Positions 1 through 64,000 of a DNA stretch of 64,000 nucleotides are shown here, piece by piece. A model generated the notes under the pieces. It was given only the letters and a program-made list of their open reading frames with translations. It ran no database searches and was not told the DNA's origin. The DNA is from a virus, in IMG/VR virus record IMGVR_UViG_3300038441_001119, positions 62,001 to 126,000 of that record; one strand, 5' to 3'. Numbering within the stretch: position 1 is the first letter of the stretch; every line of letters begins with the position of its first letter. Made by a program: the position numbers and the translations under genes.

Positions 1-157
1 GACCGTCGTAACTAAGGGCTGGGGCGGATTTACCACACCCTGCACACATATAGTAAGGGTTACCTCCTCCTATAGGTACATCCTCCCTTATCTTTCCTCG
101 GAGAGTATTTATCCTGTTCTGTAAACGTACAGCCCGGGGAATGTGGTTATCCTTCAT
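1..157 (-). CDS. Zinc-finger protein, C-terminus outside the window
   Basis: Partial gene: the start is inside the window and the frame runs off the left edge. The start ATG overlaps the TGA of the upstream membrane-protein gene as ATGA, the usual junction here. The visible 52 residues begin MKDNHIPRAV, are basic, and contain a CAGC knuckle (CxxC) after a Gly-Gly-Gly-Asn-Pro turn, as in many small phage zinc-ribbon proteins. The second pair of ligands would lie beyond the edge. Function unknown. Confidence 0.6.
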   Translation of the reverse strand, partial: MKDNHIPRAVRLQNRINTLRGKIREDVPIGGGNPYYMCAGCGKSAPALSYDG

Positions 158-342
158 TGTAACCATAATTTGATTAGCCGTACGGAAGCCGCCACCACCA
201 CAAGCAATCCTATATGAAACATGAATGCGGCAAAGAAATCCACCACTGCTGTAAGCCTGTCAGTATGCGGTCGTCCTTTGTATCCTTTGAAAACCAGAGC
301 AGGCAGTATCAGGCGTCGGTAAATATTTGGAAAGTCTTTCAT
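154..342 (-). CDS. Small single-span membrane protein
   Basis: 62 residues. A basic N-terminal half (about 1-30) is followed by a hydrophobic stretch at about 33-55 that can span a membrane. ATGA overlaps with both neighbours place it in a translationally coupled run of small genes. No recognisable family; function unknown. Confidence 0.6.
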   Translation of the reverse strand: MKDFPNIYRRLILPALVFKGYKGRPHTDRLTAVVDFFAAFMFHIGLLVVVAASVRLIKLWLQ

Positions 343-635
343 GCGGCGTAAGTGGGTACGAGTCTGGATATCAGTATCAAGCCTTTGGGTCCTCTGATAA
401 TAAGTTCATCAGGCAGGGACAGCTCAAACAGTTGCCTCATATGCAGATACCATTTGGTGGTCTCTTCGTTGCTCTTGTTACTGAAGGGTGTTATCCCTAC
501 CATCACCATCTGAGCTGCGTTCATTTCGCTCCACTGCTCTTTGGCCTTCTGCTGTACATGCTGACGTAGGGCAGTCAAGTCGTACACAGGGATTGACGAA
601 TCAGGGCCTATGGGGATAGGTTTTTCAGTGGGCAC
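339..635 (-). CDS. Hypothetical protein, 98 aa
   Basis: Proline-rich N-terminus (MPTEKPIPIG), then a mixed soluble sequence ending in a hydrophobic segment LIIRGPKGLILISR. No cysteines and no recognisable motif. It overlaps the gene upstream by 11 bases and the gene downstream by an ATGA, so it belongs to the same operon of small genes. Function unknown. Confidence 0.6.
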   Translation of the reverse strand: MPTEKPIPIGPDSSIPVYDLTALRQHVQQKAKEQWSEMNAAQMVMVGITPFSNKSNEETTKWYLHMRQLFELSLPDELIIRGPKGLILISRLVPTYAA

Positions 636-891
636 AGCGTTTGGATGAGGGTTGAGGTAAATTTCTCCATTCTTTGTAGGAAAGGTTACCGGGGTTACCT
701 GTGTGCTTTGTCCAAGCCTCGTATCGTTCCACGTCCCACTTGGTTACCTTCAGGTAATAGGCGTACGGGACAACAGTAATGAGGATGAAGACTTCAATAG
801 CCAATATGATCTTCAGCTTGGTCAGAGGATCCATTGATTTCTTGTTTTTACCTGCAGCCAATTTCTGACAGTGTACGCAGTTGTCTTTCAT
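625..891 (-). CDS. Small membrane protein with CxxC motif
   Basis: 88 residues from the ATG at 891, chosen because it forms an ATGA overlap with the upstream stop; the frame is open further upstream but that part lies inside another gene. CVHC at residues 5-8 could bind metal or form a disulfide. One membrane segment is predicted at about 27-47 (IILAIEVFILITVVPYAYYL), followed by a charged tail rich in Trp and Tyr. Function unknown. Confidence 0.6.
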   Translation of the reverse strand: MKDNCVHCQKLAAGKNKKSMDPLTKLKIILAIEVFILITVVPYAYYLKVTKWDVERYEAWTKHTGNPGNLSYKEWRNLPQPSSKRCAH

Positions 892-1145
892 TTCTGTGGT
901 CTCTTTGTGACTTTGACGTGGTGATTGCAGGTGTGCCTGACGAGGGCGAATGCTTTGCGGAGCGAGTCTGCAAATCCATCTGCGGCTTCCCTTGTCGTAA
1001 AGGCTTCCACTTCTGGTTGTATGTCGAACGACATCTCTCCATGACGGGAGGTCCACTCGACATAGAATAGATCGATAGCATCGACTTCCTTGGTGTTATT
1101 GGTTTCAGGGACGGTTAGTTTTTTGAATCTGAAGAATCGGAACAT
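888..1145 (-). CDS. Hypothetical protein, 85 aa
   Basis: Soluble, basic protein starting MFRFFRFKKL. It is the first gene after a strong terminator and leads the run of small genes that continues to the left edge. The leader before its ATG is A/C-rich (CACACC) with no Shine-Dalgarno sequence. Function unknown. Confidence 0.6.
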   Translation of the reverse strand: MFRFFRFKKLTVPETNNTKEVDAIDLFYVEWTSRHGEMSFDIQPEVEAFTTREAADGFADSLRKAFALVRHTCNHHVKVTKRPQK

Positions 1146-1172
1146 GGTGTGAATTGAGAGTTAAAAGAAAAA

Positions 1173-1200
1173 GGGAAGGGACCCTCACGAGTCCCTTCCC
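1173..1200 (-). terminator. Rho-independent terminator
   Basis: Perfect 10-bp stem (GGGAAGGGAC against GTCCCTTCCC) with an 8-base loop. On the minus strand it is followed by TTTTTCTTTT. It lies just after the stop of the gene at 1210 and before the gene at 888. Confidence 0.85.
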
Positions 1201-1209
1201 ACAAAAACG

Positions 1210-1617
1210 TTAAGCAGCTTTGGTCAAGACCTCCTTTCCAGCTACCAGCCATGCACGGACGTCGTCGCCAGTGTAGGTAGGTTTGCAACCATACGTACGC
1301 ACCATTTGAGCGATGCGTTGGATCTGTTTGGTCTCCAGTGTGGTAGCTTTCTGCTCGACAGTTTCGTAAGTCTTACCGCGAACAATAGCCAGAGCCAGCA
1401 ATGCTTCCCGTGCTGCAGTTCGAACCTCATTGACTCGATGCATACGCAGGTAGTTGTACTGATTCCAGCTGCTTGTTCGTTGTTCTTCCTTGCGGATTAC
1501 CATAGCTTCCAGCGCCAGCGATTTGATCTTGACCCGCAAGGCACACCTCCGATCCAATGGTTGGATAGTTGATGTCTTCTTACGGGCCTTTCTCTTATCG
1601 CGTGTCGCTGCTTTCAT
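1210..1617 (-). CDS. Basic hypothetical protein, 135 aa
   Basis: N-terminus rich in Lys and Arg (MKAATRDKRKARKK), consistent with nucleic-acid binding, then a helical region with many Ala, Arg and Gln and one cysteine. Followed by a strong terminator. The roughly 230 bases upstream (1618-1847) hold only short unconvincing frames and a weak GAGGG...CCCTC hairpin. Function unknown. Confidence 0.6.
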   Translation of the reverse strand: MKAATRDKRKARKKTSTIQPLDRRCALRVKIKSLALEAMVIRKEEQRTSSWNQYNYLRMHRVNEVRTAAREALLALAIVRGKTYETVEQKATTLETKQIQRIAQMVRTYGCKPTYTGDDVRAWLVAGKEVLTKAA

Positions 1618-1847
1618 GTTTTTGTTTTGGTCAATCTACGTTTTCATTGTGCGTAGTTCTCCTTTGTTCGTGGGAGAGTGGTGGAGTATTGCGGAGTTTA
1701 ACCGCCCTAGGGGTATTAAGAGGGGCTTCCCTCACCTAGTCGTACGAACTTATACCCCAGAAAAAGTAGCCTCGAATTCCCGACATTATTGGGGCATACG
1801 GATAGGTCCCGAAGTCAAGCATCCTCGCATTCGACGACCTTTGGAAA

Positions 1848-2339
1848 TTATTTCTTGATAGTCTTGTTGGAGGTAACGGCCTTGGTGACGAGCTTGGCCA
1901 ACGCAAGAATCGAGGCAGGGGCAAGGGTCTGGCATTCCACCTTGACGGTACCGTCCGAGGCGACGACAGCCACGTAATCGCCAAGCTTCATGGTTGCCGC
2001 TACTTTGACCAGAGCGAATATAGGCACCCAGTACTTGCGCTCCTTGGCGTTCTTGAGTTCCTTCAAAAGCACACCATCTTCTGTAATGGCGTGAACCTTA
2101 TGTACCTCCTCCTCGTAGATGTAGACATCTGACGATCCGTAACCGCCGAAGCCCATGGTCTCGTTACCCCAAGCTCCATGAAGTACCACCTGATCGCCAA
2201 CCTTGAGTTTGTAGCGATTCAAGAAGACTTTGTGTACATCTTTGTAGATGGAGTTGGAATTAAACGGAGCCTTGACGTTTTTCAGTGTAACTCTTGCTGG
2301 TGCCTTTTTCTTGGCGGGTACTCTTCCTCTGCGTGACAT
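1848..2339 (-). CDS. Basic-tailed hypothetical protein, paralogue of the upstream gene
   Basis: 163 residues from the ATG at 2339 (MSRRGRVPAKKK); an in-frame ATG further upstream lies closer to the preceding stop and is less likely. Lys-rich N-terminus, then a beta-rich body with GFGGYGSSDVYIYEEEVHKV and LGDYVAVVASDGTVKV. It parallels the gene at 2360 (GSGVAYTVTKITPTGVVVV, INSDYIAEVQHDASVKVGC) in order and pattern, so the pair probably arose by duplication. The basic tail suggests nucleic-acid binding. Function unknown. Confidence 0.6.
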   Translation of the reverse strand: MSRRGRVPAKKKAPARVTLKNVKAPFNSNSIYKDVHKVFLNRYKLKVGDQVVLHGAWGNETMGFGGYGSSDVYIYEEEVHKVHAITEDGVLLKELKNAKERKYWVPIFALVKVAATMKLGDYVAVVASDGTVKVECQTLAPASILALAKLVTKAVTSNKTIKK

Positions 2340-2359
2340 AATGTTGGGTAAGTTTAGAT

Positions 2360-2836
2360 TCACTTAGAGGTCTTCTTGCTCATAGCAAGGGCCGCCTCGT
2401 AGATTTCCTTCAGCTTTTCGAAGTGAACGGTAGTGCAGCCTACTTTGACCGAAGCATCGTGTTGGACCTCGGCGATGTAGTCACTGTTGATTCGGATGGA
2501 TGGTCCGCGCAGCCTGAGGACGTGTGCCGGAACAGTGATGGTGGAATATCCGGAACCACGGGTAGGTACGACAACCACGCCAGTCGGAGTGATTTTGGTA
2601 ACCGTATAGGCAACCCCAGATCCGTAGGACTGTCGGCGTGAAGGTTGTCCGGGGAATCCGAGGACACCAGTTTCCCATGAGGAGGTGATCTGTACGGAAT
2701 CCTGCAGACCGATATTGGCGGCCTCCAGCATGATCTTCTGCACATCAGCGTAAGTGTTCCTCTTGGTTGTGTCGGCTTTTTTGGTTGGTGCTGCTTTTTT
2801 GGCTGCCACTTTTTTAGCGTTGGTTTTAGAAGGCAT
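2360..2836 (-). CDS. Basic-tailed hypothetical protein, paralogue of the downstream gene
   Basis: 158 residues. The first 30 are almost entirely Lys, Ala, Pro and Thr (MPSKTNAKKVAAKKAAPTKK), like histone-like or capsid-associated tails. The rest is beta-rich with a GFPGQPSRRQSYGSG loop. Same architecture as the gene at 1848. The leader is CACACACCCA, without a Shine-Dalgarno sequence. Function unknown; DNA binding is an inference from the tail. Confidence 0.6.
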   Translation of the reverse strand: MPSKTNAKKVAAKKAAPTKKADTTKRNTYADVQKIMLEAANIGLQDSVQITSSWETGVLGFPGQPSRRQSYGSGVAYTVTKITPTGVVVVPTRGSGYSTITVPAHVLRLRGPSIRINSDYIAEVQHDASVKVGCTTVHFEKLKEIYEAALAMSKKTSK

Positions 2837-2887
2837 TGGGTGTGTGGGTGTGTTATTTGTGGAGGGTTATACTCCAACCCTTTACTT

Positions 2888-2919
2888 GCAAGCTAAGGTA
2901 AAAGCAGTACCTTGCTTGC
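2888..2919 (-). terminator. Hairpin terminator after the gene at 2942
   Basis: About 12 paired bases (GCAAG-TAAGGTA against TACCTTGCTTGC, one bulge/mismatch) with a 7-base loop, 20 bases after the stop of the 2942 gene. The U-tract is weak, so Rho-independence is uncertain. Confidence 0.5.
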
Positions 2920-2941
2920 CTGTAAAAGATTCCGTGTGAGA

Positions 2942-3541
2942 TTAATAGTCGTCGTCTTCTTCTACCGGAACAGAGGTATTGAAAACGGCTTGTAATTCCT
3001 GATGCTTTTTCTTGTATCCCTCTAGGTAACCTTGTTTGTGTACCCAGCGTATATAGGAGTAGACATCGTCAGGCTGTTCCATGAAGAAGCCCGTGTGAGC
3101 GAGTATGACAAGACCGTTTAGAGCGTTCCTGAAGTCCAGAGGGCGCAGACCTTCTAGCCTCCTATTGGTAGCGAGGTCATGGACAGGATTACCTGCGTTT
3201 TCGGGAATAGGTTCGAATCCTAGTTGCTGAAATACGGTGCGCAGGCGTGTGTTGGATTCGTTGTTCCAGATAACAACATCCAAGTTGTACTGATCTTTGA
3301 TGGCGATGGCATGAGGGTACGCAACACGTACGTTGTACCCTTCAGCCCACCTTTGCTTATCTGCGTCCTGAGACGAGTAGGGGCGAAGCTGTGGTTGTAT
3401 TTGGCGCAGCATTGCATCAGCCTGCTGTCCTTCTGGAATAAATGCCAGCAGGAACCGAGAGGTATCCTGCGTATCCAGACCTAGGTAAGAAAAGTAAAAA
3501 CGCTTGTGCGGTCTTGGTGGGTTGACTGGTACTTCGCTCAT
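2942..3541 (-). CDS. Hypothetical protein, 199 aa
   Basis: Soluble protein starting MSEVPVNPPRPHKRF and ending in an acidic tail VEEDDDY. No cysteines and no motif I recognise. It stands alone between the terminator that ends the tRNA transcript and its own downstream hairpin. Function unknown. Confidence 0.6.
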   Translation of the reverse strand: MSEVPVNPPRPHKRFYFSYLGLDTQDTSRFLLAFIPEGQQADAMLRQIQPQLRPYSSQDADKQRWAEGYNVRVAYPHAIAIKDQYNLDVVIWNNESNTRLRTVFQQLGFEPIPENAGNPVHDLATNRRLEGLRPLDFRNALNGLVILAHTGFFMEQPDDVYSYIRWVHKQGYLEGYKKKHQELQAVFNTSVPVEEDDDY

Positions 3542-3555
3542 GGCGGTGTGTGATT

Positions 3556-3612
3556 AAAAAAAATGGAGGCCCCGCTCGGTTATTCACCGATTCTCAGCTA
3601 GCACACGGGACC
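3556..3612 (-). terminator. Terminator downstream of the tRNA pair
   Basis: On the minus strand an outer GGTCCCG/CGGGGCC pairing encloses a small CGGT-GAATA-ACCG hairpin, and an eight-base U-tract follows shortly after. It sits directly after the tRNA-Gln gene. Confidence 0.7.
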
Positions 3613-3621
3613 TTTGGAAAG

Positions 3622-3695
3622 TGGAAGCCTCGGGGCGAATCGAACGCCCATTATTGCAGTCAAAGTGCAAAGTCTTACCACTAAACGACGAGGCT
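3622..3695 (-). tRNA. tRNA-Gln (anticodon UUG)
   Basis: 74 nt, complete cloverleaf. Acceptor AGCCTCG/CGAGGCT, D-arm GTTT-AGTGGTA-AGAC, anticodon stem TTGCA/TGCAA with a normal 7-base loop CTTTGAC, T-arm GGGCG-TTCGATT-CGCCC. CCA is encoded. It starts one base after the CCA of the upstream tRNA, so both are cut from one transcript. It would read CAA. Confidence 0.9.
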
Positions 3696-3696
3696 A

Positions 3697-3775
3697 TGGC
3701 GCCCGCGCTCGGATTCGAACCGAGAACCTTCTAGCCTAGGAACCAGACGCCTCTAACCGTTGAGGCTACGCGAGC
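3697..3775 (-). tRNA. tRNA-Arg-like (anticodon CCU) with an 8-base anticodon loop
   Basis: 79 nt with encoded CCA. The acceptor pairs perfectly (GCTCGCG/CGCGGGC, one G-U). D-arm GCCT/AGGC, T-arm CTCGG-TTCGAAT-CCGAG. The anticodon stem TCTGG/CTAGA leaves eight loop bases, TTCCTAGG, one more than normal. With U33 in its usual place the anticodon is CCU (Arg, AGG codon). Forcing a 7-base loop destroys the stem. It may be a +1 frameshift-type tRNA or a decaying gene. Confidence 0.8.
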
Positions 3776-3780
3776 GATGA

Positions 3781-3808
3781 AGGTGGGTAGATTCTCACCT
3801 ACCCACCT
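3781..3808 (-). terminator. Hairpin between coding gene and tRNAs
   Basis: Perfect 10-bp stem AGGTGGGTAG/CTACCCACCT with an 8-base loop directly after the stop at 3814. No U-tract follows on the minus strand, so it may be a processing or mRNA 3'-end protection hairpin rather than a terminator, with tRNA transcription by read-through. Confidence 0.5.
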
Positions 3809-3813
3809 AGAAG

Positions 3814-4806
3814 TCAAATACCAAGATCGCGGCAAATTTCATTCAGGTGTGCCGCTTCATCACCCCAAGAGGCAACAACAAGCGCACCACCCTGAACAAA
3901 CTTGACGACCAAGGGATCATGGGGTACTGGAAGAATCTGTGTAGCGGATGTACCATCTTTCTTGCACCGCTCAATGAAGTCATCCTTCACGTCGAACGCG
4001 GCATTGGGAGCAAGGATGAACATCTGGTTCTGCATTGTCGTGCAGTTGGATTCCAGACGCTTGGAGTGCGATTCGAACATAGTCTCCTCGTACTCTGCAC
4101 GTCGGCGTTTGTAATCTTCGCGTTCACGTGCTGCCTCGGCACCATTGTACATGAACGAGAAATCACTGATAACGACGCTAGCGTTCTGTTTCGCTACTCC
4201 CCGTATGCGTGCCCGGTAGGTACTCATTTCCGCAGCAGCATCTGAGATACGAGGTGCGGTGCCCTTGCCCGTACTATCGCAATCCATCAGACACAGGATC
4301 TCCGCCTTGTTCACATTGTGCACAGGCTGAAGCTCGAATGCCTCCATATAGCCCAACTGACTTGGCGGGACGGCGCCCCGGTAATGGTTGAGCGTATCTG
4401 TGTGAAGGTTCAAGGCTTTGCGAACAGCGTGGAATCCAGCCCAAGGGAGGAACCGGCTATTCGGGTAGTCCTTTTCATACTTCTCACGGAGATGAGGATA
4501 CTCAAGGAAGGACGAACGGAAGGCAGCGAGACGGATGTCCGAGGTCTTGGTGAACCCAAGTTTCTCAGCACGTTTCGCATTCTCCTGATCGACGAGAAAG
4601 GAAGGCGAAGTGGCTTCCTTGACATTGCGCTCAACGAAAGCGGCAATGGTTTCAGTGCTCTTGCGATCAAGAACAGCAGTATTGGATGGTTCCATTTGTG
4701 GATGAAGTGGTTCGATGTGTTCGAAAGTGTCAAACAAAAGGTCGTAGGGATCTGCACTCAGATCTGCCCATGCCTCCATGATGGCGTCAAGAGAATCAGA
4801 GTCCAA
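3814..4806 (-). CDS. Hypothetical protein, 330 aa, paralogue of the upstream gene
   Basis: Shares an architecture with the 295-aa product at 4796. Both have a helical region with a YPxSRFxPxAGxxA pattern (here YPNSRFLPWAGFHA) and an almost superimposable C-terminus (LPVPHDPLVVKFVQGGAL followed by VASWGDEAAHLNE). The start overlaps the upstream stop by 11 bases. The acidic first 40 residues are unique to this copy. The strong conservation of the Gly-Gly-Ala-Leu and SWGDEA segment suggests a functional C-terminal domain. Function unknown. Confidence 0.65.
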   Translation of the reverse strand: MDSDSLDAIMEAWADLSADPYDLLFDTFEHIEPLHPQMEPSNTAVLDRKSTETIAAFVERNVKEATSPSFLVDQENAKRAEKLGFTKTSDIRLAAFRSSFLEYPHLREKYEKDYPNSRFLPWAGFHAVRKALNLHTDTLNHYRGAVPPSQLGYMEAFELQPVHNVNKAEILCLMDCDSTGKGTAPRISDAAAEMSTYRARIRGVAKQNASVVISDFSFMYNGAEAAREREDYKRRRAEYEETMFESHSKRLESNCTTMQNQMFILAPNAAFDVKDDFIERCKKDGTSATQILPVPHDPLVVKFVQGGALVVASWGDEAAHLNEICRDLGI

Positions 4807-5683
4807 GTTCGTTGACTACGCCGTTAATGAATTCCGCCTCATCACCCCAAGAGGCGACGATAAGGGCACCGCCGGGAACAAAACGGAGGACGAGTGGATC
4901 CTTTGGGATCGGGAGCTTCTGGGTGGAAGCATCAACCTGTTCACGGAAACGCTTGACGAAGTCCTTGTCCTTGGTGAAGGCTGTTGGAGGAGCCACCACA
5001 AAGAACTCAGACCGGAACTGTTCGAAGAACTTGTTGAATGGCTTCAGATGGACTTTCATCCAACCCTCCTTGTTGACGGAGTTCGTAAGTTTGCGGCAAT
5101 CCAGCTCGCCGTTGAAGCAATCACGATTCTCGCTCATGATCCGGTTGAACGCCGTAACCGAAATACGACCGAAGTTGACATCGACGGTATTCTTGATGTC
5201 CTCGATCATCTTCTTGTGTGCCTTTTCGCACGCTTCTTGGTCCATCTCGAACTGTATGGGTGCGAGACCTGCCAGATGGTAGAGACCCTTCGTGTCAGGG
5301 AAGTCGCGCTCCTTGAGTTCGAAGTCGGTGATCAGTTTTGCCTGACTATCAGGAACACCACCTGCGTAGTATTCCGCCAAGTCGATGCTGAGCTTCATCG
5401 TGCTGATGGTAGCCAAAAGACCAGCCATAGGGATGAAACGGGAAGTAGGATACTTCGCGAGGTAGTGCTCGCGAAGTTCCGGATTGGCGACAAACTTACG
5501 ATGGAAATCGTTGAGTTTGATGGAAGCCGAGGATTTGAATCCGACGGCTGCGAGACGGTTGCACATCAGGGTTTCTTGGTGGAACCCCTCCGAGCGACCG
5601 TACACTTCGTAGTGGTTGATGAAACTGTCGATACGATCTGCTGAAGTGCCGACGGTTTTTGGATCAAGTGTTGGAGTTTGCAT
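4796..5683 (-). CDS. Hypothetical protein, 295 aa, paralogue of the downstream gene
   Basis: Paralogue of the 3814 product; YPTSRFIPMAGLLA and a C-terminal LPIPKDPLVLRFVPGGAL/VASWGDEAEFINGV segment correspond directly. Overlaps the upstream NADAR-family gene by 20 bases and the downstream gene by 11, so the three are probably co-translated. No catalytic motif recognised. Function unknown. Confidence 0.65.
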   Translation of the reverse strand: MQTPTLDPKTVGTSADRIDSFINHYEVYGRSEGFHQETLMCNRLAAVGFKSSASIKLNDFHRKFVANPELREHYLAKYPTSRFIPMAGLLATISTMKLSIDLAEYYAGGVPDSQAKLITDFELKERDFPDTKGLYHLAGLAPIQFEMDQEACEKAHKKMIEDIKNTVDVNFGRISVTAFNRIMSENRDCFNGELDCRKLTNSVNKEGWMKVHLKPFNKFFEQFRSEFFVVAPPTAFTKDKDFVKRFREQVDASTQKLPIPKDPLVLRFVPGGALIVASWGDEAEFINGVVNELGL

Positions 5684-6233
5684 CTGGTAGTGTGGATCTA
5701 ATTAAATCCCGCACTTCCATCAGAATAAACCCGAGGTCATTTTCCCCGGGCCATTTCTCTGGTGAACGTGCATCGGGATGATCTGCAAGAAGACCCGTCC
5801 CATACCGTGTGTCGGTAGGATGAGCCTCGACGATAATGCTATCTCCCGTGTCCAGTAGATAGGACTGCAGGAGAGGATGCTGGGTGAACTTTTGCAAGTT
5901 CGCATGTGCGATGAATCCCCTATAAACGATATCCCATGCATTCTGTTCAAAGCCTTTGACCTCACGACCAATGGCTTTGATTTTCTGGGAATCGGGTTCC
6001 GCGAGAATACGATCCGCAGCTTCGTTGTCTCCGAAAAACCTCGCTTTCATCCACAGCATCAAATGCTTGGCTGATGCGAAGGTGATACCGGCATGTGTAA
6101 CATCGCATTGGAATCCCTGTGCGAGACAGGCATTGTCCAATTCGACGGGACTGGCAAGCTTGCTGCCGTAAAAGAAGGTGAAACTTGGTGTCTCACCTTC
6201 TTGCATTCTTCTAATCAATTTAGCCTTGTTCAT
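5664..6233 (-). CDS. NADAR-family (YbiA/DUF1768-like) protein
   Basis: 189 residues. The hallmarks of the NADAR fold occur in order: FTFFYGSKLASP, FASAKHLMLWMKARFFGD, GREVKGFEQNAWDIV, KFTQHPLLQSYLLDTGD, IVEAHPTDTRYGTG and a C-terminal LGFILMEVRD. The length matches the family. Known members act on ADP-ribose-linked or riboflavin-pathway N-glycosidic bonds, and some remove ADP-ribose from guanine in DNA, serving as the antitoxin to DarT-type toxins. In a phage this could counter ADP-ribosylating defence or rework NAD metabolism; that role is inference. One of three NADAR-like genes in this window. Confidence 0.85.
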   Translation of the reverse strand: MNKAKLIRRMQEGETPSFTFFYGSKLASPVELDNACLAQGFQCDVTHAGITFASAKHLMLWMKARFFGDNEAADRILAEPDSQKIKAIGREVKGFEQNAWDIVYRGFIAHANLQKFTQHPLLQSYLLDTGDSIIVEAHPTDTRYGTGLLADHPDARSPEKWPGENDLGFILMEVRDLIRSTLPDANSNT

Positions 6234-6273
6234 GGTGGTTTCTGTTGGTAACGTTGGTTACGTTGGTTGGAAA

Positions 6274-6549
6274 TTAATCGTCGTCCATATGTTTGGTGGA
6301 CTCTATATGCCTGATCTCCTGCATTGTTTTTGCGTGGAGACTGTTGGGGTTACCTGCTTGCCTTGGATTACGACACATGGAGCAGGAGCAGGGTTTCCTG
6401 TTCTTGTGAAGGATAACAGCTCTCCGATGGATCTGTTCTGGAGTAAGCGATTTGAAGTAACGGTTGTTGATCTTCTCAAACTCCTCCATCCGGGCTACCA
6501 TCCGTTTTCGCTGATGGCGACGAAACGCTCTTCCGTATTCCGAGGACAT
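6274..6549 (-). CDS. Basic protein with a Cys cluster, 91 aa
   Basis: Very basic N-terminal half (YGRAFRRHQRKRMVARM) followed by KPCSCSMCRNPRQ, a Cys-rich motif seen in several short phage proteins that probably binds zinc. Acidic end HMDDD. Immediately follows the Gly/Ser-rich gene. Function unknown. Confidence 0.6.
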   Translation of the reverse strand: MSSEYGRAFRRHQRKRMVARMEEFEKINNRYFKSLTPEQIHRRAVILHKNRKPCSCSMCRNPRQAGNPNSLHAKTMQEIRHIESTKHMDDD

Positions 6550-6551
6550 AT

Positions 6552-6938
6552 TTAGTCGAAGCTACCACCGCCTCCACCACCAGAGTCACCCCCGCTGAAA
6601 CTAGACCCGCCGCTATCGTAACTAGAACCGCCACTGCTATAGCCGCCGCTATCGTAACTAGAACCGCCGCTGTAATCGCTAGGCACAAAAGAAGTGCCAG
6701 AGCTATCACTATCATGCAGGGAAGAGCCAGAATGATGACCAGAATCTGAAGGGGCTTCGGGAGATCCTTCAGTTTTGTCTGATTCTTTGTGGTGGTGTCC
6801 TGACTCTGTGTGGATGAAGACAGGTACGTAGGGAGGGTGATACGATTCGGGTGACGGGGAACTGAATCCATGGTTACGACGGGGTGGTTGGTTCTGTTTC
6901 TTTTTGGAACCGAACAAGCGGTTGAAGGGCCAGATCAT
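6552..6938 (-). CDS. Low-complexity Gly/Ser/Asp-rich protein
   Basis: 128 residues starting MIWPFNRLFGSKKK. The C-terminal half consists of repeated YDSGGSS-type units ending in SGGDSGGGGGG, the kind of flexible tail found on several membrane-associated proteins. His and Asp clusters lie in the middle. It overlaps the upstream zinc-finger gene by 65 bases. A hydrophobic frame on the same strand is rejected as its shadow. Function unknown. Confidence 0.55.
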   Translation of the reverse strand: MIWPFNRLFGSKKKQNQPPRRNHGFSSPSPESYHPPYVPVFIHTESGHHHKESDKTEGSPEAPSDSGHHSGSSLHDSDSSGTSFVPSDYSGGSSYDSGGYSSGGSSYDSGGSSFSGGDSGGGGGGSFD

Positions 6939-7164
6939 GTGTTTTGTTAATGGGTATGTATTGTGAACGCCAAGTGCACTTCAGATTGAAGCACAAGTAG
7001 TAACTGCCTGTTTTCATTTTCTCCATGAAGAATGCTTTCTCTTTGCATTCCGGACAATCGATCATGAAACAGGAGGGACAGACGTGCCACTTCTGCTTGG
7101 CGCATCCGGGTTTTAGTCCTCGCTCTCTATCGCAGAAGATACAGGTGGTGGGTTCTCCTTCCAT
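6874..7164 (-). CDS. Multi-cysteine zinc-ribbon protein
   Basis: 96 residues from the ATG at 7164 (MEGEPTTC), which follows a GAAGGAG-like purine run and overlaps the upstream gene by 52 bases; an in-frame ATG at 7194 is possible. Four cysteine pairs (CIFC, CPSC, CPEC and a later CFNLKC) suggest two zinc sites. Such ribbons occur in phage transcription and DNA-metabolism proteins, but no family is recognisable. Confidence 0.6.
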   Translation of the reverse strand: MEGEPTTCIFCDRERGLKPGCAKQKWHVCPSCFMIDCPECKEKAFFMEKMKTGSYYLCFNLKCTWRSQYIPINKTHDLALQPLVRFQKETEPTTPS

Positions 7165-7676
7165 GCGACAATAGGGCAATGTTTCTTGTACCAAGCCTTT
7201 ATACCGGCAACGAAGAAGTTATCTTCTGGTGGGCTGGCAAAGGAGTAACCTTGCTGCAGGCGGCGTTTCCGTTTCTCTCTCCATGTGGACACTTTGGTGA
7301 CAGCAAGGGAGATGGATATGATTGCCCCGCAGAACAAGGCCAGCGCGACTACAAAGGCCACCACACCTATGCCGAACTGCCACCAGTTAAGACCTTTTCC
7401 AAAAAAGAGCACGCCCATACAACTGCCGCCCATAGCTGCAACGAAGAGCAATACGAACAGGATGAAGTGGGCGGCGAGACTGGTACCGAAGTGTGTCCAG
7501 AATCCTCTCTTATACGGGGTACCGGAGTTCAGCCAAAGACCAAGCCATAGTACCGGGAAGGTGACTACATATAGGAGGGTTTTCCAGAAGTAAGGGCAGA
7601 AGTTTGTGGGTAGGGTATTATTTGGATTGACCCGTCGGTATAACCGGGCATGCCAAGCGTTGGAAGACAGATTCAT
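7113..7676 (-). CDS. Membrane protein with three predicted spans
   Basis: 187 residues. Hydrophobic segments at about 33-50, 64-86 and 98-124, separated by basic loops, and a basic region (REKRKRRLQQ) after the third. The start forms an ATGA overlap with the upstream stop. It could be an inner-membrane protein acting on the infected cell envelope; function unknown. Confidence 0.65.
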   Translation of the reverse strand: MNLSSNAWHARLYRRVNPNNTLPTNFCPYFWKTLLYVVTFPVLWLGLWLNSGTPYKRGFWTHFGTSLAAHFILFVLLFVAAMGGSCMGVLFFGKGLNWWQFGIGVVAFVVALALFCGAIISISLAVTKVSTWREKRKRRLQQGYSFASPPEDNFFVAGIKAWYKKHCPIVAWKENPPPVSSAIESED

Positions 7677-8059
7677 TTTTCGGATAGAGTGAGGATGAGT
7701 GCTATGGTGATTTGACGTGGAGATGCAGAAAACGGATACAGGTCAGCTTGCATGGCTCCGGATTCTCGCTGCACCTTTTCAAGGTTTTCAGCGAATAGCT
7801 TTACCTTGTTCGGAAAGACCGATTTGTATGCCTCCATAGCGGGGTCATAGAAATCACTCGCACAAGGTGGGTGAGACGGATATCTCTCCACCGGCAGATG
7901 CTTGAACCGATCATGCTTCCATGCCTTTTCCTTCATGTCGCCTATGGGACCGAGATCATCGCACAGAGATCGCTCCACTTGAGTCCACCCGGTTTTCAAT
8001 GCGAGGATTGAATTGAGGTTGTGGTTTGGTTGCTTGTTCAGGTATTCAATGGTGTACAT
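7673..8059 (-). CDS. Hypothetical protein, 128 aa
   Basis: Start chosen at the ATG at 8059 (MYTIEYLNKQ). The frame continues upstream to a GTG at 8227, but that extension reads through a perfect 12-bp terminator hairpin and is therefore unlikely. Soluble, with a WTQVERSLCDDLGP segment and a helical C-terminal half. Function unknown. Confidence 0.55.
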   Translation of the reverse strand: MYTIEYLNKQPNHNLNSILALKTGWTQVERSLCDDLGPIGDMKEKAWKHDRFKHLPVERYPSHPPCASDFYDPAMEAYKSVFPNKVKLFAENLEKVQRESGAMQADLYPFSASPRQITIALILTLSEK

Positions 8060-8080
8060 AAAAAGATAAAAATGAGGTAA

Positions 8081-8108
8081 GTTCGGGGGTAGACAGCTAC
8101 CCCCGAAC
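8081..8108 (-). terminator. Strong hairpin terminator
   Basis: Perfect 12-bp stem GTTCGGGGGTAG/CTACCCCCGAAC with a 4-base loop. T-rich tracts flank it on both strands (GTTCGGGG...CTTTTT on plus, CATTTTTATC on minus). It separates the 8291 gene from the 7673 gene. Confidence 0.8.
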
Positions 8109-8290
8109 TTTTTCACACACGCACAGTGGGAGTTAACCCGAAGATGCAGTTGCGCAGGTTCTAGCAGGCGACGACGTAACATTGACGGCCCCGACCTAAG
8201 AACTTGTCCTATCAATTTTTTCGACACAAGTTCAGCGACATCGCCCTCCCCTCACGGAACGACAATAGCGCCTACCTGCTGGCCGGATAG

Positions 8291-8440
8291 TTAGCGATCC
8301 ATTTTAACCTGTGGATACAGGAAGGCTGTACTTGGAACCCATTTGCGCAAAGGTTCCAAGTAGTCGTCAGCGCATACGTAGTAATGCCGTCTGTTCGTAC
8401 ACCACTGCAGTGTCGGAACTATACACGATATTAGAGCCAT
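8291..8440 (-). CDS. Small protein, 49 aa
   Basis: Start at the ATG at 8440 (MALISCIVPTLQWC), 90 bases downstream of a promoter-like motif. Two cysteines, several aromatic residues and a basic end (QVKMDR). The longer in-frame version has an unconvincing Pro/Arg-rich N-terminus. The 180 bases between this stop and the 8081 hairpin hold no gene I trust. Function unknown. Confidence 0.45.
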   Translation of the reverse strand: MALISCIVPTLQWCTNRRHYYVCADDYLEPLRKWVPSTAFLYPQVKMDR

Positions 8441-8528
8441 TGACCCGGGTTCATCGGTATTGGGCGGAGGTGCCGAGCGGGATGCTGGGCGGAAAGGAAA
8501 GTGACGACACACCTTCCTGGCTCATTAA

Positions 8529-8538
8529 TATATAGCAC
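8529..8538 (-). promoter_or_regulatory. Promoter-like motif GTGCTATATA
   Basis: Minus-strand GGTGCTATATATTAATGAGC. The GTGCTATATA core recurs at several other intergenic sites, and the downstream TAATGAGC repeats at 36848. A palindrome GCACTGCGGTGC lies just upstream. Would drive the 8291 gene. No clear -35 element. Confidence 0.5.
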
Positions 8539-8576
8539 CGCAGTGCTTATATTTGCTTGGTGTGTATTAGGTAAAA

Positions 8577-8616
8577 AGAAGTACCCACGTCCCCTTGCGG
8601 GGACGAAGGTACTTCT
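8577..8616 (-). terminator. Rho-independent terminator after the lipoprotein gene
   Basis: Long two-part stem (AGAAGTACC/GGTACTTCT and CGTCCCC/GGGGACG around a TTGC loop) with TTTTT following on the minus strand. Confidence 0.85.
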
Positions 8617-8645
8617 CTCCATGGATGTTGACTGATACCCGGAAA

Positions 8646-8855
8646 TTAACGGCGGTCGTAGTTGCGAGGAGGCAGTTCAGCCTCGTGGCGGACGGCGTCG
8701 ACGAATTCGCGTTCTTTCTTCTCGCGATATTCCTCACGGCGTTCACGTTCGCGGTCGACGACTTTCTCTTCCTCCGTACGTGGGTCGCACGAGCTGAGGG
8801 CGAGGGCAGTGGAAGCAGCTGCAACGAGCAGCATGATATGTTTGTTCAGTTTCAT
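8646..8855 (-). CDS. Small lipoprotein
   Basis: 69 residues with a signal peptide of 22 residues ending in a lipobox, ALSS-Cys23 (MKLNKHIMLLVAAASTALAL then SSC). The mature part is almost entirely charged (Glu/Arg/Lys), probably one long helix. It sits alone between its own promoter-like motif and a terminator, so it may be expressed independently. Small phage lipoproteins often act in superinfection exclusion or as Rz1-type spanins; the charged, proline-poor sequence does not look like Rz1. Role unknown. Confidence 0.7.
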   Translation of the reverse strand: MKLNKHIMLLVAAASTALALSSCDPRTEEEKVVDRERERREEYREKKEREFVDAVRHEAELPPRNYDRR

Positions 8856-8880
8856 CTGGTTTGGTGGGGTTGTTGGTTAA

Positions 8881-8889
8881 CTATAGCAC
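8881..8889 (-). promoter_or_regulatory. Promoter-like motif GTGCTATAG
   Basis: Minus-strand CCGTGCTATAGTTAACC, matching the recurring G-T-G-C-TATA core, 26 bases before the lipoprotein start. Weaker than the full TATATA versions. Confidence 0.4.
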
Positions 8890-8923
8890 GGAAAGCTTGG
8901 GTGGAGTTTCACCACCCTCTTGG

Positions 8924-9115
8924 TCAGGGGAAATCACCGTCGCCTCCACAGGAGGGACATTTGAAGTTACCCTTCCATCCGGTCCCGTTACAGGACTGGC
9001 ATTTGAACGCCGTATCGTGGCGGTGAGACGGATCCTGTTTTGGCTCAGGACTTACCGTTAGGGCGGCGGCTACCGACAGTGCGGCAACCGCGAACAATGC
9101 GATGTATCGTTTCAT
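8924..9115 (-). CDS. Exported DnaJ-type zinc-finger protein
   Basis: 63 residues from the ATG at 9115, which lies between the tRNA gene and a poor upstream extension that would run through that tRNA. Signal peptide or membrane anchor at 3-21 (IALFAVAALSVAAAL). The rest carries the two CxxCxGxG repeats of the DnaJ cysteine-rich domain: CQSCNGTG at 39-46 and CPSCGGDG at 53-60. A secreted or membrane-anchored zinc knuckle could bind unfolded protein or act in redox chemistry; role unknown. Confidence 0.65.
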   Translation of the reverse strand: MKRYIALFAVAALSVAAALTVSPEPKQDPSHRHDTAFKCQSCNGTGWKGNFKCPSCGGDGDFP

Positions 9116-9123
9116 AGGAAAGA

Positions 9124-9199
9124 TGGCGCGGAGAGATGGAATCGAACCACCGACTGGCGCAGTTTTCACCACGCAGCTCTACCACTGAGCTACCTCCGC
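9124..9199 (-). tRNA. tRNA-Phe-like (anticodon GAA) with an 8-base anticodon loop
   Basis: 76 nt with encoded CCA. Acceptor GCGGAGG/TCTCCGC, D-arm GCTC-AGTGGTA-GAGC, T-arm GGTGG-TTCGATT-CCATC. The anticodon stem GCGTG/TGCGC uses two wobble pairs and leaves eight loop bases, GTGAAAAC. U33 precedes GAA, so Phe is the best reading. The loop expansion repeats what is seen in the tRNAs at 3697 and 9214. Confidence 0.75.
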
Positions 9200-9213
9200 G
9201 TTCTCTGGGAAAA

Positions 9214-9291
9214 TGGTACGAGGAGATGGATTTGAACCACCGACCCCCAGCGCCAAAATGCTGGTGCTCTACCGGACTGAGCTATCCTCGA
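9214..9291 (-). tRNA. tRNA of uncertain identity with an 8-base anticodon loop
   Basis: 78 nt with encoded CCA. Acceptor TCGAGGA/TCCTCGT pairs except for the terminal 1-72 U-U. D-arm GCTC-AGTCCGGTA-GAGC, T-arm GGTGG-TTCAAAT-CCATC. Anticodon stem CCAGC/GCTGG is perfect and encloses eight bases, ATTTTGGC. Read from the 5' side the anticodon is UUU (Lys); shifted by one it is UUG (Gln), and a UGG (Pro) reading would leave only one base after the anticodon. Isotype not decided. Confidence 0.7.
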
Positions 9292-9296
9292 ATTTT

Positions 9297-9324
9297 GGTA
9301 CCCGCTGTTCCAGCAACGGGTACC
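9297..9324 (-). other. Hairpin between tmRNA and tRNA
   Basis: Perfect 8-bp inverted repeat GGTACCCG/CGGGTACC with a 12-base loop. No U-tract. It probably separates or helps process the tmRNA and tRNA precursors. Confidence 0.5.
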
Positions 9325-9395
9325 ATGGTTGGTTTACCGTAAACAAATAGGTCACGAATGACCAGCAGACAATCCCTTGCGGGAAAGTGGGAGAA

Positions 9396-9856
9396 TGGTG
9401 TAGGCGAGGGGAGTCGAACCCCTGTCCGCCACCAGTTCAGACAAACAGTTTACAAGCTTAGGGATTGCTCCCGGTTTCGTCCTTTCCCTTACGGGCAATC
9501 TGCGGTGCGTTACAGTTGGACACACGTATTGCTACGCTGCTGCCTCCACACCAATCCTTACCCTACCGCTCATCACTAAGAGTAGGCCCCGATTAGGTCT
9601 GGGGATCTATCCACTAATGTAGCCACGGATCGTGGACATGTCAGGCGTTACCGCACTGACTTCCGGGCCGTTGTTCCGTTTACTGCGGATTAGGCAGCGA
9701 GGGCGACGACTTCTTTCGAAGCGTTGCGACCACGGAAGGAAACGATGTTGTCGTTGCCAGTTGTTGTTTTTTGAAAGGCTTTTATGGAGGCCAACCTTAT
9801 CATTCCTCCGCCTGTGTGTTTATCATCATCGATGACGTCGAAACCAGAACGCCCAC
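9396..9856 (-). ncRNA. ssrA: Transfer-messenger RNA (tmRNA)
   Basis: 461 nt. The 5' end GTGGGCG pairs over seven positions with CGCCTAC before ACCA at the 3' end, forming the tRNA-like acceptor; CCA is encoded. The conserved 5' block GTTCTGGTTTCGACGTC and the T-arm GGACAGGGGTTCGACTCCCC are diagnostic. The tag frame most likely resumes at GGC and encodes 22 residues, GNDNIVSF then RGRNASKEVVALAA, followed by TAA. The ALAA end is the usual ClpXP-type degron, and GNDN aligns with the ANDEN start of the E. coli tag. It rescues stalled ribosomes and tags nascent chains. An open reading frame overlaps it but is not a gene. Confidence 0.93.
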
Positions 9857-9867
9857 TGGAAAATGGT

Positions 9868-9884
9868 GGGGGCATTGCACCCCC
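9868..9884 (-). terminator. Short G/C hairpin before the tmRNA
   Basis: GGGGG-cattgca-CCCCC, about 7 bases after the stop at 9892 and followed on the minus strand by ACCATTTTCC. Likely ends the upstream coding transcript just before the tmRNA 5' end at 9856. Confidence 0.5.
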
Positions 9885-9891
9885 GAAGTTT

Positions 9892-10242
9892 TTACGCAGG
9901 CTGAGGCTCCGGTCCCGAAGGAGTCGGTTGCTCAGCCGCTGCTGCCGCTTGCTTTTTCTGCAAGTCGGCGATCTCACGCTGTTTGGCACGTTCGGCCTTC
10001 TTGAGGGAACGCTCGGTGCGCCATGCGTCGTGACGTTCCCGAAGGAATGCCTCGGCGCTTGCGGCCTTCACTTGTGCTTTCTCCTCCAGAACTTCAGCGC
10101 CCTCAAGCGCGGAAGAAACGGCGGCGTCGATAAACGTAGTTGCGGCCTTGCTGAGCGCCAGAGGCGCGATGCAGAGCATGGCAACGCTTTGGCCCACGCG
10201 GAATGCGGAAGCCGAAACAACAGAGGTTGCATAGTTTTTCAT
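9892..10242 (-). CDS. Ala-rich helical protein, 116 aa
   Basis: Start at the ATG at 10242 (MKNYATSVVSAS), 51 bases after a promoter-like motif. An N-terminal Ala/Val segment of moderate hydrophobicity is followed by a long charged helix (KAERAKQREIADLQKKQ) predicted to form a coiled coil, and a Pro-rich end. Function unknown. Confidence 0.6.
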   Translation of the reverse strand: MKNYATSVVSASAFRVGQSVAMLCIAPLALSKAATTFIDAAVSSALEGAEVLEEKAQVKAASAEAFLRERHDAWRTERSLKKAERAKQREIADLQKKQAAAAAEQPTPSGPEPQPA

Positions 10243-10292
10243 ACGAGTTGGTGGTGCGAGTTGGTTATAAGGGTTAATACTTACCCTCAAAA

Positions 10293-10303
10293 CTACATAA
10301 CAC
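10293..10303 (-). promoter_or_regulatory. Promoter-like motif GTGTTATGTAG
   Basis: Minus-strand CAGGTGTTATGTAGTTTTGAGGG. It matches the 12641 site (GTGTTATATATGTTTGAGAG) in both the core and the TTTGAG block. Would drive the 9892 gene. Confidence 0.45.
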
Positions 10304-10326
10304 CTGTGGGGGTAAAATTGCCACTT

Positions 10327-11016
10327 TTATCCGTAGTTTACCTTTTCCCATTCTAGCCGTGCTTTCAGAGCCGGATCTTCGTCCGGGAAAGGTGCTGTCG
10401 GGAAACAATCCATCATTATCTTCAGTGTGTCCGTATACTCAACAAGCTTCTTGGAGGAAGGAAAGCCTGAGAGGTTGTTGATTAGATCACCAATTTTCCC
10501 GAATACCGCGAAACCGTTTTCCATAATCCTGCGCCGGTAATCATCCAGCGTAGCACTATGATCCAGTTTCGACAAACGGATGATAGCAGCAACAGCAGCA
10601 GGCGGGAAGCCAACGTCCAACAGGTCGGTGGCTCTTACCTTTCTGCTCTTATACATTCCATCCTCCATTGTATCATGGCCTACAGCAGTCGCCATTGAGA
10701 TGACACGATAATTGTAAGGCATTGCCGAGACTTGGTCGTGTGTCCAACGCAGTATCCCTAAGGGATGCGCGATAAACGGTGTGACCTTGTCTTTCCGGAC
10801 CTGCCCGTCGTGCACCTTGATGGCGAAGTCGATCAGGGGGATCATATCTGGATGGGCCTTGATGATGGCGCGGATATGTCGGAAATGCTGGGGAAGCATA
10901 ACGTTGGTAAGGGGTGTTATGACTCCCTCACCAACGACACGCGCAGGCCCTGCATCACGCACTATCTCGAACCATTCATTCAAACCCATAGGCTCACTGT
11001 CGATTTCACTAGGCAT
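10327..11016 (-). CDS. HD-domain hydrolase of the SpoT/MESH1 type
   Basis: 229 residues. HD-superfamily ligands appear in the order typical of (p)ppGpp hydrolases: H69 in IKVHDGQVRKDK, H84 in PFIAHPLGILRW, H114-D115 in AVGHDTMEDG with E118-D119, and D177 in KIGDLINNLSG. The size suits a stand-alone small alarmone hydrolase (MESH1-like). Such an enzyme would remove ppGpp or a related 3'-phosphorylated nucleotide, preventing stringent shutdown or counteracting alarmone-based abortive defence. The family is clear; the substrate is inference. The start overlaps the TAG stop of the upstream gene. Confidence 0.75.
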   Translation of the reverse strand: MPSEIDSEPMGLNEWFEIVRDAGPARVVGEGVITPLTNVMLPQHFRHIRAIIKAHPDMIPLIDFAIKVHDGQVRKDKVTPFIAHPLGILRWTHDQVSAMPYNYRVISMATAVGHDTMEDGMYKSRKVRATDLLDVGFPPAAVAAIIRLSKLDHSATLDDYRRRIMENGFAVFGKIGDLINNLSGFPSSKKLVEYTDTLKIMMDCFPTAPFPDEDPALKARLEWEKVNYG

Positions 11017-11494
11017 AAATATGTCGTAATATTGGTCGTAATTCCTGCAGGATTTTTCCGTTCAGGTTCTCCCCAACGAAAGTGTTGTCCTTTAGCTGGA
11101 CGCCCCATACCTGCCCTCCTGCGAGACTGTATATGGGACCTGTTGGTAGTTTCTGCAACACTTCAGCAACCGCTGGTTTCTGAGTAAGCTTCAACAAGGT
11201 CGCGTGCAAAAGCAACCGATACCGTAAAACTTCCCAATGCTTTGGATTGGGTATCTTTCTCTCCAGAACTAGTAAGTCCTTACCGCTTGTTGTTTGGGTT
11301 ATTTTATGCAGATCAACTCCCAAGTCAATCTGTCGGGTATTCCCGAGTTCCTGTAAGTATTTTTCGAGCTTTTGATATGTCACCAGATGCAGTGGACATG
11401 CCCATCTCCTGTCGGCGTAGTGAAACACTGAGCCTAAAGGACCGGTGGATACGTTATGCGGCAAAAGGCAACCTCTGTGAATGAGGTTATTCAT
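11009..11494 (-). CDS. Possible degenerate NADAR-like protein
   Basis: 161 residues. The C-terminal half follows the NADAR pattern: LLLHATLLKLTQKPAVAEVLQKL, then GPIYSLAGGQVWGVQ, then FVGENLNGKILQELRP, corresponding to the KF-Q-np...WG...GkNxLGkiLmevR block of YbiA-like proteins. The N-terminal FxxN/S block is not evident, so this is a remote or degraded member. One of the few genes here ending in TAG. If the assignment holds, it is the third NADAR-like gene in the window. Confidence 0.45.
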   Translation of the reverse strand: MNNLIHRGCLLPHNVSTGPLGSVFHYADRRWACPLHLVTYQKLEKYLQELGNTRQIDLGVDLHKITQTTSGKDLLVLERKIPNPKHWEVLRYRLLLHATLLKLTQKPAVAEVLQKLPTGPIYSLAGGQVWGVQLKDNTFVGENLNGKILQELRPILRHIYA

Positions 11495-11672
11495 TGAAAA
11501 TTTTTGATGCGACTTTCACGCTGCACACTCCTGTTTGGGTGTAGCGTATCCTCACCACCAATCGCCGGTGGTTACCATTACCATCTTGGATGCGTCTAAG
11601 AAACGGACGCCCAATCAACTCCACTTGCCTTCTTTTGTTTTTTTTATTTAGAACGTACAACATAGACGTTGT

Positions 11673-11712
11673 GGGGTTGAGCCTACTTAGCTTCGCAGTG
11701 TAGACTCAACCC
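11673..11712 (-). terminator. Hairpin at the end of the 11706 gene
   Basis: GGGTTGAG-c-CTAC paired with GTAG-a-CTCAACCC, overlapping the stop codon. No strong U-tract. The remaining 180 bases up to 11495 contain a T-rich run and a small CCACC/GGTGG hairpin but no gene. Confidence 0.5.
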
Positions 11713-11912
11713 TTTGGTTTGTTCTTATCGGGGACTTCAACAGCGGACTTCCACGGAGAGAATCCTACTATTGCGGCTCCAAGCACACACAGTCCTGCGA
11801 TGGGCAGGGCTGCGGCCAAGATCAGCAATAGGAATCCTATTACGTGGTAGGCGAAGAAGCCGAGTATAACAAGGCCAATCAACGTCACTATCCAAGTGAC
11901 GGCAGTCTTCAT
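11706..11912 (-). CDS. Small membrane protein, two spans
   Basis: 68 residues, almost entirely hydrophobic from 3 to 52, forming two spans (AVTWIVTLIGLVILGFFAY and LLLILAAALPIAGLCVLGAA), then a short basic tail. It follows the 11913 gene directly. Size and topology are compatible with a holin, but no lysin is nearby and function is unknown. Confidence 0.6.
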   Translation of the reverse strand: MKTAVTWIVTLIGLVILGFFAYHVIGFLLLILAAALPIAGLCVLGAAIVGFSPWKSAVEVPDKNKPKG

Positions 11913-12596
11913 TTATTTGCTGGACGACAGGTGTCTGACCAAAGCTTCATTGATTGCTCCGATAAAGCTAGGAGCACCGTGTCCACCTACGTGCTTCCAG
12001 TGCACGTTACGGGAGTTCATAGACTCCGTATCACCGCGTTTCACTTGGTTGCCGACGAGCACCAGCGTGTTAGGGCTGTTGCTGATCTGCTTGATGCGCT
12101 GCGGGGCATTCTCCATTTCGCTGACAACCACTGTACGGTCGGCACTGAAGTGACGTCGGACAGTGTCGTACACGTTATGGTTCGAGCCGATGATGATCAC
12201 CTTCAGCTTTTTCGCTTCCTGTTGCCGTTGGAGTTCCGCAGGCGTCGGAGGCATCAGCTGAAGACTAGGACGTGGAATGTCCGAGATGTCGATACCACAC
12301 TGATCGGCAACCTCACGGAGCCGCTCGCTGTGATTGCGACACAGGGCAAAACGAACCACTTCCTTCAGGTTCTCTTTGGTGCGGTGAAGCTCCTCACGAA
12401 TGTCGTGCTCGGGCATCGCGAAGTCACCGGGAACAGAAGCCAGAACCTTGGCTCCTTTGAATTCAGAAGAATCCACCCACACAAAGCGATCAGCTCCGGG
12501 AATGGCTCTTTCGAATTCCTTGATTTCGTGTGGCCAATAGGGCACACCTGTTTTTGGGAAGGTCTCTTCTTCCGTTGGTGCAGTGGTTACATTCAT
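11913..12596 (-). CDS. Hypothetical protein, 227 aa
   Basis: Start at the ATG at 12596 (MNVTTAPTEEE), because the longer version begins inside the promoter region. A charged N-terminal half is followed by a Rossmann-like C-terminal part (KVIIIGSNHNVYDTVRRHF, NTLVLVGNQVKRGD) resembling the nucleotide- or receiver-like fold of DUF2325-type proteins. First gene after a strong promoter-like motif. Function unknown. Confidence 0.6.
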   Translation of the reverse strand: MNVTTAPTEEETFPKTGVPYWPHEIKEFERAIPGADRFVWVDSSEFKGAKVLASVPGDFAMPEHDIREELHRTKENLKEVVRFALCRNHSERLREVADQCGIDISDIPRPSLQLMPPTPAELQRQQEAKKLKVIIIGSNHNVYDTVRRHFSADRTVVVSEMENAPQRIKQISNSPNTLVLVGNQVKRGDTESMNSRNVHWKHVGGHGAPSFIGAINEALVRHLSSSK

Positions 12597-12640
12597 GGCG
12601 TGGATATGTATGTTCGAGAGAGGTTTAAAACTCTCAAACA

Positions 12641-12650
12641 TATATAACAC
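12641..12650 (-). promoter_or_regulatory. Promoter-like motif GTGTTATATA with 5' hairpin
   Basis: Minus-strand AAGTGTTATATATGTTTGAGAG, followed by GAGAG-ttttaaac-CTCTC, which can form a hairpin close to the presumed transcript 5' end. Same layout as at 19605. Drives the 11913 gene. Confidence 0.55.
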
Positions 12651-12661
12651 TTGCCATAGTC

Positions 12662-13360
12662 TTATTGCTCCTCTTCTGGAAGGAAATCGAGGAACCCCCG
12701 GTACTTCAGAAAGTCACCGGTCTGCTTGAACATAGGCAGGGCTTTTACCACCATTTTACCAATGATGTTACCATTGGAATCCACGAAAGTAGCCTTGTAA
12801 TGGAACGTGGAAAGAGTTTCGCAGCTCAGTTTCCACGCAGCGACATAAGATGTACGGTCTGTTTCGTGGATGAACTGCGTCCAGTTGAAACGAGATGCCT
12901 CGTTGGGGTCAGAAAGTGAAAAGAGTTCACAATAAGCTTTGTTCACTCTAAGGTTGTTACCAATCCGGTCACACTCGAACAAGGGGCTTGGATTGATTTG
13001 GAACTCAAGCAAACGCTCGGCAGCAAAGAACTGGATCTCATCACGCAAAGAAGACCCGCCATTAGGGAAGATCTCCTTTGTGACGCGACTCAACTCATGG
13101 GCCAGATGTTCGGAGTTAGCCTTAAGATTGTTGATGTTCTCCTCAAGAGTATTAATCTTCTTGAGGTTCACGGACAGACTCTTGATGAAGGAAAAGAATG
13201 GTTCTCCAACCTTCTTCTTAAAGTGCACGAGGAACCCTATGACAGCGGCAGCAAAGGTAGGAGCCGTGACAGACCAGAAGATCAAAGTATCCCTGATAGC
13301 ATGCCCTTGTTCAGGAGTGCCCCCGGGAATAGCCGTGAGTAAAAAATGGACAAGAGCCAT
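12662..13360 (-). CDS. Membrane-anchored PAS-domain protein
   Basis: 232 residues. One membrane span at about 24-47, a coiled-coil linker at 60-98 (LKKINTLEENINNLKANSE), then a PAS fold at about 122-222 (ECDRIGNNLRVNKAYCELF, then TQFIHETDRTSYV, FVDSNGNIIGKMVVKALPM). PAS domains sense small ligands, redox state or light. No kinase or output domain follows, so signalling would need a partner. A PAS sensor is unusual in a phage. It is followed by the promoter for the 11913 gene. Confidence 0.65.
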   Translation of the reverse strand: MALVHFLLTAIPGGTPEQGHAIRDTLIFWSVTAPTFAAAVIGFLVHFKKKVGEPFFSFIKSLSVNLKKINTLEENINNLKANSEHLAHELSRVTKEIFPNGGSSLRDEIQFFAAERLLEFQINPSPLFECDRIGNNLRVNKAYCELFSLSDPNEASRFNWTQFIHETDRTSYVAAWKLSCETLSTFHYKATFVDSNGNIIGKMVVKALPMFKQTGDFLKYRGFLDFLPEEEQ

Positions 13361-13400
13361 GTCGAAAGTATATTGTATTTTACACTTGTCTGATATAAAA

Positions 13401-13433
13401 AAATGGACCCACTGTATTAAAGCAGGTCCATTT
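13401..13433 (-). terminator. Rho-independent terminator
   Basis: Perfect 9-bp stem AAATGGACC/GGTCCATTT; on the minus strand it runs into TTTTTTTATATC. Ends the unit containing the two tagged genes at 13450 and 14220. Confidence 0.85.
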
Positions 13434-13449
13434 GGTTAAAGCCTAGAAA

Positions 13450-14220
13450 TCAAACAAACTCCCAGTCCGTGACATCCTCTTCCCTTACAGGCGCTGCAGG
13501 TTTAGCGGATGATTTCCTTTCTTCCTTCACGCGGTCTTGCGGAGGAATGTACGGTTCAGGCATCCTGATTGTACGCTTGTTTGCCGCAGCATTGTAAGGC
13601 GTGTAACCAACGTCGGTCCAGTCGATCAAAGACTGCACAAAGCCTGTGACCCTGCGGGAGATGACACGCCACTTGAAAACAGGAACAGCACTTCTGCAAT
13701 ATCCAGCTAGTTCGGCGGAAGCTCTCGTGAAGATAGCTTCGGCGTGTCGTAGGGCACCGGCATCGTCATCAGCGTTGAACCATACTTGTTGTTCCCTTAG
13801 GTCACAAGTCCATCGACCTCCCTTACCTGCGAAACCGGTGTCATCATGGAAGATATCCTTGGCATAGATAGTAAGCAGATCATAGCGACCCAGTCCGAAC
13901 GAGTAACTTCCGAACTGAATGTGGTCCATATAAGAGGATCTCACATGAGTGCGCGTGAAACTCGCATTATTGACGGCCATCCCTCTCCATAATCTCGGGA
14001 ATGGATAAGTAAGTGAGGTTGGTAGCGGATACTGCTTGTCCTCCTCACTTACGCGTAGAAAGTCCAAGATATCGAAGTTGTTGGTTGTCGCTGCACCTCC
14101 GATAACGTAATTATATTTGATACTGTAATTCCCGCCGGTAGCGTACAGAAACGTAGCTCGCAGGGATATGGTGAAGCCACAAGAAGCAACAACTGTGGTG
14201 ACAAAGTTTATTGGTTGCAT
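13450..14220 (-). CDS. Hypothetical protein, 256 aa, with variant C-terminal tag
   Basis: Beta-rich protein with many aromatic residues and few charges, plausible as a virion or surface protein. It ends PVREEDVTDWEFV, a divergent form of the shared motif (acidic residues, aromatic, any, Phe, Val). Its start overlaps the TAA of the tagged gene upstream. No family recognised. Confidence 0.65.
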   Translation of the reverse strand: MQPINFVTTVVASCGFTISLRATFLYATGGNYSIKYNYVIGGAATTNNFDILDFLRVSEEDKQYPLPTSLTYPFPRLWRGMAVNNASFTRTHVRSSYMDHIQFGSYSFGLGRYDLLTIYAKDIFHDDTGFAGKGGRWTCDLREQQVWFNADDDAGALRHAEAIFTRASAELAGYCRSAVPVFKWRVISRRVTGFVQSLIDWTDVGYTPYNAAANKRTIRMPEPYIPPQDRVKEERKSSAKPAAPVREEDVTDWEFV

Positions 14221-14855
14221 TATATGAAAATGTATTCCTCGGTTACTGGTTCCATTACGGCTGCGGTATAAGGTGCGCTTGCGGCGAGCACTCCATTGGC
14301 TATGTGCCCCTCGACAAGGTCATCTCCGAGAGATGACTCGAAGGTCCAGGTCGAGTCAGGAAATGCTCTTCCTAATAGACGGAACATAAGTGTGGCTGAT
14401 AGAGCCAAGCGAAACGCCTGTTCAGCATGTTCGGTCGAGTACATCTCCCTTGTCGTACCGCCCCAATCACTGTCGCCGGGTAGCCATATGTCTCCATAGT
14501 GCCAGCTATTGAAGTGCAGTGTGGACTGTATTCTTGCGTAGTAAGTCCGCTCCCTCGTCTGTTCGTACTTAGGAGACAGATCTTTATGCCTGAGAGCGAT
14601 CATCTCTTCGCCGAACAGATTAAACTTATTCATACCCCAGCGACCGGAGTCGTCGCCGCCATCGTTTGTTATACCGTCGGGTAGACTGCAGCTCTTGATG
14701 GAGGTAAGTACCGCACGCCATGCTGCGTAACGACCTTCATTAGAGGGTGGAAGACCTTTCACCTCCAGCGAACAGCTGGGCGAATTCACTGATCCTCGGG
14801 TGTACCGTAGGATGAGTGGATGCTTGTCGGAGAATATTTCGATTTCCTGATACAT
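14220..14855 (-). CDS. Hypothetical protein, 211 aa, with C-terminal EPVTEEYIFI tag
   Basis: Soluble protein (MYQEIEIFSDKHPLILRY) with no known domain. Its last ten residues EPVTEEYIFI match those of the genes at 62145-63531, almost 48 kb away, in both protein and DNA. It contains a WGMNKFNLFGEEM segment and an HAEQAFRLALSA helix. Probably works with the gene downstream, which carries a variant tag. Confidence 0.65.
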   Translation of the reverse strand: MYQEIEIFSDKHPLILRYTRGSVNSPSCSLEVKGLPPSNEGRYAAWRAVLTSIKSCSLPDGITNDGGDDSGRWGMNKFNLFGEEMIALRHKDLSPKYEQTRERTYYARIQSTLHFNSWHYGDIWLPGDSDWGGTTREMYSTEHAEQAFRLALSATLMFRLLGRAFPDSTWTFESSLGDDLVEGHIANGVLAASAPYTAAVMEPVTEEYIFI

Positions 14856-14860
14856 GTGTA

Positions 14861-15034
14861 TTACAGATGGAACTTGTCGCGGAACTGCCTCATGTAGATA
14901 GCGTTCTTATTGGCAGGCTTGGCTCCGCGCTTCTTGGTTTTGTGTATAGTTGCGTCAGCTTCCTCAATGGGTGGCTCGTTGAATGGAGGCTTCAGACCAA
15001 TGTGGTAACTTGCGCAGGGGATGAAAAAGCTCAT
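14861..15034 (-). CDS. Small protein, 57 aa
   Basis: Short frame from the ATG at 15034 (MSFFIPCASYHIGLKPPFNE) to TAA, filling the gap between a terminator and the 14220 gene. Basic, with an NKNAIYMRQFRDKF end. Coding-like composition and tight packing support it. Function unknown. Confidence 0.55.
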   Translation of the reverse strand: MSFFIPCASYHIGLKPPFNEPPIEEADATIHKTKKRGAKPANKNAIYMRQFRDKFHL

Positions 15035-15051
15035 GATAGCTAAAAAGAAAA

Positions 15052-15085
15052 GGCACGCACAAAAGGAAGACCTAATGTGCGTGCC
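15052..15085 (-). terminator. Rho-independent terminator
   Basis: 10-bp stem GGCACGCACA/TGTGCGTGCC; the minus strand continues TTTTCTTTTTAGC. Ends the unit whose last gene is at 15093. Confidence 0.8.
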
Positions 15086-15092
15086 GGGATTA

Positions 15093-15482
15093 TCAAACGG
15101 TCATAGGCTCCATCGGGCGGGAGGACGTGATAAGGGTACTCCCGTGTTCCGATAATTCCAGTGGGAAGGTAAGCGAACGCGTTGACATGAGATGCTTGCC
15201 TCGGATGGTGATATGGTCCAGCTCTTCGTAAGCCGCCAGTTTACAGTCCGATTCAAATATCATATAACGGTCCTTCTTCCACTTACGTAGCTTGTCATGG
15301 ATCTGGTCCACACAAGAGTACTTCAGTTTCCCACAGTCGTTGACCACGTCGCGAAACCTGATTCTTTCCGTCCTCAGATCGTTCAGAGTCAGGACAAGAA
15401 ATGCGGTACGGCGACGATGTCGTTTCTTTCTAGAGTTCCTGCGGAGTTTTCCTTTTATCTTTGCGATCAGGGCGGCAATCAT
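15093..15482 (-). CDS. Very basic hypothetical protein, 129 aa
   Basis: The first 25 residues are strongly basic (KIKGKLRRNSRKKRHRRR), suggesting nucleic-acid or membrane contact. The rest is mixed alpha/beta. Last gene of a unit that starts at 17685. Function unknown. Confidence 0.6.
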   Translation of the reverse strand: MIAALIAKIKGKLRRNSRKKRHRRRTAFLVLTLNDLRTERIRFRDVVNDCGKLKYSCVDQIHDKLRKWKKDRYMIFESDCKLAAYEELDHITIRGKHLMSTRSLTFPLELSEHGSTLITSSRPMEPMTV

Positions 15483-15485
15483 AAG

Positions 15486-16073
15486 TTAGTGGGCGATAGG
15501 GTTGAGAGCGCGTGAGGTAACTGAAAAGACGGTTCTTTCCAGAGCGTTAACCACGATGTTGAAGTTTGCGGTCAACACCTTGACACATCCATTGGGACCA
15601 GTACGGAACTCAGTGCCAAGGTAACGGCATTCCAAGAGTTCGTTCTTGATGGCTCGCAAACAGCTGCAACGCTGCTTTGCGTTGAACACGTTCTCATCCA
15701 GAATCGCAGGATCAGTCTGCATAAGCTCGGTGACCAGATCGTCCGGGATGGTGAGGTAGGACAGGTCGTAGGTCTGGTCATACCGGAAGTCCGACAGGCT
15801 GTGGGACTTCATCTCGTGCGAAGTATCCTCGAACTTGTAAACCACCAAGTTCTGCCAGAAGCACATATCGGGTTCATCCTTCTTGAAGGCAGCCCGGAAG
15901 ATGTCCATCTTGGTACCAGCAACGTGGATGGCCCCTGCGAATTCGTCCTTTTTGACTTTCAGCTGTCTCTGCTTTCCGTCTTTGCCGACGTATTCGTAAA
16001 GCCAGTGTACTTCGATGGTTTTGGCAGGCGGTTTGGAACCAGTGGTGGTGAGGGCAAGTTGTTGTTGCGACAT
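15486..16073 (-). CDS. Hypothetical protein, 195 aa
   Basis: Soluble, with a Cys pair in QRCSCLRAIKNELLECRYL and a beta-rich C-terminus. Tightly packed between neighbours of the same strand (3-base gaps). No family recognised. Confidence 0.6.
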   Translation of the reverse strand: MSQQQLALTTTGSKPPAKTIEVHWLYEYVGKDGKQRQLKVKKDEFAGAIHVAGTKMDIFRAAFKKDEPDMCFWQNLVVYKFEDTSHEMKSHSLSDFRYDQTYDLSYLTIPDDLVTELMQTDPAILDENVFNAKQRCSCLRAIKNELLECRYLGTEFRTGPNGCVKVLTANFNIVVNALERTVFSVTSRALNPIAH

Positions 16074-16075
16074 GG

Positions 16076-16918
16076 TTATCGTTCGAGGAAGGTTAGAGTG
16101 CTGTTGTAGTCAAACTCGGAGGGACTGAATTTGACCGTTTTCATTGAGTGTCCACGCTGGTAAGCAACCCCGTGGACAACATCCAAGTTGATTGTATTGG
16201 ATGCGCGAAATTCTTTTGGGCGGCTTTGATCGGTAACATTCCGCATATTCATGTGGATCTTTCTGTTACCGGAATTGTCGAGGAGACGGGAGGTCCAGTT
16301 GCGCACGTCAGTTGCTTCCATCTTGGGGGACAGGTGGAAGTGCTCGACGCGGATGCTCTTCATTTGCTCAAGGTGGTGCGCATTCCGAAGGATTGGAATG
16401 GTACCGCCGAAAATGACAGAGGGAATATAGTTGTCAGTCAGGAGGTGCAGGCGAATATCCGGAGGGGAGAATTCTCGGTAGCCGTACTCCACGGTCAGGC
16501 TACCCATCTGTCCCAGACAGTGTATCGTCTGCAACGTCTTGAGGGTATTGCGATCAGCCAGTGCGGTGGAATCGATGACAAAGTCAGGGTAGAGATCGAA
16601 ACTTTGACAGTACTCGGACAGCAGGTAGAGGCGGTCAGCGTTTGCGACACCGAACGATACCTGTGATCCCGGAGGTAGGGATGACAGTACGCGAACGATG
16701 TCTTCGTTGGTTGCAGATTTTCTGCCATCTGCAGTGGCTTCAATAGGTGTGCGCCAGCGATTGCGGCTAATGGGGATCGAGTCGATGGTGAGATCATACT
16801 CTAATGGGTTCGTAGGTTCGCCTGTCTTTGCAACAGGAGCAAACAACTCGCGCACGGCGTTGTCATTTGTACGAACACACATCATGTCCCCATTCCTAAA
16901 GAATGTTGTTTTCTTCAC
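16076..16918 (-). CDS. Hypothetical protein, 280 aa
   Basis: Soluble protein with several segments of leucine-rich, solenoid-like spacing (TLKTLQTIHCLGQMGSLTV, HHLEQMKSIRVEHFHL), possibly a repeat fold. ATGA overlap with the upstream metallophosphoesterase gene. No catalytic motif. Function unknown. Confidence 0.6.
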   Translation of the reverse strand: MKKTTFFRNGDMMCVRTNDNAVRELFAPVAKTGEPTNPLEYDLTIDSIPISRNRWRTPIEATADGRKSATNEDIVRVLSSLPPGSQVSFGVANADRLYLLSEYCQSFDLYPDFVIDSTALADRNTLKTLQTIHCLGQMGSLTVEYGYREFSPPDIRLHLLTDNYIPSVIFGGTIPILRNAHHLEQMKSIRVEHFHLSPKMEATDVRNWTSRLLDNSGNRKIHMNMRNVTDQSRPKEFRASNTINLDVVHGVAYQRGHSMKTVKFSPSEFDYNSTLTFLER

Positions 16919-17685
16919 GGTTTGATGATTATAGACGGTGAGGTAATTTCGGTTAGAGATTCACGATCCACAACGCGGAAGTGCGTATTGTTGTGCTTCG
17001 TGTAGAAGTCCGTATGATAGTGACCTGCAATCCATATATCAGGATTCCAATAGTCCAAGGCGCTGTTTAAACGCTGGGCATTGGTCTCGATCTGTCCGAT
17101 GACGTACGGGTCTTTCAGCATCTTCTGAATCAGCTCGGTCTGTGCGCCGGTCATCTTCAGTTTGGTGTCCACCATGTGCTCAACAACCTTGGGCAAACAG
17201 TGGGCGATGACGATCTGAGCTTTCTTCTTGAGCCTGAAACCCGGTGTTACGGGCCTTGTGAGTTCCAGATCTGGGTACCAAGAGTAACCGGGAGTGAGGT
17301 ATTCGTAGTTGAGAGAGACACCGCCGCCGATGGCTACGATGTTGGTGTTCTGAATACGCAGCTCCGTGTAATCAGGAAGGAGCATTACGTTTCCTTCCCG
17401 CTGTGCTTCATTGAAGAAGTAAGGATTGTCGTGGTTACCTCGGATGATCTTCAGGTAGATACCTGCCGGGGTGATGATCTTATTGACGTCTTGGAGCCAA
17501 GCTCGGAGAGTACCCTTACTTATTCCGATAAGGTTGATGTCTCCGACGTGGAATATGGTGCTTCCTTTGGGCACTAATCCGCGTTCGACTATTTCGGTCA
17601 GCATCGAGCATACTTTTTCGGTGCTGTGGGTGTCTCCTAGTGCGAATAAGGAGGGGGATCTCGTGTCGGTAGGTGTTTGCTGCAT
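16915..17685 (-). CDS. Calcineurin-like metallophosphoesterase
   Basis: 256 residues from the ATG at 17685; the longer frame would read through the terminator at 17717. All family motifs are present: D18 and H20 in ALGDTH, D49 in HVGDIN, N84-H85-D86 in RGNHDN, a His in VIAHCLPK and the final GHYH. It binds two metal ions and hydrolyses phosphomono- or diesters (nucleotides, cyclic nucleotides, 5' ends or phosphoprotein). Substrate unknown. First gene of a unit running to 15093. Confidence 0.85.
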   Translation of the reverse strand: MQQTPTDTRSPSLFALGDTHSTEKVCSMLTEIVERGLVPKGSTIFHVGDINLIGISKGTLRAWLQDVNKIITPAGIYLKIIRGNHDNPYFFNEAQREGNVMLLPDYTELRIQNTNIVAIGGGVSLNYEYLTPGYSWYPDLELTRPVTPGFRLKKKAQIVIAHCLPKVVEHMVDTKLKMTGAQTELIQKMLKDPYVIGQIETNAQRLNSALDYWNPDIWIAGHYHTDFYTKHNNTHFRVVDRESLTEITSPSIIIKP

Positions 17686-17716
17686 ACAGGATGAATACGT
17701 AGTGCATGGTAAAAGA

Positions 17717-17748
17717 AAGACGCCCGCAGGTTTCCCCACGGGCGTCTT
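17717..17748 (-). terminator. Hairpin terminator
   Basis: Perfect 10-bp stem AAGACGCCCG/CGGGCGTCTT with a 12-base loop and TCTTTT following on the minus strand, after the stop at 17767. Confidence 0.8.
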
Positions 17749-17766
17749 GGTTATTGGTTGCCTGAA

Positions 17767-18492
17767 TCAGACAGGGACAGTAGCGTTTTTCTCACGCCAC
17801 TTGGCTGCCCGTTCTTCGCGTTCGGCTTGCCGTTGTTCAGGAGTTTTGAGTTCCTTCGCGGCTTTCGGCTCGGACGTGTGTTTGACGCGGTTCGCTTGGA
17901 GCTGGCGCATCGCTTTCTTGGGGAAGTGGCGCAGGTACTCCATGATCCGCTCATGGGAGGGCGCAGGGCACGCTTCCCACACCGAAAGAGGGATCACCGC
18001 AACCGGATCGTTTTCCAGCGCGACCTTGATACCCTCCTTCTTGCAGTACCGGTCGTTCATGGCGCAGGTTGACATGAAGATTGCGATATGAGTCGCGTTC
18101 TCCATGGTCACCAAGGTCATACCACCGGAATGACACACTTGAAGGGAAGAGTCCTCCTTGCGTGCTTCCCGAATGTAGACGATAGGCACGTAGTCATCCG
18201 TGAATGCCACCGTGGTACCTTTCGCGTAATCCACCGGTGCCTTGCCCGGATTGAGCATACACACCGGGCCGTCCAGCATCCGGGACATGTACCGGAGGTG
18301 GTGGCGACGTTGGCGATTGGTTTCCTGTCGGCAGGTTACTTTTTCCTCATCGCTGAGATCGTAACCGAAACGGGTGTTGTCCAGCAGCGGAGTAACCCAT
18401 GCGATGACGTCTGCGATGTTCGAGTCGTCTGCAGCCGGTGCGGAAATGTCCGTCGGGGCAGATGATTTTTCGTTGGTTTGGTTCTGGTCCAT
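17767..18492 (-). CDS. Hypothetical protein, 241 aa
   Basis: Low-complexity N-terminus (Ser/Ala/Asp-rich), a central part with six cysteines or more (VTCRQETNRQRRHH, GPVCMLNPGK, FMSTCAMNDRYCKK) and a very charged helical C-terminus (QRQAEREERAAKWREK). Could bind metal; no family recognised. Confidence 0.6.
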   Translation of the reverse strand: MDQNQTNEKSSAPTDISAPAADDSNIADVIAWVTPLLDNTRFGYDLSDEEKVTCRQETNRQRRHHLRYMSRMLDGPVCMLNPGKAPVDYAKGTTVAFTDDYVPIVYIREARKEDSSLQVCHSGGMTLVTMENATHIAIFMSTCAMNDRYCKKEGIKVALENDPVAVIPLSVWEACPAPSHERIMEYLRHFPKKAMRQLQANRVKHTSEPKAAKELKTPEQRQAEREERAAKWREKNATVPV

Positions 18493-18576
18493 ATTAGGGA
18501 TTAGTGAAGATCGAGGTTAACAACTTACCTGATCTGCTTTGTTAGTATATGCCTGTATGCCAGAAAATTTCAGAAA

Positions 18577-19377
18577 TCAGCCTGCGTACTCGTGGTTACC
18601 TGCAGTACCGTCGTGGATGAACGGGATATCATCCTCCGAAGACTTACCTTTGAGGTTCTTCAGAGGGATGTCATCGTCTTCGTCATCGGTGTCGTCGTCT
18701 GGCGGTCCAGCATCGACGTCGATATCCACGCAGTTGAAGAGGTCTTCCGCGATGTGATGGTTGATCTCCATCACCATTCCGTACCAGTCTTCCTCGCGGT
18801 TCGCAGGATCAATGATACGCTGCCACCACGAAATGGGGAGACCTCCGCACATTTCGATGTTGTGTTCTTCGAGGTATTCGTTGACGAATTGGTACAGCTT
18901 GTTCCAGAGTGGAGGGTTGCGAGTAGCGATGTCTTCGGAGGAAGAGTAGTCCTCGAACAGTTCGCGGATATCCAACGAACCAGAGTGACGGACAGTGTCT
19001 GTGTCGGACCAGATCTCGCCTTCTCCATCGTAGGCGGTGACGTGCCACACAGCGCCTTCTGTGACTTCTTCTTCAGACGGGTTCGAATCGCCATGATCGT
19101 AGACAGTACCATCGGTGCGTTGACGGTGACGCATCGTTTTGACAGTCTGACCAGCTCCCGGCTCCTTGGAGTTGTGGTTGACGTTCTGATATAGACCTGC
19201 AAAGCAAGCGGCTACTTCCTTCAAGCCTGACCCTACAGCAGATAGGGCTTTGCGTGAGGCCGTATCCGGGTCCTTTGCGAAAGTGTGTACGAGTTTGTAT
19301 TCCGCCGCTTTCGTATCGCGATCAATCAAGCAGATCACGAACGTATACGGGCAGAAGTCGGATTTGAATTGCGACAT
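18577..19377 (-). CDS. Acidic hypothetical protein, 266 aa
   Basis: Starts MSQFKSDFCPYTFVICLIDR. Strongly acidic C-terminal half with a run of Asp/Glu (DDDTDDEDDD). A 230-base leader separates it from a strong promoter-like motif; the leader holds several small hairpins, so expression may be regulated after transcription initiation. Function unknown. Confidence 0.6.
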   Translation of the reverse strand: MSQFKSDFCPYTFVICLIDRDTKAAEYKLVHTFAKDPDTASRKALSAVGSGLKEVAACFAGLYQNVNHNSKEPGAGQTVKTMRHRQRTDGTVYDHGDSNPSEEEVTEGAVWHVTAYDGEGEIWSDTDTVRHSGSLDIRELFEDYSSSEDIATRNPPLWNKLYQFVNEYLEEHNIEMCGGLPISWWQRIIDPANREEDWYGMVMEINHHIAEDLFNCVDIDVDAGPPDDDTDDEDDDIPLKNLKGKSSEDDIPFIHDGTAGNHEYAG

Positions 19378-19604
19378 TGTGGGTGAATTTGAACGACTAT
19401 CTAGCTAACGCAATCCCACTACAAAAGGGGTGGGTTCATGGGACGTAGTTCTATTCTTCCGGTCTAAAACCGGGACTTATTCAGGGGAATAAGGTTTCTG
19501 GTCAGGACATAAGTCTGGCCAGTAATAATGCACCAATTAAGATGAAGCACAGTGTGAACATCTAAAACTATGTGGGAGGGTGAGAGATATTATTCTCTCA
19601 AACT

Positions 19605-19614
19605 TATATAGCAC
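19605..19614 (-). promoter_or_regulatory. Promoter-like motif GTGCTATATA with 5' hairpin
   Basis: Minus-strand AGTGCTATATAAGTTTGAGAG, then GAGAGA-ataata-TCTCTC, a hairpin near the presumed transcript start. Lies between a terminator and the long leader of the 18577 gene. Best match to the recurring motif. Confidence 0.6.
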
Positions 19615-19617
19615 TAG

Positions 19618-19637
19618 CGTCTGCATTATTGCAGACG
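19618..19637 (-). terminator. Hairpin after the RNA polymerase gene
   Basis: Perfect 7-bp stem CGTCTGC/GCAGACG with loop ATTATT, five bases beyond the stop of the 19642 gene. U-tract weak. Confidence 0.55.
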
Positions 19638-19641
19638 AGGC

Positions 19642-21561
19642 TTATCTATGTTTCCTGTTCCTTACTTCGTCCAAGTCCAGCTTACCCGCAAGGATGTCTT
19701 CCATCTCTTGTCGCTTTAATCCAAGCAAATGCCGGATTGATTCTGCAAACGCAGGATTAGGGATGCGGAAGGGGAGGGTGATCTTGCCCCATCCGTTATT
19801 ACCCACAATCGCAGGGTCGAATAACCCTCCAGTGACAGGTGCCATGTTGTTCAGATTGAGAAGTTCCCCTTTCTGAATCTCGATGGCGTTCTTGTCATCC
19901 ACGTCTTTGTCAGTGGTAGGAGCAAGGCGCAGAATACCTTTACCAACATTACGAGGAGTAATACCGGCACCTACCATTGTGTTCATAGTCTTGTCCCATG
20001 AGAAAGGGACGCCCGGTTTAGCAGGAGTCAATCCCATACGCAGTGCTCTCCAGTACTCATCGTTTTGTTGACCGCGAAGAGTAATACCTTCCCTCAGGTT
20101 ATTGTAGGCACCAGAGGAGAGCATAACGTTGGACTCCAGTCCGGAAAGTCGTTTGGAACCACCGCCTTCTCCCGAACCTTTCGCAGGTTGACGGAACAAG
20201 TCGTAGCCACCCTGACCGCGAGAAGAAGCCTTACTCGACGAGGTATGGTGAAGTTTGAGCATGTAGGCGTTACCTACAAGCACAGGGTTCTCAAGAAATT
20301 GATTGGTCTCTGGATCGAAGATTTCCTCTTCGTCAGGGATTCCCGCTTCTTCCAGTTTTTGAAGAACGGTTTCGTACCACTTCTCGCCGGGTTTGGTGAA
20401 TCCGGGAAGTTTGATGGGCTTACCTTGAGCGGCAGCCACCTTACCCAACATGATCTCGTACAACAGGGAGTTGTTGGTACGCGATGGAATGGAAAGAGGA
20501 TTAAGAAGAACATCCAAAGGCTGACCATCCTTGGTGCGTGGCATCTTCTCATCAGGGATCACAAGGGATACGGTACCCTTCTGACCAGTACGGTAGACAA
20601 CCTTGTCACCCTCTTTGGTAGGGGCGTAGGCTTTGGTAACCACTTTGACACCTTTGGGTGTGTGGAAAACATCAACAACTTCAGCAGGATACTCTTCTTC
20701 CCAGACGGACGAAGAATCACCACGTGCCTGAGACATCGTTTTCGTGAGCTTGCCGACGTTTACACCGGCAGACGAAATAACACGAGGTCTGGTGGAAAGA
20801 ATGATAGGATCGCCGGGGTCTAGGATCTGACCTTTCTGAACAACTCCACGTTCATCCAGTTTAGCGAGTTGTTTCTTGTGGAACTTCTCAGGGAACAGGG
20901 AGCGGAAATGACCAAGGCCACCCTTGATGTCCCGGTCATACTCCTGTTCGTGTGTCTCCATGTGTTCGCTGACCATATTGTCTGCGAAACCTTTACGAAG
21001 GACGATAGCGTCGTCCATGGAGTAACCTTTATATGGAACCACAGCCACACGGGTATTCATTCCCATCGCCGCTGTGCCGTTGTCGTCCGTATAGTTGGAC
21101 GTAGCCAGCAGACCTCCTGCAGTGAACTTGTCTCCTACCTTTACCTTGGAAGTGTTATGGATACCAGACTTACGGTTGAAGCTCTGGTTATTGTAGATTG
21201 CTCGTTTCTTTTTCTCTCCAGTGGCGTTCTTGTAATGAATGTAATCAGGCGTGACTTCAGTCACCTCGCCATCTTCATCCGCAAACACAGCTCCCAGATC
21301 TTTACCGAGCTTTTCATCGAAGGAGAACCCACCATCGTCGGTGGTATCAAGGTTCTGCACCCATGGAGCTTCACGGTTGCGTAACGGCATAGCTTGGTTG
21401 TCGAATCGAGCGCCGTAGAATAGACGCGGACCCTGAACACCAGACTGAATAGGAATATGATTGATGTGAGTACCAAACAGATTCTCGTGAGAGATCAATT
21501 CGTAATCAATTTCATCATCATCAAAGTCCTGAATCTTACCGTTCCTGTAACCTACCGGCAT
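19642..21561 (-). CDS. RNA polymerase beta subunit, C-terminal part
   Basis: 639 residues matching the C-terminal half of bacterial RpoB. Recognisable blocks: residues about 40-60 (GVQGPRLFYGARFDNQAMPL, equivalent to the ALMGxNMQRQAVPL region), KGYSMDDAIVLRK at 178-190 (GYNxEDAIxxSE), GQKGTVSLVIPDEKMP at 326-341, DVLLNPLSIPSR at 350-361, and YMLKLHHTSSSKASSRGQGG at 432-451 (the YMLKLxHxVDDKxHAR block). It helps form the active site and the interface with beta'. The N-terminal and middle parts are separate genes at 54147 and 53374, so beta is split in three. No beta' (NADFDGD) gene is in the window. Confidence 0.92.
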   Translation of the reverse strand: MPVGYRNGKIQDFDDDEIDYELISHENLFGTHINHIPIQSGVQGPRLFYGARFDNQAMPLRNREAPWVQNLDTTDDGGFSFDEKLGKDLGAVFADEDGEVTEVTPDYIHYKNATGEKKKRAIYNNQSFNRKSGIHNTSKVKVGDKFTAGGLLATSNYTDDNGTAAMGMNTRVAVVPYKGYSMDDAIVLRKGFADNMVSEHMETHEQEYDRDIKGGLGHFRSLFPEKFHKKQLAKLDERGVVQKGQILDPGDPIILSTRPRVISSAGVNVGKLTKTMSQARGDSSSVWEEEYPAEVVDVFHTPKGVKVVTKAYAPTKEGDKVVYRTGQKGTVSLVIPDEKMPRTKDGQPLDVLLNPLSIPSRTNNSLLYEIMLGKVAAAQGKPIKLPGFTKPGEKWYETVLQKLEEAGIPDEEEIFDPETNQFLENPVLVGNAYMLKLHHTSSSKASSRGQGGYDLFRQPAKGSGEGGGSKRLSGLESNVMLSSGAYNNLREGITLRGQQNDEYWRALRMGLTPAKPGVPFSWDKTMNTMVGAGITPRNVGKGILRLAPTTDKDVDDKNAIEIQKGELLNLNNMAPVTGGLFDPAIVGNNGWGKITLPFRIPNPAFAESIRHLLGLKRQEMEDILAGKLDLDEVRNRKHR

Positions 21562-21567
21562 AACTAA

Positions 21568-23427
21568 TTAATATGGAATGTAGTTATTGCTACCCGGTTG
21601 TCCCGGAGATTGCAAGAAACTATTAAGCAAGCCAGTTGCTCTGTTGATCCAAGGCACTTGGGGCGGCTCGTGTTCCATGAACTGAGCTTCAGCGGAAGGT
21701 GTGGCAGGCATCAAGTGTCTGCGAACCTGCGTGGCGTAATTGTGCATCGTGGAACCATAAGGGGTACTACGAAGATTTATGGGAGTTTGAATGCCCTTCT
21801 GACCTTGGGCGCCTACGCGGTTACCGATTCTAGCCGTTTGGATGTTCAGCTGACGAGGACCCATACCGTTGATGGCGTCTTGCTGAGGCTGCATGGAAGC
21901 AGACTTCACAGCATCAAGTGTCTTGCGAATACGATCCATCGAACTGCCAAGATTGATGGAGCCAAGGATGGGATCTTTCTTACCATCACCTGCACCGGAT
22001 TTCCCAGCCAGCTTCTGCGCTTCTTGATTGATCTTGAGGTTGATGTTCTCTTCCTGCAGTTTATCCAGCTTAGACTGCAAACTATCGGTGTCTACTTGCC
22101 CTGCGGCACCGCCGGCAGTTGCAAGAGGCGAGTTTGCCATGGAGGCAGGGGTACCCGGAGGGAGCGTAGCAGGATCAACTGCGTTGTTAGCAGGAGCACC
22201 AGCACGCATATTAGGATCATAAGCAGGCATAGTCGTAGCTGCTTTCTTCACATTGAGCTTGTCGATCTCGCCAGACAGCATGTTCATCTTTGTTTGTTCG
22301 CGTTTATGCACAGCCTTGCGTTTTTCTTCGGCTTCCAGTTGAGCTTGCTTCTGGGCTTCCATTTGCTCCTCTTGTTGGAGCTTGGCTGCCTCTTGCTGCT
22401 CTGACCATTGTTGCTTACGTTCGCCGGATTCGGTACGAAGTTGGCGACGAACGTCCTTACCGACATTACGTTGGATAGCGCCGGAGATAGGGATCTGTTC
22501 CTTCAGAGGGATACGCAGCTTGGTCTCGATGTCTCCGGGCTTACGTGTAGGAAGCGTCACAGACATGTCTCCAAGGTCTTCAGTCTTCTTACTGGACCTC
22601 CACTGGGCAATAGCAGTACCGAGGGCACCAAGGGCACCTACGCCTGCAGCAACACCCAATCCAGCTTTCATACCGGGGGACATACCTTCTTTCGGAGAAG
22701 AGACCGCTTTATTGATGTTGGGAATGTCCAACTGACTCAGCTTTTCATTACCCTTGAGTAGAAGATCCTTAGCAGGTATAGCAAGACCAGCAGCGACACC
22801 CTCAGCAGGACCAATACCTTTCCACACGCTACCAGCAGCAGCGCCGAAACCAGCATTGGTTGCCATCAGGTGACGACGATGAGGGTCAGCCATCGCGTTG
22901 GAAAAGTTTTCAATAGGTCCCTTGCCTTCTCCATAGGTAGCATAGTCAAGAGCGGGACCGCCAGCAAGGGCACCTCCTGCCAAGTGGGTAAGCCAGCTCA
23001 TGACCTTCCCCTTATCTGCAGCTTTCTTTACGACATACGGGATATGCAAGGCGTCTGCGAGGTGCTCAGACTCTTTGTTACCTTCAACAATGAGAGCCTT
23101 AACCTTATCCACAGAAGCACTCTTGATATGCAGCATCTTGCTGACAGCTTCCTTAGCCTTACCGCAACCACGATGCTCAGGGAGAAGTCCAATGGTGTAG
23201 TAACCTACTTTCACCATACCTTCCTTGCGTTCTTGCCATCCCACAAACCCCGCAGGAGACTTGTCGGAGGCCGAACGAATCATGTAGATGTCATCATGGG
23301 AATCAATGTTCAGACCATATGGCCACTTCCATGGAGCCTCGTCGTAGATAGTCTTGAGAACACCTTCGAGGATAGTACGGGAACTGGTGTCTGAAGCAGA
23401 CTTGGAAAACGATTCAACCAGATACAT
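21568..23427 (-). CDS. GNAT-domain protein fused to Gly/Ala-rich virion-type region
   Basis: 619 residues. N-terminal GNAT acetyltransferase-like fold at about 45-130, with the acetyl-CoA-binding loop RGCGKA at 86-91 in LLPEHRGCGKAKEAVSKML. The rest resembles the Gly/Ala-rich proteins next to the portal: GGALAGGPALDYA, GFGAAAGSVWKG and GLGVAAGVGALGALG, alternating with long Gln/Glu/Lys coiled coil (QQEEQMEAQKQAQLEAEEKR) and Pro/Ala linkers. It lies directly before the RNA polymerase gene. A structural or ejected protein carrying an acetyltransferase is the best guess. Confidence 0.6.
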   Translation of the reverse strand: MYLVESFSKSASDTSSRTILEGVLKTIYDEAPWKWPYGLNIDSHDDIYMIRSASDKSPAGFVGWQERKEGMVKVGYYTIGLLPEHRGCGKAKEAVSKMLHIKSASVDKVKALIVEGNKESEHLADALHIPYVVKKAADKGKVMSWLTHLAGGALAGGPALDYATYGEGKGPIENFSNAMADPHRRHLMATNAGFGAAAGSVWKGIGPAEGVAAGLAIPAKDLLLKGNEKLSQLDIPNINKAVSSPKEGMSPGMKAGLGVAAGVGALGALGTAIAQWRSSKKTEDLGDMSVTLPTRKPGDIETKLRIPLKEQIPISGAIQRNVGKDVRRQLRTESGERKQQWSEQQEAAKLQQEEQMEAQKQAQLEAEEKRKAVHKREQTKMNMLSGEIDKLNVKKAATTMPAYDPNMRAGAPANNAVDPATLPPGTPASMANSPLATAGGAAGQVDTDSLQSKLDKLQEENINLKINQEAQKLAGKSGAGDGKKDPILGSINLGSSMDRIRKTLDAVKSASMQPQQDAINGMGPRQLNIQTARIGNRVGAQGQKGIQTPINLRSTPYGSTMHNYATQVRRHLMPATPSAEAQFMEHEPPQVPWINRATGLLNSFLQSPGQPGSNNYIPY

Positions 23428-23477
23428 AGGACCCTTGTATCTTACTACCTTTCTGCCTTATTTGAAATAAAAAAGAA

Positions 23478-23510
23478 AAGACTACCCCACCGGAAAGGCA
23501 GGGTAGTCTT
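23478..23510 (-). terminator. Rho-independent terminator
   Basis: 10-bp stem AAGACTACCC/GGGTAGTCTT with TTTTCTTTTTTATTTC after it on the minus strand. Separates the 23530 gene from the 21568 gene. Confidence 0.85.
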
Positions 23511-23529
23511 GATGATACCATCCCAGAAA

Positions 23530-25200
23530 TTAATCGAACTGGTTGATGTGATACTCGGTGATCGTGTCGGTGGTGGTAACACGCACACGAATACCGTGCC
23601 CATCGTTCATACAGAGACCAGAAGCAGAACCAAGGGTAGGTCCTTCCATCTTGAGAGTCCTTGAAAGGGCCTCGATGGACTTGCGCACTTCGTGGTACTC
23701 GGATTTCAACATCTCAGGGAAAATGCATCCCGTAGGCTGTTGAGTATCCTGTGCTCCATCGAGAATGAACAAGGCAAACTGAGGATGATGGCTGAAGGCG
23801 GATTCATCGTTCCAGTGGGCTGGGTTCAGCGAAATCGCATTGACCTTCTTCCACGTTTGTCCGCGCAGTTTCCATTGGGAGGCTGCGGTAGGGGCGGTGT
23901 AGGTATAGTAAGAGAAGGGGTTGCGTTTTTCATGGTTATCCCACTGTAAGATAGGTTCGGCCTTCGAAAGCGATGCCGTAACAAACGACATGAAGTATCC
24001 TTGGAACGGAATGTATGCTTCGATACTGACGGCGGTGGGCAGCACAGTGCGGCGGAAACGAGTCCACGTAATGTTGGTACTACCGTGCACAGCACGAGGT
24101 GTGCGGGGGTTCGGTGGGGTTTGCTTGGTAGCAACCTTTCCAAACAATCCCGAGGTAGGGTTATTCGTGGGTTTGGTTGTGTTGGGTAGGACAGAGGGAG
24201 TCCACACCGTCCTGATTTCGTTCAGTTTTGCAAAGCGCCGACGGAAAGCCCCTGCAGCTCCGAGCTTGGTGACGATCTCTTCGGCTCGCTTGACGTTCTG
24301 AGCACCGGGAGGAGTCGATGGACGATTGAACTTGGTTGGATCAAGCCGGTCCCTCATGATGTTCTGGATGTGCTTCAGAGTGCTACCCTTTTGCACTTCC
24401 TCCAGAAGGTTCCCCGCAGCATTGCTCTTGATGTGATTGAAACCAGCAGGAGCCTGCGCCGAGCGCAACCACAGGAACCGATCACGTTTACGGGCTGTAG
24501 TTCTGTACAACTCATCGTGCAGGTTCTTGAACCACTCGATCTGACCTTGGATCTTCTCTGCGCGGAACAGTTTGTCTGCTGAAGCGATGTTGTTAGCCGT
24601 GGTAGCCTCAGCGCGAGTGAAGGTTGCCAAAGCCGATTTGAGGATACGGAACTCTTCCTTGCTCGCAGCATGCATCTGTTCGGCACTCTTGGTGAGACCT
24701 TTGTAGATGAGGTGAGAAGGAGGGGAAACCGCCATGTGCTGCCAGTCACCGGTTTTGGCGTCTCCCCACTCCTTGTCGGCGGAGTAGAAGACACCACTGA
24801 TGGTACCGCTCTCGACGTACTTCTTCATCGCCCGAACAGACTCAACGGTCTCGCCGGGTACACCATCCAGATTTCCCCACATAACGGAACGCAGGTTGAG
24901 GGTTTCCGGGTCAATGGTCACGAGGTTACCGTAGCGTTCGACGAAACGTCGGCAAGAATCGCAGCGATGCTCGGCGCGTGCTTGTTCGTTGTCCACGTGA
25001 TGCAGGAAGGTCTTGTGCAGATCGACGCCTGAAGAAGGCGTGACCGTGAACAGGATAGTGCCTTTGTCAGCGACAGCTTCGGCAAATGCTTTGCGTTGTC
25101 GCTTCAGGAAGTTGTGATATGGACGAGAGTCCTTATCAGTGCGAATTGCAGGTATAGCGGTCAGTGAAACCGCTGCAGGGGGTTGTGTCTTTTTAGCCAT
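23530..25200 (-). CDS. Large hypothetical protein with CxxC motif, 556 aa
   Basis: N-terminal region has HRCDSCRRFVERYG (C80, C83), a short zinc-knuckle-like motif followed by a beta segment (LVTIDPETLNLRSVMWG). The middle is helical and basic; the C-terminus is beta-rich. No family recognised. It overlaps the small gene upstream by 40 bases and shares a unit with the second ubiquitin-like protein, so a link to that system is possible but unproven. Confidence 0.6.
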   Translation of the reverse strand: MAKKTQPPAAVSLTAIPAIRTDKDSRPYHNFLKRQRKAFAEAVADKGTILFTVTPSSGVDLHKTFLHHVDNEQARAEHRCDSCRRFVERYGNLVTIDPETLNLRSVMWGNLDGVPGETVESVRAMKKYVESGTISGVFYSADKEWGDAKTGDWQHMAVSPPSHLIYKGLTKSAEQMHAASKEEFRILKSALATFTRAEATTANNIASADKLFRAEKIQGQIEWFKNLHDELYRTTARKRDRFLWLRSAQAPAGFNHIKSNAAGNLLEEVQKGSTLKHIQNIMRDRLDPTKFNRPSTPPGAQNVKRAEEIVTKLGAAGAFRRRFAKLNEIRTVWTPSVLPNTTKPTNNPTSGLFGKVATKQTPPNPRTPRAVHGSTNITWTRFRRTVLPTAVSIEAYIPFQGYFMSFVTASLSKAEPILQWDNHEKRNPFSYYTYTAPTAASQWKLRGQTWKKVNAISLNPAHWNDESAFSHHPQFALFILDGAQDTQQPTGCIFPEMLKSEYHEVRKSIEALSRTLKMEGPTLGSASGLCMNDGHGIRVRVTTTDTITEYHINQFD

Positions 25201-25397
25201 TGTGATAGGCGTGTCAGTGTGTTTTGGTGTCTTTGTTTGTGAAGTTCAGCAGCTCTAGCAATGATAGCCTCATCACTAAGGATCTGCAGCTCAAGCCAAC
25301 GAGCGAAGCCAGCGTCAACGATTTCCCGTGGACGCCCTTTGACTATTCGGACCTCTGCCTTTGCATTGGTCAGAGGAGTGTTAAGCTCCGAATTCAT
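25161..25397 (-). CDS. Small helical protein, 78 aa
   Basis: Starts MNSELNTPLTNAKAEVRIVK. Predicted helical C-terminal half with basic residues. Overlaps the end of the upstream gene by 17 bases and the start of the downstream gene by 40, so translation is probably coupled. Function unknown. Confidence 0.55.
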   Translation of the reverse strand: MNSELNTPLTNAKAEVRIVKGRPREIVDAGFARWLELQILSDEAIIARAAELHKQRHQNTLTRLSQWLKRHNPLQRFH

Positions 25398-25977
25398 GTA
25401 CTATTTTCCTTTCCACCATGTCGAGCACATGCCCCCAGTCGAATTCATGAGTCGACAGAGCGTAGCTGTGCACGTCCTTACCGTCTAGATCTCGAAGACC
25501 TGTGGGACGCGTTTCGTCACGGAAGTAGGTCATAGCTTCTTCCAGACTGTCGGTCGCTCCACGGAAATCTTCCAGACCGCCGCCCGGGTAGTAGCTAGGT
25601 CCTGCGAATACCCAGAACCTTCCCATAGGAATTGCATTGAGAGGAGGGTTGGTCAGTACGGGGGTAGACAGTGCGTTGGGAGGAACAATTAGCTTTTCCT
25701 TTAATTCCTGCACCATCTTGTGAACAGAGGCCAAGGTGATGGGAGGCTTAAGGGAGACATACACCTGCTCACTGTCCTTGAGAATATGTCCTCCATCTAG
25801 AGGTGCTCCACCAGATGCAGCAGAAACGATCAACTCACTGGTTTCCGGTAACCCAAAGTCTTCCCGGAATTCACGGTTGGATTTCAGACGATCCACACTC
25901 CAACCCGGATCAATCCAGTAATCGTGGTTGATGCCGTTTACTGCGACTTTGATCTTGTTACGTTTGACGACGCTCAT
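25381..25977 (-). CDS. Protein with N-terminal ubiquitin-like domain
   Basis: 198 residues from the ATG at 25977, which overlaps the upstream TGA as ATGA. Residues 8-75 (KIKVAVNGINHDYWIDPGWS, then REFREDFGLP and EQVYVSL) follow the same pattern as each repeat of the 34162 protein: beta hairpin, DRQFKEDFxLP-type helix, then beta strands. This suggests a beta-grasp fold. A separate C-terminal domain (about 85-198) contains GRFWVFAGPSYYPGGGLEDF. It may be a ubiquitin-like fusion that docks on, or is processed by, the E1/E2/JAB set. Confidence 0.6.
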   Translation of the reverse strand: MSVVKRNKIKVAVNGINHDYWIDPGWSVDRLKSNREFREDFGLPETSELIVSAASGGAPLDGGHILKDSEQVYVSLKPPITLASVHKMVQELKEKLIVPPNALSTPVLTNPPLNAIPMGRFWVFAGPSYYPGGGLEDFRGATDSLEEAMTYFRDETRPTGLRDLDGKDVHSYALSTHEFDWGHVLDMVERKIVHEFGA

Positions 25978-26147
25978 AGCCGTTGTTTTTTCCAGATTCC
26001 ACAATGTTGGCAACGAAGGTGTACTTCGAAACCACATGGCATGGTATGGGATGTTTCGTTGTAGATGTTGATGCTACTCTTTGTTTCCCACTGATGTTTG
26101 CACCCTTTGAAGGTGCCTATAAGTAGCCTGTATAGTAGACCTAACAT
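25974..26147 (-). CDS. Small zinc-binding protein, 57 aa
   Basis: Short frame between the tRNA-Arg gene and the 25381 gene, ending in an ATGA overlap. Basic, with CKHQW near residue 16 and CQHCGIWKK near the end; the four Cys/His ligands fit a small zinc finger of a type common in phages. The start ATG lies 6 bases beyond the tRNA CCA, so mRNA and tRNA may come from one transcript. Function unknown. Confidence 0.65.
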   Translation of the reverse strand: MLGLLYRLLIGTFKGCKHQWETKSSINIYNETSHTMPCGFEVHLRCQHCGIWKKQRL

Positions 26148-26152
26148 AAGAG

Positions 26153-26227
26153 TGGTACCCCGTCTAGGAATCGAACCTAGATCTACCGCTTAGAAGGCGG
26201 CTGCTCGATCCATTGAGCTAACGGGGC
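26153..26227 (-). tRNA. tRNA-Arg (anticodon UCU)
   Basis: 75 nt, complete. Acceptor GCCCCGT/ACGGGGT, D-arm GCTC/GAGC, anticodon stem GCCGC/GCGGT with a normal 7-base loop CTTCTAA, T-arm CTAGG-TTCGATT-CCTAG, encoded CCA. Reads AGA. It is embedded between two protein genes. Confidence 0.92.
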
Positions 26228-26236
26228 TGAAGTGGG

Positions 26237-27499
26237 TTAGAACGCTTGGTACATCCGTTTACCGGAACGCTTCGAAGGGGTGAGCCTCAGGGTGGAGCCG
26301 TCGACATGCGTAATAAGAACCGAGGAGTCCGTATTGCGGATGATGCTGGCGATCTCACGGTTATACCAAGTGAGGGAACGGCTGTAGCTGCCTACGCGTG
26401 CATTGGGGTTATCCTCGTCCGTGTCATCAGTTTCAGCACGAAGGTACTGAACGTTGATGTAGTCGTCTTCATCAGGACCGAATTGCTGGAACGGAGAGGC
26501 AAACGACGCTTTGTAGAAAGCTGGAACTTCTTTGATATACTTCAGAAGTTTCTCGTCGACACTATCAAGGGCAGAAGCAATACCGTAACGCTTGGAGTTG
26601 CGGACGATATTGCGGATGGAGTAAGCGTAAGCAGCCGCGTGCTTGTCCTTCTCCTCCAGCTCGACGAAGTTATCGACCAGAGCAAGAACCGAAGTGCGCA
26701 GCTCGGCATCGAATTCAACACTCTCGTCGCTCTCGACATTGAGGAACGAAAGGAACTCCGAAGGAGGTTCATTGAACATCTTGGCTTCATTGATGATCGC
26801 CATCAGGGAGTCCAGCGACAAACCGAAGATAGTCTCGGCCGCCTTGATAACCGCATCCCGAAGATCACCCTCTGGGATCTGGTCACAGATGACAGCACGG
26901 AAAACGTCCTGACTGAGGGCGTCGTAACGCTTGTGGTAACGAACACGCCCCGGACGACTGTTGATGAAGGTGTTGACGTTCGGGTCGTTCGAGGTGAGGA
27001 CGAACAAGTGGGCAGTCGAAGAAGTACCGTCAAGAAGCGTGAGAAGATGAGCGGAATCCTCCTCGCTGTAGATCTTCTCGAACTCGTCCATGATGACGAC
27101 GCATTTGACAGGGATCTTCTGTAGGAAGTCCGAGAACTCTGAACCTTTGAAGAACGAGTTGATAAGCAGGACGGGCGACTTGGACTTGAGTCCGATCATC
27201 TTGGCGGCGACAGACTTGCCCGCACCCGATTTGCCACTGAGGAGAACGCCGATACCACGTTCAAGTTTGTGCCAAGCGGCGAGAGCGCGGTCAACGAACT
27301 TGTCGTCTTCACCGTAGATCTTTTTCGGAAGTTCGAGATCTTCTTTGATTTTCAGGTAGAAACCACTCATGTCGGCTGCGACTTCATACACGCCGACTGG
27401 GAGACCCTTGACGGGAGTGGATGCGCCATTGGTAAAACGAACTTCATTACCATTGGTGACGGAGTAAATGGGCGCTACAGTTGTTGTTTTTTCGGACAT
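26237..27499 (-). CDS. AAA+ ATPase
   Basis: 420 residues from the ATG at 27499; the longer frame crosses a terminator-like hairpin. Walker A GKSGAGKS at 89-96, Walker B CVVIMDEFEK with D138-E139, sensor-1-type LFVLTSND, and an arginine-finger-type region GRVRYHKRY. The N-terminal 60 residues form a small beta domain and the C-terminus ends in a basic strand (RLTPSKRSGKRMYQAF). Phage AAA+ proteins of this size act as remodelling or clamp-loader-like motors. Its place between the ubiquitin-like cassette and the 25381 protein raises the possibility of a segregase or unfoldase role. Confidence 0.8.
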   Translation of the reverse strand: MSEKTTTVAPIYSVTNGNEVRFTNGASTPVKGLPVGVYEVAADMSGFYLKIKEDLELPKKIYGEDDKFVDRALAAWHKLERGIGVLLSGKSGAGKSVAAKMIGLKSKSPVLLINSFFKGSEFSDFLQKIPVKCVVIMDEFEKIYSEEDSAHLLTLLDGTSSTAHLFVLTSNDPNVNTFINSRPGRVRYHKRYDALSQDVFRAVICDQIPEGDLRDAVIKAAETIFGLSLDSLMAIINEAKMFNEPPSEFLSFLNVESDESVEFDAELRTSVLALVDNFVELEEKDKHAAAYAYSIRNIVRNSKRYGIASALDSVDEKLLKYIKEVPAFYKASFASPFQQFGPDEDDYINVQYLRAETDDTDEDNPNARVGSYSRSLTWYNREIASIIRNTDSSVLITHVDGSTLRLTPSKRSGKRMYQAF

Positions 27500-27518
27500 A
27501 TTGGGTGCTGAGAGGAAA

Positions 27519-27571
27519 TAAAAAAATAGAAAGGTGAAATGGAGGAGTGCCGCCATGCCGACACCCCTCCA
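27519..27571 (-). terminator. Terminator or attenuator before the AAA+ gene
   Basis: Stem TGGAGG/CCTCCA with inner GTG/CAC (27540-27571), followed on the minus strand after a few bases by a T-rich run, CTATTTTTTTATTTC. It ends the structured region 27575-27887 and lies only about 20 bases before the AAA+ start, a layout typical of attenuation or of an sRNA 3' end. Confidence 0.65.
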
Positions 27572-27574
27572 TCT

Positions 27575-27887
27575 CGTACGGTCTTGCAACCAACAGCAAG
27601 GAAACCCGTATCGCGTAAGCAGAACCGTTGCTCACTGGTTACGAGTTTCGAAGACAACCACATTGGAGGTTGACGCTAGGGTGACTTCTACCTTGCACTT
27701 ACCATTAGGCAGATGCTTATACCTTATACCTGAAATTAGTAACCACGGCAGGGCGTGTTAACTCCTGCTATCCTCTCCTGACAACCGATGGCCCGGTTTA
27801 AGAGGATCACCTGTTTGAGGCAGGTGGTTCGACACTTACGAACTTCGAGGTTTAACCAACAGACGACCCACCAAGGTCGACTGAAGA
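27575..27887 (-). ncRNA. Candidate structured RNA or regulatory leader
   Basis: A 388-base gap without an intact gene. Reading the minus strand there are successive stable hairpins: CAG-CGACC/GGTCG-CTG, CACCTG-cctcaaa-CAGGTG, and a two-part stem TCCTCT/AGAGGA enclosing AACCG/CGGTT. A terminator-like hairpin follows at 27540. It could be a phage ncRNA, a leader controlling the AAA+ gene, or remains of a lost gene (see 27632). No group I intron core, tRNA or known riboswitch recognised. Confidence 0.35.
27632..27746 (-). pseudogene. Small frameshifted reading frame
   Basis: From a GTG at 27746 the frame reads MVTNFRYK then stops. A perfect 7-base tandem duplication (AGGTATA twice, 27717-27730 on plus as TTATACC) breaks it. 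With one copy removed, the frame reads on as RYKHLPNGKCKVEVTL and ASTSNVVVFETRNQ to a TGA, 35 codons of protein-like sequence. It may be a recently broken small gene, or coincidence inside a structured RNA. Confidence 0.35.
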
Positions 27888-28676
27888 TTAGCCCGGACGA
27901 TTGGCTTGGGCGTGGCGGCGGCTGTTTGCAGCAGCACGCATGGCCTCGACGGTTTCTCGGCACATTTCTTTGTGCTCTTCCGAGTGTCGGGTCCAGTAGC
28001 CACCACCGCTGCCTGCGTGGATGATCTGCTTGGCGTAGGCTTCCCGTTCTTCAACGGAATTGCCGTGACCAGCAGCGATATGATCCACCCAAAGGACACC
28101 GGCATGCTGCAGCTTCTGCATGACCTGAATGTGCCCATCGGAACCGTTGCCAAAACTTGCGACCGCGTATGGTGTGATCGGTTTTGGTTGTTGGTCCCAG
28201 CGTCCGAATGATGCCGTCAACGAAGAGGAGGAAGCACGCTCGAACTTGCGTTCAAAGTAGGAAACGGCGAGAGCCAGATCCGTACCGCGTTTCTCCATTT
28301 CCTCAGGGGTAAGCAGCTGATAACAGACCCGCATGATCGTGGCGTTCTCAGGCCACTCACTCACGGGCAGGTCCTTTTCACGACCTTTGTACTTGCGCAT
28401 ATCTCCGCTACCCATCACTTTGATAATATGCATCTCGCGTTCGATAGGCATACTAATAAATTTCGGGTGCAGAATTCCATCTTTGACCCCACCGAAGAGT
28501 TCGATGGCACCGACGAGGCCACGGCGGACAGGGTAGAACCCGGTCAGGCGTACATTGACTTTGGATTGCTCAACCATTGGCGGGTTGAGTTCTCCGAAAA
28601 GTCCTTGATGGATGGCTTTGACGGATGCCTCGGTTTCGTGAGGTGCTGCAGGGGTTTCGTTCTTATGGTCGGACAT
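27888..28676 (-). CDS. Hypothetical protein, 262 aa
   Basis: Starts MSDHKNETPAAPHETE after a promoter-like motif 42 bases upstream. Central segment is beta-rich (VNVRLTGFYPVRRGLVGAIE), C-terminal third helical with many His, Glu and Arg and a GSGGGYWTRHSEEHKEMC segment. No family recognised. First gene after the ubiquitin-like operon, in its own unit. Confidence 0.6.
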   Translation of the reverse strand: MSDHKNETPAAPHETEASVKAIHQGLFGELNPPMVEQSKVNVRLTGFYPVRRGLVGAIELFGGVKDGILHPKFISMPIEREMHIIKVMGSGDMRKYKGREKDLPVSEWPENATIMRVCYQLLTPEEMEKRGTDLALAVSYFERKFERASSSSLTASFGRWDQQPKPITPYAVASFGNGSDGHIQVMQKLQHAGVLWVDHIAAGHGNSVEEREAYAKQIIHAGSGGGYWTRHSEEHKEMCRETVEAMRAAANSRRHAQANRPG

Positions 28677-28717
28677 GGTATGCTGTGTGTGAGAAAGAGT
28701 GTATCTCTTTCCAAATT

Positions 28718-28727
28718 TATATAGCGC
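28718..28727 (-). promoter_or_regulatory. Promoter-like motif GCGCTATATA
   Basis: Minus-strand TTGCGCTATATAAATTTGGAAAGAG, followed by an AGAG...CTCT inverted pattern near the presumed start. Same core as 19605 with one change. Drives the 27888 gene. Confidence 0.55.
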
Positions 28728-28745
28728 AAAATCAGGGGGTATTGC

Positions 28746-28782
28746 GGAAGGGGTTACGGTGCGCCAAACCGTAGCCCCTTCC
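28746..28782 (-). terminator. Long hairpin ending the ubiquitin-like operon
   Basis: 15-bp stem, GGAAGGGG-TTACGGT against ACCGTAG-CCCCTTCC (one G-U/mismatch), loop of 7. It lies between the small gene at 28807 and the next promoter-like motif. No U-tract. Confidence 0.65.
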
Positions 28783-28806
28783 TTGAATTATGCCAGAATG
28801 CCGATG

Positions 28807-28980
28807 TTATACCTTTGCGAGCTGTGCGAGACGCTTGTCACGCTCCCGTGCAATCCGACGTTTCGACTTTGCGGAGACGAATTCGTAGGTTTTGACTTTG
28901 GCGAAGATAGCCTCCACTTCTGCGGGGGTACTTGCTTCTTGGATTTGCTTGCGGGTGCTCTTTGAATGGGTGTTGGACAT
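28807..28980 (-). CDS. Small basic protein, 57 aa
   Basis: Short frame from the ATG at 28980 (MSNTHSKSTRKQIQEASTPA), Lys/Arg-rich C-terminal half (AKSKRRIARERDKRLAQL). It is the last gene of the operon carrying the JAB, E1-like and E2-like genes and is followed by a hairpin. Function unknown. Confidence 0.6.
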   Translation of the reverse strand: MSNTHSKSTRKQIQEASTPAEVEAIFAKVKTYEFVSAKSKRRIARERDKRLAQLAKV

Positions 28981-29021
28981 GAGTCAGGAATGTAAGGGTC
29001 AGTTATGTATGGAAGACAAAA

Positions 29022-30686
29022 TCACAGGCTTTGAAGGTACTGCCCGATGGCAGCTGCATTCTTGCCCATGATCGGACTGTTCTTCGTGTCGTACATTACC
29101 GTTTGCTGGATGAAGCGGAGAGCTTCTTCAGCGCCTTTGCGGAGATGCTTGTTCTCAGAATCGGAATGCAGCGTAAGCATGCGGTCGATCATGAGACGAG
29201 ATTGATCTGAAGGCTTATTCAGCTGCGGCAGACTGTTGAGGGTCATTGCAATGTCCTTGTGGGTAGCGACACCCACTTCTGGAAGAACATTGATCATGTG
29301 CTGCAAACCAGAGATGGCTTCGTAACGCGACAGGGAAAAGCGCGACGACACTTCGAGGAAGAGGTGTGGAATCTTCCAGTCGGCGGAATTGATAGCTTCG
29401 TTGTTGTCAACGTCGGTATCAATAGTCGTCGCCGAATCTGTTCCAATAGGCTTCCCATTGCGAGTAATCATCGATTCCGAGATCCCCGTCACGATAGTCT
29501 TTGGGCGAGCGGGCACGCCACCCGCGCCTCCGGAAGGATAGGATGAACCATGACCACTGTAAGTCGTTCCTCCACTATAGCGACCACCTTGGCCTCCTCC
29601 GTAGTAGTTGCCACCACCATGATGGCTGGAATAGTTTGACTTTACTTCGGTGATACAGTCTTTCCACTCTTCGGGGAAGCCCTCGTCCTTGATGTGGGTT
29701 ACCCAGTGCAACGACAGCTTCTCGCGGACTTCCGCAGGAAGGGAGGCATCCCAACCGGGAACTGCGATGATGTGACCGAAGTCCTTCACCGGTACCAGCT
29801 CGGAGTTCGCAGGCAGAACGCGGTTACCTTGGTTGTCATACTCCGCAGACATCTTCACCCGGATACGGGCATGGATGTCGATAGGATACACAGCCATCTT
29901 GCCGACGGTGATATGGAAGCCCTGCTTGGTCGTCTCGTCGTCCTTGTCGGTCGCAGAGTCGAAAGCGCCCATATGAACGTGGTTGTGGGTTGTACCGTGC
30001 CAGTCACCGGAGTTGACGCCAAACTGCTCACGCAGCTTTGCGAACACTTCAAGGTTCTCCTCGGTCTCGTAATCCACCTTGACCGTCATTGCTCCACGTG
30101 TGATGCGCTGATGGAATGGGAAGTGGATGTATGCACCAGCCTCAGTGAGAAGGTGCGAGATGTGGGTCTCGGCGTTGTAGGTCTTGACCGACCAGATGTG
30201 GTACGCCACGATCTGTTTCCAGTCGTCGTACGTGATCTTCGGAGCGAGGATCTTCAGCTCCGGAGCTGCTGATTCCATGTTGAAACCAGCCGGTGGCGTT
30301 TCAGTCCACCCACGGAAGAACCTGTTTTCACGCGGAGCATAGAGCTTGCTGCCGCTGATCCGCAGACCACCTGCAGGCATTGCGACCTGTACGTACCGTG
30401 GATCCTCTTCTTCTGGGGCTGGTTCGGACGTAACAGTGATTACCGGTTGCTTGGCAACTGCAGCCGTTGAGGCTCCTGCTGTCGGCGGTACCATCGGGTT
30501 GACGCGCACTGGTTCTTCCGGGTTACTGAGGTCTGCGTTGGCAATGGCTTCGTCAACAGTTCGATTGGTGTTGTTACCCTTACCTCCTCCGCGAGGACCA
30601 CCTTGGTTCCGTTTGGACTTGTCGATGGTCTGGCCTTGCCCGCCCTTTCGGTTGGACCCTCCTTTGTTGTGATTGGTTTTGGCCAT
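29022..30686 (-). CDS. JAB/JAMM-domain metallopeptidase (deconjugase-like)
   Basis: 554 residues from the ATG at 30686. After a Gly/Asn/Lys-rich disordered N-terminus (1-45) and a Pro-rich linker, residues about 110-280 form a JAB/MPN domain with a complete JAMM motif: H234-N-H236, S244 and D247 in THNHVHMGAFDSATDKDDE, with E173 as the likely catalytic Glu. This zinc protease family includes deubiquitinases and the PRTRC protein A and BilC-type enzymes, which mature or remove ubiquitin-like proteins. A Gly/Tyr/Ser-rich linker (about 365-410) leads to a helical C-terminal domain. Fourth large gene of the cassette begun by the ubiquitin-like gene. Confidence 0.8.
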   Translation of the reverse strand: MAKTNHNKGGSNRKGGQGQTIDKSKRNQGGPRGGGKGNNTNRTVDEAIANADLSNPEEPVRVNPMVPPTAGASTAAVAKQPVITVTSEPAPEEEDPRYVQVAMPAGGLRISGSKLYAPRENRFFRGWTETPPAGFNMESAAPELKILAPKITYDDWKQIVAYHIWSVKTYNAETHISHLLTEAGAYIHFPFHQRITRGAMTVKVDYETEENLEVFAKLREQFGVNSGDWHGTTHNHVHMGAFDSATDKDDETTKQGFHITVGKMAVYPIDIHARIRVKMSAEYDNQGNRVLPANSELVPVKDFGHIIAVPGWDASLPAEVREKLSLHWVTHIKDEGFPEEWKDCITEVKSNYSSHHGGGNYYGGGQGGRYSGGTTYSGHGSSYPSGGAGGVPARPKTIVTGISESMITRNGKPIGTDSATTIDTDVDNNEAINSADWKIPHLFLEVSSRFSLSRYEAISGLQHMINVLPEVGVATHKDIAMTLNSLPQLNKPSDQSRLMIDRMLTLHSDSENKHLRKGAEEALRFIQQTVMYDTKNSPIMGKNAAAIGQYLQSL

Positions 30687-30690
30687 GGTA

Positions 30691-32121
30691 TTAGATGAAC
30701 TGCGGAGTAAGCTGATCGGGTTTGAAGGTATTGATTGCCAGAATTTTGCTATGAGCTTTCTCAAAGGCTACGATAGGTTGAGGATCTTTCGGATGTGCGG
30801 CAGCTGCAAATTCCGCGAAATGCTTCGCAGCAGTTGCATCACGCAGGTGTATCCCTGCATGAGAGTTGTCACCAGTAGCACTGATGGTCGAGGTGAATGA
30901 CGTGGGACTCACGTTCTTGGAAGTGTGCGTAGGGAAGTACATCACACCATAGAAGAACGGGCCGTCGATCCACTGATTGAAGAACTCCTGTGCGTAACCC
31001 CAGAGGGCTTCGGCGTTCAGGATGTCTCCGGGCATCTTGTTGATCGCAGTACTGTTTTGAGCCGTGAGGATCGAAAGCTGATACGAACTGTCATACGGAG
31101 CACGTTGAACGCTGCGAATCCTGATGGCACCACGAGTAGTACCCTCTTGGGAGAGAGGGCCGCCCAGCATCTTCTCGATACCGACGCGTGTGGCTTCTTG
31201 GAAAGTCGCAGCACCACCTGCAGAGGGTACAACGAGGTACGATACCGACAGCGAGACCATCTTGGGCTTGAACGCAGGTGCGTCCCAGATGGACCGCGCC
31301 ATGTTCTTGTTGATAGTCATCTGTGAAACACCGCCTCCAACATCCCCAAACAGAGTGGAGAGACGCTGAGAACCAGCGATGGAGTGAGTGATACCAGCGA
31401 GAGGTGAGTTCTCGAAGATGAAGATCGGACGCAGCAGGGCGACGATAAACTTCCGTGAATCCGCCGGACCATAGTAGACACCGTTGGTAACAGGGATGGT
31501 TGCCTGAATGCAGTCAGCGATAGCCATCTTGGTCTCGCTGTTGCGGAGGGCCAGAATATGAGAGATATCCTGCAGAATGTGGGCTGGAGCACCCAGACGA
31601 GCGCGACCTTGGTCACCCCCACCTGTACTGGCAGAATTCTTCAGCATTCGCAGCATGTTCTTGTTAGCGTCCTCCTTTCTACGCAAGAACGAGAATTTTG
31701 GAGATTCGTAAACTTCCATGAGATCTTTGTGGGTGATCTCATCGAACTTCGTATTCATGAATGCGGCAGCAGCTGGTTCCCAGCTTTGCTGAATCATGCG
31801 GGCGACAACCTTGGAACGGAAGTCAGCGCCGTAGGCAGTAGGCTCTGGGACAAACGCAGGGATGTCTGCAAGGGGAATACCTTGGATGGCGTCGGTAGTC
31901 GAGGTAGTCCACGTGCCGCTGCTGAAGGTCAGGAGACGAACAGGCGACCCACTAGAACCGACGATTGTCGAGGTTACCGGGGGAGTCGGGATCGAGAACT
32001 GCCAAGCTGGAGCTGGAGTGGCTGGAGGTGGCGGAGTTTCGACTGCTGCAGCGGCTGGGGCCTTGTCCTTTTTGGCTGCAGTTTTGGTTACCCTCTTGGT
32101 GGCTTTCTTGGTAGTACTCAC
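30691..32121 (-). CDS. Hypothetical protein of the ubiquitin-like operon, 476 aa
   Basis: GTG start chosen because it forms a GTGA overlap with the E1-like stop. The N-terminus is a basic then Pro/Ala-rich tail (KKATKRVTKTAAKKDKAPAA). The body (about 75-476) is mixed alpha/beta with no motif I recognise. Its position between E1 and JAB genes, with coupled translation, makes it a candidate for a substrate, scaffold or ligase-like partner. It contains very few cysteines, which argues against a RING- or HECT-type E3. Confidence 0.6.
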   Translation of the reverse strand: MSTTKKATKRVTKTAAKKDKAPAAAAVETPPPPATPAPAWQFSIPTPPVTSTIVGSSGSPVRLLTFSSGTWTTSTTDAIQGIPLADIPAFVPEPTAYGADFRSKVVARMIQQSWEPAAAAFMNTKFDEITHKDLMEVYESPKFSFLRRKEDANKNMLRMLKNSASTGGGDQGRARLGAPAHILQDISHILALRNSETKMAIADCIQATIPVTNGVYYGPADSRKFIVALLRPIFIFENSPLAGITHSIAGSQRLSTLFGDVGGGVSQMTINKNMARSIWDAPAFKPKMVSLSVSYLVVPSAGGAATFQEATRVGIEKMLGGPLSQEGTTRGAIRIRSVQRAPYDSSYQLSILTAQNSTAINKMPGDILNAEALWGYAQEFFNQWIDGPFFYGVMYFPTHTSKNVSPTSFTSTISATGDNSHAGIHLRDATAAKHFAEFAAAAHPKDPQPIVAFEKAHSKILAINTFKPDQLTPQFI

Positions 32122-32837
32122 GTCAGTTTCACTTCAGTTGCTTCTTCATGCACTTCCGCTTTCGGGGCTTCCATTGGAATATCCTTGAAGCGGACACTGG
32201 TGACACCGTTGCGGGTGCCCTTGATTTCTGCTGGCACATTCTCCAGACTTGCGCAACGCTGCAGAGCATTGAACAGCCAGAGCATGAAGCTACCAGCGTT
32301 GTGGTTGGCAATCGGCAGTTGAGGTGCTGACTCGATTGCTTCGACGGTATTGCAGCTTTCGCCGGGGCCACGACCATCAGGGACGATGTTGTGGCGCACG
32401 TATGGGTCGCGATAGGTATCACCCCATTCCGGTATGAATAGGTATGCCTCGGGGTCTTCTTCTTCATTGGCACCCCAGATGATCGGGATGTCCATGCGTT
32501 CCGCGATCTTTTTCGCGTAGCAGCGTGCGTCGTGGTTGTCGACAGCCACGAACAGAATCTTGACATCGTCAGGAAGCTCGGTCATGTCGGAGATATAGGT
32601 CTCCATGCATGTGATCTTCTTGTCGGTGAACTTATCGTACATCGAGGCGTAGACTTTCGCCTTGTTTTCCGAGTCACCAAAGTGTGCGCCGATTTGACGA
32701 AGAGTATTCTTCTTCTCAAACTTGTCGCCATCGATGAGGAGCAGGTTGTGCGTCATCATGAGGGCGGGCAGGATGTGGGAGGTGACTCCTCCACAACCGA
32801 TAATGGCGATTGTATCAAAGGATCGTTCGATCTTCAT
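32118..32837 (-). CDS. E1-like (ThiF/MoeB superfamily) activating enzyme
   Basis: 239 residues. Nucleotide-binding GxGG motif (G14-C-G-G17 in AIIGCGGVTSHILPAL), LLIDGDKF with D36 and D38, then N44 and R47-Q48 in KKNTLRQ, as in E1/ThiF adenylating enzymes. C162 in GPGESCNTVEAIESAPQLPI sits where PRTRC-type ThiF proteins carry a conserved Cys and is the candidate thioester site. It would adenylate the C-terminus of a ubiquitin-like protein and pass it to an E2. Lies between the E2-like and JAB genes. Confidence 0.85.
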   Translation of the reverse strand: MKIERSFDTIAIIGCGGVTSHILPALMMTHNLLLIDGDKFEKKNTLRQIGAHFGDSENKAKVYASMYDKFTDKKITCMETYISDMTELPDDVKILFVAVDNHDARCYAKKIAERMDIPIIWGANEEEDPEAYLFIPEWGDTYRDPYVRHNIVPDGRGPGESCNTVEAIESAPQLPIANHNAGSFMLWLFNALQRCASLENVPAEIKGTRNGVTSVRFKDIPMEAPKAEVHEEATEVKLT

Positions 32838-32846
32838 GAGTGGGTG

Positions 32847-33062
32847 TTACAGAGACTTGGACTGGTAGGTGGGGTTGTGTTTAGCAAAGATATCCCCGAG
32901 GATGCGGAGAGTTTTGCTAGGGATTTTGGGTGCTGGTTTCGGAGTCGTGAACTCCGTGATTCCTGCGGACAGGATATCAGCTGCGGCTTTGTCAGTGGGG
33001 GCTGCGCGGGCTTTAGCTGCTAGTGCGAGGAAGAAATCCCCGTCTTTTTTCTTAGCTGCCAT
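32847..33062 (-). CDS. Small protein of the ubiquitin-like operon, 71 aa
   Basis: Basic, Ala/Lys/Pro-rich (MAAKKKDGDFFLALAAKARA), ending KTLRILGDIFAKHNPTYQS. Tightly packed between the E2-like and E1-like genes with gaps of 3 and 9 bases. Not recognised; an accessory subunit is a guess from position. Confidence 0.6.
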   Translation of the reverse strand: MAAKKKDGDFFLALAAKARAAPTDKAAADILSAGITEFTTPKPAPKIPSKTLRILGDIFAKHNPTYQSKSL

Positions 33063-33065
33063 TTA

Positions 33066-34016
33066 TCAATCCCAGATAGGAGGGAGGGTTGCGGTGACCG
33101 TGCGAGCAATGGTTTTGGGGAACACAATGTGTAGATAGGGAGCAAGATCCCCTTCGTCAGCAATGCGTACTTCAGCGGTCATACCTGTCATCGTCTTGGA
33201 GACATCGAGGTTACCGGGAGATTCTTCGAGGTCGATGAAGACGTCGTTGAGACCGCGTGGTCCGAAAGCACCACGGGAAACCTGCGGGGACATACAGATG
33301 CGCCCGTCGTCGAAGATGTTATAAAGCGGAGGCTGATACAGGCGCTTGGTGGACTGCTCGACCATGTAGATGTACTGGGAGACATATCCCGGTTCACTGC
33401 GAGAACCAGCCTGCTCGGGATGGCTCTGACGTTGAACGAACATCACTTTGTCAAAGCCACACTCCTTGGCATTGATCGCGCACTTCCAGTTCATGGAGTT
33501 CTGGTTGAGATAGTGTCTGGAGTACTCCAGACCACCGCGATCCATATTGCTGGTGTATGGCTTGAACTTGATGGTTTTCGAAGCACCATCCCAGTAAGGA
33601 ACAAATGCACCGTTCCAAGTGCAGTAGTCCATGATCCAGATCTGCCAGATTTCACCGGCACGTTTCCACATCGACCATTTGATGTCTTGTGCGACACCAT
33701 CCACCTGAACCATCCGTTCAGTGGCCCTCATGATAGGTTCGAATGTGTCGCCACCAGTGATGTGCGAAGCGGCGATCTGTTCCACTTCCTCAATGGTGAT
33801 TTTGGCAAGGGTGAACTCACCGGGTTTGACCGATGGCATGAAGGCCATCATTGACGTTGCTGGTTTGTCCACTCCGATCACGAAACTACTCGCAGCAGGA
33901 CGCTGGATAGCTTCATAAACGATTGCATCGCCAGCAGGCGGTGCAGGTGGCGGACCTCCAGCGATATCAGCTGCGACTGCGGCAGCTTCTTCTTGTGGGG
34001 CAGCGGTTGCGCTCAT
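33066..34016 (-). CDS. E2-like protein (PRTRC protein B / Prok-E2 type)
   Basis: 316 residues. Pro/Ala-rich N-terminus (1-35), then a mixed fold ending in PPLYNIFDDGRICMSPQVSR, with C241 in a position matching the PxxNVYDxGRxCxG segment of PRTRC protein B, a proposed E2-like family in which that Cys carries the ubiquitin-like protein. Other Cys residues (C132, C179, C186) do not sit in such a motif. The assignment rests on this segment plus adjacency to a ubiquitin-like, an E1-like and a JAB gene; overall similarity is remote. Confidence 0.55.
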   Translation of the reverse strand: MSATAAPQEEAAAVAADIAGGPPPAPPAGDAIVYEAIQRPAASSFVIGVDKPATSMMAFMPSVKPGEFTLAKITIEEVEQIAASHITGGDTFEPIMRATERMVQVDGVAQDIKWSMWKRAGEIWQIWIMDYCTWNGAFVPYWDGASKTIKFKPYTSNMDRGGLEYSRHYLNQNSMNWKCAINAKECGFDKVMFVQRQSHPEQAGSRSEPGYVSQYIYMVEQSTKRLYQPPLYNIFDDGRICMSPQVSRGAFGPRGLNDVFIDLEESPGNLDVSKTMTGMTAEVRIADEGDLAPYLHIVFPKTIARTVTATLPPIWD

Positions 34017-34047
34017 TTAGGGTGTTGTAGATAAAAACAAAGAAAGA

Positions 34048-34077
34048 GGGGTGACACACGTTTCCGCATGTCACCCC
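34048..34077 (-). terminator. Terminator between ubiquitin-like and E2-like genes
   Basis: 9-bp stem GGGGTGACA/TGTCACCCC, then CTTTCTTTGTTTTTATC on the minus strand. Suggests that the ubiquitin-like gene is also made as a separate short mRNA. Confidence 0.75.
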
Positions 34078-34123
34078 CGCAGTTTGTTGCCACCTCCGAT
34101 ATGGACTATCAAAGGTAGCCCGT

Positions 34124-34154
34124 GAGTGAGGTTCAGTCTTCCCGAACCTCACTC
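34124..34154 (-). terminator. Hairpin after the ubiquitin-like gene
   Basis: Perfect 11-bp stem GAGTGAGGTTC/GAACCTCACTC with a 9-base loop, 7 bases past the stop. No U-tract. Probably protects the mRNA 3' end or acts with the 34048 terminator. Confidence 0.6.
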
Positions 34155-34161
34155 TGGATAA

Positions 34162-34611
34162 TTATGCCAATGCCTTGGACGAGGCGACGGTTTGGACAGT
34201 GATGACATCACCGGCCGAAAGCGTCACGTTGGATTCAGAGCCGTTGACGAACACGCGGATGTTCGAAGGAAGAGCGAAGTCCTCCTTGAACTGACGGTCG
34301 TTTTGAAGCGTAGAGGTGGTGGTGCCGTACGGGACGTAGAAGTCGCTGCGGTTGCCATTGACATGGACAATCACTTTGACACGTGCAGCTGCCTTGGACG
34401 AGGCAACGGTTTGCACTTCGACGATGTCCGAAGCGGCGAGTCGCTTGTCCGCAGTAGAACCGTTAACGATAATACGGATGTTCGAAGGAAGAGCGAAGTC
34501 CTCCTTGAACTGCCGATCACTGGCGAGAGCCGAGGCGTAGGTACCGGTTGGAACCCACCAGGTGTTGGTATTGCCGTTGATTTTGACTGCGATTTTGATG
34601 CGAGCTGCCAT
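34162..34611 (-). CDS. Tandem ubiquitin-like (beta-grasp) protein
   Basis: 149 residues from the ATG at 34611; the longer frame has an unlikely N-terminus crossing promoter-like sequence. Two near-identical repeats, about 4-74 and 77-149, each with a beta hairpin (RIKIAVKINGN / RVKVIVHVNGN), helix DRQFKEDFALPSNIR, a central strand and a final strand EVQTVASSK / TVQTVASSK. Size, pattern and the double-domain layout resemble ISG15 and BilA-type proteins or PRTRC protein C. The C-terminus is SSKALA, not Gly-Gly, so conjugation would need trimming or different chemistry. The same domain recurs in the 25381 protein. Confidence 0.65.
   Translation of the reverse strand: MAARIKIAVKINGNTNTWWVPTGTYASALASDRQFKEDFALPSNIRIIVNGSTADKRLAASDIVEVQTVASSKAAARVKVIVHVNGNRSDFYVPYGTTTSTLQNDRQFKEDFALPSNIRVFVNGSESNVTLSAGDVITVQTVASSKALA
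34256..34512 (-). repeat. Direct repeats inside the ubiquitin-like gene
   Basis: A 38-base perfect direct repeat (34256-34293 and 34475-34512), offset 219 bp (73 codons); another shared block surrounds 34172 and 34391 at the same offset. Shows a fairly recent in-frame tandem duplication of the domain. Confidence 0.85.
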
Positions 34612-34655
34612 ATAGGTGGTTGTGTCTGTGTAGTGTGGTGTGCTCCTTGGAGCGG

Positions 34656-34663
34656 TATATATA
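34656..34663 (-). promoter_or_regulatory. Possible promoter of the ubiquitin-like gene
   Basis: Minus-strand GTCTGTATATATACC, followed by the palindrome GCTCC-AA-GGAGC. It has the TATATA core but not the full G-T-G-C prefix; a weaker GCTGCTATAG lies at 34751. About 45 bases before the start codon. Confidence 0.35.
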
Positions 34664-34760
34664 CAGACGCTCTCCCCTACAGGAGATGTTTTTAAAATGC
34701 CAACCACATGATGCCGAAAGTAATCCTAGAGGATTAAGTGCTTACGCACTCTATAGCAGC

Positions 34761-35207
34761 TTAGGCAGCAACCTTTGGAGTAAGGTCGATGAACTGAGCG
34801 GCGGCGCCAATTCCATGGCTGGTGATGATTTCGCGAACACGTCGCTTGCCGCTAATGGAGAGACCGCGAACGGGGTTCCAGTAGTAGCCAGTGTCGTGTA
34901 GCTGCGTCAGATCCCGGAGGAATCCAACGGGAAGGTCTGCGACGGCGTGGTGCAGGTAGTGGCGGTATCGAGGCGACAGCAACGATTCAGCACCAAGACC
35001 TGAGCCATTCACACCGTCGGCCAACATCTGCTCAACGTCGGCGAATCGTCCAAGAGCGCAACACTCACCCTTCAGGTTGAAGAGTTTGTTAGGCACCCGA
35101 CGCTTGGTATCCGCACCGTAATGCGAGATGGTGTCGTCGAGGGCATGCGCCATACGATGGGATTGAGGAATTTCGGAGCTGTAGCAAGGGGCGAGATTTA
35201 GAGCCAT
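34761..35207 (-). CDS. Hypothetical protein, 148 aa
   Basis: Starts MALNLAPCYSSEIPQSHRMA. Mostly helical, with several His residues (RYRHYLHHAVADL). The 125 bases upstream (35208-35332) hold a GGTGATG/CATCACC hairpin but no gene. Function unknown. Confidence 0.6.
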   Translation of the reverse strand: MALNLAPCYSSEIPQSHRMAHALDDTISHYGADTKRRVPNKLFNLKGECCALGRFADVEQMLADGVNGSGLGAESLLSPRYRHYLHHAVADLPVGFLRDLTQLHDTGYYWNPVRGLSISGKRRVREIITSHGIGAAAQFIDLTPKVAA

Positions 35208-35332
35208 TCTCTTTTATTAGGTGATGGGGTTGTTACATCACCAGATGGACCCCGGAACTGTCCTTCTGATGTCTCCGACCAAAGGCACTGATCGTGACGA
35301 TAATATACCTGAATACCACAAGAAGGGTTATC

Positions 35333-35536
35333 TTAACCGAGGCTCAGCGTATAGCACACAACTCGGTAATTCGCAGGGTTGCGATTGTAGCGGCTCTTCT
35401 CTTGTCGAGCGAGGCTACGGGTCGGTTGTACGGACGCAATGGTACCGTTGTCTTTACGTAGAACAGCCCAGAGACGTTCTGGCTCTGGCAGGTTGTAGAT
35501 AGTACCTTCTTGTTTTTTGATGCTAGTGCTTTGCAT
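35333..35536 (-). CDS. Small basic protein, 67 aa
   Basis: Starts MQSTSIKKQEGTIYNLPEPE; rich in Arg, Asn and Tyr. Follows the 35540 gene by three bases. A second overlapping frame on the same strand is less likely. Function unknown. Confidence 0.5.
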   Translation of the reverse strand: MQSTSIKKQEGTIYNLPEPERLWAVLRKDNGTIASVQPTRSLARQEKSRYNRNPANYRVVCYTLSLG

Positions 35537-35539
35537 TGT

Positions 35540-36322
35540 TTATGTTCCCAGTAACTCACACTGTCTCTCGAACGGGAGTGTCGAGAAAAGTGTGAAACCA
35601 GTTCCCATCGCTTCCACGGCTCGTGCCGCTTCAGACCCCGCTACTTGTCCTGACCGTAGCGGTTGGGCGAAACTTTTATCGGTGGTCCGGAAAATCAGAC
35701 CGTGCGGATCGAACGGAAGTCCGATGTCATCCGCCTCCTTTTTGGAGAAGACGACCTTGCTGAAACGCAAATCGTGATCTTGGATCAGTTTGATCTGCGT
35801 ACTTTCAGTAGACGCAACCAGAGAGAAATTGAGTGGGACCTTATCCCGGTTGTTCACCCAGTAGCCGAGGCTAGTAGTCTGGGCGTGGAACTTGACCTCA
35901 GGATGTTCGGATGCTGCTTTCATCCAAGCCTTGAAGTAGTTCTCTGAAAAGAAGTCGCCCGAATAATGGACGATCATTTCCTTTGCATCCTTGGGGATGT
36001 TATTGCTGATGATGCCAGCCATCTCATCAACCGAGTCTCCTGCTGCAGCGAGCACTGCATAGTTCCTCTGGCGTCGATTGTAGATGTGGGGCGCCAGTTC
36101 CATGACGGCGCTATAGCACGTAAACCTTTCACCTGACTCTAGTGCAAGGGTGGACACGATCTCTCCCTCTAGGCGCTGACTGTGCACCTTGGAGAGAGAA
36201 CCTACGCCGCGATATGGACAGGTCCAGCCAGCGGGTAGGGAGAAGGTCAGGACATTTTTATCGACGTATGGTGCTCCAGCTTCAAAGAAGAGGCTATCGT
36301 CGCACAGGGTGAGATCAATCAT
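35540..36322 (-). CDS. Phage Gp88-like protein
   Basis: 260 residues. The pattern SLPAGWTCPYRG near the N-terminus, IVHYSGDFFSENYFKAWMKA in the middle, a K/HAQTTSLGYW strand and NFSLVASTES resembles the phage 'Gene product 88' family (SGDFxxxxYxxxW... block and NFxLxxS). The usual second Cys cluster of that family is reduced. The biochemical role of the family is not established. ATGA overlap with the upstream gene. Confidence 0.5.
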   Translation of the reverse strand: MIDLTLCDDSLFFEAGAPYVDKNVLTFSLPAGWTCPYRGVGSLSKVHSQRLEGEIVSTLALESGERFTCYSAVMELAPHIYNRRQRNYAVLAAAGDSVDEMAGIISNNIPKDAKEMIVHYSGDFFSENYFKAWMKAASEHPEVKFHAQTTSLGYWVNNRDKVPLNFSLVASTESTQIKLIQDHDLRFSKVVFSKKEADDIGLPFDPHGLIFRTTDKSFAQPLRSGQVAGSEAARAVEAMGTGFTLFSTLPFERQCELLGT

Positions 36323-36585
36323 GTGGTGAGAATAAAACTAGCTACGTACCCACGAACATGTGGTGGGCAGGCTTCCAGTCTTGGATATATCACCAATGAA
36401 GATTTGTCGTTTGCCGGTCGATAGAATACCACGGGAAGCTGCTGTTCCCTAAATGCCAAAAACGTCGAGGGGTTAACCTCGACGAGACGACAGTGTTCAG
36501 CGAGAGCATACCGACTACCCTCGCTTTTAACAAACTCTTCAATCTCTCGGTTAGAGATCTTGTTCGAGAATAATTTCCGTTTCAC
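36319..36585 (-). CDS. Hypothetical protein, 88 aa
   Basis: Basic N-terminus (MKRKLFSNKISNREIEEF), mixed fold, ends ASFILTT. Overlaps the upstream gene by 35 bases. Function unknown. Confidence 0.6.
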   Translation of the reverse strand: MKRKLFSNKISNREIEEFVKSEGSRYALAEHCRLVEVNPSTFLAFREQQLPVVFYRPANDKSSLVIYPRLEACPPHVRGYVASFILTT

Positions 36586-36784
36586 TTCCGGCGTTGGTGA
36601 TCAGCGCAACGAACTCCATGTCTTTCGTTCGGTCGGCTGCATATTCGTCGGTAAGGTCCTCCTGAATCTCTTTAATGAACTTAGCCTCGGATGTGTTGTA
36701 CACACGGGTGACCGAGATGTATTGCTCATCGTCTACGAGGTAGTCAGGGAGACGGAAGATTGCTGTCGCTTTTTTGGTCATCAC
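36551..36784 (-). CDS. Hypothetical protein, 77 aa
   Basis: Starts MMTKKATAIFRLPDYLVDDE; acidic C-terminus (ETEIILEQDL). First gene after a promoter-like motif with a 63-base leader. Function unknown. Confidence 0.6.
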   Translation of the reverse strand: MMTKKATAIFRLPDYLVDDEQYISVTRVYNTSEAKFIKEIQEDLTDEYAADRTKDMEFVALITNAGSETEIILEQDL

Positions 36785-36847
36785 TTAAAAAGGATTAACC
36801 AATGGGCGTAGACACATTGTTGTGACATATATGTTTACGCTCATTAG

Positions 36848-36857
36848 TATATAACAC
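36848..36857 (-). promoter_or_regulatory. Promoter-like motif GTGTTATATA
   Basis: Minus-strand TTGTGTTATATACTAATGAGCG. Shares both the core and the downstream TAATGAGC block with the 8529 site. Drives the 36551-34761 gene run. Confidence 0.55.
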
Positions 36858-36882
36858 AAATACGCTTTTTTTGCCTATTTGC

Positions 36883-37335
36883 TTATGGTTGGATTACGCG
36901 TGCTTTTGGACCGTAAACTCGTTCGATGTATTTGACACCGTCACGAGCAAGGTCGCGGTTGGTAATGATCAGATGACCATCTTCACCAATGGCAACCGCT
37001 TTGCGTTTCTTGAGTGCTTCGCGGGCACGTGCGGTTTCACGAGGAGAGTTCGAGTGCTTGAGGATAAGCTCATCAGGCGTGGTCGGATCTTCAATGGTTT
37101 CAGCTGCGTAAACTTCGAGGGCAACTTCGTGAACCTTTGCAGCTTTAGCGGCATCTTCCTGCGAGGGAGCTTCCAGTTGCTTAGCTGCTTCTGCTTGTAC
37201 CTGATCTAGCAGAGCTTGGATTTCGATATCTTCCTGAATACGCGCAGTAGCTTCTGCAATGATATCAAGTTCTGTAACCTTCTCAGCCTTTGGCTTTCGG
37301 GTACGCTTTTTCTTAGGGGTGCTGTCTTCGGACAT
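36883..37335 (-). CDS. Charged helical protein, 150 aa
   Basis: Start at the ATG at 37335 (MSEDSTPKKKRTRKPK), after the stop of the upstream gene. A basic tail is followed by a long Ala/Glu/Gln helix (IQALLDQVQAEAAKQLEAPS) and a basic C-terminus. Possibly nucleic-acid binding or oligomerising; function unknown. Confidence 0.6.
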   Translation of the reverse strand: MSEDSTPKKKRTRKPKAEKVTELDIIAEATARIQEDIEIQALLDQVQAEAAKQLEAPSQEDAAKAAKVHEVALEVYAAETIEDPTTPDELILKHSNSPRETARAREALKKRKAVAIGEDGHLIITNRDLARDGVKYIERVYGPKARVIQP

Positions 37336-37366
37336 AGGCCGTGTATCGTTTATTTTTGGAAATGTG

Positions 37367-37846
37367 TCAACTATGTTTTTTACGCTTAGTGTCAGAGATT
37401 CCAAAAATCTCTTGTCCTATAACCATGAAGGCAGCCGGATCTTGAGGTTCCCCCACGAAATAGTGTGGGAGTTTCTTGGCTGATTTCCAGAACTCTGCGT
37501 AGTCCTCGTCGTCGATCTTAACGCTATGCGACTCAGCTTGTTTGTTACCCTGAGCGTCGATGATCTTGCTTGCCCTGATCTGCGGGTACTGCATACGTAC
37601 AGTTTCACTCTGACGCCATTTTTGCCAAATGCTGAACGCAAGCGGACCGGCATGGGACTCATTGTCCGCGTACACAAAAACACCATCGTATCCTTGCTCA
37701 GACGCAGACTCGTCAACGGGAAGTCGAACGTAGAATGGCAGCATTGCTCGTTCTACGGTAGTGCCTCCGCCTTTCATCCTAAACCTCGCCAGCTTACGTT
37801 TACACGCAGTGGCAGTCATTCCTTTAATCTCAATATTACCGGGCAT
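37367..37846 (-). CDS. Hypothetical protein, 159 aa
   Basis: Start at the ATG at 37846 just after the upstream TAA (MPGNIEIKGMTATACKRKLA). Contains PFYVRLPVDESASEQGYDGV and a basic C-terminus. Its genomic partner is the acidic-tailed protein upstream. Function unknown. Confidence 0.6.
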   Translation of the reverse strand: MPGNIEIKGMTATACKRKLARFRMKGGGTTVERAMLPFYVRLPVDESASEQGYDGVFVYADNESHAGPLAFSIWQKWRQSETVRMQYPQIRASKIIDAQGNKQAESHSVKIDDEDYAEFWKSAKKLPHYFVGEPQDPAAFMVIGQEIFGISDTKRKKHS

Positions 37847-37847
37847 A

Positions 37848-38816
37848 TTAGTCTTCCTTTTCTTTGTCGAAATAGTCCTCATCCTCATCATCGTCCACGT
37901 CGTTATCGCGGTCTTTCAGGATGGTGTCGATGATGCTGCTTCCAAAGTCTTCGTCATCATCATCCTCATCGTCTTCATCAAGTCCACCTCCTTGGACCAT
38001 AGCTTGGAACAATCCGAATGAGGCACGTTCGTCGTCTTCATCCTCATCAAAGTCCTGCGGTTGGGCAGCAGCAGCGTCCGTACGTGGGACAAAGTCCTGT
38101 GCAATGAAGTAAGATTCGAGCTTCTGGTCGGACAGAGCTGAGTTAAGCAGGACGTTTACGATATCCACAGGAATACCGTCTCCGTACTTGTGGTCCGCGT
38201 CTTCGTAAATCAGGCGGTCAAAGTCGAGAGTAAGCTTGGTGCCTTTAGGGAGCTTACCGTACTTACGCTGAAGAGTGACTTTCGTAGGGGTTCCTTGGTA
38301 GAAGTCAATCCGACCAGACGGTAGTAGGCTGATTCCACTGTTGTCGCCTTCATCACGCGAAAGGAAAGTCATGGACTGCACAATGGGTACGACTTCCTTG
38401 TTAAGGGTATCGAAAAGCAGTATAAAATAAAGTTTGGCGAGTTGTTTGGAAGCACAGCCCTTGACCAACACTCCATTGGCGGCAAGTTGCTCTTCTTCAA
38501 TGAACTCTTCCCCTTCTGGGATCAGTTCCGCAGATCCGTGGATGGTGAGACATCCCGGGGTAATGGAGATGTTATGCATGATGGTCTTGACGATCTCAAG
38601 ACGTGAGGTTTTCTTTCGTTCTAGGAAAGTCGCGATAGCCTCATTGGCGTAAAGATCAGGCAGTTCCTTTTCGACGATGGCTCTGAGAATATCGTTCTCA
38701 GGAAGTCCTTGATCGTCAATGGCAACTAAAAAAGAACTCAACGCTGGGACCAGTTCCGCGAGCTGTCGCATCGCGGGGTCTAGGAAGAGTTTGGAGGCAG
38801 GGTCGTTGCGTTTCAT
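37848..38816 (-). CDS. Hypothetical protein with long acidic C-terminal tail, 322 aa
   Basis: Residues 1-240 are a mixed fold with a beta-rich centre (SGRIDFYQGTPTKVTLQRKY); the last 75 are dominated by Asp and Glu (EDDERASF, DEDDEDDDDEDF). Acidic tails of this kind are typical of single-stranded DNA-binding proteins, where they recruit partners, but no OB-fold signature is clear. Other roles such as DNA mimicry are possible. Confidence 0.6.
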   Translation of the reverse strand: MKRNDPASKLFLDPAMRQLAELVPALSSFLVAIDDQGLPENDILRAIVEKELPDLYANEAIATFLERKKTSRLEIVKTIMHNISITPGCLTIHGSAELIPEGEEFIEEEQLAANGVLVKGCASKQLAKLYFILLFDTLNKEVVPIVQSMTFLSRDEGDNSGISLLPSGRIDFYQGTPTKVTLQRKYGKLPKGTKLTLDFDRLIYEDADHKYGDGIPVDIVNVLLNSALSDQKLESYFIAQDFVPRTDAAAAQPQDFDEDEDDERASFGLFQAMVQGGGLDEDDEDDDDEDFGSSIIDTILKDRDNDVDDDEDEDYFDKEKED

Positions 38817-38862
38817 TTGCGTCGACCCTACCTCCTAGTCATTCTTTGTCAAAGGAAAAGTT

Positions 38863-39192
38863 TCAGATTCCTGCGAATTCTGTAATCTGATCCAGACGTT
38901 CCGTATCCCGCTCAGTGAGACCGACAATCGCGGTCCCTTTAAGCAGTCTGATAGGAATAGTTTCACGAACACCTTTCACTTCCACCACCAGCGTCGTACT
39001 ACCGACGAGAGTTGCTGGAAGGTCCGGAATGACCGCGTCAATTGGCGCGTCACCCGACATAATCTTCAACTTGCCATCCACCACTCGATACTCCGGTGAA
39101 GGAGCGGCTGACGAGGGAGGCGGCTGGGGCTTTTGTGGTTCTGCGTCCACGTGGAGCTTACCACCAACGATTTTATGGGATGGAGTCTTCAT
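38863..39192 (-). CDS. Hypothetical protein, 109 aa
   Basis: Pro/Ser-rich linker flanked by two similar segments, HKIVGGKLHVDAEP and YRVVDGKLKIMSGD, an internal short repeat of xxVxGKLxx. Beta-rich C-terminus (TTLVVEVKGVRETIPIRLL). Function unknown. Confidence 0.6.
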   Translation of the reverse strand: MKTPSHKIVGGKLHVDAEPQKPQPPPSSAAPSPEYRVVDGKLKIMSGDAPIDAVIPDLPATLVGSTTLVVEVKGVRETIPIRLLKGTAIVGLTERDTERLDQITEFAGI

Positions 39193-39213
39193 ACTGGCTT
39201 GGCTGTGTGTAAC

Positions 39214-39327
39214 TTATATTGTTGCAAGTACTTGCGAGACCTGCTTTGCGTGCAACATACCGGGACTGATAATGAATGCCTTAGGGATATTAAAATATTC
39301 CCCTGCAGTAGTCTTGCAAGTATTCAC
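39214..39327 (-). CDS. Small protein, 37 aa, GTG start
   Basis: Frame from GTG at 39327 (MNTCKTTAGEYFNIPKAFII) to TAA, filling the gap between two genes, starting 3 bases after the upstream stop. Coding-like composition; no homology claim. Function unknown. Confidence 0.45.
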   Translation of the reverse strand: MNTCKTTAGEYFNIPKAFIISPGMLHAKQVSQVLATI

Positions 39328-39329
39328 TA

Positions 39330-39965
39330 TTATATAGCCCAGACATCATCGAAGTTGCCGGGTCTCAGAATGAACTTTCTGATCCGACCGATACCAGATC
39401 CGTATTCAACCATACGTCTGATGTTTTCCACAAGGGGAAGCTTGGGAAAAGTCTCAAACAGGTGAACAGAGGGATCCAGTGTGACGATATCCAGATGGAT
39501 GGCGGTGATCTCTTCCTTGTCGTCCAGCTCCACATGGATGTGCTTGCCCACTTTGACACGCGCAGGGGCGGAGCTATCCTCGAAGCGGGTGGTATCTCCG
39601 GTAATAGCCGCCCATCCAGCTGCACTCGGATTGTCGAGAGCCTTGATCAGGAACTCTTCATACTTGGTACCTATGGAGCGAGAGGAGGAATAGACATCCT
39701 CTTCATCGGCATCCATAAGGGCGGTGTTCTTACCCTCACGGGAGGAGTACCCGTTATCCGTAAAGTCAGGAACAGTTTCCCTAAGCAGAGTATAAGGGTC
39801 CTGCAGGCAGAGCTGCAAGGCCCGTAGATGCATCACCGGATAGGAATCTTCCGGAAACTGCAGAGTGTAATTTTTCACTACTCCACCTGATTTGACGTAG
39901 CCATTCAGCTGAAAGCTTTTATGGCTGGACTCAAGGTCGAGTAGTAGGTCTAGTGTTTTTTGCAT
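39330..39965 (-). CDS. Hypothetical protein, 211 aa
   Basis: Starts MQKTLDLLLDLESSHKSF. Mixed alpha/beta, with VGKHIHVELDDKEEITAIHL and a basic end (IRKFILRPGNFDD). Overlaps the upstream membrane-protein gene by 35 bases. Function unknown. Confidence 0.6.
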   Translation of the reverse strand: MQKTLDLLLDLESSHKSFQLNGYVKSGGVVKNYTLQFPEDSYPVMHLRALQLCLQDPYTLLRETVPDFTDNGYSSREGKNTALMDADEEDVYSSSRSIGTKYEEFLIKALDNPSAAGWAAITGDTTRFEDSSAPARVKVGKHIHVELDDKEEITAIHLDIVTLDPSVHLFETFPKLPLVENIRRMVEYGSGIGRIRKFILRPGNFDDVWAI

Positions 39966-40149
39966 GTATGTGTGAACGCGGTTTAAATACGGCCTCGGTA
40001 ATCAATAAGACTAACCAGACCGCCAGAAATATAAGTGGGAGACTTGATGGTGGGGCACCTAGTACCATCATGAATAGATTGACTAAACTGATGACTACAA
40101 GACAGTAGCCAGCGGTTTTGCGTAGTGTTACCAAATGTCTGAATGTCAT
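39931..40149 (-). CDS. Small membrane protein, two spans
   Basis: 72 residues from the ATG at 40149 (MTFRHLVTLRK). Two hydrophobic segments (YCLVVISLVNLFMMVLG and LPLIFLAVWLVLLITEAV) and a basic tail. The frame is open upstream to an ATG at 40221, which is an alternative start. Function unknown. Confidence 0.55.
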   Translation of the reverse strand: MTFRHLVTLRKTAGYCLVVISLVNLFMMVLGAPPSSLPLIFLAVWLVLLITEAVFKPRSHIHAKNTRPTTRP

Positions 40150-40154
40150 GTTTT

Positions 40155-40265
40155 CTAGGGGTTGAATATTATCTGAAGTATAGCGGAAGCTGTTCGACTG
40201 CACGCATACACCTGCACACATACAGCGACAACTATGATGTACTTGATTATAGAGCGGGTACTCAA
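40155..40265 (-). CDS. Possible small hydrophobic peptide, 36 aa
   Basis: TTG start overlapping the upstream TGA as TTGA, reading STRSIIKYIIVVAVCVQV and ending NP-TAG. One membrane segment. It competes with an upstream extension of the 39931 gene; only one is likely to be real. Confidence 0.25.
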   Translation of the reverse strand: MSTRSIIKYIIVVAVCVQVYACSRTASAILQIIFNP

Positions 40266-40432
40266 GCCGTTGTGTAACCCATAATGATGACGATAAGGAT
40301 GACCGTAGTTACGGCACTCCATGCTCCTGCTCTAGTGGAGGACAACTGGAAAATGAGAGCCGATAAAAGAAGAGCACCTACAATGCTCATAATTGCCCAG
40401 TCCTTGTCGGTAAGTTGTATGTCAACTGTCAT
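40262..40432 (-). CDS. Small membrane protein, 56 aa
   Basis: Start at the ATG at 40432 (MTVDIQLTDKDWAIMSIV), just past the terminator of the upstream gene; the longer frame runs through that hairpin. Two short spans, one at 14-32 and one at 36-53. Function unknown. Confidence 0.55.
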   Translation of the reverse strand: MTVDIQLTDKDWAIMSIVGALLLSALIFQLSSTRAGAWSAVTTVILIVIIMGYTTA

Positions 40433-40466
40433 AAAAAGGAAACCCGGGTTATCCCCGGGTCTTTTT
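40433..40466 (-). terminator. Terminator overlapping the end of the DUF1064 gene
   Basis: 7-bp stem ACCCGGG/CCCGGGT with loop TTATC; A- and T-runs flank both sides. The stop codon of the 40449 gene lies in the loop. Confidence 0.75.
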
Positions 40467-40943
40467 GGTTTTCTTTTCTTGTGGTAGTCTTTTGTACCCT
40501 TTGCTTTCGAGTACACTTGCTATGGCTTCCAAGTCCCGCACCAGACGCGGAAGGTACAGCGGCTGCTTGTACTTATAGAGAAACATCTTGTGCTTCATCT
40601 TAAAGACAGCATCCTGCATACCCTTCGCGTCCACTACAGTATGCTTAGAAGTGATTGGAGAATCCTTGGCCTTACGTTTGGGACCAAAGATGAAGTCGCC
40701 TTTGTAGAGGATTTCCCTTCGCAGGACATTGTCAGTATCCCGGAAGGATTCTTGTAACAGGAACTTAGGTTGTAATTCGAACGTATCCCTGCCGAAATTA
40801 TCACGAAGAAACTTGTATACCTTCATTTCGTGCTTGGAGTCGAATACCACGCCATCTTCCGTACGAGCTTCCTTGGCAGACACGATAATGCGGCTGCCTC
40901 GTTTTTCTCTTCCGAAAGGATTGACTCCTGTTTCCTCTGACAT
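40449..40943 (-). CDS. DUF1064-type nuclease-like protein
   Basis: 164 residues. Shows the PD-(D/E)XK-related pattern of phage DUF1064 proteins: VVFDSKHEMKVYKFL with E39, QPKFLLQESF, ILYKGDFIF with D83, and VVDAKGMQD with D105 and K107. Such proteins are thought to be Holliday-junction or branched-DNA endonucleases. The basic C-terminus (QEKKTKKTRG) fits DNA binding. Confidence 0.65.
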   Translation of the reverse strand: MSEETGVNPFGREKRGSRIIVSAKEARTEDGVVFDSKHEMKVYKFLRDNFGRDTFELQPKFLLQESFRDTDNVLRREILYKGDFIFGPKRKAKDSPITSKHTVVDAKGMQDAVFKMKHKMFLYKYKQPLYLPRLVRDLEAIASVLESKGYKRLPQEKKTKKTRG

Positions 40944-40974
40944 GTACGTCTACATACCAGTTACATGGAGAGTG

Positions 40975-41184
40975 TCAACTCTTTGTAGCAACTTCCAAAT
41001 CAGTTACCCCAATAATTTCTATTCCTAGGAGATTACCTTTGTTGTCAGCATCTACGACAACCGTAACGCCGTCTACAGAGGTGAACGACTTGGACATACG
41101 CACACCTTCGTAACCTTCGGCAACATGCATATAGATCATGCCGCCTTGCTTGGGGCTTATTTCTACTTTCAGTTTTTTGGCCAT
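40975..41184 (-). CDS. DUF2283-like small protein
   Basis: 69 residues with the family pattern: YMHVAEGYEG, then VVVDADNKGNLLGIEIIGV. A beta-strand protein of unknown biochemical function, known in several phages and bacteria. Overlaps the CYTH gene by 16 bases. Confidence 0.6.
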   Translation of the reverse strand: MAKKLKVEISPKQGGMIYMHVAEGYEGVRMSKSFTSVDGVTVVVDADNKGNLLGIEIIGVTDLEVATKS

Positions 41185-41693
41185 GTGTTATAGGGATGAT
41201 TAACTAAATAGGCATTGGAGTAGCGGATATCTTCGGATACTTCAACAGTGGTCCATGAAGGGATTTCGATATCCTCGTCTTCGGATTCCAGCTCCACCTC
41301 GACCAGTTTGAGTTGTGAGTTCTCGTCCTCGAAAACATCAAGCTCCCAGACCTTACCCCCGAAAGGGATACGCAGTCTCTTTTTGCTGAGACATTTGACC
41401 TTAGGATCTACCAGTAGCTGCTCGGCCTTTTCGATAGGGATTTCCGTTTCGATTTCTTCGCGAGTGATCTTGGAGTCGGTGGGAGTCTTGATCGTCAGCA
41501 CAGACTTTGTGTCGTTTTCAACACGGACCCTTACGGTGACATTGGAGGTACCAGTATTGATGTAACCCTGCCTGATGTTTGTGAAATCCTTCAGCATAAC
41601 CTTGGGACGCATATTGTCCTCCAGCCAGCTTGCGAGTGCGTCCTCATCTACGAGGAACTTTCTTTCGATTTCTTTTTTGCTAATGGTGCTCAT
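41169..41693 (-). CDS. CYTH-domain triphosphatase-like protein
   Basis: 174 residues. Begins with the diagnostic ExExK motif, E8-I-E10-R-K12 in KKEIERKFLV, followed by alternating charged strands (VTVRVRVEN, SVLTIKTPT, EIETEIPI, LRIPFGGKVWELDVFED) of the triphosphate tunnel. Family members hydrolyse inorganic triphosphate, thiamine triphosphate or RNA 5' triphosphates, or act as CyaB-type cyclases. Length suits a stand-alone triphosphatase. Substrate unknown. Confidence 0.8.
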   Translation of the reverse strand: MSTISKKEIERKFLVDEDALASWLEDNMRPKVMLKDFTNIRQGYINTGTSNVTVRVRVENDTKSVLTIKTPTDSKITREEIETEIPIEKAEQLLVDPKVKCLSKKRLRIPFGGKVWELDVFEDENSQLKLVEVELESEDEDIEIPSWTTVEVSEDIRYSNAYLVNHPYNTWPKN

Positions 41694-41709
41694 AGGGGTA
41701 TAAAAGAAA

Positions 41710-41747
41710 ACCTCCCCAATTACGCATTGTTAAGAGGCGGGGGAGGT
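41710..41747 (-). terminator. Terminator ending the portal-region operon
   Basis: 8-bp stem ACCTCCCC/GGGGAGGT with a long loop and TTTTCTTTTATACC on the minus strand, 23 bases after the stop at 41770. Confidence 0.75.
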
Positions 41748-41769
41748 ATGATTGAAGTTGTAAGTTAGT

Positions 41770-43068
41770 TTACAGTTTCTTGTCAAACATCTGATCTATT
41801 TCGTCAGTGGTTTGACCGTGAACCTGTTTGGCAGGAGTTTTTTGCATCTCCTTGCCGATGAGGAATTCCATCAGCTTGTGAGGGGAGAATTCATTGAATC
41901 CATCCTCGTCTGAAAGGGGTTCCTTGTCTTCCGCATCATCCTCGTCGTCGTCACCAAGTACTCCGTTGAGGGTGGAATGCATATCGCTTGCTCCAATGGC
42001 AGCAGCGATTTTAAGAAGCGCAACCTTGTCGGTCTCAGGCAGTTCAGCAGCAACCTTCACATAGGTAGGGCAGCTGTCTGCGTATTCTGCCGCTGCGATC
42101 TGAGCGGTAATAGGGAGCAGGACATCACTCTTACTAAGAAGACAGACGGACATCTTGCGAGCCGCTGGAGTGATCTCTTGATCCGAAGCACCCTTGATCA
42201 AATCGAACGCAGTACCAACACCAAGGTTAGCGACGTTGTCCTCAATCTCGGAAATGCGACCTTCAGCAACAGCATATACAAGGTCAGGAAGGAATGAAGC
42301 AGACTTAGCCATTCCCAATACTATATCACACAGAATGACTACCCCTTGCCTGAGGTCTTCTTCAGTAGTGGTAAAGTCCACCTCAGAGGCGTACTTGGTA
42401 GTCTCCTCTTCTTGTGGGGCTGGTTTGCCAATAGCGATAGGGTTCTCCTGATCGATTGGACGCCCGTCACGGGTGTAGCGAACGCGAAGGGATTTAGGCT
42501 TACCGAGAGCATCTCCCAGTTTAGTGGCCTTGCTTCCCGGAAAGTAATGATTAAGGGCCTTGTTGGTCACGACGCCAGACGCAATGCCAGCGAGCAAGGT
42601 GAGGGCAACAGGCGAAGAGGTAAGTAGTTCCGGAACACTAACAGGTTTACGGGAAGCATCAACAGCGGCAGCAGTCTTAACAGCCCCGGGTTCGTTGACG
42701 AGCTTGTCCCAGTAGACTTTCTGCGCGTCGTCGAGATCAGACTGAAGGCTTTTCTTCTTAACTTTCTGGTACAGTTTGCGACCCAGCATGTATGCAGCCA
42801 GAGCAGAAGTGATACCAGTAGCTGCAGCAGCTCCAGTACCAATAACAGAAGCTTGTTTGTCCAGAGGAACGTCAACGTACATCACATTGTCGTCATAACC
42901 AGTATCCTTCTCCCGGTCAGCTTTCTGCTTGAGGTATTGGATATAGTTCATTGCTGACGTGAGGGCAGCAACACCAAGACCGGCAGTAGCACCGGCGCCA
43001 GCAAAGGTTTTCACCAAATGCTTGGTACGAGGAGAGAATGCGCTATTAGTAGGAGCAGGAGCGGTCAT
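41770..43068 (-). CDS. Gly/Ala-rich virion-type protein, 432 aa
   Basis: Three hydrophobic Gly/Ala segments (AGAGATAGLGVAALTSAMNY at about 24-43, GTGAAAATGITSALAAYMLG at about 77-96, and TSSPVALTLLAGIASGV at about 155-171), separated by basic and acidic helical parts, then a helical C-terminal half. The pattern recurs in the 43571, 44206 and 21568 proteins. Downstream of the portal, such proteins are good candidates for internal head proteins that insert into the host membrane at DNA entry. This role is inference. Confidence 0.6.
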   Translation of the reverse strand: MTAPAPTNSAFSPRTKHLVKTFAGAGATAGLGVAALTSAMNYIQYLKQKADREKDTGYDDNVMYVDVPLDKQASVIGTGAAAATGITSALAAYMLGRKLYQKVKKKSLQSDLDDAQKVYWDKLVNEPGAVKTAAAVDASRKPVSVPELLTSSPVALTLLAGIASGVVTNKALNHYFPGSKATKLGDALGKPKSLRVRYTRDGRPIDQENPIAIGKPAPQEEETTKYASEVDFTTTEEDLRQGVVILCDIVLGMAKSASFLPDLVYAVAEGRISEIEDNVANLGVGTAFDLIKGASDQEITPAARKMSVCLLSKSDVLLPITAQIAAAEYADSCPTYVKVAAELPETDKVALLKIAAAIGASDMHSTLNGVLGDDDEDDAEDKEPLSDEDGFNEFSPHKLMEFLIGKEMQKTPAKQVHGQTTDEIDQMFDKKL

Positions 43069-43070
43069 GG

Positions 43071-43568
43071 TTAAAGTACATTAAACTTTTTGTACTGAAT
43101 AGACTGATATTGGAATAATACCTTGAAAGTCCCTTCAACGGTAGAAAATTCTGTCTTGTTGCGTAGGACTCGGATGCTAGGGGAACCGAGAGGCAACGTA
43201 AGGCTCATCAACCTGTCATACTCTTCCTGATGTTCCTGTTTGCACAGATCGAACACACGGGTATGGATCGACCCAAACTTAAGTGTGTCAGGCGCGGATA
43301 GAGCTTGGTCAGGGATGGAAGGCTTATCGTCAAAACGATCTGGCACCTTAGGAAGCACAGGAGCCGTAGCTTCCGATGGGCCTTTCGGTTCTTCCTCCTC
43401 TGGTTCAGGCGTCGGGATTGTTACACCACCTGCGGCTTCAAACTCACCTTGTTCCGCAGCAGCACCGGGGATGTAGTCCTCGTACTTGGCATCCTCCAAC
43501 TCATCAACTTCAACCGAGAAATCCTTTTCGTTATCCTCGTCGAAGGGAATCACATTATCATCTGACAT
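43071..43568 (-). CDS. Hypothetical virion-region protein, 165 aa
   Basis: Acidic, Pro/Glu-rich first 90 residues (IPTPEPEEEEPKGPSE), then a compact domain ending SIRVLRNKTEFSTVEG and KVLFQYQSIQYKKFNVL. Lies in the portal operon. Disordered acidic N-termini are common in scaffold-like and head-completion proteins, but no family is recognised. Confidence 0.6.
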   Translation of the reverse strand: MSDDNVIPFDEDNEKDFSVEVDELEDAKYEDYIPGAAAEQGEFEAAGGVTIPTPEPEEEEPKGPSEATAPVLPKVPDRFDDKPSIPDQALSAPDTLKFGSIHTRVFDLCKQEHQEEYDRLMSLTLPLGSPSIRVLRNKTEFSTVEGTFKVLFQYQSIQYKKFNVL

Positions 43569-43570
43569 GC

Positions 43571-44206
43571 TTAGTAAGATGCAGCAAAACTCTTAACATC
43601 CGCAAGAGATTTATGCCGCTTGTTGCGCATATCTTCTTCCAGCAGTTTCCGCATACGGTCGTATTCAGAGATCTTCGTCTTGAGCTTCTCGTTCTCGATG
43701 TCGTCGTCTTCGTTGATCTGACGATTCATACCCCAGTAAAGACCTCCACCAACTGCACCAGTGGTTACACCGGCAGCTACGAGGGCTTTCATGAGGGAAG
43801 GGGAGTAAGTGACAGCACGGCCTGCAAGACCCGTAGCAAGCCCCTGTAGGCCCGGAGCGGCGCTCTTCTCAAATGAAGCGTCATGCTCTGCCATGCGGGC
43901 TTCTTCCGCTGCGACAATACGGCTAAAGTGGGGATCCAGAAGTTCAACCATTTCCTCGGACCAGTCGGTCTGCGAAGCGAGTTTCTTCATAAGGAAGTAC
44001 TCTTGGCTAACACCTTCACTCTTGAGAAGGCTTTCCGCAATACCGTTGGCACAGCTACGATACAAACCTACAGCAGCCTCTTTGATCATAGGATCCTTGG
44101 ACTCCACATTGAAGGCTTCCATTTCACCTAGAGTAACAAGAGGATCACGCCCAAGAGCGACAAGGCCGATGGTTTTACCGATTTCTCTGAACGATTGTGT
44201 ATTCAT
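43571..44206 (-). CDS. Virion-type protein with one Gly/Ala membrane segment, 211 aa
   Basis: Helical N-terminal domain (1-125), a membrane-like segment LMKALVAAGVTTGAVGGGLYWG at about 139-160 preceded by basic residues, and a charged C-terminal helix (ENEKLKTKISEYDRMRKLLE). Same design as its neighbours. Starts at the stop of the 44206 gene. Candidate ejection protein. Confidence 0.6.
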   Translation of the reverse strand: MNTQSFREIGKTIGLVALGRDPLVTLGEMEAFNVESKDPMIKEAAVGLYRSCANGIAESLLKSEGVSQEYFLMKKLASQTDWSEEMVELLDPHFSRIVAAEEARMAEHDASFEKSAAPGLQGLATGLAGRAVTYSPSLMKALVAAGVTTGAVGGGLYWGMNRQINEDDDIENEKLKTKISEYDRMRKLLEEDMRNKRHKSLADVKSFAASY

Positions 44207-44982
44207 TAGTATGGACGGACGTACTGTCCGAAAGCGTTAACTTTTGATTGATTGGAATTGTAGCCAACGACGCCACCTATGATAGCACCCGCCAAGGGCA
44301 TAAGCAAACCTTTTGCAGACAGGAACCTACCCACAGCAGCACCCAGAGCAGCACCGATGAGACCGCTTACTCCGCGAGACAAACTGTTGGCTTCGCTATT
44401 GGACAAACGACGAACACCTGCGATGAGAGCCTGCTTCTCAGTGATAGACAAAGAGCCATTACGCTCGATGTCACGGATAAGATCGTAGGCACTACCGGAC
44501 TTGGTCATCTGGTTGCGTTGATAGTGATTATAAGCAAGAGCACCTCCACCCACAAGAGCGCCCAGTAGTCCTGCTTTCCAGTTACCACCTTCTTCAGCTT
44601 TATTGCCTGCATAGGCTGCCAGAGAGTTATTGGAGTACTGTTTGCTCTTCAGGTACTGGTTAAGGAGAGCACCCCCAATCAGCCCTACACCTGCTCCGAG
44701 CGCAATAGGTTTAGCATAACCAGAGTCCATGGTGGTGTCGAAACCACGCAGCATGTTACCAAACTGCGGTCGAACCATGTCCCCAATTTTAGTACCCCAC
44801 GAATTCTTATTAGCATCAAAGCGATCATAGGAATCGCGTGCTGCGCTATAAGGATTGGCTTGCTGATAATTGCGATCAAACGTCGCAGCAAACTGTTTGT
44901 CTGTCAGACTGTTGTAGACATCTGGCGGAATATCAGTTTGCCCAACCATCTGTGAGCGCATTTGTGGGGTATACTGCTGCAT
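44206..44982 (-). CDS. Gly-zipper virion-type protein, 258 aa
   Basis: Gln/Asn/Tyr-rich N-terminus, then three Gly/Ala membrane-like segments: IALGAGVGLIGGALLNQYL, GLLGALVGGGALAYNHY and VSGLIGAALGAAVGRFL, plus a fourth near the end (LAGAIIGGVVGYN). GxxxG spacing is suitable for membrane insertion or helix packing. Overlaps the upstream gene by one base. Candidate internal virion protein. Confidence 0.6.
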   Translation of the reverse strand: MQQYTPQMRSQMVGQTDIPPDVYNSLTDKQFAATFDRNYQQANPYSAARDSYDRFDANKNSWGTKIGDMVRPQFGNMLRGFDTTMDSGYAKPIALGAGVGLIGGALLNQYLKSKQYSNNSLAAYAGNKAEEGGNWKAGLLGALVGGGALAYNHYQRNQMTKSGSAYDLIRDIERNGSLSITEKQALIAGVRRLSNSEANSLSRGVSGLIGAALGAAVGRFLSAKGLLMPLAGAIIGGVVGYNSNQSKVNAFGQYVRPY

Positions 44983-45188
44983 TAGTACGTCTGACGGTAT
45001 TGATCAGAGTCTACCTCAGATCCGTGTCCAGTACCAGCAATTACGTTGTCTCCGGTCCAGCCGGGGTCCTTGGGAGGATCAGGCTGAGGACCGTTCTTAC
45101 CGTTTTCCGATATACCGCCAATCTTGTCCCCTTCGATGCCGAGGACCTTCTTGCGGATCTCTTTGATTTGATGAATGCGAGGGTTCAT
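44982..45188 (-). CDS. Small protein after the portal gene, 68 aa
   Basis: Start at ATG 45188, overlapping the portal TAA as TAATG. Short basic helix (NPRIHQIKEIRKKVLG) then a Gly/Pro/Asp-rich disordered tail. Function unknown. Confidence 0.6.
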   Translation of the reverse strand: MNPRIHQIKEIRKKVLGIEGDKIGGISENGKNGPQPDPPKDPGWTGDNVIAGTGHGSEVDSDQYRQTY

Positions 45189-47038
45189 TATTGTTGAGGA
45201 GGTGCGCCAGCGCCACCTTGTGCGGCGATCTGACCAGCTTGTTGTCTGCCCATGGACTCGCCTTGAGAACGATACTTCTCCATGAGTTGTTTCGCAAGAG
45301 CATGGATGTTCGGCTTGGTTGCCTCGACATTCGCCATATCCTTCTGGCGCTCGCCTTCTTCCATATTGAGCCACTTCTGCGCGAGTTGATCGGCTTCCTG
45401 CCATTGCTGATCGGGAGTACCTCCACCGCCTGCAGCACCAGCTTGACCCGGAGCACCTGCCCCAGCAGCTCCGACAGCCTGACCGAGACTTGCAGCTTCC
45501 TGTTGCTTCTGAAGCTCGGCTTGAGCCTCCTGAGCAGCAAGGTTGAACTCGGTGTCTTCTTGGAGACGCTGACGGTAGGCTTGGACGGGGTCCTTGATAC
45601 CGAGAGATTTGAGGAAGTGCTCGCGTGGAAATTCTCCACCAGCCATAAGCTGCATCTCGATGTTCCGTTTTTCGACATCGTCTGCAATGGTTGGGGTTTG
45701 CATTTCGATCTCCATAGGAGGAAGACCAAGGAAGTCACGGGTACGGTTGGTCACCCATTTAACGAACTTGTTGAAGTTATGATAAACGAAATGGAAGGAC
45801 CGCTCGAAGACACGGACTGCGATGGGGAAATTTTGATACTGCAGCGTACCATGGAACAGCTCAGCAGGGTAACCCACAGAGTTGAGGATGGTATTCATCT
45901 GCAGCTCCATGAGATCTTTAGGAACTAGCTCCTTACCGTTACCGGAAAGCTCGCTGTAGTTCGTCTGGAAAGGAATAGCGAACACACTGTCCTGCTCCTC
46001 GCGCCACTTATGGACAACACCTTTCATGTGCTGCATCCACTGTGCGGAGTTCTGCATGAACATAGGGTCAATGTCACCTCCCGAACCAGAACCAAAGCCG
46101 GGGGAAACAAGACGCAACGGAACCATGTAGTCACGAGCGAGCGTTTCGTCGATCTTACGGTAGACTTGGAGTTGGTGTAGCTCCCGATAATGGGCAATAG
46201 GATTTGGAATACCAAGTCCCTTCTTGGAGATACCAGTAATCGATGGTCGGGTGAACATAAAGACGTGACCTTCGTTGAAACGGAAGTCGCCTTTCTCTGC
46301 AATCACCTGCAGCATCTTCTTATGAGTCTGGTTGATCTCGAAGATGTCGTTATTTTGGATCGCTTGTTTGAACTCAGGATCGAATTGATAAACAACTTCG
46401 GTCTTCTTGGACATGGTTCCATAGTTGACCCGGCAGTAACGCGGATCAAGCATCACAAGCGAGATACCTTTCTTATCCTTGGAGAACTTGTCGATGAATT
46501 CGAACTCGACGGTATCAGCTTCCTTCCAAGAGCGACCTTGCGCCACCTGCTTTGGATCAGGAGCGGTAAAGGTGCATTTCTGCCAGTTGTATTTGAGCAG
46601 CTCGCGAGGAATGATACTGATGTTGTAATACTTCGGCTTACCGGGGACGCGAACATCCTTGAGGTACCGATGGAATGGGAAGTTAATACGAACAAAGCCA
46701 ACACCGTATGCTGACCAGTCGTCTCCCAAGTTTTGTTGTGTCTGGAAAATATCCAGATCATCCACTAGAAACTGACGCCATTCGTCCTGCTCTTCTGGAG
46801 AGCCTTTTTTACCAATGAAACCAACGTCCGTGATAAAGTGAGAGATGACCCGACGAGACGCTTCAGCGTACTGTCCCGTCAGGTTGTAAAGGTAAGCGCA
46901 GAAATCCAACGACGATCTATAGTCTGTCGGGAATGTCTCATTACTGTAGAGTAGGAACGGGTTGGTATGACCCTTCCCACCGCTACGAGGGGAGCTAAAC
47001 TGCTTGTTATTCCCGATAGGGATCGCATTGGAATTCAT
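45188..47038 (-). CDS. Portal protein
   Basis: 616 residues. N-terminal region FTDYRSSLDF/YAEASRRVISHFI, clip and stem segments, then the helical crown rich in Gln/Ala/Glu (AQEAQAELQKQQEAASLG). Conserved portal-like features include RELLKYNWQKCTF, RYCRVNYGTM, an extended SGSGGDIDPMFM loop and YPAELFHGTLQYQNF. Forms the dodecameric channel of the head vertex for packaging and ejection. Identification rests on overall pattern and on the neighbours; the large terminase must lie outside the window. Confidence 0.75.
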   Translation of the reverse strand: MNSNAIPIGNNKQFSSPRSGGKGHTNPFLLYSNETFPTDYRSSLDFCAYLYNLTGQYAEASRRVISHFITDVGFIGKKGSPEEQDEWRQFLVDDLDIFQTQQNLGDDWSAYGVGFVRINFPFHRYLKDVRVPGKPKYYNISIIPRELLKYNWQKCTFTAPDPKQVAQGRSWKEADTVEFEFIDKFSKDKKGISLVMLDPRYCRVNYGTMSKKTEVVYQFDPEFKQAIQNNDIFEINQTHKKMLQVIAEKGDFRFNEGHVFMFTRPSITGISKKGLGIPNPIAHYRELHQLQVYRKIDETLARDYMVPLRLVSPGFGSGSGGDIDPMFMQNSAQWMQHMKGVVHKWREEQDSVFAIPFQTNYSELSGNGKELVPKDLMELQMNTILNSVGYPAELFHGTLQYQNFPIAVRVFERSFHFVYHNFNKFVKWVTNRTRDFLGLPPMEIEMQTPTIADDVEKRNIEMQLMAGGEFPREHFLKSLGIKDPVQAYRQRLQEDTEFNLAAQEAQAELQKQQEAASLGQAVGAAGAGAPGQAGAAGGGGTPDQQWQEADQLAQKWLNMEEGERQKDMANVEATKPNIHALAKQLMEKYRSQGESMGRQQAGQIAAQGGAGAPPQQ

Positions 47039-47043
47039 TTAAT

Positions 47044-47214
47044 TCACTTACTGTCTTTAATCTCTTTATCTGAGATGTCGATTTCCGGAAGGTCTTTGAT
47101 GACCTTGGCAGCCTTGGTTAGACAAGGCTCGCCGTTGACGATAGTCGTACAAGTTTTACCAGTTTCAGAGCAGGGCGATATCCCTTCTTCTACTACAGCT
47201 TTCTTGACAAACAT
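47044..47214 (-). CDS. Small Cys-containing protein, 56 aa
   Basis: Short frame from ATG 47214 (MFVKKAVVEEGISPCSETGK) to TGA, just before the portal gene with a six-base gap. Contains CSETGKTC and a second Cys in GEPCLT, then an acidic helix. It fills the gap exactly and has coding-like composition. Function unknown. Confidence 0.6.
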   Translation of the reverse strand: MFVKKAVVEEGISPCSETGKTCTTIVNGEPCLTKAAKVIKDLPEIDISDKEIKDSK

Positions 47215-47218
47215 GTGA

Positions 47219-47803
47219 TTATTTTATCAGAAACAATTGAATTTGAAATGGAAATTTATCCACCGCGACCTTCCCCATGAACAAACATTCATAGGTACTG
47301 GATTCAGGAGTACCGGTCATAACTGTCACCTCCACGCCGGGGTCTAGTTCCACTTCGGTAAGGGACTTGGAAGGAGTCATTATGACAATATTACTACCGT
47401 CTTCCGACACCCGCATCTGCGACGACTTCAGAAAGATGCTGAATTTATCGATCTTCAGTCGGATAGGGCCTGTCTCGTTAGAGTACAAACTTGAGGCCCA
47501 TTCCAGAACCGCAGAAGCATCCGCTGGATGGTTTCTGGCAAATTTCATCGCAGCATCAGACAGCCCCGGCAAGGGCTGCTTGGCTGCTACTTTCTCCGCC
47601 ATCTTTTCCGACGCTTTATGCAGATCCGAAAGGAAGTCAGTGTTGATGAATGCCATGGCCTTCTCCGTACCTGATTCAGGTTCCTTACGTTCGGGTTTAA
47701 AAGTGGCAGCTTCAAGACCGTCCATAAGCATGAGGGTCTTAGCTTTAAAACTTTCAGGAGTCTTGTCAGACCCTGTATCAGGAATCGGTCCTTTGTGTGG
47801 CAT
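47219..47803 (-). CDS. Hypothetical protein, 194 aa
   Basis: Helical first half (EKMAEKVAAKQPLPGLSD), beta-rich second half (VELDPGVEVTVMTGTPESST) with a hydrophobic end QIQLFLIK. One-base overlap with the DNA ligase gene. Possibly virion-related from position. Function unknown. Confidence 0.6.
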   Translation of the reverse strand: MPHKGPIPDTGSDKTPESFKAKTLMLMDGLEAATFKPERKEPESGTEKAMAFINTDFLSDLHKASEKMAEKVAAKQPLPGLSDAAMKFARNHPADASAVLEWASSLYSNETGPIRLKIDKFSIFLKSSQMRVSEDGSNIVIMTPSKSLTEVELDPGVEVTVMTGTPESSTYECLFMGKVAVDKFPFQIQLFLIK

Positions 47804-48915
47804 TATTCTTTGTCGCGAATCGCTTTCCAGTTGGGGAACCTTAGCTTACCATCCTTAGTATAGCCTTGGAACTTAACTGTTGCCATCTTGCCGATGTACT
47901 TGTCTTTGTCAATCCACAATTGACGGTTAAGTTCATCCGTACCAGTAGGCCCGGCTTCGGATGTAGTACCGTCTTCTAGTCTGACAATCCATTTGCCTAC
48001 GCGGTCGGCGAATTTACCGACACCCGCTTCCACACCGACAACCTCGAACTCTTTGTCGATGAACGTCTTTACTTTGAGCAGATGCTTGGTGCGTCCGAAC
48101 TGGTAACCCTGTTCACCCCACCGAACCATGGTGCCCTCGTAGCCGTTGCTTACGAATACCCGGTCCCAATCCTCCATGTCTCCTACGTGATCGACCTTGT
48201 ACTGAGGAAGTAAGATGATTTGCTCATACTCCGAATGTTCCCGCATATCCTTCAGGATGGATCGCATATCGTATAGACGAGATTCAAAGTTCTCTGAAAG
48301 ATTGATATCAAACATGTGGAACTCCAGAATCTTTGCCCGCTCAATGTCTTCAGCTGTGGCGTCAGGTTGCTTCGCCAGACTAATGAGCTTATTGAAGTCA
48401 TCCTTCAGCACATGAGCATACAGTTCTCCGTCAAAGATTAGTTTATCATTCTTAGGGTCGCTGTAGATGTGTTTCTGGAATGGTTCAAAGATGTGCGGAC
48501 ATGTGATGATGGGTTTGTTACCACGTGACCACATACCATCCTTGTTGATGAGACATCGCATACCATCCAGCTTAGGAGAGACGAACGCCGGGTATACTAC
48601 CTTGGATTCGTAATCTGGGAACTCATGCGCGAGCGTACACTCAAACATTACTTCCTTGGTTTCAGGATCATCAACATACCCTTTATCCCTTTTCTTTTGT
48701 ACCTTGGACTTTGCCTCCGCGATAGCTTGCGCCTCGCCTGTCGTAGCGTTCTTCTTGCCTACGTGTTTCGGAGTGCAGGTGGTCCATACATTGGTCGTCA
48801 GTTTGAATCCGACGTAACCTTCGGTAACACGGAACTTATCTCCTTCAACTTCGATAGACCATTGCTGGGTTTTCTTGGCTTTAGGGTTGTACTTGTACAG
48901 TGTTGCTATAATCAT
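47803..48915 (-). CDS. ATP-dependent DNA ligase with WGR-like domain
   Basis: 370 residues. N-terminal 1-75 resembles a WGR-type DNA-binding domain (GDKFRVTEGYVGF, TGEAQAIAEAKSKVQKK). Nucleotidyltransferase motif I is K115-L-D-G-M-R120 in FVSPKLDGMRCL; motif III FDGELY at 161-166; motif IV GYEGTMVRW; motif V LLKVKTF; then an OB fold ending KFQGYTKDGKLRFPNW. It seals nicks using ATP in replication and repair. ATGA overlap with the upstream HTH gene. Confidence 0.88.
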   Translation of the reverse strand: MIIATLYKYNPKAKKTQQWSIEVEGDKFRVTEGYVGFKLTTNVWTTCTPKHVGKKNATTGEAQAIAEAKSKVQKKRDKGYVDDPETKEVMFECTLAHEFPDYESKVVYPAFVSPKLDGMRCLINKDGMWSRGNKPIITCPHIFEPFQKHIYSDPKNDKLIFDGELYAHVLKDDFNKLISLAKQPDATAEDIERAKILEFHMFDINLSENFESRLYDMRSILKDMREHSEYEQIILLPQYKVDHVGDMEDWDRVFVSNGYEGTMVRWGEQGYQFGRTKHLLKVKTFIDKEFEVVGVEAGVGKFADRVGKWIVRLEDGTTSEAGPTGTDELNRQLWIDKDKYIGKMATVKFQGYTKDGKLRFPNWKAIRDKE

Positions 48916-49595
48916 TTTCTTTTACTGGTAAATCGGGACGCCATCATTTCAAGCGCCCCGATCTCTTCCTTGTTAGCGTTACGCCACTTCTTGTCCAGTA
49001 ATACGGACATCCGTACCAACTCTATGAAAGCTTTCCTTCCCATAAGGAAGTCACCTTCCACTTCATTGTGATTGGATATAAGAGTGGCCCTAGGTGATTC
49101 TTTGTAATGACTAAATTCCGTACGGAACATGTGCATCCCTGAGCTGGAATACACATGAACCGCCAGAACCATTACTCCGCCCAACACCTTGGAACGAAGT
49201 TCAGTATCAAATCCATTGCGTGTCATTGCCTCCTGATAAAGAGAAGCCACTTCCACCATCAAACCATTTGCGGGAATACGTAATCCCGATGAGACATATC
49301 CTTTGTAGAAGGGGAGGATGAGGTCTAGTTTTTGATATGGTTTGGCGATGGCGAGGTTCTCCGTATCATTGGGAGAAATGTAATCCGTAGGATCGATACC
49401 TAGTCGTTCGCAGATTTCCACCACACGAACGACTGGTATTCTAGTTATGCATTTCTTCCAACGGAACCAAGTGGTCCTGTCAGTTCCAACCGCCTTTAGA
49501 AGAGTATCTGCTTTCTGTTCCATGTCCGGATGAAGGCGTGTTTCCAGATCTTGGACAAACTTCTTCTGCGGTTCTTGTGACAGGTACTTAGCCAT
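48912..49595 (-). CDS. Putative helix-turn-helix regulator
   Basis: 227 residues. Residues about 29-72 (ADTLLKAVGTDRTTWFRWKK, then RVVEICERLGIDPTDYI) look like a phage-repressor-type HTH, with WFRWKK as the recognition helix. The C-terminal 140 residues are a separate helical domain of unknown type. It may regulate transcription or act in DNA transactions with the coupled ligase gene. Confidence 0.5.
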   Translation of the reverse strand: MAKYLSQEPQKKFVQDLETRLHPDMEQKADTLLKAVGTDRTTWFRWKKCITRIPVVRVVEICERLGIDPTDYISPNDTENLAIAKPYQKLDLILPFYKGYVSSGLRIPANGLMVEVASLYQEAMTRNGFDTELRSKVLGGVMVLAVHVYSSSGMHMFRTEFSHYKESPRATLISNHNEVEGDFLMGRKAFIELVRMSVLLDKKWRNANKEEIGALEMMASRFTSKRK

Positions 49596-49631
49596 ACTTG
49601 GTTCTTACACGAACTGACGGATTAGGCCAGC

Positions 49632-50024
49632 TTAATAATACTGAGGAAAGGTTCCCGGGTCCGACCATTTGTCGGCCTCAGGTTTGTACGGAGGGGTGTC
49701 GTACTTACCCTGCTCTTCAATACGTTTCTGGATGTCTTTCGCAATCTTATCCAGAGGCATTGCAGGTACAGCAGGTTTAGGAGGAGGCATGTACCCCAAC
49801 CCGTAAGCTTCCTGAGAAACTTTGATATGAGCAGGCCACGATTTGAAGGGACCGGGGTTTAGTTCCCCCTGCAACCTACGGATTTCTTCCTTCAGGTTCT
49901 TGATCTTGATTTGCTGTTCAAGCTCACGCCGCTGGGCTTCCAAATCACGGATCTCCTCCTCGTAGTTCCGACGGCCTTGCCGTTCCTTGGCGTTGTCTAT
50001 GAGGTCTTGTTTAAAGTGATCCAT
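49632..50024 (-). CDS. Coiled-coil protein, 130 aa
   Basis: Start at the ATG at 50024, just after the exonuclease stop. Residues 10-55 form a strong heptad helix (EEEIRDLEAQRRELEQQIKI), then a Pro-rich segment (YMPPPKPAVPAMPLDK). The C-terminus is Pro/Tyr-rich. Function unknown. Confidence 0.6.
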   Translation of the reverse strand: MDHFKQDLIDNAKERQGRRNYEEEIRDLEAQRRELEQQIKIKNLKEEIRRLQGELNPGPFKSWPAHIKVSQEAYGLGYMPPPKPAVPAMPLDKIAKDIQKRIEEQGKYDTPPYKPEADKWSDPGTFPQYY

Positions 50025-50031
50025 AATACCG

Positions 50032-50664
50032 TTACAGGTCAGTGGTGGTAGTTGTTTTTGGCTCATTTGCTTTTGCGTAATCATCCAATGCTTTATGCAT
50101 TACTTCGTAACTCCCTGCGTCGATTGCAAGGAAATGCATCGCTTGGGAGTAGGCGTCATCCACTGCTTCATGGTGCACACCATAGCGTTGCATTTTCAAT
50201 CCTTTTGCAATAGGCAGATTCTTGATGGTGCGGTAACACCTGCTGTTCCATCTTCCCCACGGACGTTCGAGCTTTGCAGCCGCGTATGCCGTGTCGAGTA
50301 GAACATTGTCAAAGTCTGCTCCGTTTCCCCAGACTTTGACCTGACCACCCAGACGTTTCTGAGCAGTACCGATCCAGTCAGAGAACTTAGTCAGTCCCTC
50401 ACGGAGAGGTACGCTATCTTTCTTGAACTGGGCTTGGGCGTCCTTGGATTGTGAAATCCACCATAGAACCGTCGACACGTCCATCTTGAGACCATGGGTC
50501 GCTGCTTCTTCAGGATTTATGTATACCGAGAACTCCGAGTAAACGCCGAGCTTTGGTGCGAATGCCACGGCGCCAATTGCTGTGACAATCGACCCCGGAC
50601 CGTTGCCCAGAGTCTCAATGTCCAGCATGACATTTGTTTCCTTTTCTCCTAGTAGTATATTCAA
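50032..50664 (-). CDS. DnaQ-like 3'-5' exonuclease
   Basis: 210 residues. Exo I motif D15-I-E17 in VMLDIETLG, Exo II NGADFDNVLLDTAY, and Exo III HHEAVDDAYSQA, the DEDDh layout of the phage/Rv2179c-like 3'-5' exonuclease group. It may trim RNA or DNA 3' ends. An alternative start is the Met just before LDIETLG. ATGA overlap with the MazG-like gene upstream. Confidence 0.8.
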   Translation of the reverse strand: MNILLGEKETNVMLDIETLGNGPGSIVTAIGAVAFAPKLGVYSEFSVYINPEEAATHGLKMDVSTVLWWISQSKDAQAQFKKDSVPLREGLTKFSDWIGTAQKRLGGQVKVWGNGADFDNVLLDTAYAAAKLERPWGRWNSRCYRTIKNLPIAKGLKMQRYGVHHEAVDDAYSQAMHFLAIDAGSYEVMHKALDDYAKANEPKTTTTTDL

Positions 50665-51026
50665 GCCAGTTCCAGTTCGATTTCTTTCTTAACGGTCTCA
50701 AGGGCTGCTTCCACTTGTTCCAAACTGATGAAACCACGGCTGGGATCGACTTGATCCTCATCAATGGATTTATTCAGATACTTGAGGATTTTGTCGATCT
50801 TCCGTTTCTGCAGTTCCGGTTTGATATCCGGTACCAGTCCCAGCTCATTCAGAACAGCCATGACCACCCATAGGTCTCCGAACTCGTACGTAACGCGTTC
50901 GCCATTGGTTAGGTCTTGTCCTGATTGAACTTCCTCAGTACCAAAGCGCATAGCCTTGGAACATCGTTGCCCGATTTCGCAGCATTCTTCAGCTGCTTGA
51001 TTTAGTAGTGCTTGTTCAAGTGTCAT
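50661..51026 (-). CDS. MazG-like nucleotide pyrophosphohydrolase
   Basis: 121 residues, all-alpha. EECCEIGQR and FGDLWVVMAVLNELG reproduce the ExxE...ExxD metal sites of the MazG/dUTPase-like superfamily. Would hydrolyse non-canonical or excess NTPs/dNTPs, or alarmone, to monophosphates. Overlaps its upstream neighbour by 11 bases. Confidence 0.7.
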   Translation of the reverse strand: MTLEQALLNQAAEECCEIGQRCSKAMRFGTEEVQSGQDLTNGERVTYEFGDLWVVMAVLNELGLVPDIKPELQKRKIDKILKYLNKSIDEDQVDPSRGFISLEQVEAALETVKKEIELELA

Positions 51027-51342
51027 TCTTTTTCGATTCTATAATATCCCCGTCTGATTGTTCCAAGATCATGTCTATCTCCGCAGCCACTAGTGCTGCA
51101 GCCTTGACCAGATCCCGTAAACGATCTGCTCCTCTCGCTGGTTTCCAGTATTTATCTTCCCAAGGCCATAGCTCGGATTGCTTGATATGGGTCTCATTGG
51201 GACCATGTACATAGTGGTCCAGATAGCACATTGCTGCGTCCACCATCTCAGTACCTTCGTATTCGTCACTAGTATAGCCAAGTATTTCAACCTGACGCTG
51301 ACGTTCCGCTGCTATCAATTTTATGCCTCTGGATTCACTCAT
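51016..51342 (-). CDS. Conserved phage protein of the 'AERQRQ...WPW' type
   Basis: 108 residues. The pattern LIAAERQRQVEILGYTSDEY, AAMCYLDHYV, LWPWEDKYWKPA and RDLVKAAALVAAEIDMIL matches a widespread family of short phage proteins, often annotated hypothetical. Its repeated association with MazG-like and nucleotide enzymes suggests nucleotide handling; activity unknown. Confidence 0.65.
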   Translation of the reverse strand: MSESRGIKLIAAERQRQVEILGYTSDEYEGTEMVDAAMCYLDHYVHGPNETHIKQSELWPWEDKYWKPARGADRLRDLVKAAALVAAEIDMILEQSDGDIIESKKNDT

Positions 51343-51761
51343 TTCTCAAATGCGTCAGGGATACCGAGGGCAGTGGCGATCTTTTCCCAGTCCACGTAGT
51401 ACCTGTTGATACCACGCTCGTCTTTTGTATCAAAGATTACTGGTCCTGCCACATTCGTATCGTCGATATGGTAGTGACTGAAAGCTTTCGGGCTGGAGGT
51501 CCAGTGATGCTGCTGGGGGTTCTTGTTAACAGCCCATAGCGGGATGTTGTTTTTCTTGTACCATTCAATGGGCCCATCGAGGTGCTTACCACTTCGCATG
51601 GTCCATAGGATAATCTTACCGCCTTCTTCTACAATACGTCTAAGCACGGGTGCCGCACCGATGTCGTCTCCCAGATCAGGGAAACGATGTTTGGTGCACG
51701 TACCATCGAAGTCGACAGTAAAGATTTCCCCTTCAAATTTCTTTTTGGGTGTGTCTGTCAT
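51339..51761 (-). CDS. HAD-superfamily phosphatase
   Basis: 140 residues. Catalytic D17-F-D19-G-T in FTVDFDGTCTKH, motif II around IILWTMRS, and SHYHIDDTN as the acidic motif. A short stand-alone HAD fold like phage nucleotidase/phosphatase proteins. Substrate unknown; nucleotide dephosphorylation is plausible given the neighbours. Confidence 0.75.
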   Translation of the reverse strand: MTDTPKKKFEGEIFTVDFDGTCTKHRFPDLGDDIGAAPVLRRIVEEGGKIILWTMRSGKHLDGPIEWYKKNNIPLWAVNKNPQQHHWTSSPKAFSHYHIDDTNVAGPVIFDTKDERGINRYYVDWEKIATALGIPDAFEK

Positions 51762-51773
51762 AAAAACAAAGAA

Positions 51774-51801
51774 CCCCGGCTACCCGTAGGCAGCCGGGGT
51801 C
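51774..51801 (-). terminator. Rho-independent terminator
   Basis: 9-bp stem ACCCCGGCT/AGCCGGGGT with a 10-base loop and TTCTTTGTTTTTATG on the minus strand, between the 51815 and 51339 genes. Confidence 0.8.
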
Positions 51802-51814
51802 TCAAAGGTTAAGT

Positions 51815-52027
51815 TCAGGAATCTTCTTTACCAATCAAGACGTTGTAGGTCTCGTTCAGATTAGATTCACGTTGTGCGTCGAGGGTTTGATACCTGTCGT
51901 ACAATTCGGAAACTCGGTCTTCTGCAACTCCTGCAGTGTGAAGTGCGGTCGTAAAAGCCAGACCTTTGATTTCTCGAATGCGGTCAGCATCAATCTCGTT
52001 GGCGCTCTTGTTCAATTCAGTGGACAT
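51815..52027 (-). CDS. Small helical protein, 70 aa
   Basis: Starts MSTELNKSANEIDADRIREI; all helical, charged, no cysteines. Followed by a terminator. Function unknown. Confidence 0.6.
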   Translation of the reverse strand: MSTELNKSANEIDADRIREIKGLAFTTALHTAGVAEDRVSELYDRYQTLDAQRESNLNETYNVLIGKEDS

Positions 52028-52069
52028 GCATATGATTTATTATACGCGTGCCCGTTTGTCTATAAAAAA

Positions 52070-52462
52070 TTACAGAGCAGTCTCAGTCACAGTACCACTC
52101 TTCATGGTATGGACGATACTCTCATTAATTTCGTATGCTCCAGTGATAATGAAATCAACATCTGGAAATGCGTTGCGGATATTCTCTGCAACTTCGGTAA
52201 ACCAATGGGCAAACCTCGCATACACTGCGGTCTCCGGCATGGATGGAGCAACCCAAGCCGTATGGTACTCATAAACGTCCTCTTGCTCATCGTCGACAGG
52301 TTCAGCTTTGATGTAGAAAGTTATCTGTTTCTTCGATGATACGCGGTGTTCGAGTCGGTCCTTTGTGGTGACCTCCCCGTCGATATAGGCGCACTGGTAT
52401 TCAGTGAGTCCTTCTGCCTTAGTTTCTTCCTTCTTGGTCTCTGGTTCAGATGTCTGAGTCAT
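52070..52462 (-). CDS. Hypothetical protein, 130 aa
   Basis: Charged N-terminal tail (MTQTSEPETKKEETKAEG), then a mixed fold with AWVAPSMPETAVYARFAHWF. Overlaps the upstream gene by 17 bases. Function unknown. Confidence 0.6.
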   Translation of the reverse strand: MTQTSEPETKKEETKAEGLTEYQCAYIDGEVTTKDRLEHRVSSKKQITFYIKAEPVDDEQEDVYEYHTAWVAPSMPETAVYARFAHWFTEVAENIRNAFPDVDFIITGAYEINESIVHTMKSGTVTETAL

Positions 52463-52790
52463 TTAATGCGGTGTTGATTTGTTTTACTAGAGGAACGCCC
52501 TGTACGTTGTAAGCAGTCAGATCGATGGTTCGCTTGGTGTTAGAAATGGACGAGTAGGAATACTCAACCTGCAAATCCACAACCATGCTTGTGAATTCCT
52601 TTGTTCGGCTGATACCTGCTACCCATTCTTTGAACTTCCTACGAATGTCTTCGGTACTTGTAGCTCCCGGAAACAGATGGTCGGTAGTTCCTGTGAATAT
52701 CTTCGTGTTGTTATAGAATAGAAGGACTGAGAAGGTGGCCTTCTTGTATCCTTTGTTTTCTACAAAACTGTCAACTGCGTCTGCGGTCAT
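52446..52790 (-). CDS. Hypothetical protein, 114 aa
   Basis: Starts MTADAVDSFVENKGYKKATF; beta-rich with FKEWVAGISRTKEFTSMVVD. ATGA overlap with the coiled-coil gene upstream. Function unknown. Confidence 0.6.
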   Translation of the reverse strand: MTADAVDSFVENKGYKKATFSVLLFYNNTKIFTGTTDHLFPGATSTEDIRRKFKEWVAGISRTKEFTSMVVDLQVEYSYSSISNTKRTIDLTAYNVQGVPLVKQINTALNDSDI

Positions 52791-53338
52791 ACGATCTCAA
52801 AGCCAATCTCCAGTGGGGCTGGAGCAGCCAATGGGGTTTTAGGACGGACCGACTCCAGAAGCTTGTCGATTGCTTTCAGAGACTTGGCGTCGGTCAGTAG
52901 ATGCTGGATTTGCTCCGCCTCACCGTCCAATGCTTCCTTGATCTTAAGCTGTATCTGCTTGGGATTCCATTGAGGCAGCTTGTTAGTGAGATCAACGATC
53001 TGCTTCTGCAGCTTATCAACACGCTCCCCTGCTGGGATCGGTTTCAATGCGATCAGGTAACCCTTGTTTGTGTTCGTGCTGAAGTTGTAGTTATTCTGGA
53101 TAGATTGCACCAGCGTAACTCTTTCGCTGGATAGATACTCCTTGGCGTCTGCCTCGGCAGCCGCCATCAGCTGTCCACGCAATGCCGCGATTTGGGTGGA
53201 GGCCGCGTCGTATTCCCTTTTAAATTCCTCCTGTGCACGCTGGAACATGGCCTTTGCAACCACCGTACGGGACGGGGTTGGTTCCATGTTCTTTGGGATG
53301 ATTGCAGCCTCTTGTTTAGTGACGATTCGTTTTGCCAT
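52787..53338 (-). CDS. Coiled-coil hypothetical protein, 183 aa
   Basis: Helical region at about 28-70 (QRAQEEFKREYDAASTQIAA) and another around 105-150, each with heptad character, flanked by Pro-rich ends. Lies just downstream of the RNA polymerase beta middle fragment. Function unknown. Confidence 0.6.
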   Translation of the reverse strand: MAKRIVTKQEAAIIPKNMEPTPSRTVVAKAMFQRAQEEFKREYDAASTQIAALRGQLMAAAEADAKEYLSSERVTLVQSIQNNYNFSTNTNKGYLIALKPIPAGERVDKLQKQIVDLTNKLPQWNPKQIQLKIKEALDGEAEQIQHLLTDAKSLKAIDKLLESVRPKTPLAAPAPLEIGFEIV

Positions 53339-53373
53339 GTTGCTCTTTGAAATGTCAGAGCAACCACGTTGGA

Positions 53374-54147
53374 TTACTCTGGAAGTTTGACTACCTTGCC
53401 GTCTAGATCGGCAGGGCTTCTATATTCCAGTTTACCGGTTCTCCTGTTACGGAAGAGCTGGTAAAGACGTCCATCACTACCAAACTTGGTTCCCCATGTA
53501 AGACGGGTGTCAATACCCGCACGTGAGGATTCAGGGCCAGAGAGGTTGTCAATAAACCCGAAGGAGCTGGCATGGACCGCCTGCATTTCAGGAGTGATCG
53601 ATTCGTCACTGGCAATACCACCGGGACCCATCTGGGTGATCCGGCGTGCAGACTCAATGAGCTGCATCGGGTTAATCTCCTCCAGAGGGGAAGACAGTGG
53701 GTTGTTTACCAACTGCTTCTCCGTATATTCGTCAAACGCAAGGGGTCCCAAGACAGACAGATTCTTTCTGTGGGCTGCCATACGCAGCAGTCTTTTACGG
53801 ACTTGACCTGCATCCGTGCGAATACGTTGTGAGAGGAGTTTGTCCGTGGTGAAGACTTTCTTGAAGGCTTGACTGTCCCGTTCATCGGTGTCAGCAAGCC
53901 CTCGGTTGACCGCTAGGAGCTTCTCGGTAGCCGCAAGGATACCGTTGATACCGACAGGCACATACGGCTCTTGGTCGGCGTCATAATCGTAGTCGTTGGC
54001 GCGTTCTATAGGCTTCTCTGATTTCTCAAGAGTAGTCTTAATCGCTGCAGGTGGTTGCGGGGGACTTACGGGTTCCGGCACGTAAGCGTTCTTCTGCATA
54101 TCGACTCTGTCAGCGAGCCAACTTTTGAATTTGTTTTTAGAGTCCAT
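53374..54147 (-). CDS. RNA polymerase beta subunit, middle part
   Basis: 257 residues. After a disordered N-terminus, residues 149-161 (NPLSSPLEEINPM), 173-178 (MGPGGI) and 190-215 (AVHASSFGFIDNLSGPESSR) match RpoB fork-loop sequences ([20 protein letters not shown], then VHPTHYGRxCPIETPEGPNIG). The end, FRNRRTGKLEYRSPADLDGK, matches the stretch before the C-terminal part encoded at 19642. The start overlaps the stop of the N-terminal-part gene by one base. The rifampicin-pocket region is thus on its own polypeptide. Confidence 0.85.
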   Translation of the reverse strand: MDSKNKFKSWLADRVDMQKNAYVPEPVSPPQPPAAIKTTLEKSEKPIERANDYDYDADQEPYVPVGINGILAATEKLLAVNRGLADTDERDSQAFKKVFTTDKLLSQRIRTDAGQVRKRLLRMAAHRKNLSVLGPLAFDEYTEKQLVNNPLSSPLEEINPMQLIESARRITQMGPGGIASDESITPEMQAVHASSFGFIDNLSGPESSRAGIDTRLTWGTKFGSDGRLYQLFRNRRTGKLEYRSPADLDGKVVKLPE

Positions 54148-55595
54148 TAACGGTCAAGGTATGAAATCAGTCTCTCGAAGTCTGTATCGACATCTCCAGT
54201 AGTCCAGAACTCATCCGCGTTTTCCAGATAGTTCATGACAACAGCAGTGTTCACACTATGGGCACCGGACTTGAGCAGGTGATATTTAAGCTCCTGCTTC
54301 TGCTTGTACTCCTCCATGGCTTTTGCAACCTCTTCACGTCGGGTGGGTTGTTCTATCAGCTTGAGAGGGTCAATAGCCCAGTTTTTGAGAGCAAAGGCGC
54401 GACGAGGAGTAGGCTTCCGTTTGAAAACCTCACCATGTCGCTGCTTGAAGCTCTTCCAGCGTTTGATCTGTCTGTCATCATCAGGTGTTCTCTTACCATT
54501 CGAGTAACCTTGATACCACGAAATCCACCCTTTGGGATCACTTCCTTCAGGGAACCAACGTTCAGGCCAGTGTTCCATACTGGCAAGACGAGGGGTGTCC
54601 TCTGAGAAGATCTGGTCGTATGACTCTCCCATTTCTTCACCGGATAGATCAGGATTAAACTCACTGGAGGCGGACTTAATTACCTCAGGTATTTCCAAGT
54701 CGGGGAGGAAGTCCATTTTTTCCAGCTCTTGGTCCATCACTTTCCTTGCGGTTTCTTTCGCTTCCCATTGTTGTCTCCACGATGCGGACTTTGTGCGGTC
54801 AAACATGTTGGGAAGATTGCGGCTGGCAACCTTCTCGTGGATCATGGCGCGATTGAGTGCTTGGTTGATCAGTTCTACTTTCTCCTCGCGATTGGCTGTC
54901 GGGGGACGCATGAAACGAGGTACAAGCCTTTCGTAGGCTTTGTCGAACACGCGGGAATCGTATTTTGATCTGTTGGCTTCGACGATGTCTGCTCCCCACA
55001 TCTCCTCCAATTGCTTGTCGGGAATGCCCATGTCTTTCAACAGGGAGTACATGTGTAGGTTGGAGTTATGCACGGCAAGACGGTACTGCGCGGAATTGGG
55101 TTCGAAGTGAATACGGAAGGTATTCCCTGAACCGGGCCGTACGTTGAACTGAGTCTCGTAGTTACCGTTCTTTTGCTGACGTGTATAAACTCCGGGAAGG
55201 AGGCGGGATTGTGCGAGCGAGATGTATTCGTTGCCGTTGTGGATGAACGTACCCCTGTTCGTGAGGTAGGGAGTACGCATTAGGGTGGTTTTCTTTTGGT
55301 CGAGAAGATCGCCTGTCTTCTCGTCGAACAACTTGATGTTACCCCGGAGACGGCGCCCAAGGAAACGGTTGCTCATCAATGCCTTCTTCTGTTCCGGAAT
55401 GTCGTACTCATCCGGGTCGACATATTCCAGACCATCAAGTTCCATCCGCACACCTCCGTACGACTGGGGGAAAGATCTCTGCATCGCATCCATCGTTTGG
55501 GTATAGATGTCGTTGCGCAGGGTTTTGAAATCCGACGGGTCTCTGAGGGTGACTCCTTCAGGGATAGTCGGCTCTTCTTTCTTAGGTCCAGTCAT
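54147..55595 (-). CDS. RNA polymerase beta subunit, N-terminal part
   Basis: 482 residues. Residues 108-138 (TPYLTNRGTFIHNGNEYISL, AQSRLLPGVYTR) match the RpoB block IPLMTxxGTFIINGxERVIVSQLxRSPGVY, followed by a FRIHFEPNSAQYRLAVHNSN stretch like the RpoB IPxxGxWLEFE region. The 300-482 part is less similar. With 53374 and 19642 it reconstitutes one beta chain in three pieces. It probably serves phage-specific transcription; whether the enzyme is virion-packaged cannot be told. Confidence 0.88.
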   Translation of the reverse strand: MTGPKKEEPTIPEGVTLRDPSDFKTLRNDIYTQTMDAMQRSFPQSYGGVRMELDGLEYVDPDEYDIPEQKKALMSNRFLGRRLRGNIKLFDEKTGDLLDQKKTTLMRTPYLTNRGTFIHNGNEYISLAQSRLLPGVYTRQQKNGNYETQFNVRPGSGNTFRIHFEPNSAQYRLAVHNSNLHMYSLLKDMGIPDKQLEEMWGADIVEANRSKYDSRVFDKAYERLVPRFMRPPTANREEKVELINQALNRAMIHEKVASRNLPNMFDRTKSASWRQQWEAKETARKVMDQELEKMDFLPDLEIPEVIKSASSEFNPDLSGEEMGESYDQIFSEDTPRLASMEHWPERWFPEGSDPKGWISWYQGYSNGKRTPDDDRQIKRWKSFKQRHGEVFKRKPTPRRAFALKNWAIDPLKLIEQPTRREEVAKAMEEYKQKQELKYHLLKSGAHSVNTAVVMNYLENADEFWTTGDVDTDFERLISYLDR

Positions 55596-55623
55596 ACAAA
55601 GGTAGTTTAGCAGTTAGAGCAGG

Positions 55624-55926
55624 TTAATCAACAACCGTGTAGCCAAATTGAAGCTGTAACCACGAGGACAACACATGCATGCAGCGTGGGTTGTGCGGGC
55701 TATCCTCGAAATAATGGACGAGTTTGAACTCACTCTGCTCAGGGTAGAACTGAACATACCACACGTCAGATATTTTGTACAAACCCTTACCCCTGTAACC
55801 AGCCTTCACGTAGTGACGTCCCATAAGGACATACGCTATGTTGGCTACGATAGCTTCCTTGTCCTTCTTAAGGGTGGCTTTCAGGCTAGAAGGTATGGCG
55901 AAGCGTGCGTCTTCTAGTCGTGTCAC
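55624..55926 (-). CDS. Hypothetical protein, 100 aa, GTG start
   Basis: GTG start at 55926, giving a GTGA overlap with the NADAR-family gene; the longer frame lies inside that gene. Beta-rich, aromatic C-terminal half (VWYVQFYPEQSEFKLVHYFE). Function unknown. Confidence 0.55.
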   Translation of the reverse strand: MTRLEDARFAIPSSLKATLKKDKEAIVANIAYVLMGRHYVKAGYRGKGLYKISDVWYVQFYPEQSEFKLVHYFEDSPHNPRCMHVLSSWLQLQFGYTVVD

Positions 55927-56471
55927 AAAGGGACAGCACCTTCTACCAGTTTCAGCTGGAGTTCGGTTCGCACCTCCATCCAGAGATTGCCAAGGACATT
56001 TTTGCCATCCTTCTTTATACCCCATCCCCAGAAAGGATCACGCCATGAGTTTTCGATAAGAGGTCGGTCTTCCGTTTGCATCAGCTTCCGGTAGACGTAT
56101 TCGTGTTGCTCCACCTTGGCTTGCAAGATGCGCTTCATGATGTGGACTCTTACCTCATACCAATCCTCACGCTGAAGATGCTTATGATTTTGTGCGATCT
56201 GATATGCCTCGTGGGCTGAACGGGACCGTTTGATCAGATCTCGAACATGGAACTCACCCGGGAATTTCTCCCAGTGATACGCATGCTCTGAAGTGTCGAA
56301 GTCCCAGTCTTCCCATATAAGACGGAAGGATGAGAAGTTTGATAGTGGATAGAACTCGCGTTCATAGAAGAACACAGGGTCCTTGTTAGTGGGGGAATGG
56401 TCCTCCACTTCTCCTGCTTTCTTGAACATCTCGTTCTCCGCAGCCTGAAAAAGCGAATCGAACTTATCCAT
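55923..56471 (-). CDS. NADAR-family (YbiA/DUF1768-like) protein
   Basis: 182 residues. Canonical NADAR opening FFYEREFYPLSNFSSFRLIW, then FDTSEHAYHWEKFPGE, a helical core, and the end NSWRDPFWGWGIKKDGKNVL followed by GNLWMEVR. These are the FYxxxxxLSNF, EHAYxxxKF and WGxGxxGxNxLGxxLMEVR blocks of the YbiA fold. Members cleave N-glycosidic bonds in ADP-ribose or riboflavin-pathway compounds, including ADP-ribosylated guanine. Start fits the ATGGATAA overlap with the gene upstream. Anti-defence or NAD-cycle function is possible. Confidence 0.85.
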   Translation of the reverse strand: MDKFDSLFQAAENEMFKKAGEVEDHSPTNKDPVFFYEREFYPLSNFSSFRLIWEDWDFDTSEHAYHWEKFPGEFHVRDLIKRSRSAHEAYQIAQNHKHLQREDWYEVRVHIMKRILQAKVEQHEYVYRKLMQTEDRPLIENSWRDPFWGWGIKKDGKNVLGNLWMEVRTELQLKLVEGAVPL

Positions 56472-56685
56472 TCTGCAGTGCTCCTACCATGGTTCCTTCC
56501 CATTCAGGATGCCCACATGCTTGTGCAAGTGAAGCTGACATCTTATAGGGTGTAAAGCTGGTTGAGGGTTCTGGGGAGGTCAGGTTCTCCAGCTTCTGCT
56601 CCGCCTTCAGTCGGCAGTGTTCGCAGCTCTCCTCCGACTTGATGATCATCTTGAGTTCTTCCTTCTTCTTGGTTTTCTTGGACAT
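56464..56685 (-). CDS. Small Cys-containing protein, 73 aa
   Basis: Starts MSKKTKKKEELKMIIKSEES; CEHC near residue 21 and a second CGH later could bind metal. Ends in an overlap with the NADAR start. Overlaps the upstream gene by 143 bases in another frame. Function unknown. Confidence 0.55.
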   Translation of the reverse strand: MSKKTKKKEELKMIIKSEESCEHCRLKAEQKLENLTSPEPSTSFTPYKMSASLAQACGHPEWEGTMVGALQNG

Positions 56686-56863
56686 TGCTTGGTATTGGTA
56701 AGTGTTCTAAATATTCAAGTACTTGTTGTGCTACCACGTAGATGTAATCCTCATCCTGCGTGATATCTTCGTCCGTCTGTCTCATTTCTTCACGAAAGAA
56801 ATCCCGTTCTTCCATGATGACGTGGTTACACAGGCGGACGACTTTACTGAAAAGGTTATCCAT
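56543..56863 (-). CDS. Hypothetical protein overlapping its neighbour, 106 aa
   Basis: ATG at 56863 overlaps the ThyX TAA (ATGGATAA). The first 62 residues are a plausible acidic helical protein (FFREEMRQTDEDITQDEDYI); the last 44 are read through the start region of the 56464 gene in another frame and look like its shadow. Either true long overlap or a missed stop or frameshift. Confidence 0.45.
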   Translation of the reverse strand: MDNLFSKVVRLCNHVIMEERDFFREEMRQTDEDITQDEDYIYVVAQQVLEYLEHLPIPSNVQENQEEGRTQDDHQVGGELRTLPTEGGAEAGEPDLPRTLNQLYTL

Positions 56864-57680
56864 GGACCGTATTATGTGGGATGGTCTGTCTCCATTGCAG
56901 GAACGACCAATCGAAGTTGCCTGAAAACTTACCCATGAAGTTCCCACTTTCCAGCCCGTTGAGGACCTGCGCCTGATGCTCCGTAGGGGAAGCATGCACA
57001 GGACGAGATACTACGAGCTGCTGATAGATCTTGTCTGCAGTGGCTTGCGAATCGTTTGCTGTCCTGTACGACACTTGTGCGCACAGGGATGCGGACATCT
57101 TCAGGTTGTCCTCAGTACCTTCCTTGGAGTCGACATATGGGATATGCCATTCTCCGATCTGAAGGAGCTGTGGATCGGAATTGTCCAACGCGATACGCAT
57201 CATATGTGCGAGGTACTTGATTTCCGGTTGCGCGTCTTTGTGATCGCGCAGAGCAAAGAAGTTGTTCCAGTCTGTAGCTGTTACAACAACCTTGATGTTT
57301 TGGTATGGCTCCAGAATACGGTTTACGTTCTGTTTGTGCGCACCAGTGACTTTGGACAGAATCCAAGCCTTGATACACGCATCCTTGGCGTAAAGTTTCC
57401 AAAGCCATTTTGCTACTCTGAGCCGCCAACCTGTCAGTTCCTCGCCAGCTGACATACCTTTCTTGTTCTTTCCCCAGTAAACAAACTCGCTTGGGTTGTT
57501 CCAAACGTGATTGATCATTTTCTCAATGGGGATAGCTCTCGAACTGGCACTATTGCGGGAGAACTTTCGGTGGGTCAGGAACTCGGCATGTATGAATCGT
57601 TGGTATTCGATCTCGAATGTGACGATCTCCTTTCCGCTCACAGCAGACTTACTGTGTTTGATGATTTTAACTTTGGTCAT
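56856..57680 (-). CDS. thyX: Flavin-dependent thymidylate synthase
   Basis: 274 residues. The ThyX signature RHRxxSxNxxSxR appears as THRKFSRNSASSR at about 36-48, in EFLTHRKFSRNSASSRAIP, with the first position changed to Thr. The FAD/dUMP block FFALRDHKDAQPEIKYLAHM follows. It makes dTMP from dUMP with methylene-tetrahydrofolate and NADPH, supplying thymine for phage DNA. The size is typical. It has its own start after a perfect terminator. Confidence 0.88.
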   Translation of the reverse strand: MTKVKIIKHSKSAVSGKEIVTFEIEYQRFIHAEFLTHRKFSRNSASSRAIPIEKMINHVWNNPSEFVYWGKNKKGMSAGEELTGWRLRVAKWLWKLYAKDACIKAWILSKVTGAHKQNVNRILEPYQNIKVVVTATDWNNFFALRDHKDAQPEIKYLAHMMRIALDNSDPQLLQIGEWHIPYVDSKEGTEDNLKMSASLCAQVSYRTANDSQATADKIYQQLVVSRPVHASPTEHQAQVLNGLESGNFMGKFSGNFDWSFLQWRQTIPHNTVHG

Positions 57681-57685
57681 AAATG

Positions 57686-57718
57686 AAAAAGGGGAGGATT
57701 ATTAGTCCTCCCCTTTTT
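57686..57718 (-). terminator. Bidirectional Rho-independent terminator
   Basis: Perfect 13-bp stem AAAAAGGGGAGGA/TCCTCCCCTTTTT with a 7-base loop; runs of T follow on either strand. Between the 57730 gene and thyX. Confidence 0.9.
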
Positions 57719-57729
57719 GTTAACAGTAT

Positions 57730-58338
57730 TTATCGACGGATGTAAACCCGGCTTCCGTGGATCTCAGTGACCCGATAGTTTCCTGACGGGACTGAGAGTT
57801 CGGTACCAGATTCAACCGTATCGGCTTTGTCCAGTTGTGAGACGATGCGATCAAAGTCGTCACCGTTCAGACCCAGCGGGATTGCCGGGACCTCGGACTC
57901 GTTTTGCAGCTTACGCCACGGGACTTCATAGGAACCGTCCTTGGAGTAGACAAGTTCCAGCACGTTTTGTTCACCTGCAGCTTCAGGAGAATTCCGTGCC
58001 GATGTATAGAAGCCACCGGGAACACATGAGATGGCGTGGACGAACTCCTCGCCTTTCTTACCGCTTACGTACACGTAGAATTGTCGACCAACCAGATTGG
58101 CCCAACCACCTACGGGGAGGGTGTTCGGATCGTTACCGGGGTGATAACCATATGCCTTGCGAAACACTTCCGCAGTACATGGTCGGGTCCAGCGACGGGT
58201 ACCTGTACCTCCAACGACAAGATAGGAGATGGAGTATTTTTTAACTCCATCCTCGTCTTCCGTTACGTTAGGGTGCGACAACCGTGCTGCTTTAACACGC
58301 CGGTAGTCACTCAGTTTGCTCTTTTTCAGTTCACTCAT
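57730..58338 (-). CDS. Hypothetical protein, 202 aa
   Basis: Starts MSELKKSKLSDYRRVKAARL; Gly/aromatic-rich body (YHPGNDPNTLPVGGWANLVG), beta-rich end (NYRVTEIHGSRVYIRR). The start overlaps the upstream stop. Function unknown. Confidence 0.6.
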   Translation of the reverse strand: MSELKKSKLSDYRRVKAARLSHPNVTEDEDGVKKYSISYLVVGGTGTRRWTRPCTAEVFRKAYGYHPGNDPNTLPVGGWANLVGRQFYVYVSGKKGEEFVHAISCVPGGFYTSARNSPEAAGEQNVLELVYSKDGSYEVPWRKLQNESEVPAIPLGLNGDDFDRIVSQLDKADTVESGTELSVPSGNYRVTEIHGSRVYIRR

Positions 58339-58811
58339 TAATCAGTTTTCTTTTGTTGGGTAGAAGGAATGTGATACGGGAGATTGTTCTTTTTGTAAAA
58401 CAAAATCTGCTCGATGATAGGCGCTGAGCCTGCATCTGAACACTGGGGACAACCTGCTGTGTGGTAGTACTTTCCTCGGAGAATCCTGAACCCATGATCC
58501 CCCTTTTGTTCTTCAATATGCCACCAGATCTCCTTGCACTTCACGCAGCACAGATGCGCATACTCCGGTGAGGCATCCCTCTCGCAGCTTTTGCATATGT
58601 TGCTGATAGCTTGTGGTATTACCCCTGTGTGTACGAGGGGCATTTCGGTGATTGGTTTCTTGTATCCACACGCACACCTGATGGTAGGAATATGCGCGAT
58701 TGGAGGTGTTGCCTCCTTGTCCAATACCTCATAGATCTCCTCAGGCGTAAGATCACGCTTCAGAATAGCTTCGTATTGCTTTTTCTTATCTTTGTCTTCC
58801 TCTGAGGACAT
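58338..58811 (-). CDS. Zinc-ribbon protein, 157 aa
   Basis: Charged N-terminus, then four Cys pairs: CACGYKKP, CKSC, CCVKCKEIWW and CPQC, enough for two zinc sites. HIEEQKGDHGFRILRGKYYH lies between them. Resembles multi-ribbon phage proteins of unknown role. Confidence 0.65.
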   Translation of the reverse strand: MSSEEDKDKKKQYEAILKRDLTPEEIYEVLDKEATPPIAHIPTIRCACGYKKPITEMPLVHTGVIPQAISNICKSCERDASPEYAHLCCVKCKEIWWHIEEQKGDHGFRILRGKYYHTAGCPQCSDAGSAPIIEQILFYKKNNLPYHIPSTQQKKTD

Positions 58812-58854
58812 CCTAGAGTTCTATGTCCTTGTCACTGATGCGTCAATGACAAAA

Positions 58855-59367
58855 TCACCAGTCATAGTAGAAGGAGATGCACTGGTTATCAATCGCCCAC
58901 TCGTACAACTCTTTAGCAAGATCGTCAAACGGCAAGGACAGTTCGAGCATATAACTTTGCGGCGAAGCGCCGTATGTTTTTGCAGTGAATCTACCAATGC
59001 ATATCTCCTCCTCCCCCTCGGTGCCACCATACGCTGTCTCCATCATGTCGTATAAGTCGACCAGTTGATGCCTCTCGACCCAGTCTCCTCTCTCAACAGG
59101 GAAAACATCTTCCGCCCGGCAGTAGGTATCTTTGGGCAACTGTAGATCTTCTTTTACCTTGGCTGCCCAAGCATTAACGCGTTCTTGCAATGGATGCTGT
59201 ACATAAGATTTGGGAGACCAGCCTGAGAACTGGCTGAGGAGTTCCAGTTTCTCAAAATATGGTAAGTCACTGTTTTTAATCTCAGCAACATTACCTGCTC
59301 GTATCAGCTTGATCCTATCCTCTCGACTTGAGAAGGAGGAATGTAGTTCTTTAAAAGATTGGCTCAT
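58855..59367 (-). CDS. Hypothetical protein, 170 aa
   Basis: Starts MSQSFKELHSSFSSREDRIK. Contains SGWSPKSYVQHPLQERVNAW and an acidic region EEEICIGRF, ends CISFYYDW. Overlaps the upstream gene by 17 bases. Function unknown. Confidence 0.6.
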   Translation of the reverse strand: MSQSFKELHSSFSSREDRIKLIRAGNVAEIKNSDLPYFEKLELLSQFSGWSPKSYVQHPLQERVNAWAAKVKEDLQLPKDTYCRAEDVFPVERGDWVERHQLVDLYDMMETAYGGTEGEEEICIGRFTAKTYGASPQSYMLELSLPFDDLAKELYEWAIDNQCISFYYDW

Positions 59368-59659
59368 TGTTGTCTTCAGGATATGGGTCCCAATATTCTT
59401 CTACGATCAGAGGTGCTTCGGGTATAGCATTCAGATCGTTTATTCGTTCGTTTGTACGAGGTTCAAACTCGTCGTCTCCGTCTAATACTTCCCCACTGCC
59501 GTCGTAACACTCCGGGTGCCAGTCTTGTTGCCAGAAGTCCCCGCCATCCACAAGAATGTGTTTCTTGTACCACAGCCCGGGCAGGATAGGTTCGCCACAC
59601 CAGACGCAGCAACGAGAACGTTTTGTCCTATGTAGGCGCGTGCTTAATGTGTAACTCAT
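59351..59659 (-). CDS. Small zinc-finger protein, 102 aa
   Basis: CVWCGEPILPG near residue 18 and HPEC near residue 49 form a CxxC...HxxC site. The remainder is acidic (DGDDEFEPRTNER). ATGA-type overlap with the membrane protein upstream. Function unknown. Confidence 0.6.
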   Translation of the reverse strand: MSYTLSTRLHRTKRSRCCVWCGEPILPGLWYKKHILVDGGDFWQQDWHPECYDGSGEVLDGDDEFEPRTNERINDLNAIPEAPLIVEEYWDPYPEDNNEPIF

Positions 59660-60021
59660 TCCAGTGATAGAACGTACTTACCGGATAAACGCCGCTTGCT
59701 GTAGTAAACAGACAAGGTGTTCTGTAACTGAATACGATTCCAGCTTTCCAGAGTTACGTTGAAGTAATCCTTGTATCCCTCAGGGGTGGACACCCATAAG
59801 TGATACGAAGGCGGGACATAATCCGTAGTAGGGATGTAGGTGTTGTTTCCTGCGTAGATAAGGTTGGTCGTGTAGTAACCGTCCGACCATGTCTTTTCGT
59901 AAACAGTACCTACCGTAGCCGTCTTAGGTAACGCCGCGTGTTCGTAGATCAACCCTCCAACCAGCAGTACGCCAGCAAATATCAGCGTTGGCCATAGGGG
60001 GCTTGTTTTGTAGTTCATCAT
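59656..60021 (-). CDS. Single-span membrane protein, 121 aa
   Basis: Membrane segment at about 8-26 (LWPTLIFAGVLLVGGLIY), then a Tyr/Thr/Asn-rich, probably extracytoplasmic domain. Met1 and Met2 are both possible starts. ATGA-type overlap with the RecQ-like gene upstream. Function unknown. Confidence 0.6.
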   Translation of the reverse strand: MMNYKTSPLWPTLIFAGVLLVGGLIYEHAALPKTATVGTVYEKTWSDGYYTTNLIYAGNNTYIPTTDYVPPSYHLWVSTPEGYKDYFNVTLESWNRIQLQNTLSVYYSKRRLSGKYVLSLE

Positions 60022-61709
60022 TTGCTCTCGCCGTTGTGTAGTTTGAAGATATGCTCCACGTAAGCATGCTTCTCCTTATCGGGAACCTCGAAGTAGTATT
60101 TCACTTCCTCCAGCTTCCGATACGAGTCGTCCCGCTTTTTCTTGAGCCTAGCAAAGTCGATCCTATCCAGTCCTCCCATAATCTCCAAAGGAGCACGAGG
60201 AGGCGGTGGAACGAATGTAATCATACCGTCTTGAGTCCATTGCTTCAGCCACTTCTTTACCGAGGCTTGCGAAGTATACCCAAGCTTGTTTGACAGCCAG
60301 TCCAAGTCGATTTCAACTGCATTGTCGGAAGTGGCAACACCTCCTTCAGTAATTGCATCGAACCATTGAACCATCCTCTTGTCCGCTTTGTCTATCTTGT
60401 GGAACTTGATGAATGCGGTGGTGCTCTTTTCCTTGGAGCGTCTGATCACATTATCTGAGATCAGTGCTTGGGTAACGGAGTCGATCATAAAACCGGACAC
60501 TCCTGAGTTCTTACCAATCGTCTTCCAGTCTGCGTCCACAAAGCCAGATCCGTCTGCCAACTCATCCAGAGCGTTGTACATGGCAGTAATGTCTTCCATG
60601 GTGGGGTGAGCCATCCTCAAGAAGAAGTCCTGCGTACGTATTGAATCCGGGGACAGGAAGGAATGACACCAAGAGTCATTCCCATCACGTCCTGCACGTC
60701 CCAGTTGCTGCATACAGGCTTCGACTGAACCGGTGATGTCGCGCTCGAAAACGTGACGAACATTCGGTTTGTCGATACCCATACCGAATGCGGATGTAGC
60801 GAAGATAATACGTGCCTTATCTTCCATCCACATATCTTGGTTGCTCCTCTTGAGAGCAGGGTCCATCTCCCCGTAGTAATAGGTGATGGGTTCTTTGATG
60901 AAATTCTGTGCAGCGTAAAGAGTTTCCTCAAGTCGGGTGATCGTAGAGAAGTAGACGATACTCGAACCTTGGATTCTCTTCAGCTTCGAGAACAGTCTAA
61001 GGTTTGTCTCACCCTCGTCACATGTCTCACTGGACAGGTGTAGGTTGGTACGCCGAGGGTAATGTAGGACCTTTTCCGCTTTCCCCAATCCAAGGACCCA
61101 GCGGATGTCTTTTTCTACTTCCGGTGGCGCTGTAGCTGTGAAGGCTCCTACCACACGTGGATTGAGACGTTGAATAACATCCCCCATAACCTTGTATGAA
61201 GGACGGAAGTTATCACACCATGAGCTAAGGCAGTGAGCCTCGTCTAGGAATATCGCGTCGGGCTTTCGTGAGTTGATGGCAGCCATGAAGATCTCATTTT
61301 CGAAGCGTTCCGGTGCTACGAAAAGGATACTGGTCTTACCATCCACCCACCGTTTCATTGCTTCCAGATTCTCACCCTCGGTTTGGGTGCTGGAGATCTG
61401 ATCCGATGAGATACCTTTGTTCCAACATGATTTCACTTGATCACGCATAAGAGCCGTCAGAGGTGAAACCACAATACTGTGCCAACCGTGACACAGTGTG
61501 GGCGTAATGTAGCAGGCTGACTTACCCAGCGAAGTAGGCAAGATACAGACCGTGTCCATACACGCCAGCAAGTTCATAACCACGCGGTCCTGACCCGCAC
61601 GCAGTTTTTCAAAGCCAAGGATGGAAAGTACTTCAGGCAGCTTGTTAAGGCCATCTTGATACATCTCCAGATCAGGGATGCTTTTTCTTTCAGAGAATCT
61701 TTCTGCCAT
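60018..61709 (-). CDS. RecQ-family DNA helicase
   Basis: 563 residues from the ATG at 61709, after the stop at 61726. Helicase motifs: motif 0/I region FEKLRAGQDRVVMNLL and PTSLGKS at 58-64 (Walker A with TSL in place of the usual TGxG), motif II DEAH at 156-159 in IFLDEAHCLSSW, motif III AFTATAPPEV, motif V GMGIDKPNVRHVF, and motif VI QQLGRAGRDG. The C-terminal 150 residues look like a winged-helix extension. 3'-5' unwinding in recombination and fork repair. The Walker A variant is worth noting. Confidence 0.9.
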   Translation of the reverse strand: MAERFSERKSIPDLEMYQDGLNKLPEVLSILGFEKLRAGQDRVVMNLLACMDTVCILPTSLGKSACYITPTLCHGWHSIVVSPLTALMRDQVKSCWNKGISSDQISSTQTEGENLEAMKRWVDGKTSILFVAPERFENEIFMAAINSRKPDAIFLDEAHCLSSWCDNFRPSYKVMGDVIQRLNPRVVGAFTATAPPEVEKDIRWVLGLGKAEKVLHYPRRTNLHLSSETCDEGETNLRLFSKLKRIQGSSIVYFSTITRLEETLYAAQNFIKEPITYYYGEMDPALKRSNQDMWMEDKARIIFATSAFGMGIDKPNVRHVFERDITGSVEACMQQLGRAGRDGNDSWCHSFLSPDSIRTQDFFLRMAHPTMEDITAMYNALDELADGSGFVDADWKTIGKNSGVSGFMIDSVTQALISDNVIRRSKEKSTTAFIKFHKIDKADKRMVQWFDAITEGGVATSDNAVEIDLDWLSNKLGYTSQASVKKWLKQWTQDGMITFVPPPPRAPLEIMGGLDRIDFARLKKKRDDSYRKLEEVKYYFEVPDKEKHAYVEHIFKLHNGESK

Positions 61710-61725
61710 TATTTGTTTGGTCTTA

Positions 61726-62148
61726 TTAGACGAAGACCCAGTCCTCGTCAATCACACTGGTGGTATACGATGGTTTTGGATCAATGTAGTTACCCAAGAA
61801 ATGTTTCCTAAATATAAGCATGTATACAGTGGACGTCGGCATGTGACTGGAGTTACTGGGACCGAGGAATCGCGCCCTGCCAGTAGCTTCGTCTAGCACA
61901 GTACACGCTCTGGAAATGTCTGCGTGGGGCATTACCCTGTTGAGGATTTTATCCGCCTCCGTCAGATTCCATTTAGGCATATTGTCCGGTGGAGGGTTTT
62001 TGGAGCTTGGTGCGAGTTTGTAAATCTCTTCCAAGGTTTCACATGCGTCCTCAGGTTCGAATTTATAGGTCCTTGAACCTGAAAGACTGTAGAGAGTTCC
62101 GATGCCTGCGTGATACAAAACTGGAATTAAAAGTGCTGACATACTCAT
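61726..62148 (-). CDS. Hypothetical protein with variant C-terminal tag, 140 aa
   Basis: ATG at 62148 forms an ATGA overlap with the upstream tagged gene; the longer frame has an unlikely Arg/Asn-rich start. Begins MSMSALLIPVLYHAGIGTLY, possibly membrane-interacting. Ends TTSVIDEDWVFV, a divergent form of the shared tail (acidic, aromatic, Val, Phe, Val). Function unknown. Confidence 0.6.
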   Translation of the reverse strand: MSMSALLIPVLYHAGIGTLYSLSGSRTYKFEPEDACETLEEIYKLAPSSKNPPPDNMPKWNLTEADKILNRVMPHADISRACTVLDEATGRARFLGPSNSSHMPTSTVYMLIFRKHFLGNYIDPKPSYTTSVIDEDWVFV

Positions 62149-62564
62149 ACGAAAATATATTCTTCGGTTATTGGTTCGGTTGTTGGTTCTATTGTGGTGA
62201 AGTCGTTGCAGTGTCCTACGTCTTTCATCATAATGGCGAAAGCAAGGGCACCCCATGTAATACTCTGCGATCCTGCGGAATTGAGATACATCTTCTTCAT
62301 GGAAGCAGGCATATGGTCCTCTTCGAACTCCTTTGCAACCGCCAGTATATTTCCGGCATGCCCCCAAATATCGTAAGACAGATCCAGAATTTTATTCACG
62401 CACGCATTAATGTTCATGAGGACATCCTCTAGTGGAACAGTGTGCTTGTCAGGTTGAATGACTACTCCGTCTGGTTCTCTGGCTATGTGCGCAAATCCGG
62501 GGATGTACACATCAGTCCAGTGCCTCTTGGGTCTACCTTCTTTGGGCTTATGGTACGGTATCAT
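62145..62564 (-). CDS. Tagged protein, paralogue of the 62561 gene, 139 aa
   Basis: Starts MIPYHKPKEGRPKRHW and ends EPTTEPITEEYIFV. Shares with the next gene upstream the MIPYH start, a helical WGHAGNILAVAKEF / YGTVGQIVDASSAF segment, a MMKDVGHCNDF / MEKATGHYNGY segment and the tail. ATGA overlaps with both neighbours. Together they suggest a duplicated cassette with a variable middle. Function unknown. Confidence 0.7.
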   Translation of the reverse strand: MIPYHKPKEGRPKRHWTDVYIPGFAHIAREPDGVVIQPDKHTVPLEDVLMNINACVNKILDLSYDIWGHAGNILAVAKEFEEDHMPASMKKMYLNSAGSQSITWGALAFAIMMKDVGHCNDFTTIEPTTEPITEEYIFV

Positions 62565-62997
62565 ACGAATACGTATTCCTCGGTTACTGGTTCCAGAACA
62601 GAGGCAGTTATCACTGAATCACCTAAGTAACCATTATAATGCCCCGTAGCTTTTTCCATTATTTCCAAGGGTAAGATTGACCAAATGGAACCTCTACTTG
62701 CCTCTATGTACTCAGGTGTAAGTACGCCTGAAGAATTAAAAGCACTGGAGGCATCTACGATTTGGCCTACAGTACCGTAGACTGCGTAGAACAGGTCATG
62801 CATCTGCCCTGACTGGTGGCCGAGCGCCTCTACCACCTGTTTGATGGTTCCCGGTTCGGCTGGCTCTATCCTAATACCTTCCTTTTCGTAAATTACCTTA
62901 CCGTAGTAAGGAATAGAGAAAGATGGGTAAGTGCGGTAGCTAGCAGATCTGCTGTGGTACGGTATCATACGAATACATATTCCTCGGTTATGGGTTC
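62551..62997 (-). repeat. Near-identical 43-base repeats at tagged-gene junctions
   Basis: Copies at 62551-62593 and 62955-62997. Each covers the end of one tagged gene (TEEYVFV) and the ATGA start of the next (MIPYH). The two differ at only a few positions. A partial copy is at the 62145 junction and a related 3' end at 14220. Confidence 0.8.
62561..62968 (-). CDS. Tagged protein, paralogue of the 62145 gene, 135 aa
   Basis: Starts MIPYHSRSASYRTYPSFSIP, ends ASVLEPVTEEYVFV. Only the ends and two helical segments are conserved with its paralogue; the middle is diverged. ATGA overlaps both sides. Function unknown. Confidence 0.7.
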   Translation of the reverse strand: MIPYHSRSASYRTYPSFSIPYYGKVIYEKEGIRIEPAEPGTIKQVVEALGHQSGQMHDLFYAVYGTVGQIVDASSAFNSSGVLTPEYIEASRGSIWSILPLEIMEKATGHYNGYLGDSVITASVLEPVTEEYVFV

Positions 62998-63531
62998 GGT
63001 GGGCGCGTCAAAGAATTCATCCGCAAAGAAAACACCGCAGATGCGCTTGCGAGTGTAAGCCACCATAGAGCTATCGAAGTGAGTAAATGTTCCCGCCTTT
63101 CTACGTAGATTAATCTCAACCTGATAAGCATGATAGTATGCGGTCATGATGTTGTCATGATGCACACTGGCGGTATCAAATACCTTCCTGAACATCTTCT
63201 CCATAGCCCTTGTTTTCTTGGACATAGCGGAGATGCTGAGTGTAGACATTTCCTCTAACTTCAGGAACTCCGCCAGATAGGCTCTGTCTGGGTTCTTGGG
63301 AAGGGCCAGAAGTTCTGGAGGTGTGTAGACAGAGTCGTATTCCTCTTCCTCTTCATCCTCATCATACACGTCAAGCTCGTCATCATAATCGTCGTCTTCG
63401 TATTCCTCGGTATTGTCTTCGTCCATTGGTTCTTGGGTTGCTATTGTTGTGGTTGTCTCGCGATATGCCCAAGTGCCTTCCAACATTATCGTATCTTCTC
63501 TTCTGGTTAGGATTTCTAGCTCCATGGGCAT
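62965..63531 (-). CDS. Tagged protein with acidic region, 188 aa
   Basis: Residues 38-65 are almost all Asp/Glu/Tyr (TEEYEDDDYDDELDVYDEDE), followed by a helical domain (AMSKKTRAMEKMFRKVFDTA) and the tail DAPTEPITEEYVFV. Met3 is an alternative start. The leader is AAACAACCACAACAA, without a Shine-Dalgarno sequence. Function unknown. Confidence 0.7.
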   Translation of the reverse strand: MPMELEILTRREDTIMLEGTWAYRETTTTIATQEPMDEDNTEEYEDDDYDDELDVYDEDEEEEEYDSVYTPPELLALPKNPDRAYLAEFLKLEEMSTLSISAMSKKTRAMEKMFRKVFDTASVHHDNIMTAYYHAYQVEINLRRKAGTFTHFDSSMVAYTRKRICGVFFADEFFDAPTEPITEEYVFV

Positions 63532-63546
63532 ATTTGTTGTGGTTGT

Positions 63547-64000
63547 TTAGATGAAGGTCATTTCCTCATCGATAGGTTCGAGACACTTCGGATCTACCGA
63601 GGTGTCTACTGCTGCCTTTGCCTTTTTACCGAATACTTGGCCGTACAGATTCCTGTTACCTTCGCCGATGAGTGCGTCTCGTAGCACTGAATTCATCATC
63701 TCGTCTAAATTTCGCATGTAAGCCTCGCGGTCGCGATTGGCTTGTGCGAGTTCTTCATCGGTTGGTGCACGAACTTCACGAACCTGCACTCCAACCGGTC
63801 TACCGAAGCGATCCAGTTGGTACGTAGGAGCATAAGTGTGGTCGGTAGGTAATACTGTGTTAGCATTAACCGTAGCGCCCTCATTGTTCAAAGCTTCCGC
63901 AGCAGCTACGCCCGCATCGTACGCTTCTCGTGCTATACGATCTGCAGGAACAGCTACGAACGTAGGGGGTTCTGCAAACGTTGCTGGAGGGTAAGCATAG
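63547..64000 (-). CDS. Tagged protein, N-terminus outside the window
   Basis: Partial: the frame is open to the right edge (reading YAYPPATFAEPPTFVAVPAD just inside it). Ala-rich helix, then a region containing VREVRAPTDEELAQANRDRE, and a tail DPKCLEPIDEEMTFI, a variant of the shared motif. Start not visible. First gene of the tagged run inside the window. Function unknown. Confidence 0.65.
   Translation of the reverse strand, partial: YAYPPATFAEPPTFVAVPADRIAREAYDAGVAAAEALNNEGATVNANTVLPTDHTYAPTYQLDRFGRPVGVQVREVRAPTDEELAQANRDREAYMRNLDEMMNSVLRDALIGEGNRNLYGQVFGKKAKAAVDTSVDPKCLEPIDEEMTFI

Follow-up and report, generated by a model that had tools for sequence, protein, structure and literature searches.

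Conjugation of ubiquitin-like (Ubl) proteins in bacteria is known mainly from anti-phage defence (Bil and CBASS) or from plasmid cassettes without an assigned role. The anti-phage system Bil (BilABCD) consists of a two-unit Ubl, an E1, an E2 and a JAB protein. The PRTRC cassettes of plasmids comprise ParB-related and ThiF-related genes, and their function is not established. PRTRC corresponds to the type 6d operon of Iyer, Burroughs and Aravind (2006; PMC1779556) and is represented in NCBIfam by TIGR03736/37. Type 6d operons are characterized by a family D E2 with an absolutely conserved His downstream of the Cys, a JAB-N domain in which an Arg and a Trp are conserved, an alpha-helical partner protein, a small standalone Ubl with a conserved C-terminal Gly and an E1 that lacks a rhodanese domain (PMC1779556). 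The cassette described here (29022-34611, minus strand) lies in a 64,000-nucleotide stretch, referred to as the window, of a 212-kb IMG/VR record from a giant and otherwise poorly known phage. Like PRTRC/type 6d, it encodes its Ubl, E2 (Prok-E2_D), JAB and ThiF/E1 proteins by separate genes of a single operon.

Gene layout and genomic setting

In the order of transcription, the genes encode a tandem beta-grasp Ubl (34162..34611), an E2-like protein (33066..34016), a 71-aa protein (32847..33062), a ThiF-type E1 (32118..32837), a 476-aa protein (30691..32121) and a JAB isopeptidase (29022..30686), all on the minus strand. The likely ATG starts are at 34611 for the Ubl (149 aa) and at 30686 for the JAB protein (554 aa, or 580 aa from a TTG at 30764); the 476-aa frame has a GTG start and a 4-base overlap with the E1 gene. 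The original prediction described five adjacent genes, and all five open reading frames (ORFs) are in place on the minus strand, but the 71-aa ORF is a sixth and separates the E2 and E1 genes. The 71-aa protein is rich in Lys and Ala, has no family match and no sequence relative, and by position stands where related cassettes have a helical protein. No known relatives of the 476-aa protein were found in family libraries, IMG/VR or phage records. It sits where the two nearest relatives of the cassette (L065 and L144) have a protein of 353 and 376 aa, respectively, to which hhalign detected no similarity.

Genes for RNA polymerase, an ATPase, a ligase and thymidylate synthase are present in the window. 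No virion genes and no sulfur or cofactor genes were recognized beside the cassette. The virion genes were not located, because searches of the 212-kb record for terminase, sheath and T4-type capsid genes (the last without a positive control) gave none. The record likewise gave no match to ParB_N. There was no NlpC/P60 match, no tail genes were recognized near the cassette and no CD-NTase family match was found within it. The gene neighbours of homologues of the ATPase and of phrog_1735 in other phages were uninformative.

The conjugation proteins

Profiles were built from IMG/VR phage loci with the window sequences left out and were run on the full 212-kb record (1,722 ORFs). The E1, JAB, Ubl and E2 proteins of the window were each the top match of their own profile. 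Single-protein searches of IMG/VR found no close relatives of the E1, the E2 or the 476-aa protein, and tblastn against phage records gave no match for the E2, JAB and 476-aa proteins and only one weak match, in Salmonella phage Arash, for the E1.

The E1 (239 aa) matches Pfam ThiF (3.6e-14) as its sole Pfam domain, with no rhodanese domain, and the phage E1 profile (E ~1.3e-30 to 4e-30). The nucleotide-binding residues are conserved and Cys162 is invariant across about 115 phage E1s, in agreement with the predicted catalytic cysteine. In the E1 tree the protein forms a long branch that groups with L045, L065 and L144 (SH-aLRT 93). The JAB protein is matched by the phage JAB profile (E ~1e-23 to 3e-23), and the complete motif predicted for it is present: E199, H260, H262, S270 and D273 (580-aa numbering) are all invariant in the family. 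Pfam gave no JAB match for this protein, and its Prok-JAB model, which 12 of 17 aligned JABs match, was matched nowhere in the record; the Pfam negative alone would have led to the JAB identity being wrongly dismissed. No relatives of the N-terminal part of the protein turned up in the searched libraries.

The E2-like protein is a divergent relative of Prok-E2_D/PRTRC-B. Its match to Pfam Prok-E2_D (PF14460) is below the cut-off (0.0023, over 20 residues), a model that is matched by 41 of the 55 aligned phage E2s (best 1.8e-43). The phage E2 profile finds it at E ~4.6e-5 to 1.5e-4, and hhalign against 54 phage E2s aligned residues 223-275 over 52 columns (probability 92.7%, E 4e-7), with controls (other window proteins and shuffled sequences) reaching at most 3.6%. 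The similarity is confined to the active-site region, about 52 residues, in which Asn233 and the candidate catalytic Cys241 are invariant in the 55 aligned sequences, bearing out the PRTRC-B-type motif that had been proposed. The Cys is followed by an ESPxNxD motif, and a majority His after the Cys is absent from the consensus of the alignment, which covers phage E2s.

The two units of the Ubl are 62% identical to each other and both are matched by the phage Ubl profile (E ~1.3e-5 to 4e-5). The AlphaFold2 model of unit 2 has a confident ubiquitin/SUMO-like fold (pLDDT 86.7), and its top PDB matches are SUMO/ubiquitin-like folds (E 1e-4 to 1e-3). Structure prediction upheld the beta-grasp assignment for this unit, but not the fold of the E2, the full-length model of which (pLDDT 61) gave no PDB match and was too poor for a fold search. 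MoaD-like and ThiS-like matches were also found for the Ubl family.

The C-termini of the units depart from those of their relatives, a departure missed in the original prediction that bears on whether or how the Ubl is conjugated. In the alignment both units end in ...VASSKA and the relatives in ...GTKG, so that the near-invariant glycines of the G-x-K-G end are Ser and Ala in both; the tandem protein terminates in SSKALA, without the conserved C-terminal Gly. The L144 Ubl ends in GRKS followed by a helical extension. In Cap2 systems a Gly-to-Ala change lowers conjugation and a Gly-to-Ser change abolishes it, and Ala is usable as a donor C-terminus in this related chemistry (PMC10097602). A third Ubl-like domain, again without a G-x-K-G-type end, lies outside the cassette (25381..26037, minus strand), where residues 26-85 match the tandem-unit profile (E 2.6e-9) and are fused to a phrog_1411 domain (5e-11).

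Related cassettes in other phages

The JAB family is present in at least 119 IMG/VR contigs. Where the JAB locus was fully flanked, E1 and E2 were always found (22/22), and Ubl, and hence all four genes, in 20/22. Homologous cassettes occur in the isolated phages Arash (Salmonella), D69, D148 and D181 (Vibrio), BgVeeders33 (Burkholderia) and KLEB27-3 (Bacillus); one KLEB27-3 annotation reads PRTRC_A. The Vibrio and Bacillus phage cassettes sit among genes of nucleotide and RNA metabolism, a ParB-like gene adjoins the cassette in some viral contigs, and the Arash E1 and E2 genes, near a PAAR spike gene, are labelled structural protein, the basis of the labels not being given. The original prediction was right that the cassette lies in a phage, but its composition is not singular: the combination of Ubl, E2, JAB and E1 occurs widely among phage contigs and also in isolated phages. 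A literature search, with preprints and most subscription papers outside its scope, found no paper on PRTRC-type conjugation in phages; on phage, PRTRC, Bil and JAB it yielded nothing relevant beyond the 2006 survey and papers on CBASS.

The other phage cassettes have the same four functions and catalytic residues as the window, but their Ubls end in G-x-K-G and their usual order is Ubl-E2-JAB-E1, whereas the window belongs to the divergent group with L045, L065 and L144. L144 and L065 share its order E2-x-E1-x-JAB, with the Ubl upstream in L144. What is unusual in the window is the extreme divergence, the ...SSKA Ubl ends, the 476-aa gene without known relatives and the nearby third Ubl domain.

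Proposed function and comparison with described systems

Given the gene set, the kinship of the four proteins, the intact catalytic residues and the Ubl fold, the locus is probably a phage-encoded reversible Ubl-conjugation cassette of a PRTRC-like (type 6d-like) kind, most likely a working pathway used during infection. The E1 would adenylate the Ubl C-terminus, the acceptor terminus being Ala or a trimmed end. As a thioester, the Ubl could then reach Cys241 of the E2-like protein via Cys162 of the E1, directly, or by both routes, and the E2-like protein would join it to amines of target proteins, presumably host or phage proteins at infection. The JAB protein would trim the Ubl precursor and take the tag off. 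Observations that weigh against this explanation are the Ser/Ala ends of both Ubl units, the short reach of the E2 similarity and its poor model, the long E1 branch and the unexplained 476-aa protein.

The altered ends in particular could mean that the Ubl is no longer conjugated and works non-covalently instead, as a di-Ubl adaptor or an inhibitor (such as a decoy for the Ubl pathway of a host or rival), with the E1, E2 and JAB vestigial or serving another carrier. The G-x-K-G motif is altered in both units, L144 has its GRKS end and extension, and the third Ubl domain also lacks the motif. However, a highly diverged genome has kept the E1, the JAB and the E2 motif intact, which argues for selection on activity, and Cap2 systems do use Ala as a donor end (PMC10097602); we consider such a loss unlikely. 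A sulfur carrier, in which E1 and JAB would yield a Ubl thiocarboxylate for cofactor or tRNA/nucleotide thiolation as with ThiS, MoaD or CysO, would agree with the MoaD-like and ThiS-like matches and with the known occurrence of Ubl, JAB and E1 in sulfur pathways (PMC1779556), but is highly improbable given an E1 without rhodanese domain, the missing Gly end, an E2-like partner with an invariant Cys and the lack of recognized sulfur or cofactor genes beside the cassette.

About as unlikely as the loss of conjugation is a role in virion assembly, with Ubl and JAB acting in tail or head maturation in the manner of lambda tail proteins I and K or of Bil-type virion tagging. Lambda-like phages do pair Ubl and JAB in tail genes (PMC1779556) and the Arash genes bear their structural label near a spike gene, but that label has no stated basis, the lambda set has no E1 or E2, neither an NlpC/P60 partner nor tail genes were recognized here and the Vibrio and Bacillus cassettes have metabolic neighbours. 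With genes for RNA polymerase, an ATPase, a ligase and thymidylate synthase in the window and no recognized virion genes beside the cassette, a part in tail assembly is less likely than modification of host or phage proteins in the course of takeover or replication. A replicon-maintenance module, like PRTRC with ParB on plasmids, would account for the homology to PRTRC A, B and ThiF and for the ParB-like neighbours in some viral contigs, but with no ParB_N in this record, and PRTRC's own function not being established, there is little chance that it applies.

Complete and catalytically intact cassettes in many phages imply that phages themselves probably perform Ubl-type modification. Their presence in isolated phages (Arash, KLEB27-3, BgVeeders33 and the Vibrio D-series) makes the PRTRC-type role testable in culture. 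More speculatively, and with considerable doubt, this giant-phage lineage might, while infecting, run its own reversible conjugation by means of a two-headed (ISG15-like) modifier joined through Ala rather than Gly and the phage-specific 476-aa protein as adaptor or target, such cassettes then being a common, undescribed phage pathway of protein modification.

Among the described systems, lambda TAPI/TAPK shares the Ubl and JAB pair in a phage but lacks the E1 and E2 that the window has, and no NlpC/P60 or tail genes were recognized by the cassette. Type II CBASS (Cap2/Cap3) shares the E1/E2/JAB chemistry, with a Cap2 donor that may end in Ala (PMC10097602), but Cap2 is an E2-E1 fusion accompanied by a CD-NTase, whereas the E1 and E2 are separate here and the cassette has no CD-NTase. 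Bil also has a two-unit Ubl, E1, E2 and JAB, and the window is phage-borne with extra genes. The gene set had been likened to both PRTRC and Bil; the first likeness stands by homology, but no specific tie to Bil emerged, with no Bil-named models among the NCBIfam or PADLOC scan matches (libraries that may not contain Bil models). The two Ubl domains, taken earlier as a BilA-like sign, are not diagnostic because the number of units in phage relatives ranges from one to three.

The comparison with PRTRC is the closest. The phage-locus profiles match Novosphingobium plasmid PRTRC A, B and ThiF (1e-11 to 1e-48; PRTRC ThiF by the E1 profile at 3.6e-48 and PRTRC A by the JAB profile at 9.7e-34), and the PRTRC C of this plasmid ends in GTKG. 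The window differs in its tandem Ubl ending in SSKALA, in place of a small standalone Ubl with a C-terminal Gly, in the extra 476-aa gene and in the order Ubl-E2-x-E1-x-JAB rather than Ubl-E2-JAB-E1. The ParB of the plasmid definition was not found (no ParB_N in the 212-kb record), neither PRTRC E nor PRTRC F was recognized in the cassette, and the window proteins score below the curated PRTRC cut-offs. Of the type 6d traits, the ThiF/E1 without rhodanese domain and the complete JAMM motif are present, as is the family D E2 with its catalytic Cys over the active-site region. The window cassette is a strongly diverged relative, with slight alterations, of a gene set that is common on plasmids and present in many phages.

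Cassette layout and genome setting

The six cassette genes lie on the minus strand and are transcribed in the order Ubl (ubiquitin-like; 34611–34162), E2-like (34016–33066), a 71-aa protein (33062–32847), E1 (32837–32118), a 476-aa protein (32121–30691) and JAB (30686–29022), with an operon-like four-base overlap between the E1 and 476-aa genes. The 476-aa protein keeps its original description as an unknown: no relative was detectable in family libraries, phage records, IMG/VR or the ORFs of the record, or with hhalign.

The IMG/VR virus record is 212,352 bases long (window, bases 62001–126000). Genes of the window fall in phage families (phrog_1735, 3e-89; phrog_2376 ATPase, 2e-64) and include an RNA polymerase beta-type gene, a DNA ligase and a thymidylate synthase. 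No virion hallmark genes were recognized in the record by the models tried; the phage is therefore taken to be large and very divergent.

The RNA polymerase beta-type gene (639 aa) adjoins a 619-aa gene without a family match (19642–23427), which is possibly its other half. Shine–Dalgarno-like motifs precede the starts of only 11 of 70 minus-strand genes in the window, which suggests that the host can do without them. ARAGORN reported tRNA-like genes whose anticodons have four bases (ccta, gaaa and tttg; 3697–3775, 9124–9199 and 9214–9291), and the stop codon TAG is rare in the record (11 of 198).

Identification of the E1, JAB and E2-like proteins

The window E1 is a ThiF protein (Pfam, 3.6e-14). 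JAB and E2 were below the cut-off or absent in family-library searches, and IMG/VR was therefore scanned with degenerate patterns of the E2 and JAB motifs. The JAB pattern retrieved at least 119 loci, all listed ones of which encode JAB proteins. Iterative profiles made from these loci, with the window left out, matched E1 (1.3e-30), JAB (1e-23), E2 (4.6e-5) and the tandem Ubl (1.3e-5), E-values that refer to small ORF sets; these were the sole significant profile matches among the ORFs of the whole record. E1 keeps the nucleotide-binding glycines, D36, D38, R47, Q48, K59, D100 and C162, the last invariant across the family, and JAB residues E199, H260, H262, S270 and D273 (numbered from the TTG start) are likewise invariant. 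The predicted E1/ThiF enzyme and JAB protease with a complete motif are both upheld.

When the E2-like protein (33066) was compared with 54 phage E2s by hhalign, the alignment covered residues 223–275, spanning PPLYNIFDDGRIC and then the ESPGNLD segment, with a probability of 92.7%; the controls, five shuffles and eight further proteins of the window, reached at most 3.6%. Pfam Prok-E2_D is matched by 41 of the 55 aligned E2s (best 1.8e-43), and N233 and C241 are invariant. The AlphaFold2 model of the full-length protein is poor (pLDDT 61; best part, about residues 181–270, mostly 65–88) and gave no PDB match in a fold search; thus, we infer the E2 fold from sequence. The motif kinship claimed for this protein stands, but the fold check did not confirm an E2 fold.

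Ubl units, their C-termini and the role of the cassette

The AlphaFold2 model of the second Ubl unit (46 sequences) has a pLDDT of 86.7 and the order β-β-α-β-β, and in the PDB it most closely matches ubiquitin-like domains, the majority of them SUMO (E of 1e-4 to 1e-3). The predicted fold and the profile match together support the tandem Ubl of the original prediction.

Both window units carry A-S-S-K-A followed by AA or LA. In related phage Ubls, which have one, two or three units, the terminal motif is G-x-K-G; the corresponding residues of the Ubl of locus L144 are G-R-K-S. CBASS Cap2 systems conjugate through a terminal Gly or Ala; a Gly-to-Ala change reduces conjugation but leaves it in place, while Gly-to-Ser stops it (PMC10097602). 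Since an Ala end is workable there, conjugation of the window Ubl through its Ala end may be possible by analogy. A real alternative is that cleavage between the two units has been lost, giving a permanent di-Ubl. As to what the cassette does, a virion role is possible; the genomic setting and the intact enzymes make it more likely that host or phage proteins are acted upon in the course of infection.

A third Ubl-like domain (25381–26037; E of 2.6e-9 to the tandem units, again for a small ORF set) is fused to a C-terminal phrog_1411-type domain. Phage poly-Ubl genes in loci L115, L051, L114, L130, L134 and L148 have two or three head-to-tail units, mostly ending in G-T-K-G or a variant, and resemble polyubiquitin precursors. 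The Ubls of L062, L069 and L084 have an N-terminal SAP/Rho_N-like domain and are encoded downstream of E1.

Occurrence in phages and relation to PRTRC cassettes

The original prediction knew of no phage system of the same composition, but the same four functions occur in IMG/VR loci and in isolated phages. In the 22 of the at least 119 listed JAB loci with at least 3.5 kb on each side, E1 and E2 were present in all 22 and Ubl in 20, counts limited as a census by the JAB-pattern choice of loci and by possible plasmids within IMG/VR. Isolated phages with the set or parts of it are Salmonella Arash, Vibrio D69/D148/D181, Burkholderia BgVeeders33 and Bacillus KLEB27-3; all four proteins were profile-checked in Arash, D181, BgVeeders33 and KLEB27-3. 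The absence of a published report, in a search that excluded preprints, is weak evidence of novelty.

The E1 and E2 homologues of Arash are annotated as structural proteins. In L135 (4721–8197), a 1158-aa protein matches RNA polymerase beta-type families at residues 44–344 and a DNA primase family at residues 337–587. A ParB-like gene adjoins the cassette in about six IMG/VR contigs (for example L058, 12942–14132), as in plasmid PRTRC; these contigs may be phage-plasmids or misfiled plasmids.

In the E1 tree, the window E1 groups with L045, L065 and L144 (SH-aLRT 93) on a long branch. The order E2-x-E1-x-JAB is common to the window, L144 and L065, the usual order being Ubl-E2-JAB-E1. A phage E1 query matches 163 plasmids, and the phage profiles match the PRTRC proteins of a Novosphingobium plasmid (ThiF, 3.6e-48; A, 9.7e-34; B, 1.2e-11). 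The resemblance traced in this way is to PRTRC and not to Bil in particular. In the classification of Iyer et al. (2006), phage and plasmid cassettes of this kind fall under operon type 6d, which is listed there for bacteria only; the phage Ubl and JAB of that study are the lambda tail pair (PMC1779556). The proposed PRTRC-like gene set holds in the kinship of ThiF, A and B, but the C-terminal Gly is absent from both window units when aligned with related Ubls and no ParB was found in the record. Because of these two differences from PRTRC, the cassette is not filed as PRTRC proper; in our judgement it is nonetheless predicted to attach and remove Ubl in the manner of PRTRC-type systems.

What the first reader, a model, noticed from the sequence alone, without database searches (positions are those of the whole stretch)
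34162..34611. Ubiquitin-like protein duplicated in tandem and lacking a terminal Gly-Gly
Two 73-residue copies with a 38-base perfect DNA repeat show recent in-frame duplication. Each copy ends VQTVASSK-A; the protein ends SSKALA. Known conjugated Ubls need a free Gly or similar end, so either the JAB enzyme trims it to an unusual residue, or the protein is a non-covalent decoy of host ISG15-like proteins.
Basis: partly seen in the sequence, partly recalled or inferred. Interest (0 to 1): 0.7.

Follow-up and report, generated by a model that had tools for sequence, protein, structure and literature searches.

The report
Phage ubiquitin-like modifier ending in alanine
A large phage encodes its own ubiquitin-like tagging kit (modifier, activating enzyme, conjugating enzyme, trimming enzyme), and both copies of its modifier carry alanine exactly where all 73 distinct related phage modifiers compared carry the glycine used for attachment.

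Summary
In detail: 34162-34611 (-) encodes two 73-residue repeats with a 38-bp perfect repeat, no Gly-Gly, each ending ASSKA. AlphaFold2 gives two beta-grasp domains with the first ASSKA in the disordered linker (closest folds: linear di-ubiquitin, ISG15). The "recent duplication" reading is not supported: synonymous sites are mostly diverged outside short identical tracts, so an old duplication with later gene conversion is likelier.

The gene sits beside an E1 (ThiF, catalytic Cys kept), an E2-D-like protein (Cys kept) and a JAB peptidase (E-HxH-S-D kept), a diverged cousin of plasmid PRTRC / Iyer type-6d cassettes. Related cassettes are common in large phages; all 53 distinct Ubls of its E1 clade and all 20 of the PRTRC-like phage type end in Gly, nearly all GxKG, often as 2-3 tandem copies. 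The window's ASSKA aligns ungapped to AGxKG: the Lys is kept, the terminal Gly is Ala.

Best explanation: a polyUbl precursor cut by its JAB after each SSKA to give an alanine-ended modifier, activated by its E1 and passed to its E2. Alanine ends have precedent in CBASS cGAS. The ISG15-decoy idea lacks support. Main weakness: no close relative, so conservation of ASSKA beyond this phage is untested.

The parts
34162..34611 (-). Tandem ubiquitin-like protein, 149 aa, two beta-grasp domains
   Evidence: ORF; AF2 model with two bb-a-bb domains, mean pLDDT 80.7; best PDB matches linear di-ubiquitin Z 8.3-8.8 and ISG15 Z 7.4-7.8
34390..34608 (-). Ubl copy 1 (residues 2-74)
   Evidence: 62% identical to copy 2
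34171..34389 (-). Ubl copy 2 (residues 75-147)
34390..34404 (-). Tail ASSKA of copy 1, followed by AAR; inferred JAB cut after Ala74
   Evidence: Equals the AGxKG end of relatives in an ungapped alignment; residues 71-75 have pLDDT below 50
34171..34185 (-). Tail ASSKA of copy 2, followed by Leu-Ala and stop
34475..34512 (-). 38-bp perfect repeat, copy 1
34256..34293 (-). 38-bp perfect repeat, copy 2
34047..34154 (-). Three consecutive strong hairpins (34124-34154, 34089-34119, 34047-34078, the last terminator-like) between the Ubl and E2 genes
   Evidence: MFE -72.5 kcal/mol, z -8.96; terminator scan; coordinates
33066..34016 (-). E2-like protein, family D type, catalytic Cys241 in LYQPPLYNIFDDGRICMSP
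   Evidence: Prok-E2_D E 0.0023 and PRTRC_B E 0.018, both below cut-off; Cys shared with Arash, D69 and Cupriavidus PRTRC_B
32847..33062 (-). 71-aa protein of unknown function; a small gene also precedes E2 in Arash and D69
   Evidence: position only
32118..32837 (-). E1 (ThiF family), 239 aa, single adenylation domain, invariant Cys162
   Evidence: ThiF E 3.6e-14; conserved DGD, N44, R47, Q48, K59, D100, R105, C162 against 54 distinct relatives; tree clade support 0.949
30691..32121 (-). 476-aa protein (GTG start) of unknown function between E1 and JAB
   Evidence: no family match; only marginal similarity to the F-position proteins of Arash and D69
29022..30686 (-). JAB/JAMM peptidase, 554 aa, motif E173...H234xH236...S244xxD247
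   Evidence: invariant columns in a 46-sequence alignment; AF2 model matches PfJAMM1 at Z 11.7
25381..25977 (-). Third Ubl domain, N-terminal part of a 198-aa protein with a phrog_1411-type C-terminal domain; paralogue, tail VSLKPP, no Gly end

Best explanation
A phage-encoded ubiquitin-like conjugation cassette whose modifier is made as a head-to-tail dimer and ends in alanine. Proposed steps: (1) the JAB peptidase cuts after Ala74 and Ala147 (SSKA|AAR and SSKA|LA), releasing Ubl monomers that end in ...SSKA; (2) the ThiF-type E1 adenylates the C-terminal Ala and takes it as a thioester on Cys162; (3) the Ubl passes to Cys241 of the E2 and on to targets; (4) the resulting Ala-linked conjugates are probably poorer JAB substrates than Gly-linked ones. 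Shown here: fold, genome context, intact catalytic residues of E1, E2 and JAB, and Ala at the exact place of an otherwise invariant Gly. Inferred: processing, activation, conjugation, targets, slower deconjugation.
For: Two beta-grasp domains with the inner ASSKA disordered. E1 and JAB keep every catalytic residue tested and the E2 keeps its Cys. 53/53 distinct Ubls of the same E1 clade end in Gly and have Lys before it; 50 read GxKG and three SRKG, DRKG or DTKG. 20/20 PRTRC-like phage Ubls end GTKG or GNKG, and Cupriavidus PRTRC_C ends GAKG. Register is exact: from the [GS]D motif to the last residue there are 12 residues in both, and profile-profile alignment is ungapped there (P 3.3e-4). 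Tandem precursors are normal in these cassettes: 2 copies in L010, L011, L015 and L024, 3 in Vibrio phage D69, each copy keeping TGTKG although the D69 cores are only 44-60% identical. Residues after the terminal Gly also occur in relatives (C, YK, A, INYSK). No other KG-ended Ubl was found in the virus record. Precedent for Ala: cGAS in Cap2/Cap3 operons ends in Gly or Ala, the Ala-ended E. cloacae protein is conjugated, and Gly-to-Ala in E. coli cGAS lowers conjugation without abolishing it (PMC10097602). Ub G76A makes isopeptides more resistant to DUBs (PMC5298413).
Against: Only this one genome shows the Ala end; no close relative was found, so selection on ASSKA cannot be tested. The identity of the two tails may reflect gene conversion. 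A family HMM built without the window only weakly matches the window Ubl (E 0.22 in the window, although it is the only hit among 876 ORFs and both copies hit in register). The third Ubl domain of the genome also lacks a Gly end. Serine, which is here at -4 and -3, is not the issue, but -4 Gly is also lost. No expression or biochemical data.
Confidence: 0.55

Rival explanations
1. It stays an intact two-Ubl protein, like ISG15 or BilA, and only its trimmed C-terminus is conjugated; the inner ASSKA is just a linker.
For: Two domains in one chain with a short linker; closest folds are linear di-ubiquitin and ISG15. BilA is a two-Ubl protein (PMC11354881).
Against: The inner copy keeps the full ASSKA tail. 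In D69, diverged copies all keep TGTKG, which fits cutting at every site. BilA-type enzymes were not recognised.
Confidence: 0.17
2. The Ubl has lost conjugation and works non-covalently, as a binding or decoy protein or as part of a larger assembly.
For: Loss of Gly at both -1 and -4; the third Ubl domain of the phage also lacks Gly; the Ubl gene is separated from the enzyme genes by three strong hairpins.
Against: E1, E2 and JAB all keep their catalytic residues, which is unexpected if nothing is conjugated. The Lys at -2 and the tail length are kept.
Confidence: 0.17
3. A sulfur carrier of the ThiS/MoaD type: the E1 activates the tail for thiocarboxylate formation.
For: ThiF-type E1; weak MoaD-family match of copy 2 (E 8.9e-5, below cut-off); MoaD-like sequence pattern.
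Against: An E2-like protein and a JAB are present and no rhodanese or sulfur gene was recognised among the cassette genes; ThiS and MoaD themselves end in Gly-Gly (own knowledge).
Confidence: 0.05
4. A decaying gene: the tail is drifting after loss of function.
For: Single genome; long E1 branch; unusual E1 substitutions.
Against: Intact ORFs for all parts, intact active sites, and both copies kept open and foldable despite mostly diverged synonymous sites.
Confidence: 0.04

Closest known systems
Phage MoaD-like Ubl cassettes of the same E1 clade (L039, L082-L129 and others; not named in the libraries searched)
   Same: E1 in one clade (support 0.949), JAB and a beta-grasp Ubl with the VNG...L..GD pattern and a tail of the same length with Lys at -2
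   Different: They end KG (53/53), are single Ubls usually on a longer N-terminal part, and the Ubl usually follows E1; the window has a tandem, SSKA ends, and the order Ubl - E2 - 71 aa - E1 - 476 aa - JAB
PRTRC system of plasmids (PRTRC proteins A, B, C, ThiF; Iyer 2006 operon type 6d, PMC1779556)
   Same: Ubl, E2 family D, JAB and ThiF-type E1 in one cluster; E2 Cys motif nearly identical (LYEPPYFNTWDQGQICIG against LYQPPLYNIFDDGRICMSP)
   Different: No window protein reaches the NCBIfam cut-offs; no PRTRC_C match; C-terminus not GxKG; other gene order
PRTRC-like cassettes of Salmonella phage Arash and Vibrio phages D69, D181, D148
   Same: Phage-borne Ubl - F-position gene - small gene - E2 - JAB - E1 (read in Arash and D69); RNA polymerase beta related to the window's (32-34%); D69 has a 3-copy Ubl precursor
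   Different: All Ubl ends are TGTKG; their JABs match PRTRC_A at 1e-20 to 1e-21, the window's does not
CBASS Cap2/Cap3 with Ala-ended cGAS
   Same: Conjugation through a C-terminal alanine by a bacterial E1/E2 with a JAB deconjugase (PMC10097602)
   Different: The modifier there is cGAS itself, not a beta-grasp Ubl
BilABCD / ISG15
   Same: Two Ubl domains in one protein, with E1, E2 and JAB
   Different: BilD is a pseudodimeric E1 with a Cys domain (PMC11354881); the window E1 is a 239-aa single ThiF domain; no Bil-type match

Membership tests
PRTRC system / Iyer type 6d | ThiF, A, B and C proteins over the NCBIfam cut-offs | tested here: not met
   PRTRC_ThiF 17.2 bits (cut-off 144.75), PRTRC_B 14.4 bits (131.45), no PRTRC_A or PRTRC_C match; PRTRC_C gives no match in the whole record
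PRTRC system / Iyer type 6d | Small Ubl with a highly conserved C-terminal glycine | tested here: not met
   Ala in both copies
PRTRC system / Iyer type 6d | Separate E2 (family D), JAB and ThiF-type E1 in one gene cluster | tested here: met
   E1 and JAB clear, E2 by motif and weak profile match
Canonical conjugated ubiquitin-like protein | Beta-grasp fold | tested here: met
   AF2 and VIA-align
Canonical conjugated ubiquitin-like protein | C-terminal Gly exposed at maturation | tested here: not met
   No Gly in the last 12 residues of either repeat
JAMM/JAB peptidase (window:29022-30686) | E...HxH...SxxD motif and JAMM fold | tested here: met
   invariant in 46 sequences; Z 11.7 to PfJAMM1
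E1/ThiF (window:32118-32837) | Nucleotide-binding and catalytic residues including Cys | tested here: met
   Pfam ThiF E 3.6e-14
BilABCD | Two-domain E1 with a Cys domain, and BilA with a C-terminal Gly | tested here: not met
   239-aa single-domain E1; Ala end; PADLOC gives only weak E1-E2 matches
Iyer type 6e polyUbl | 1-3 Ubl repeats with an E1 fused in most cases to JAB | tested here: not met
   E1 and JAB are separate genes here; the E2 has its Cys, whereas the 6e E2-like domain lacks it (PMC1779556)
Any of these | Covalent conjugation to targets | not testable with these tools
   needs biochemistry

The most novel reading that the evidence does not exclude
A true beta-grasp ubiquitin-like modifier that has switched its conjugated end from glycine to alanine, with an E1 that co-adapted (Gly123 to Ala, unique among 127 other E1 sequences compared, Ser to Trp121, and Gly to Thr19 shared with one other), so that the phage makes tags its JAB removes slowly or not at all.
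Probability: 0.3. Interest if true: 0.75.

Novelty: new variant of a known kind. Interest (0 to 1): 0.55.

Why it matters
The terminal glycine is usually treated as the defining feature of a conjugated Ubl. A natural Ubl with intact E1, E2 and JAB partners but alanine at that place makes it directly testable whether the glycine rule is absolute for beta-grasp modifiers and whether the end residue tunes reversibility. The survey behind it also shows that complete Ubl cassettes are common in large phages, with a shared GxKG end and frequent tandem precursors. That gives a sequence-based handle on what these phage modifiers do; in the relative Arash, proteins of the cassette have been reported from purified virions.

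Tried and rejected
Rejected: recent duplication (synonymous sites mostly diverged). Rejected: loss of the JAB catalytic Glu; in small alignments the window seemed to have Asn there, but larger alignments place E173 in the invariant column. Rejected: sequencing error at the tail, because both copies carry the same GCA codon. Not supported: a hidden KG-ended Ubl elsewhere in the virus record (HMMs and end-pattern scan). Led nowhere: Pfam, NCBIfam and PHROGs gave no family over cut-off for the Ubl; back-translated searches with the Ubl, E1 or E2 alone found no viral relative; DNA megablast of 20000-44000 against phages found nothing; the 476-aa gene has no convincing relative. The first PRTRC and Ubl literature searches returned nothing specific on phage cassettes; most subscription papers and all preprints are outside that library, so novelty is judged only against what was held.

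Full report
What is there. The window is part (62001-126000) of a 212,352-bp virus record. The ORF at 34162-34611 (-) encodes 149 aa made of two 73-residue repeats that are 62% identical, each ending ASSKA; the protein then ends LA. The 38-bp perfect DNA repeat is real (34256-34293 and 34475-34512). A codon comparison shows that outside codons 34-45 and 67-74 most synonymous sites have changed, so the duplication is old and the identical tracts are better explained by gene conversion (longest run of identical codons, permutation P 0.004).

Fold. AlphaFold2 from the single sequence gives two bb-a-bb domains at mean pLDDT 80.7, with the inner ASSKA (residues 71-75) disordered. The best PDB matches are linear di-ubiquitin complexes (Z 8.3-8.8) and, a little lower, ISG15 (Z 7.4-7.8). 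Middling Z values alone are weak, but full-length matches to two-Ubl proteins, together with the context, make the beta-grasp assignment safe.

Context. On the same strand follow an E2-like protein (33066-34016), a 71-aa protein, a ThiF-family E1 (32118-32837, Pfam E 3.6e-14), a 476-aa protein and a JAB peptidase (29022-30686). The E2 match to Prok-E2_D is weak (E 0.0023) but its Cys motif LYQPPLYNIFDDGRICMSP is close to that of Cupriavidus PRTRC protein B, LYEPPYFNTWDQGQICIGS. The E1 keeps every catalytic residue tested, including an invariant Cys162 (54/54). The JAB keeps E173, H234, H236, S244 and D247 and its model matches PfJAMM1 at Z 11.7. Three consecutive strong hairpins separate the Ubl gene from the E2 gene (z -8.96), so the Ubl is probably transcribed and terminated as its own unit (inference). 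A second Ubl gene, a single domain fused to a phage domain of unknown function, lies at 25381-25977.

Relatives. The phage RNA polymerase beta is related (32-34%) to those of Salmonella phage Arash and Vibrio phages D69, D181 and D148, and these also gave weak E1 hits. The two that were read, Arash and D69, carry a cassette in the order Ubl, F-position gene, small gene, E2, JAB, E1, matching the plasmid PRTRC order C-F-B-A-ThiF. Their JABs match PRTRC_A at 1e-20 to 1e-21 and their E1s match PRTRC_ThiF at 1e-15 to 1e-18, although below the curated cut-offs. A scan with the JAB alignment found 66 viral loci, and a scan with the window's E1 and three relatives found 48 viral loci and 11 in MAG contigs of bacteria and an archaeon. 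An HMM seeded with the window and four other Ubls found Ubls of this type in 63 loci, 61 of them within 1.5 kb of the E1.

The tail. All 53 distinct Ubls of this type outside the window end in Gly with Lys before it, and all 20 distinct PRTRC-like phage Ubls end GTKG or GNKG. Some carry one or more residues after it (C, YK, A, INYSK). Two to three tandem copies occur in several, and in D69 the diverged copies (44-60% identical cores) all keep TGTKG. In the window, from the [GS]D motif to the last residue of each repeat there are exactly 12 residues, as in the relatives, so Ala stands where Gly stands and Lys where Lys stands. Profile-profile alignment agrees without a gap. Sequence similarity alone is modest: an HMM made without the window scores it at E 0.22, although it is the only hit in the window and both copies hit in the same register. 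In the E1 tree the window lies on a long branch inside the clade whose Ubls end in KG (support 0.949), so the change to Ala is most simply derived on its own lineage.

How it most likely works. The JAB would cut the precursor after each SSKA; the E1 would activate the Ala end; the E2 Cys would receive it. Alanine is an acceptable end for a bacterial E1/E2 pair: cGAS proteins of Cap2/Cap3 operons end in Gly or Ala, the Ala-ended E. cloacae protein is conjugated, and Gly-to-Ala in E. coli cGAS lowers conjugation and raises the Cap2 thioester (PMC10097602). Ub G76A makes isopeptide bonds more resistant to DUBs (PMC5298413), so slower deconjugation is a plausible consequence. The E1 has unusual substitutions in otherwise near-invariant loops (Thr19, Trp121, Ala123), which could be co-adaptation, but one genome cannot show that and their position relative to the tail was not modelled.

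What was not shown. Nothing here demonstrates processing, activation, conjugation or a target. No close relative was found, so it is unknown whether SSKA is conserved. The most serious rivals are a di-Ubl that stays intact and a Ubl that no longer conjugates; the intact active sites of the three enzymes argue against the latter. Filing it as a PRTRC member fails on tested features, so it is called a diverged cousin.

Novelty. Phage-borne JAB and Ubl genes and bacterial E1/E2/JAB/Ubl operons, including 1-3 repeat Ubls, were described in 2006 (PMC1779556), and Ala ends are known for cGAS. A beta-grasp Ubl with an Ala end beside an intact cassette was not found in the papers searched, and it is rated a new variant of a known kind.

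Noticed in passing
window 3697-3775, 9124-9199, 9214-9291 (-): ARAGORN calls three tRNA-like genes with 4-base anticodons (ccta, gaaa, tttg), which could be frameshift-reading or degenerate tRNAs.
   Followed up: no
window 34047-34154 (-): Three strong hairpins in a row between the Ubl and E2 genes, MFE -72.5 kcal/mol, z -8.96; the last looks like a terminator.
   Followed up: partly
window 25381-25977 (-) and 26237-27535 (-): A Ubl fused to a phrog_1411-type domain stands next to a tRNA-Arg gene and an AAA ATPase (phrog_2376, E 2e-64).
   Followed up: partly
L003 (OQ632216.1), locus 104-304: The Arash Ubl, ending TGTKG, is not annotated; the annotated gp251c overlaps it in another frame.
   Followed up: partly
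Arash gp246-gp249, gp251 (OQ632216.1): The virion proteome table of Arash (PMC10585845) lists Gp246, Gp247, Gp248, Gp249 and Gp251; by GenBank numbers these are E1, JAB, E2, the small protein and the ORF overlapping the Ubl. GenBank labels only gp246c and gp248c of these as structural, so the numbering match is not certain.
   Followed up: partly
L130-L140: Cassettes of the window's E1 clade also occur in MAG contigs of Methylomirabilota/NC10, KSB1, Falkowbacteria, a Thermoplasmatales archaeon and others; whether these are proviruses was not checked.
   Followed up: no
window, genes of 100 aa or more on the - strand: Only 12 of 73 predicted starts have a Shine-Dalgarno-like word in the 24 bases upstream, which suggests a host that uses few such sites.
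   Followed up: no
window 19642-21561 (-): A phage RNA polymerase beta-type subunit, 32-34% identical to those of Arash and the Vibrio phages D69, D181 and D148.
   Followed up: partly
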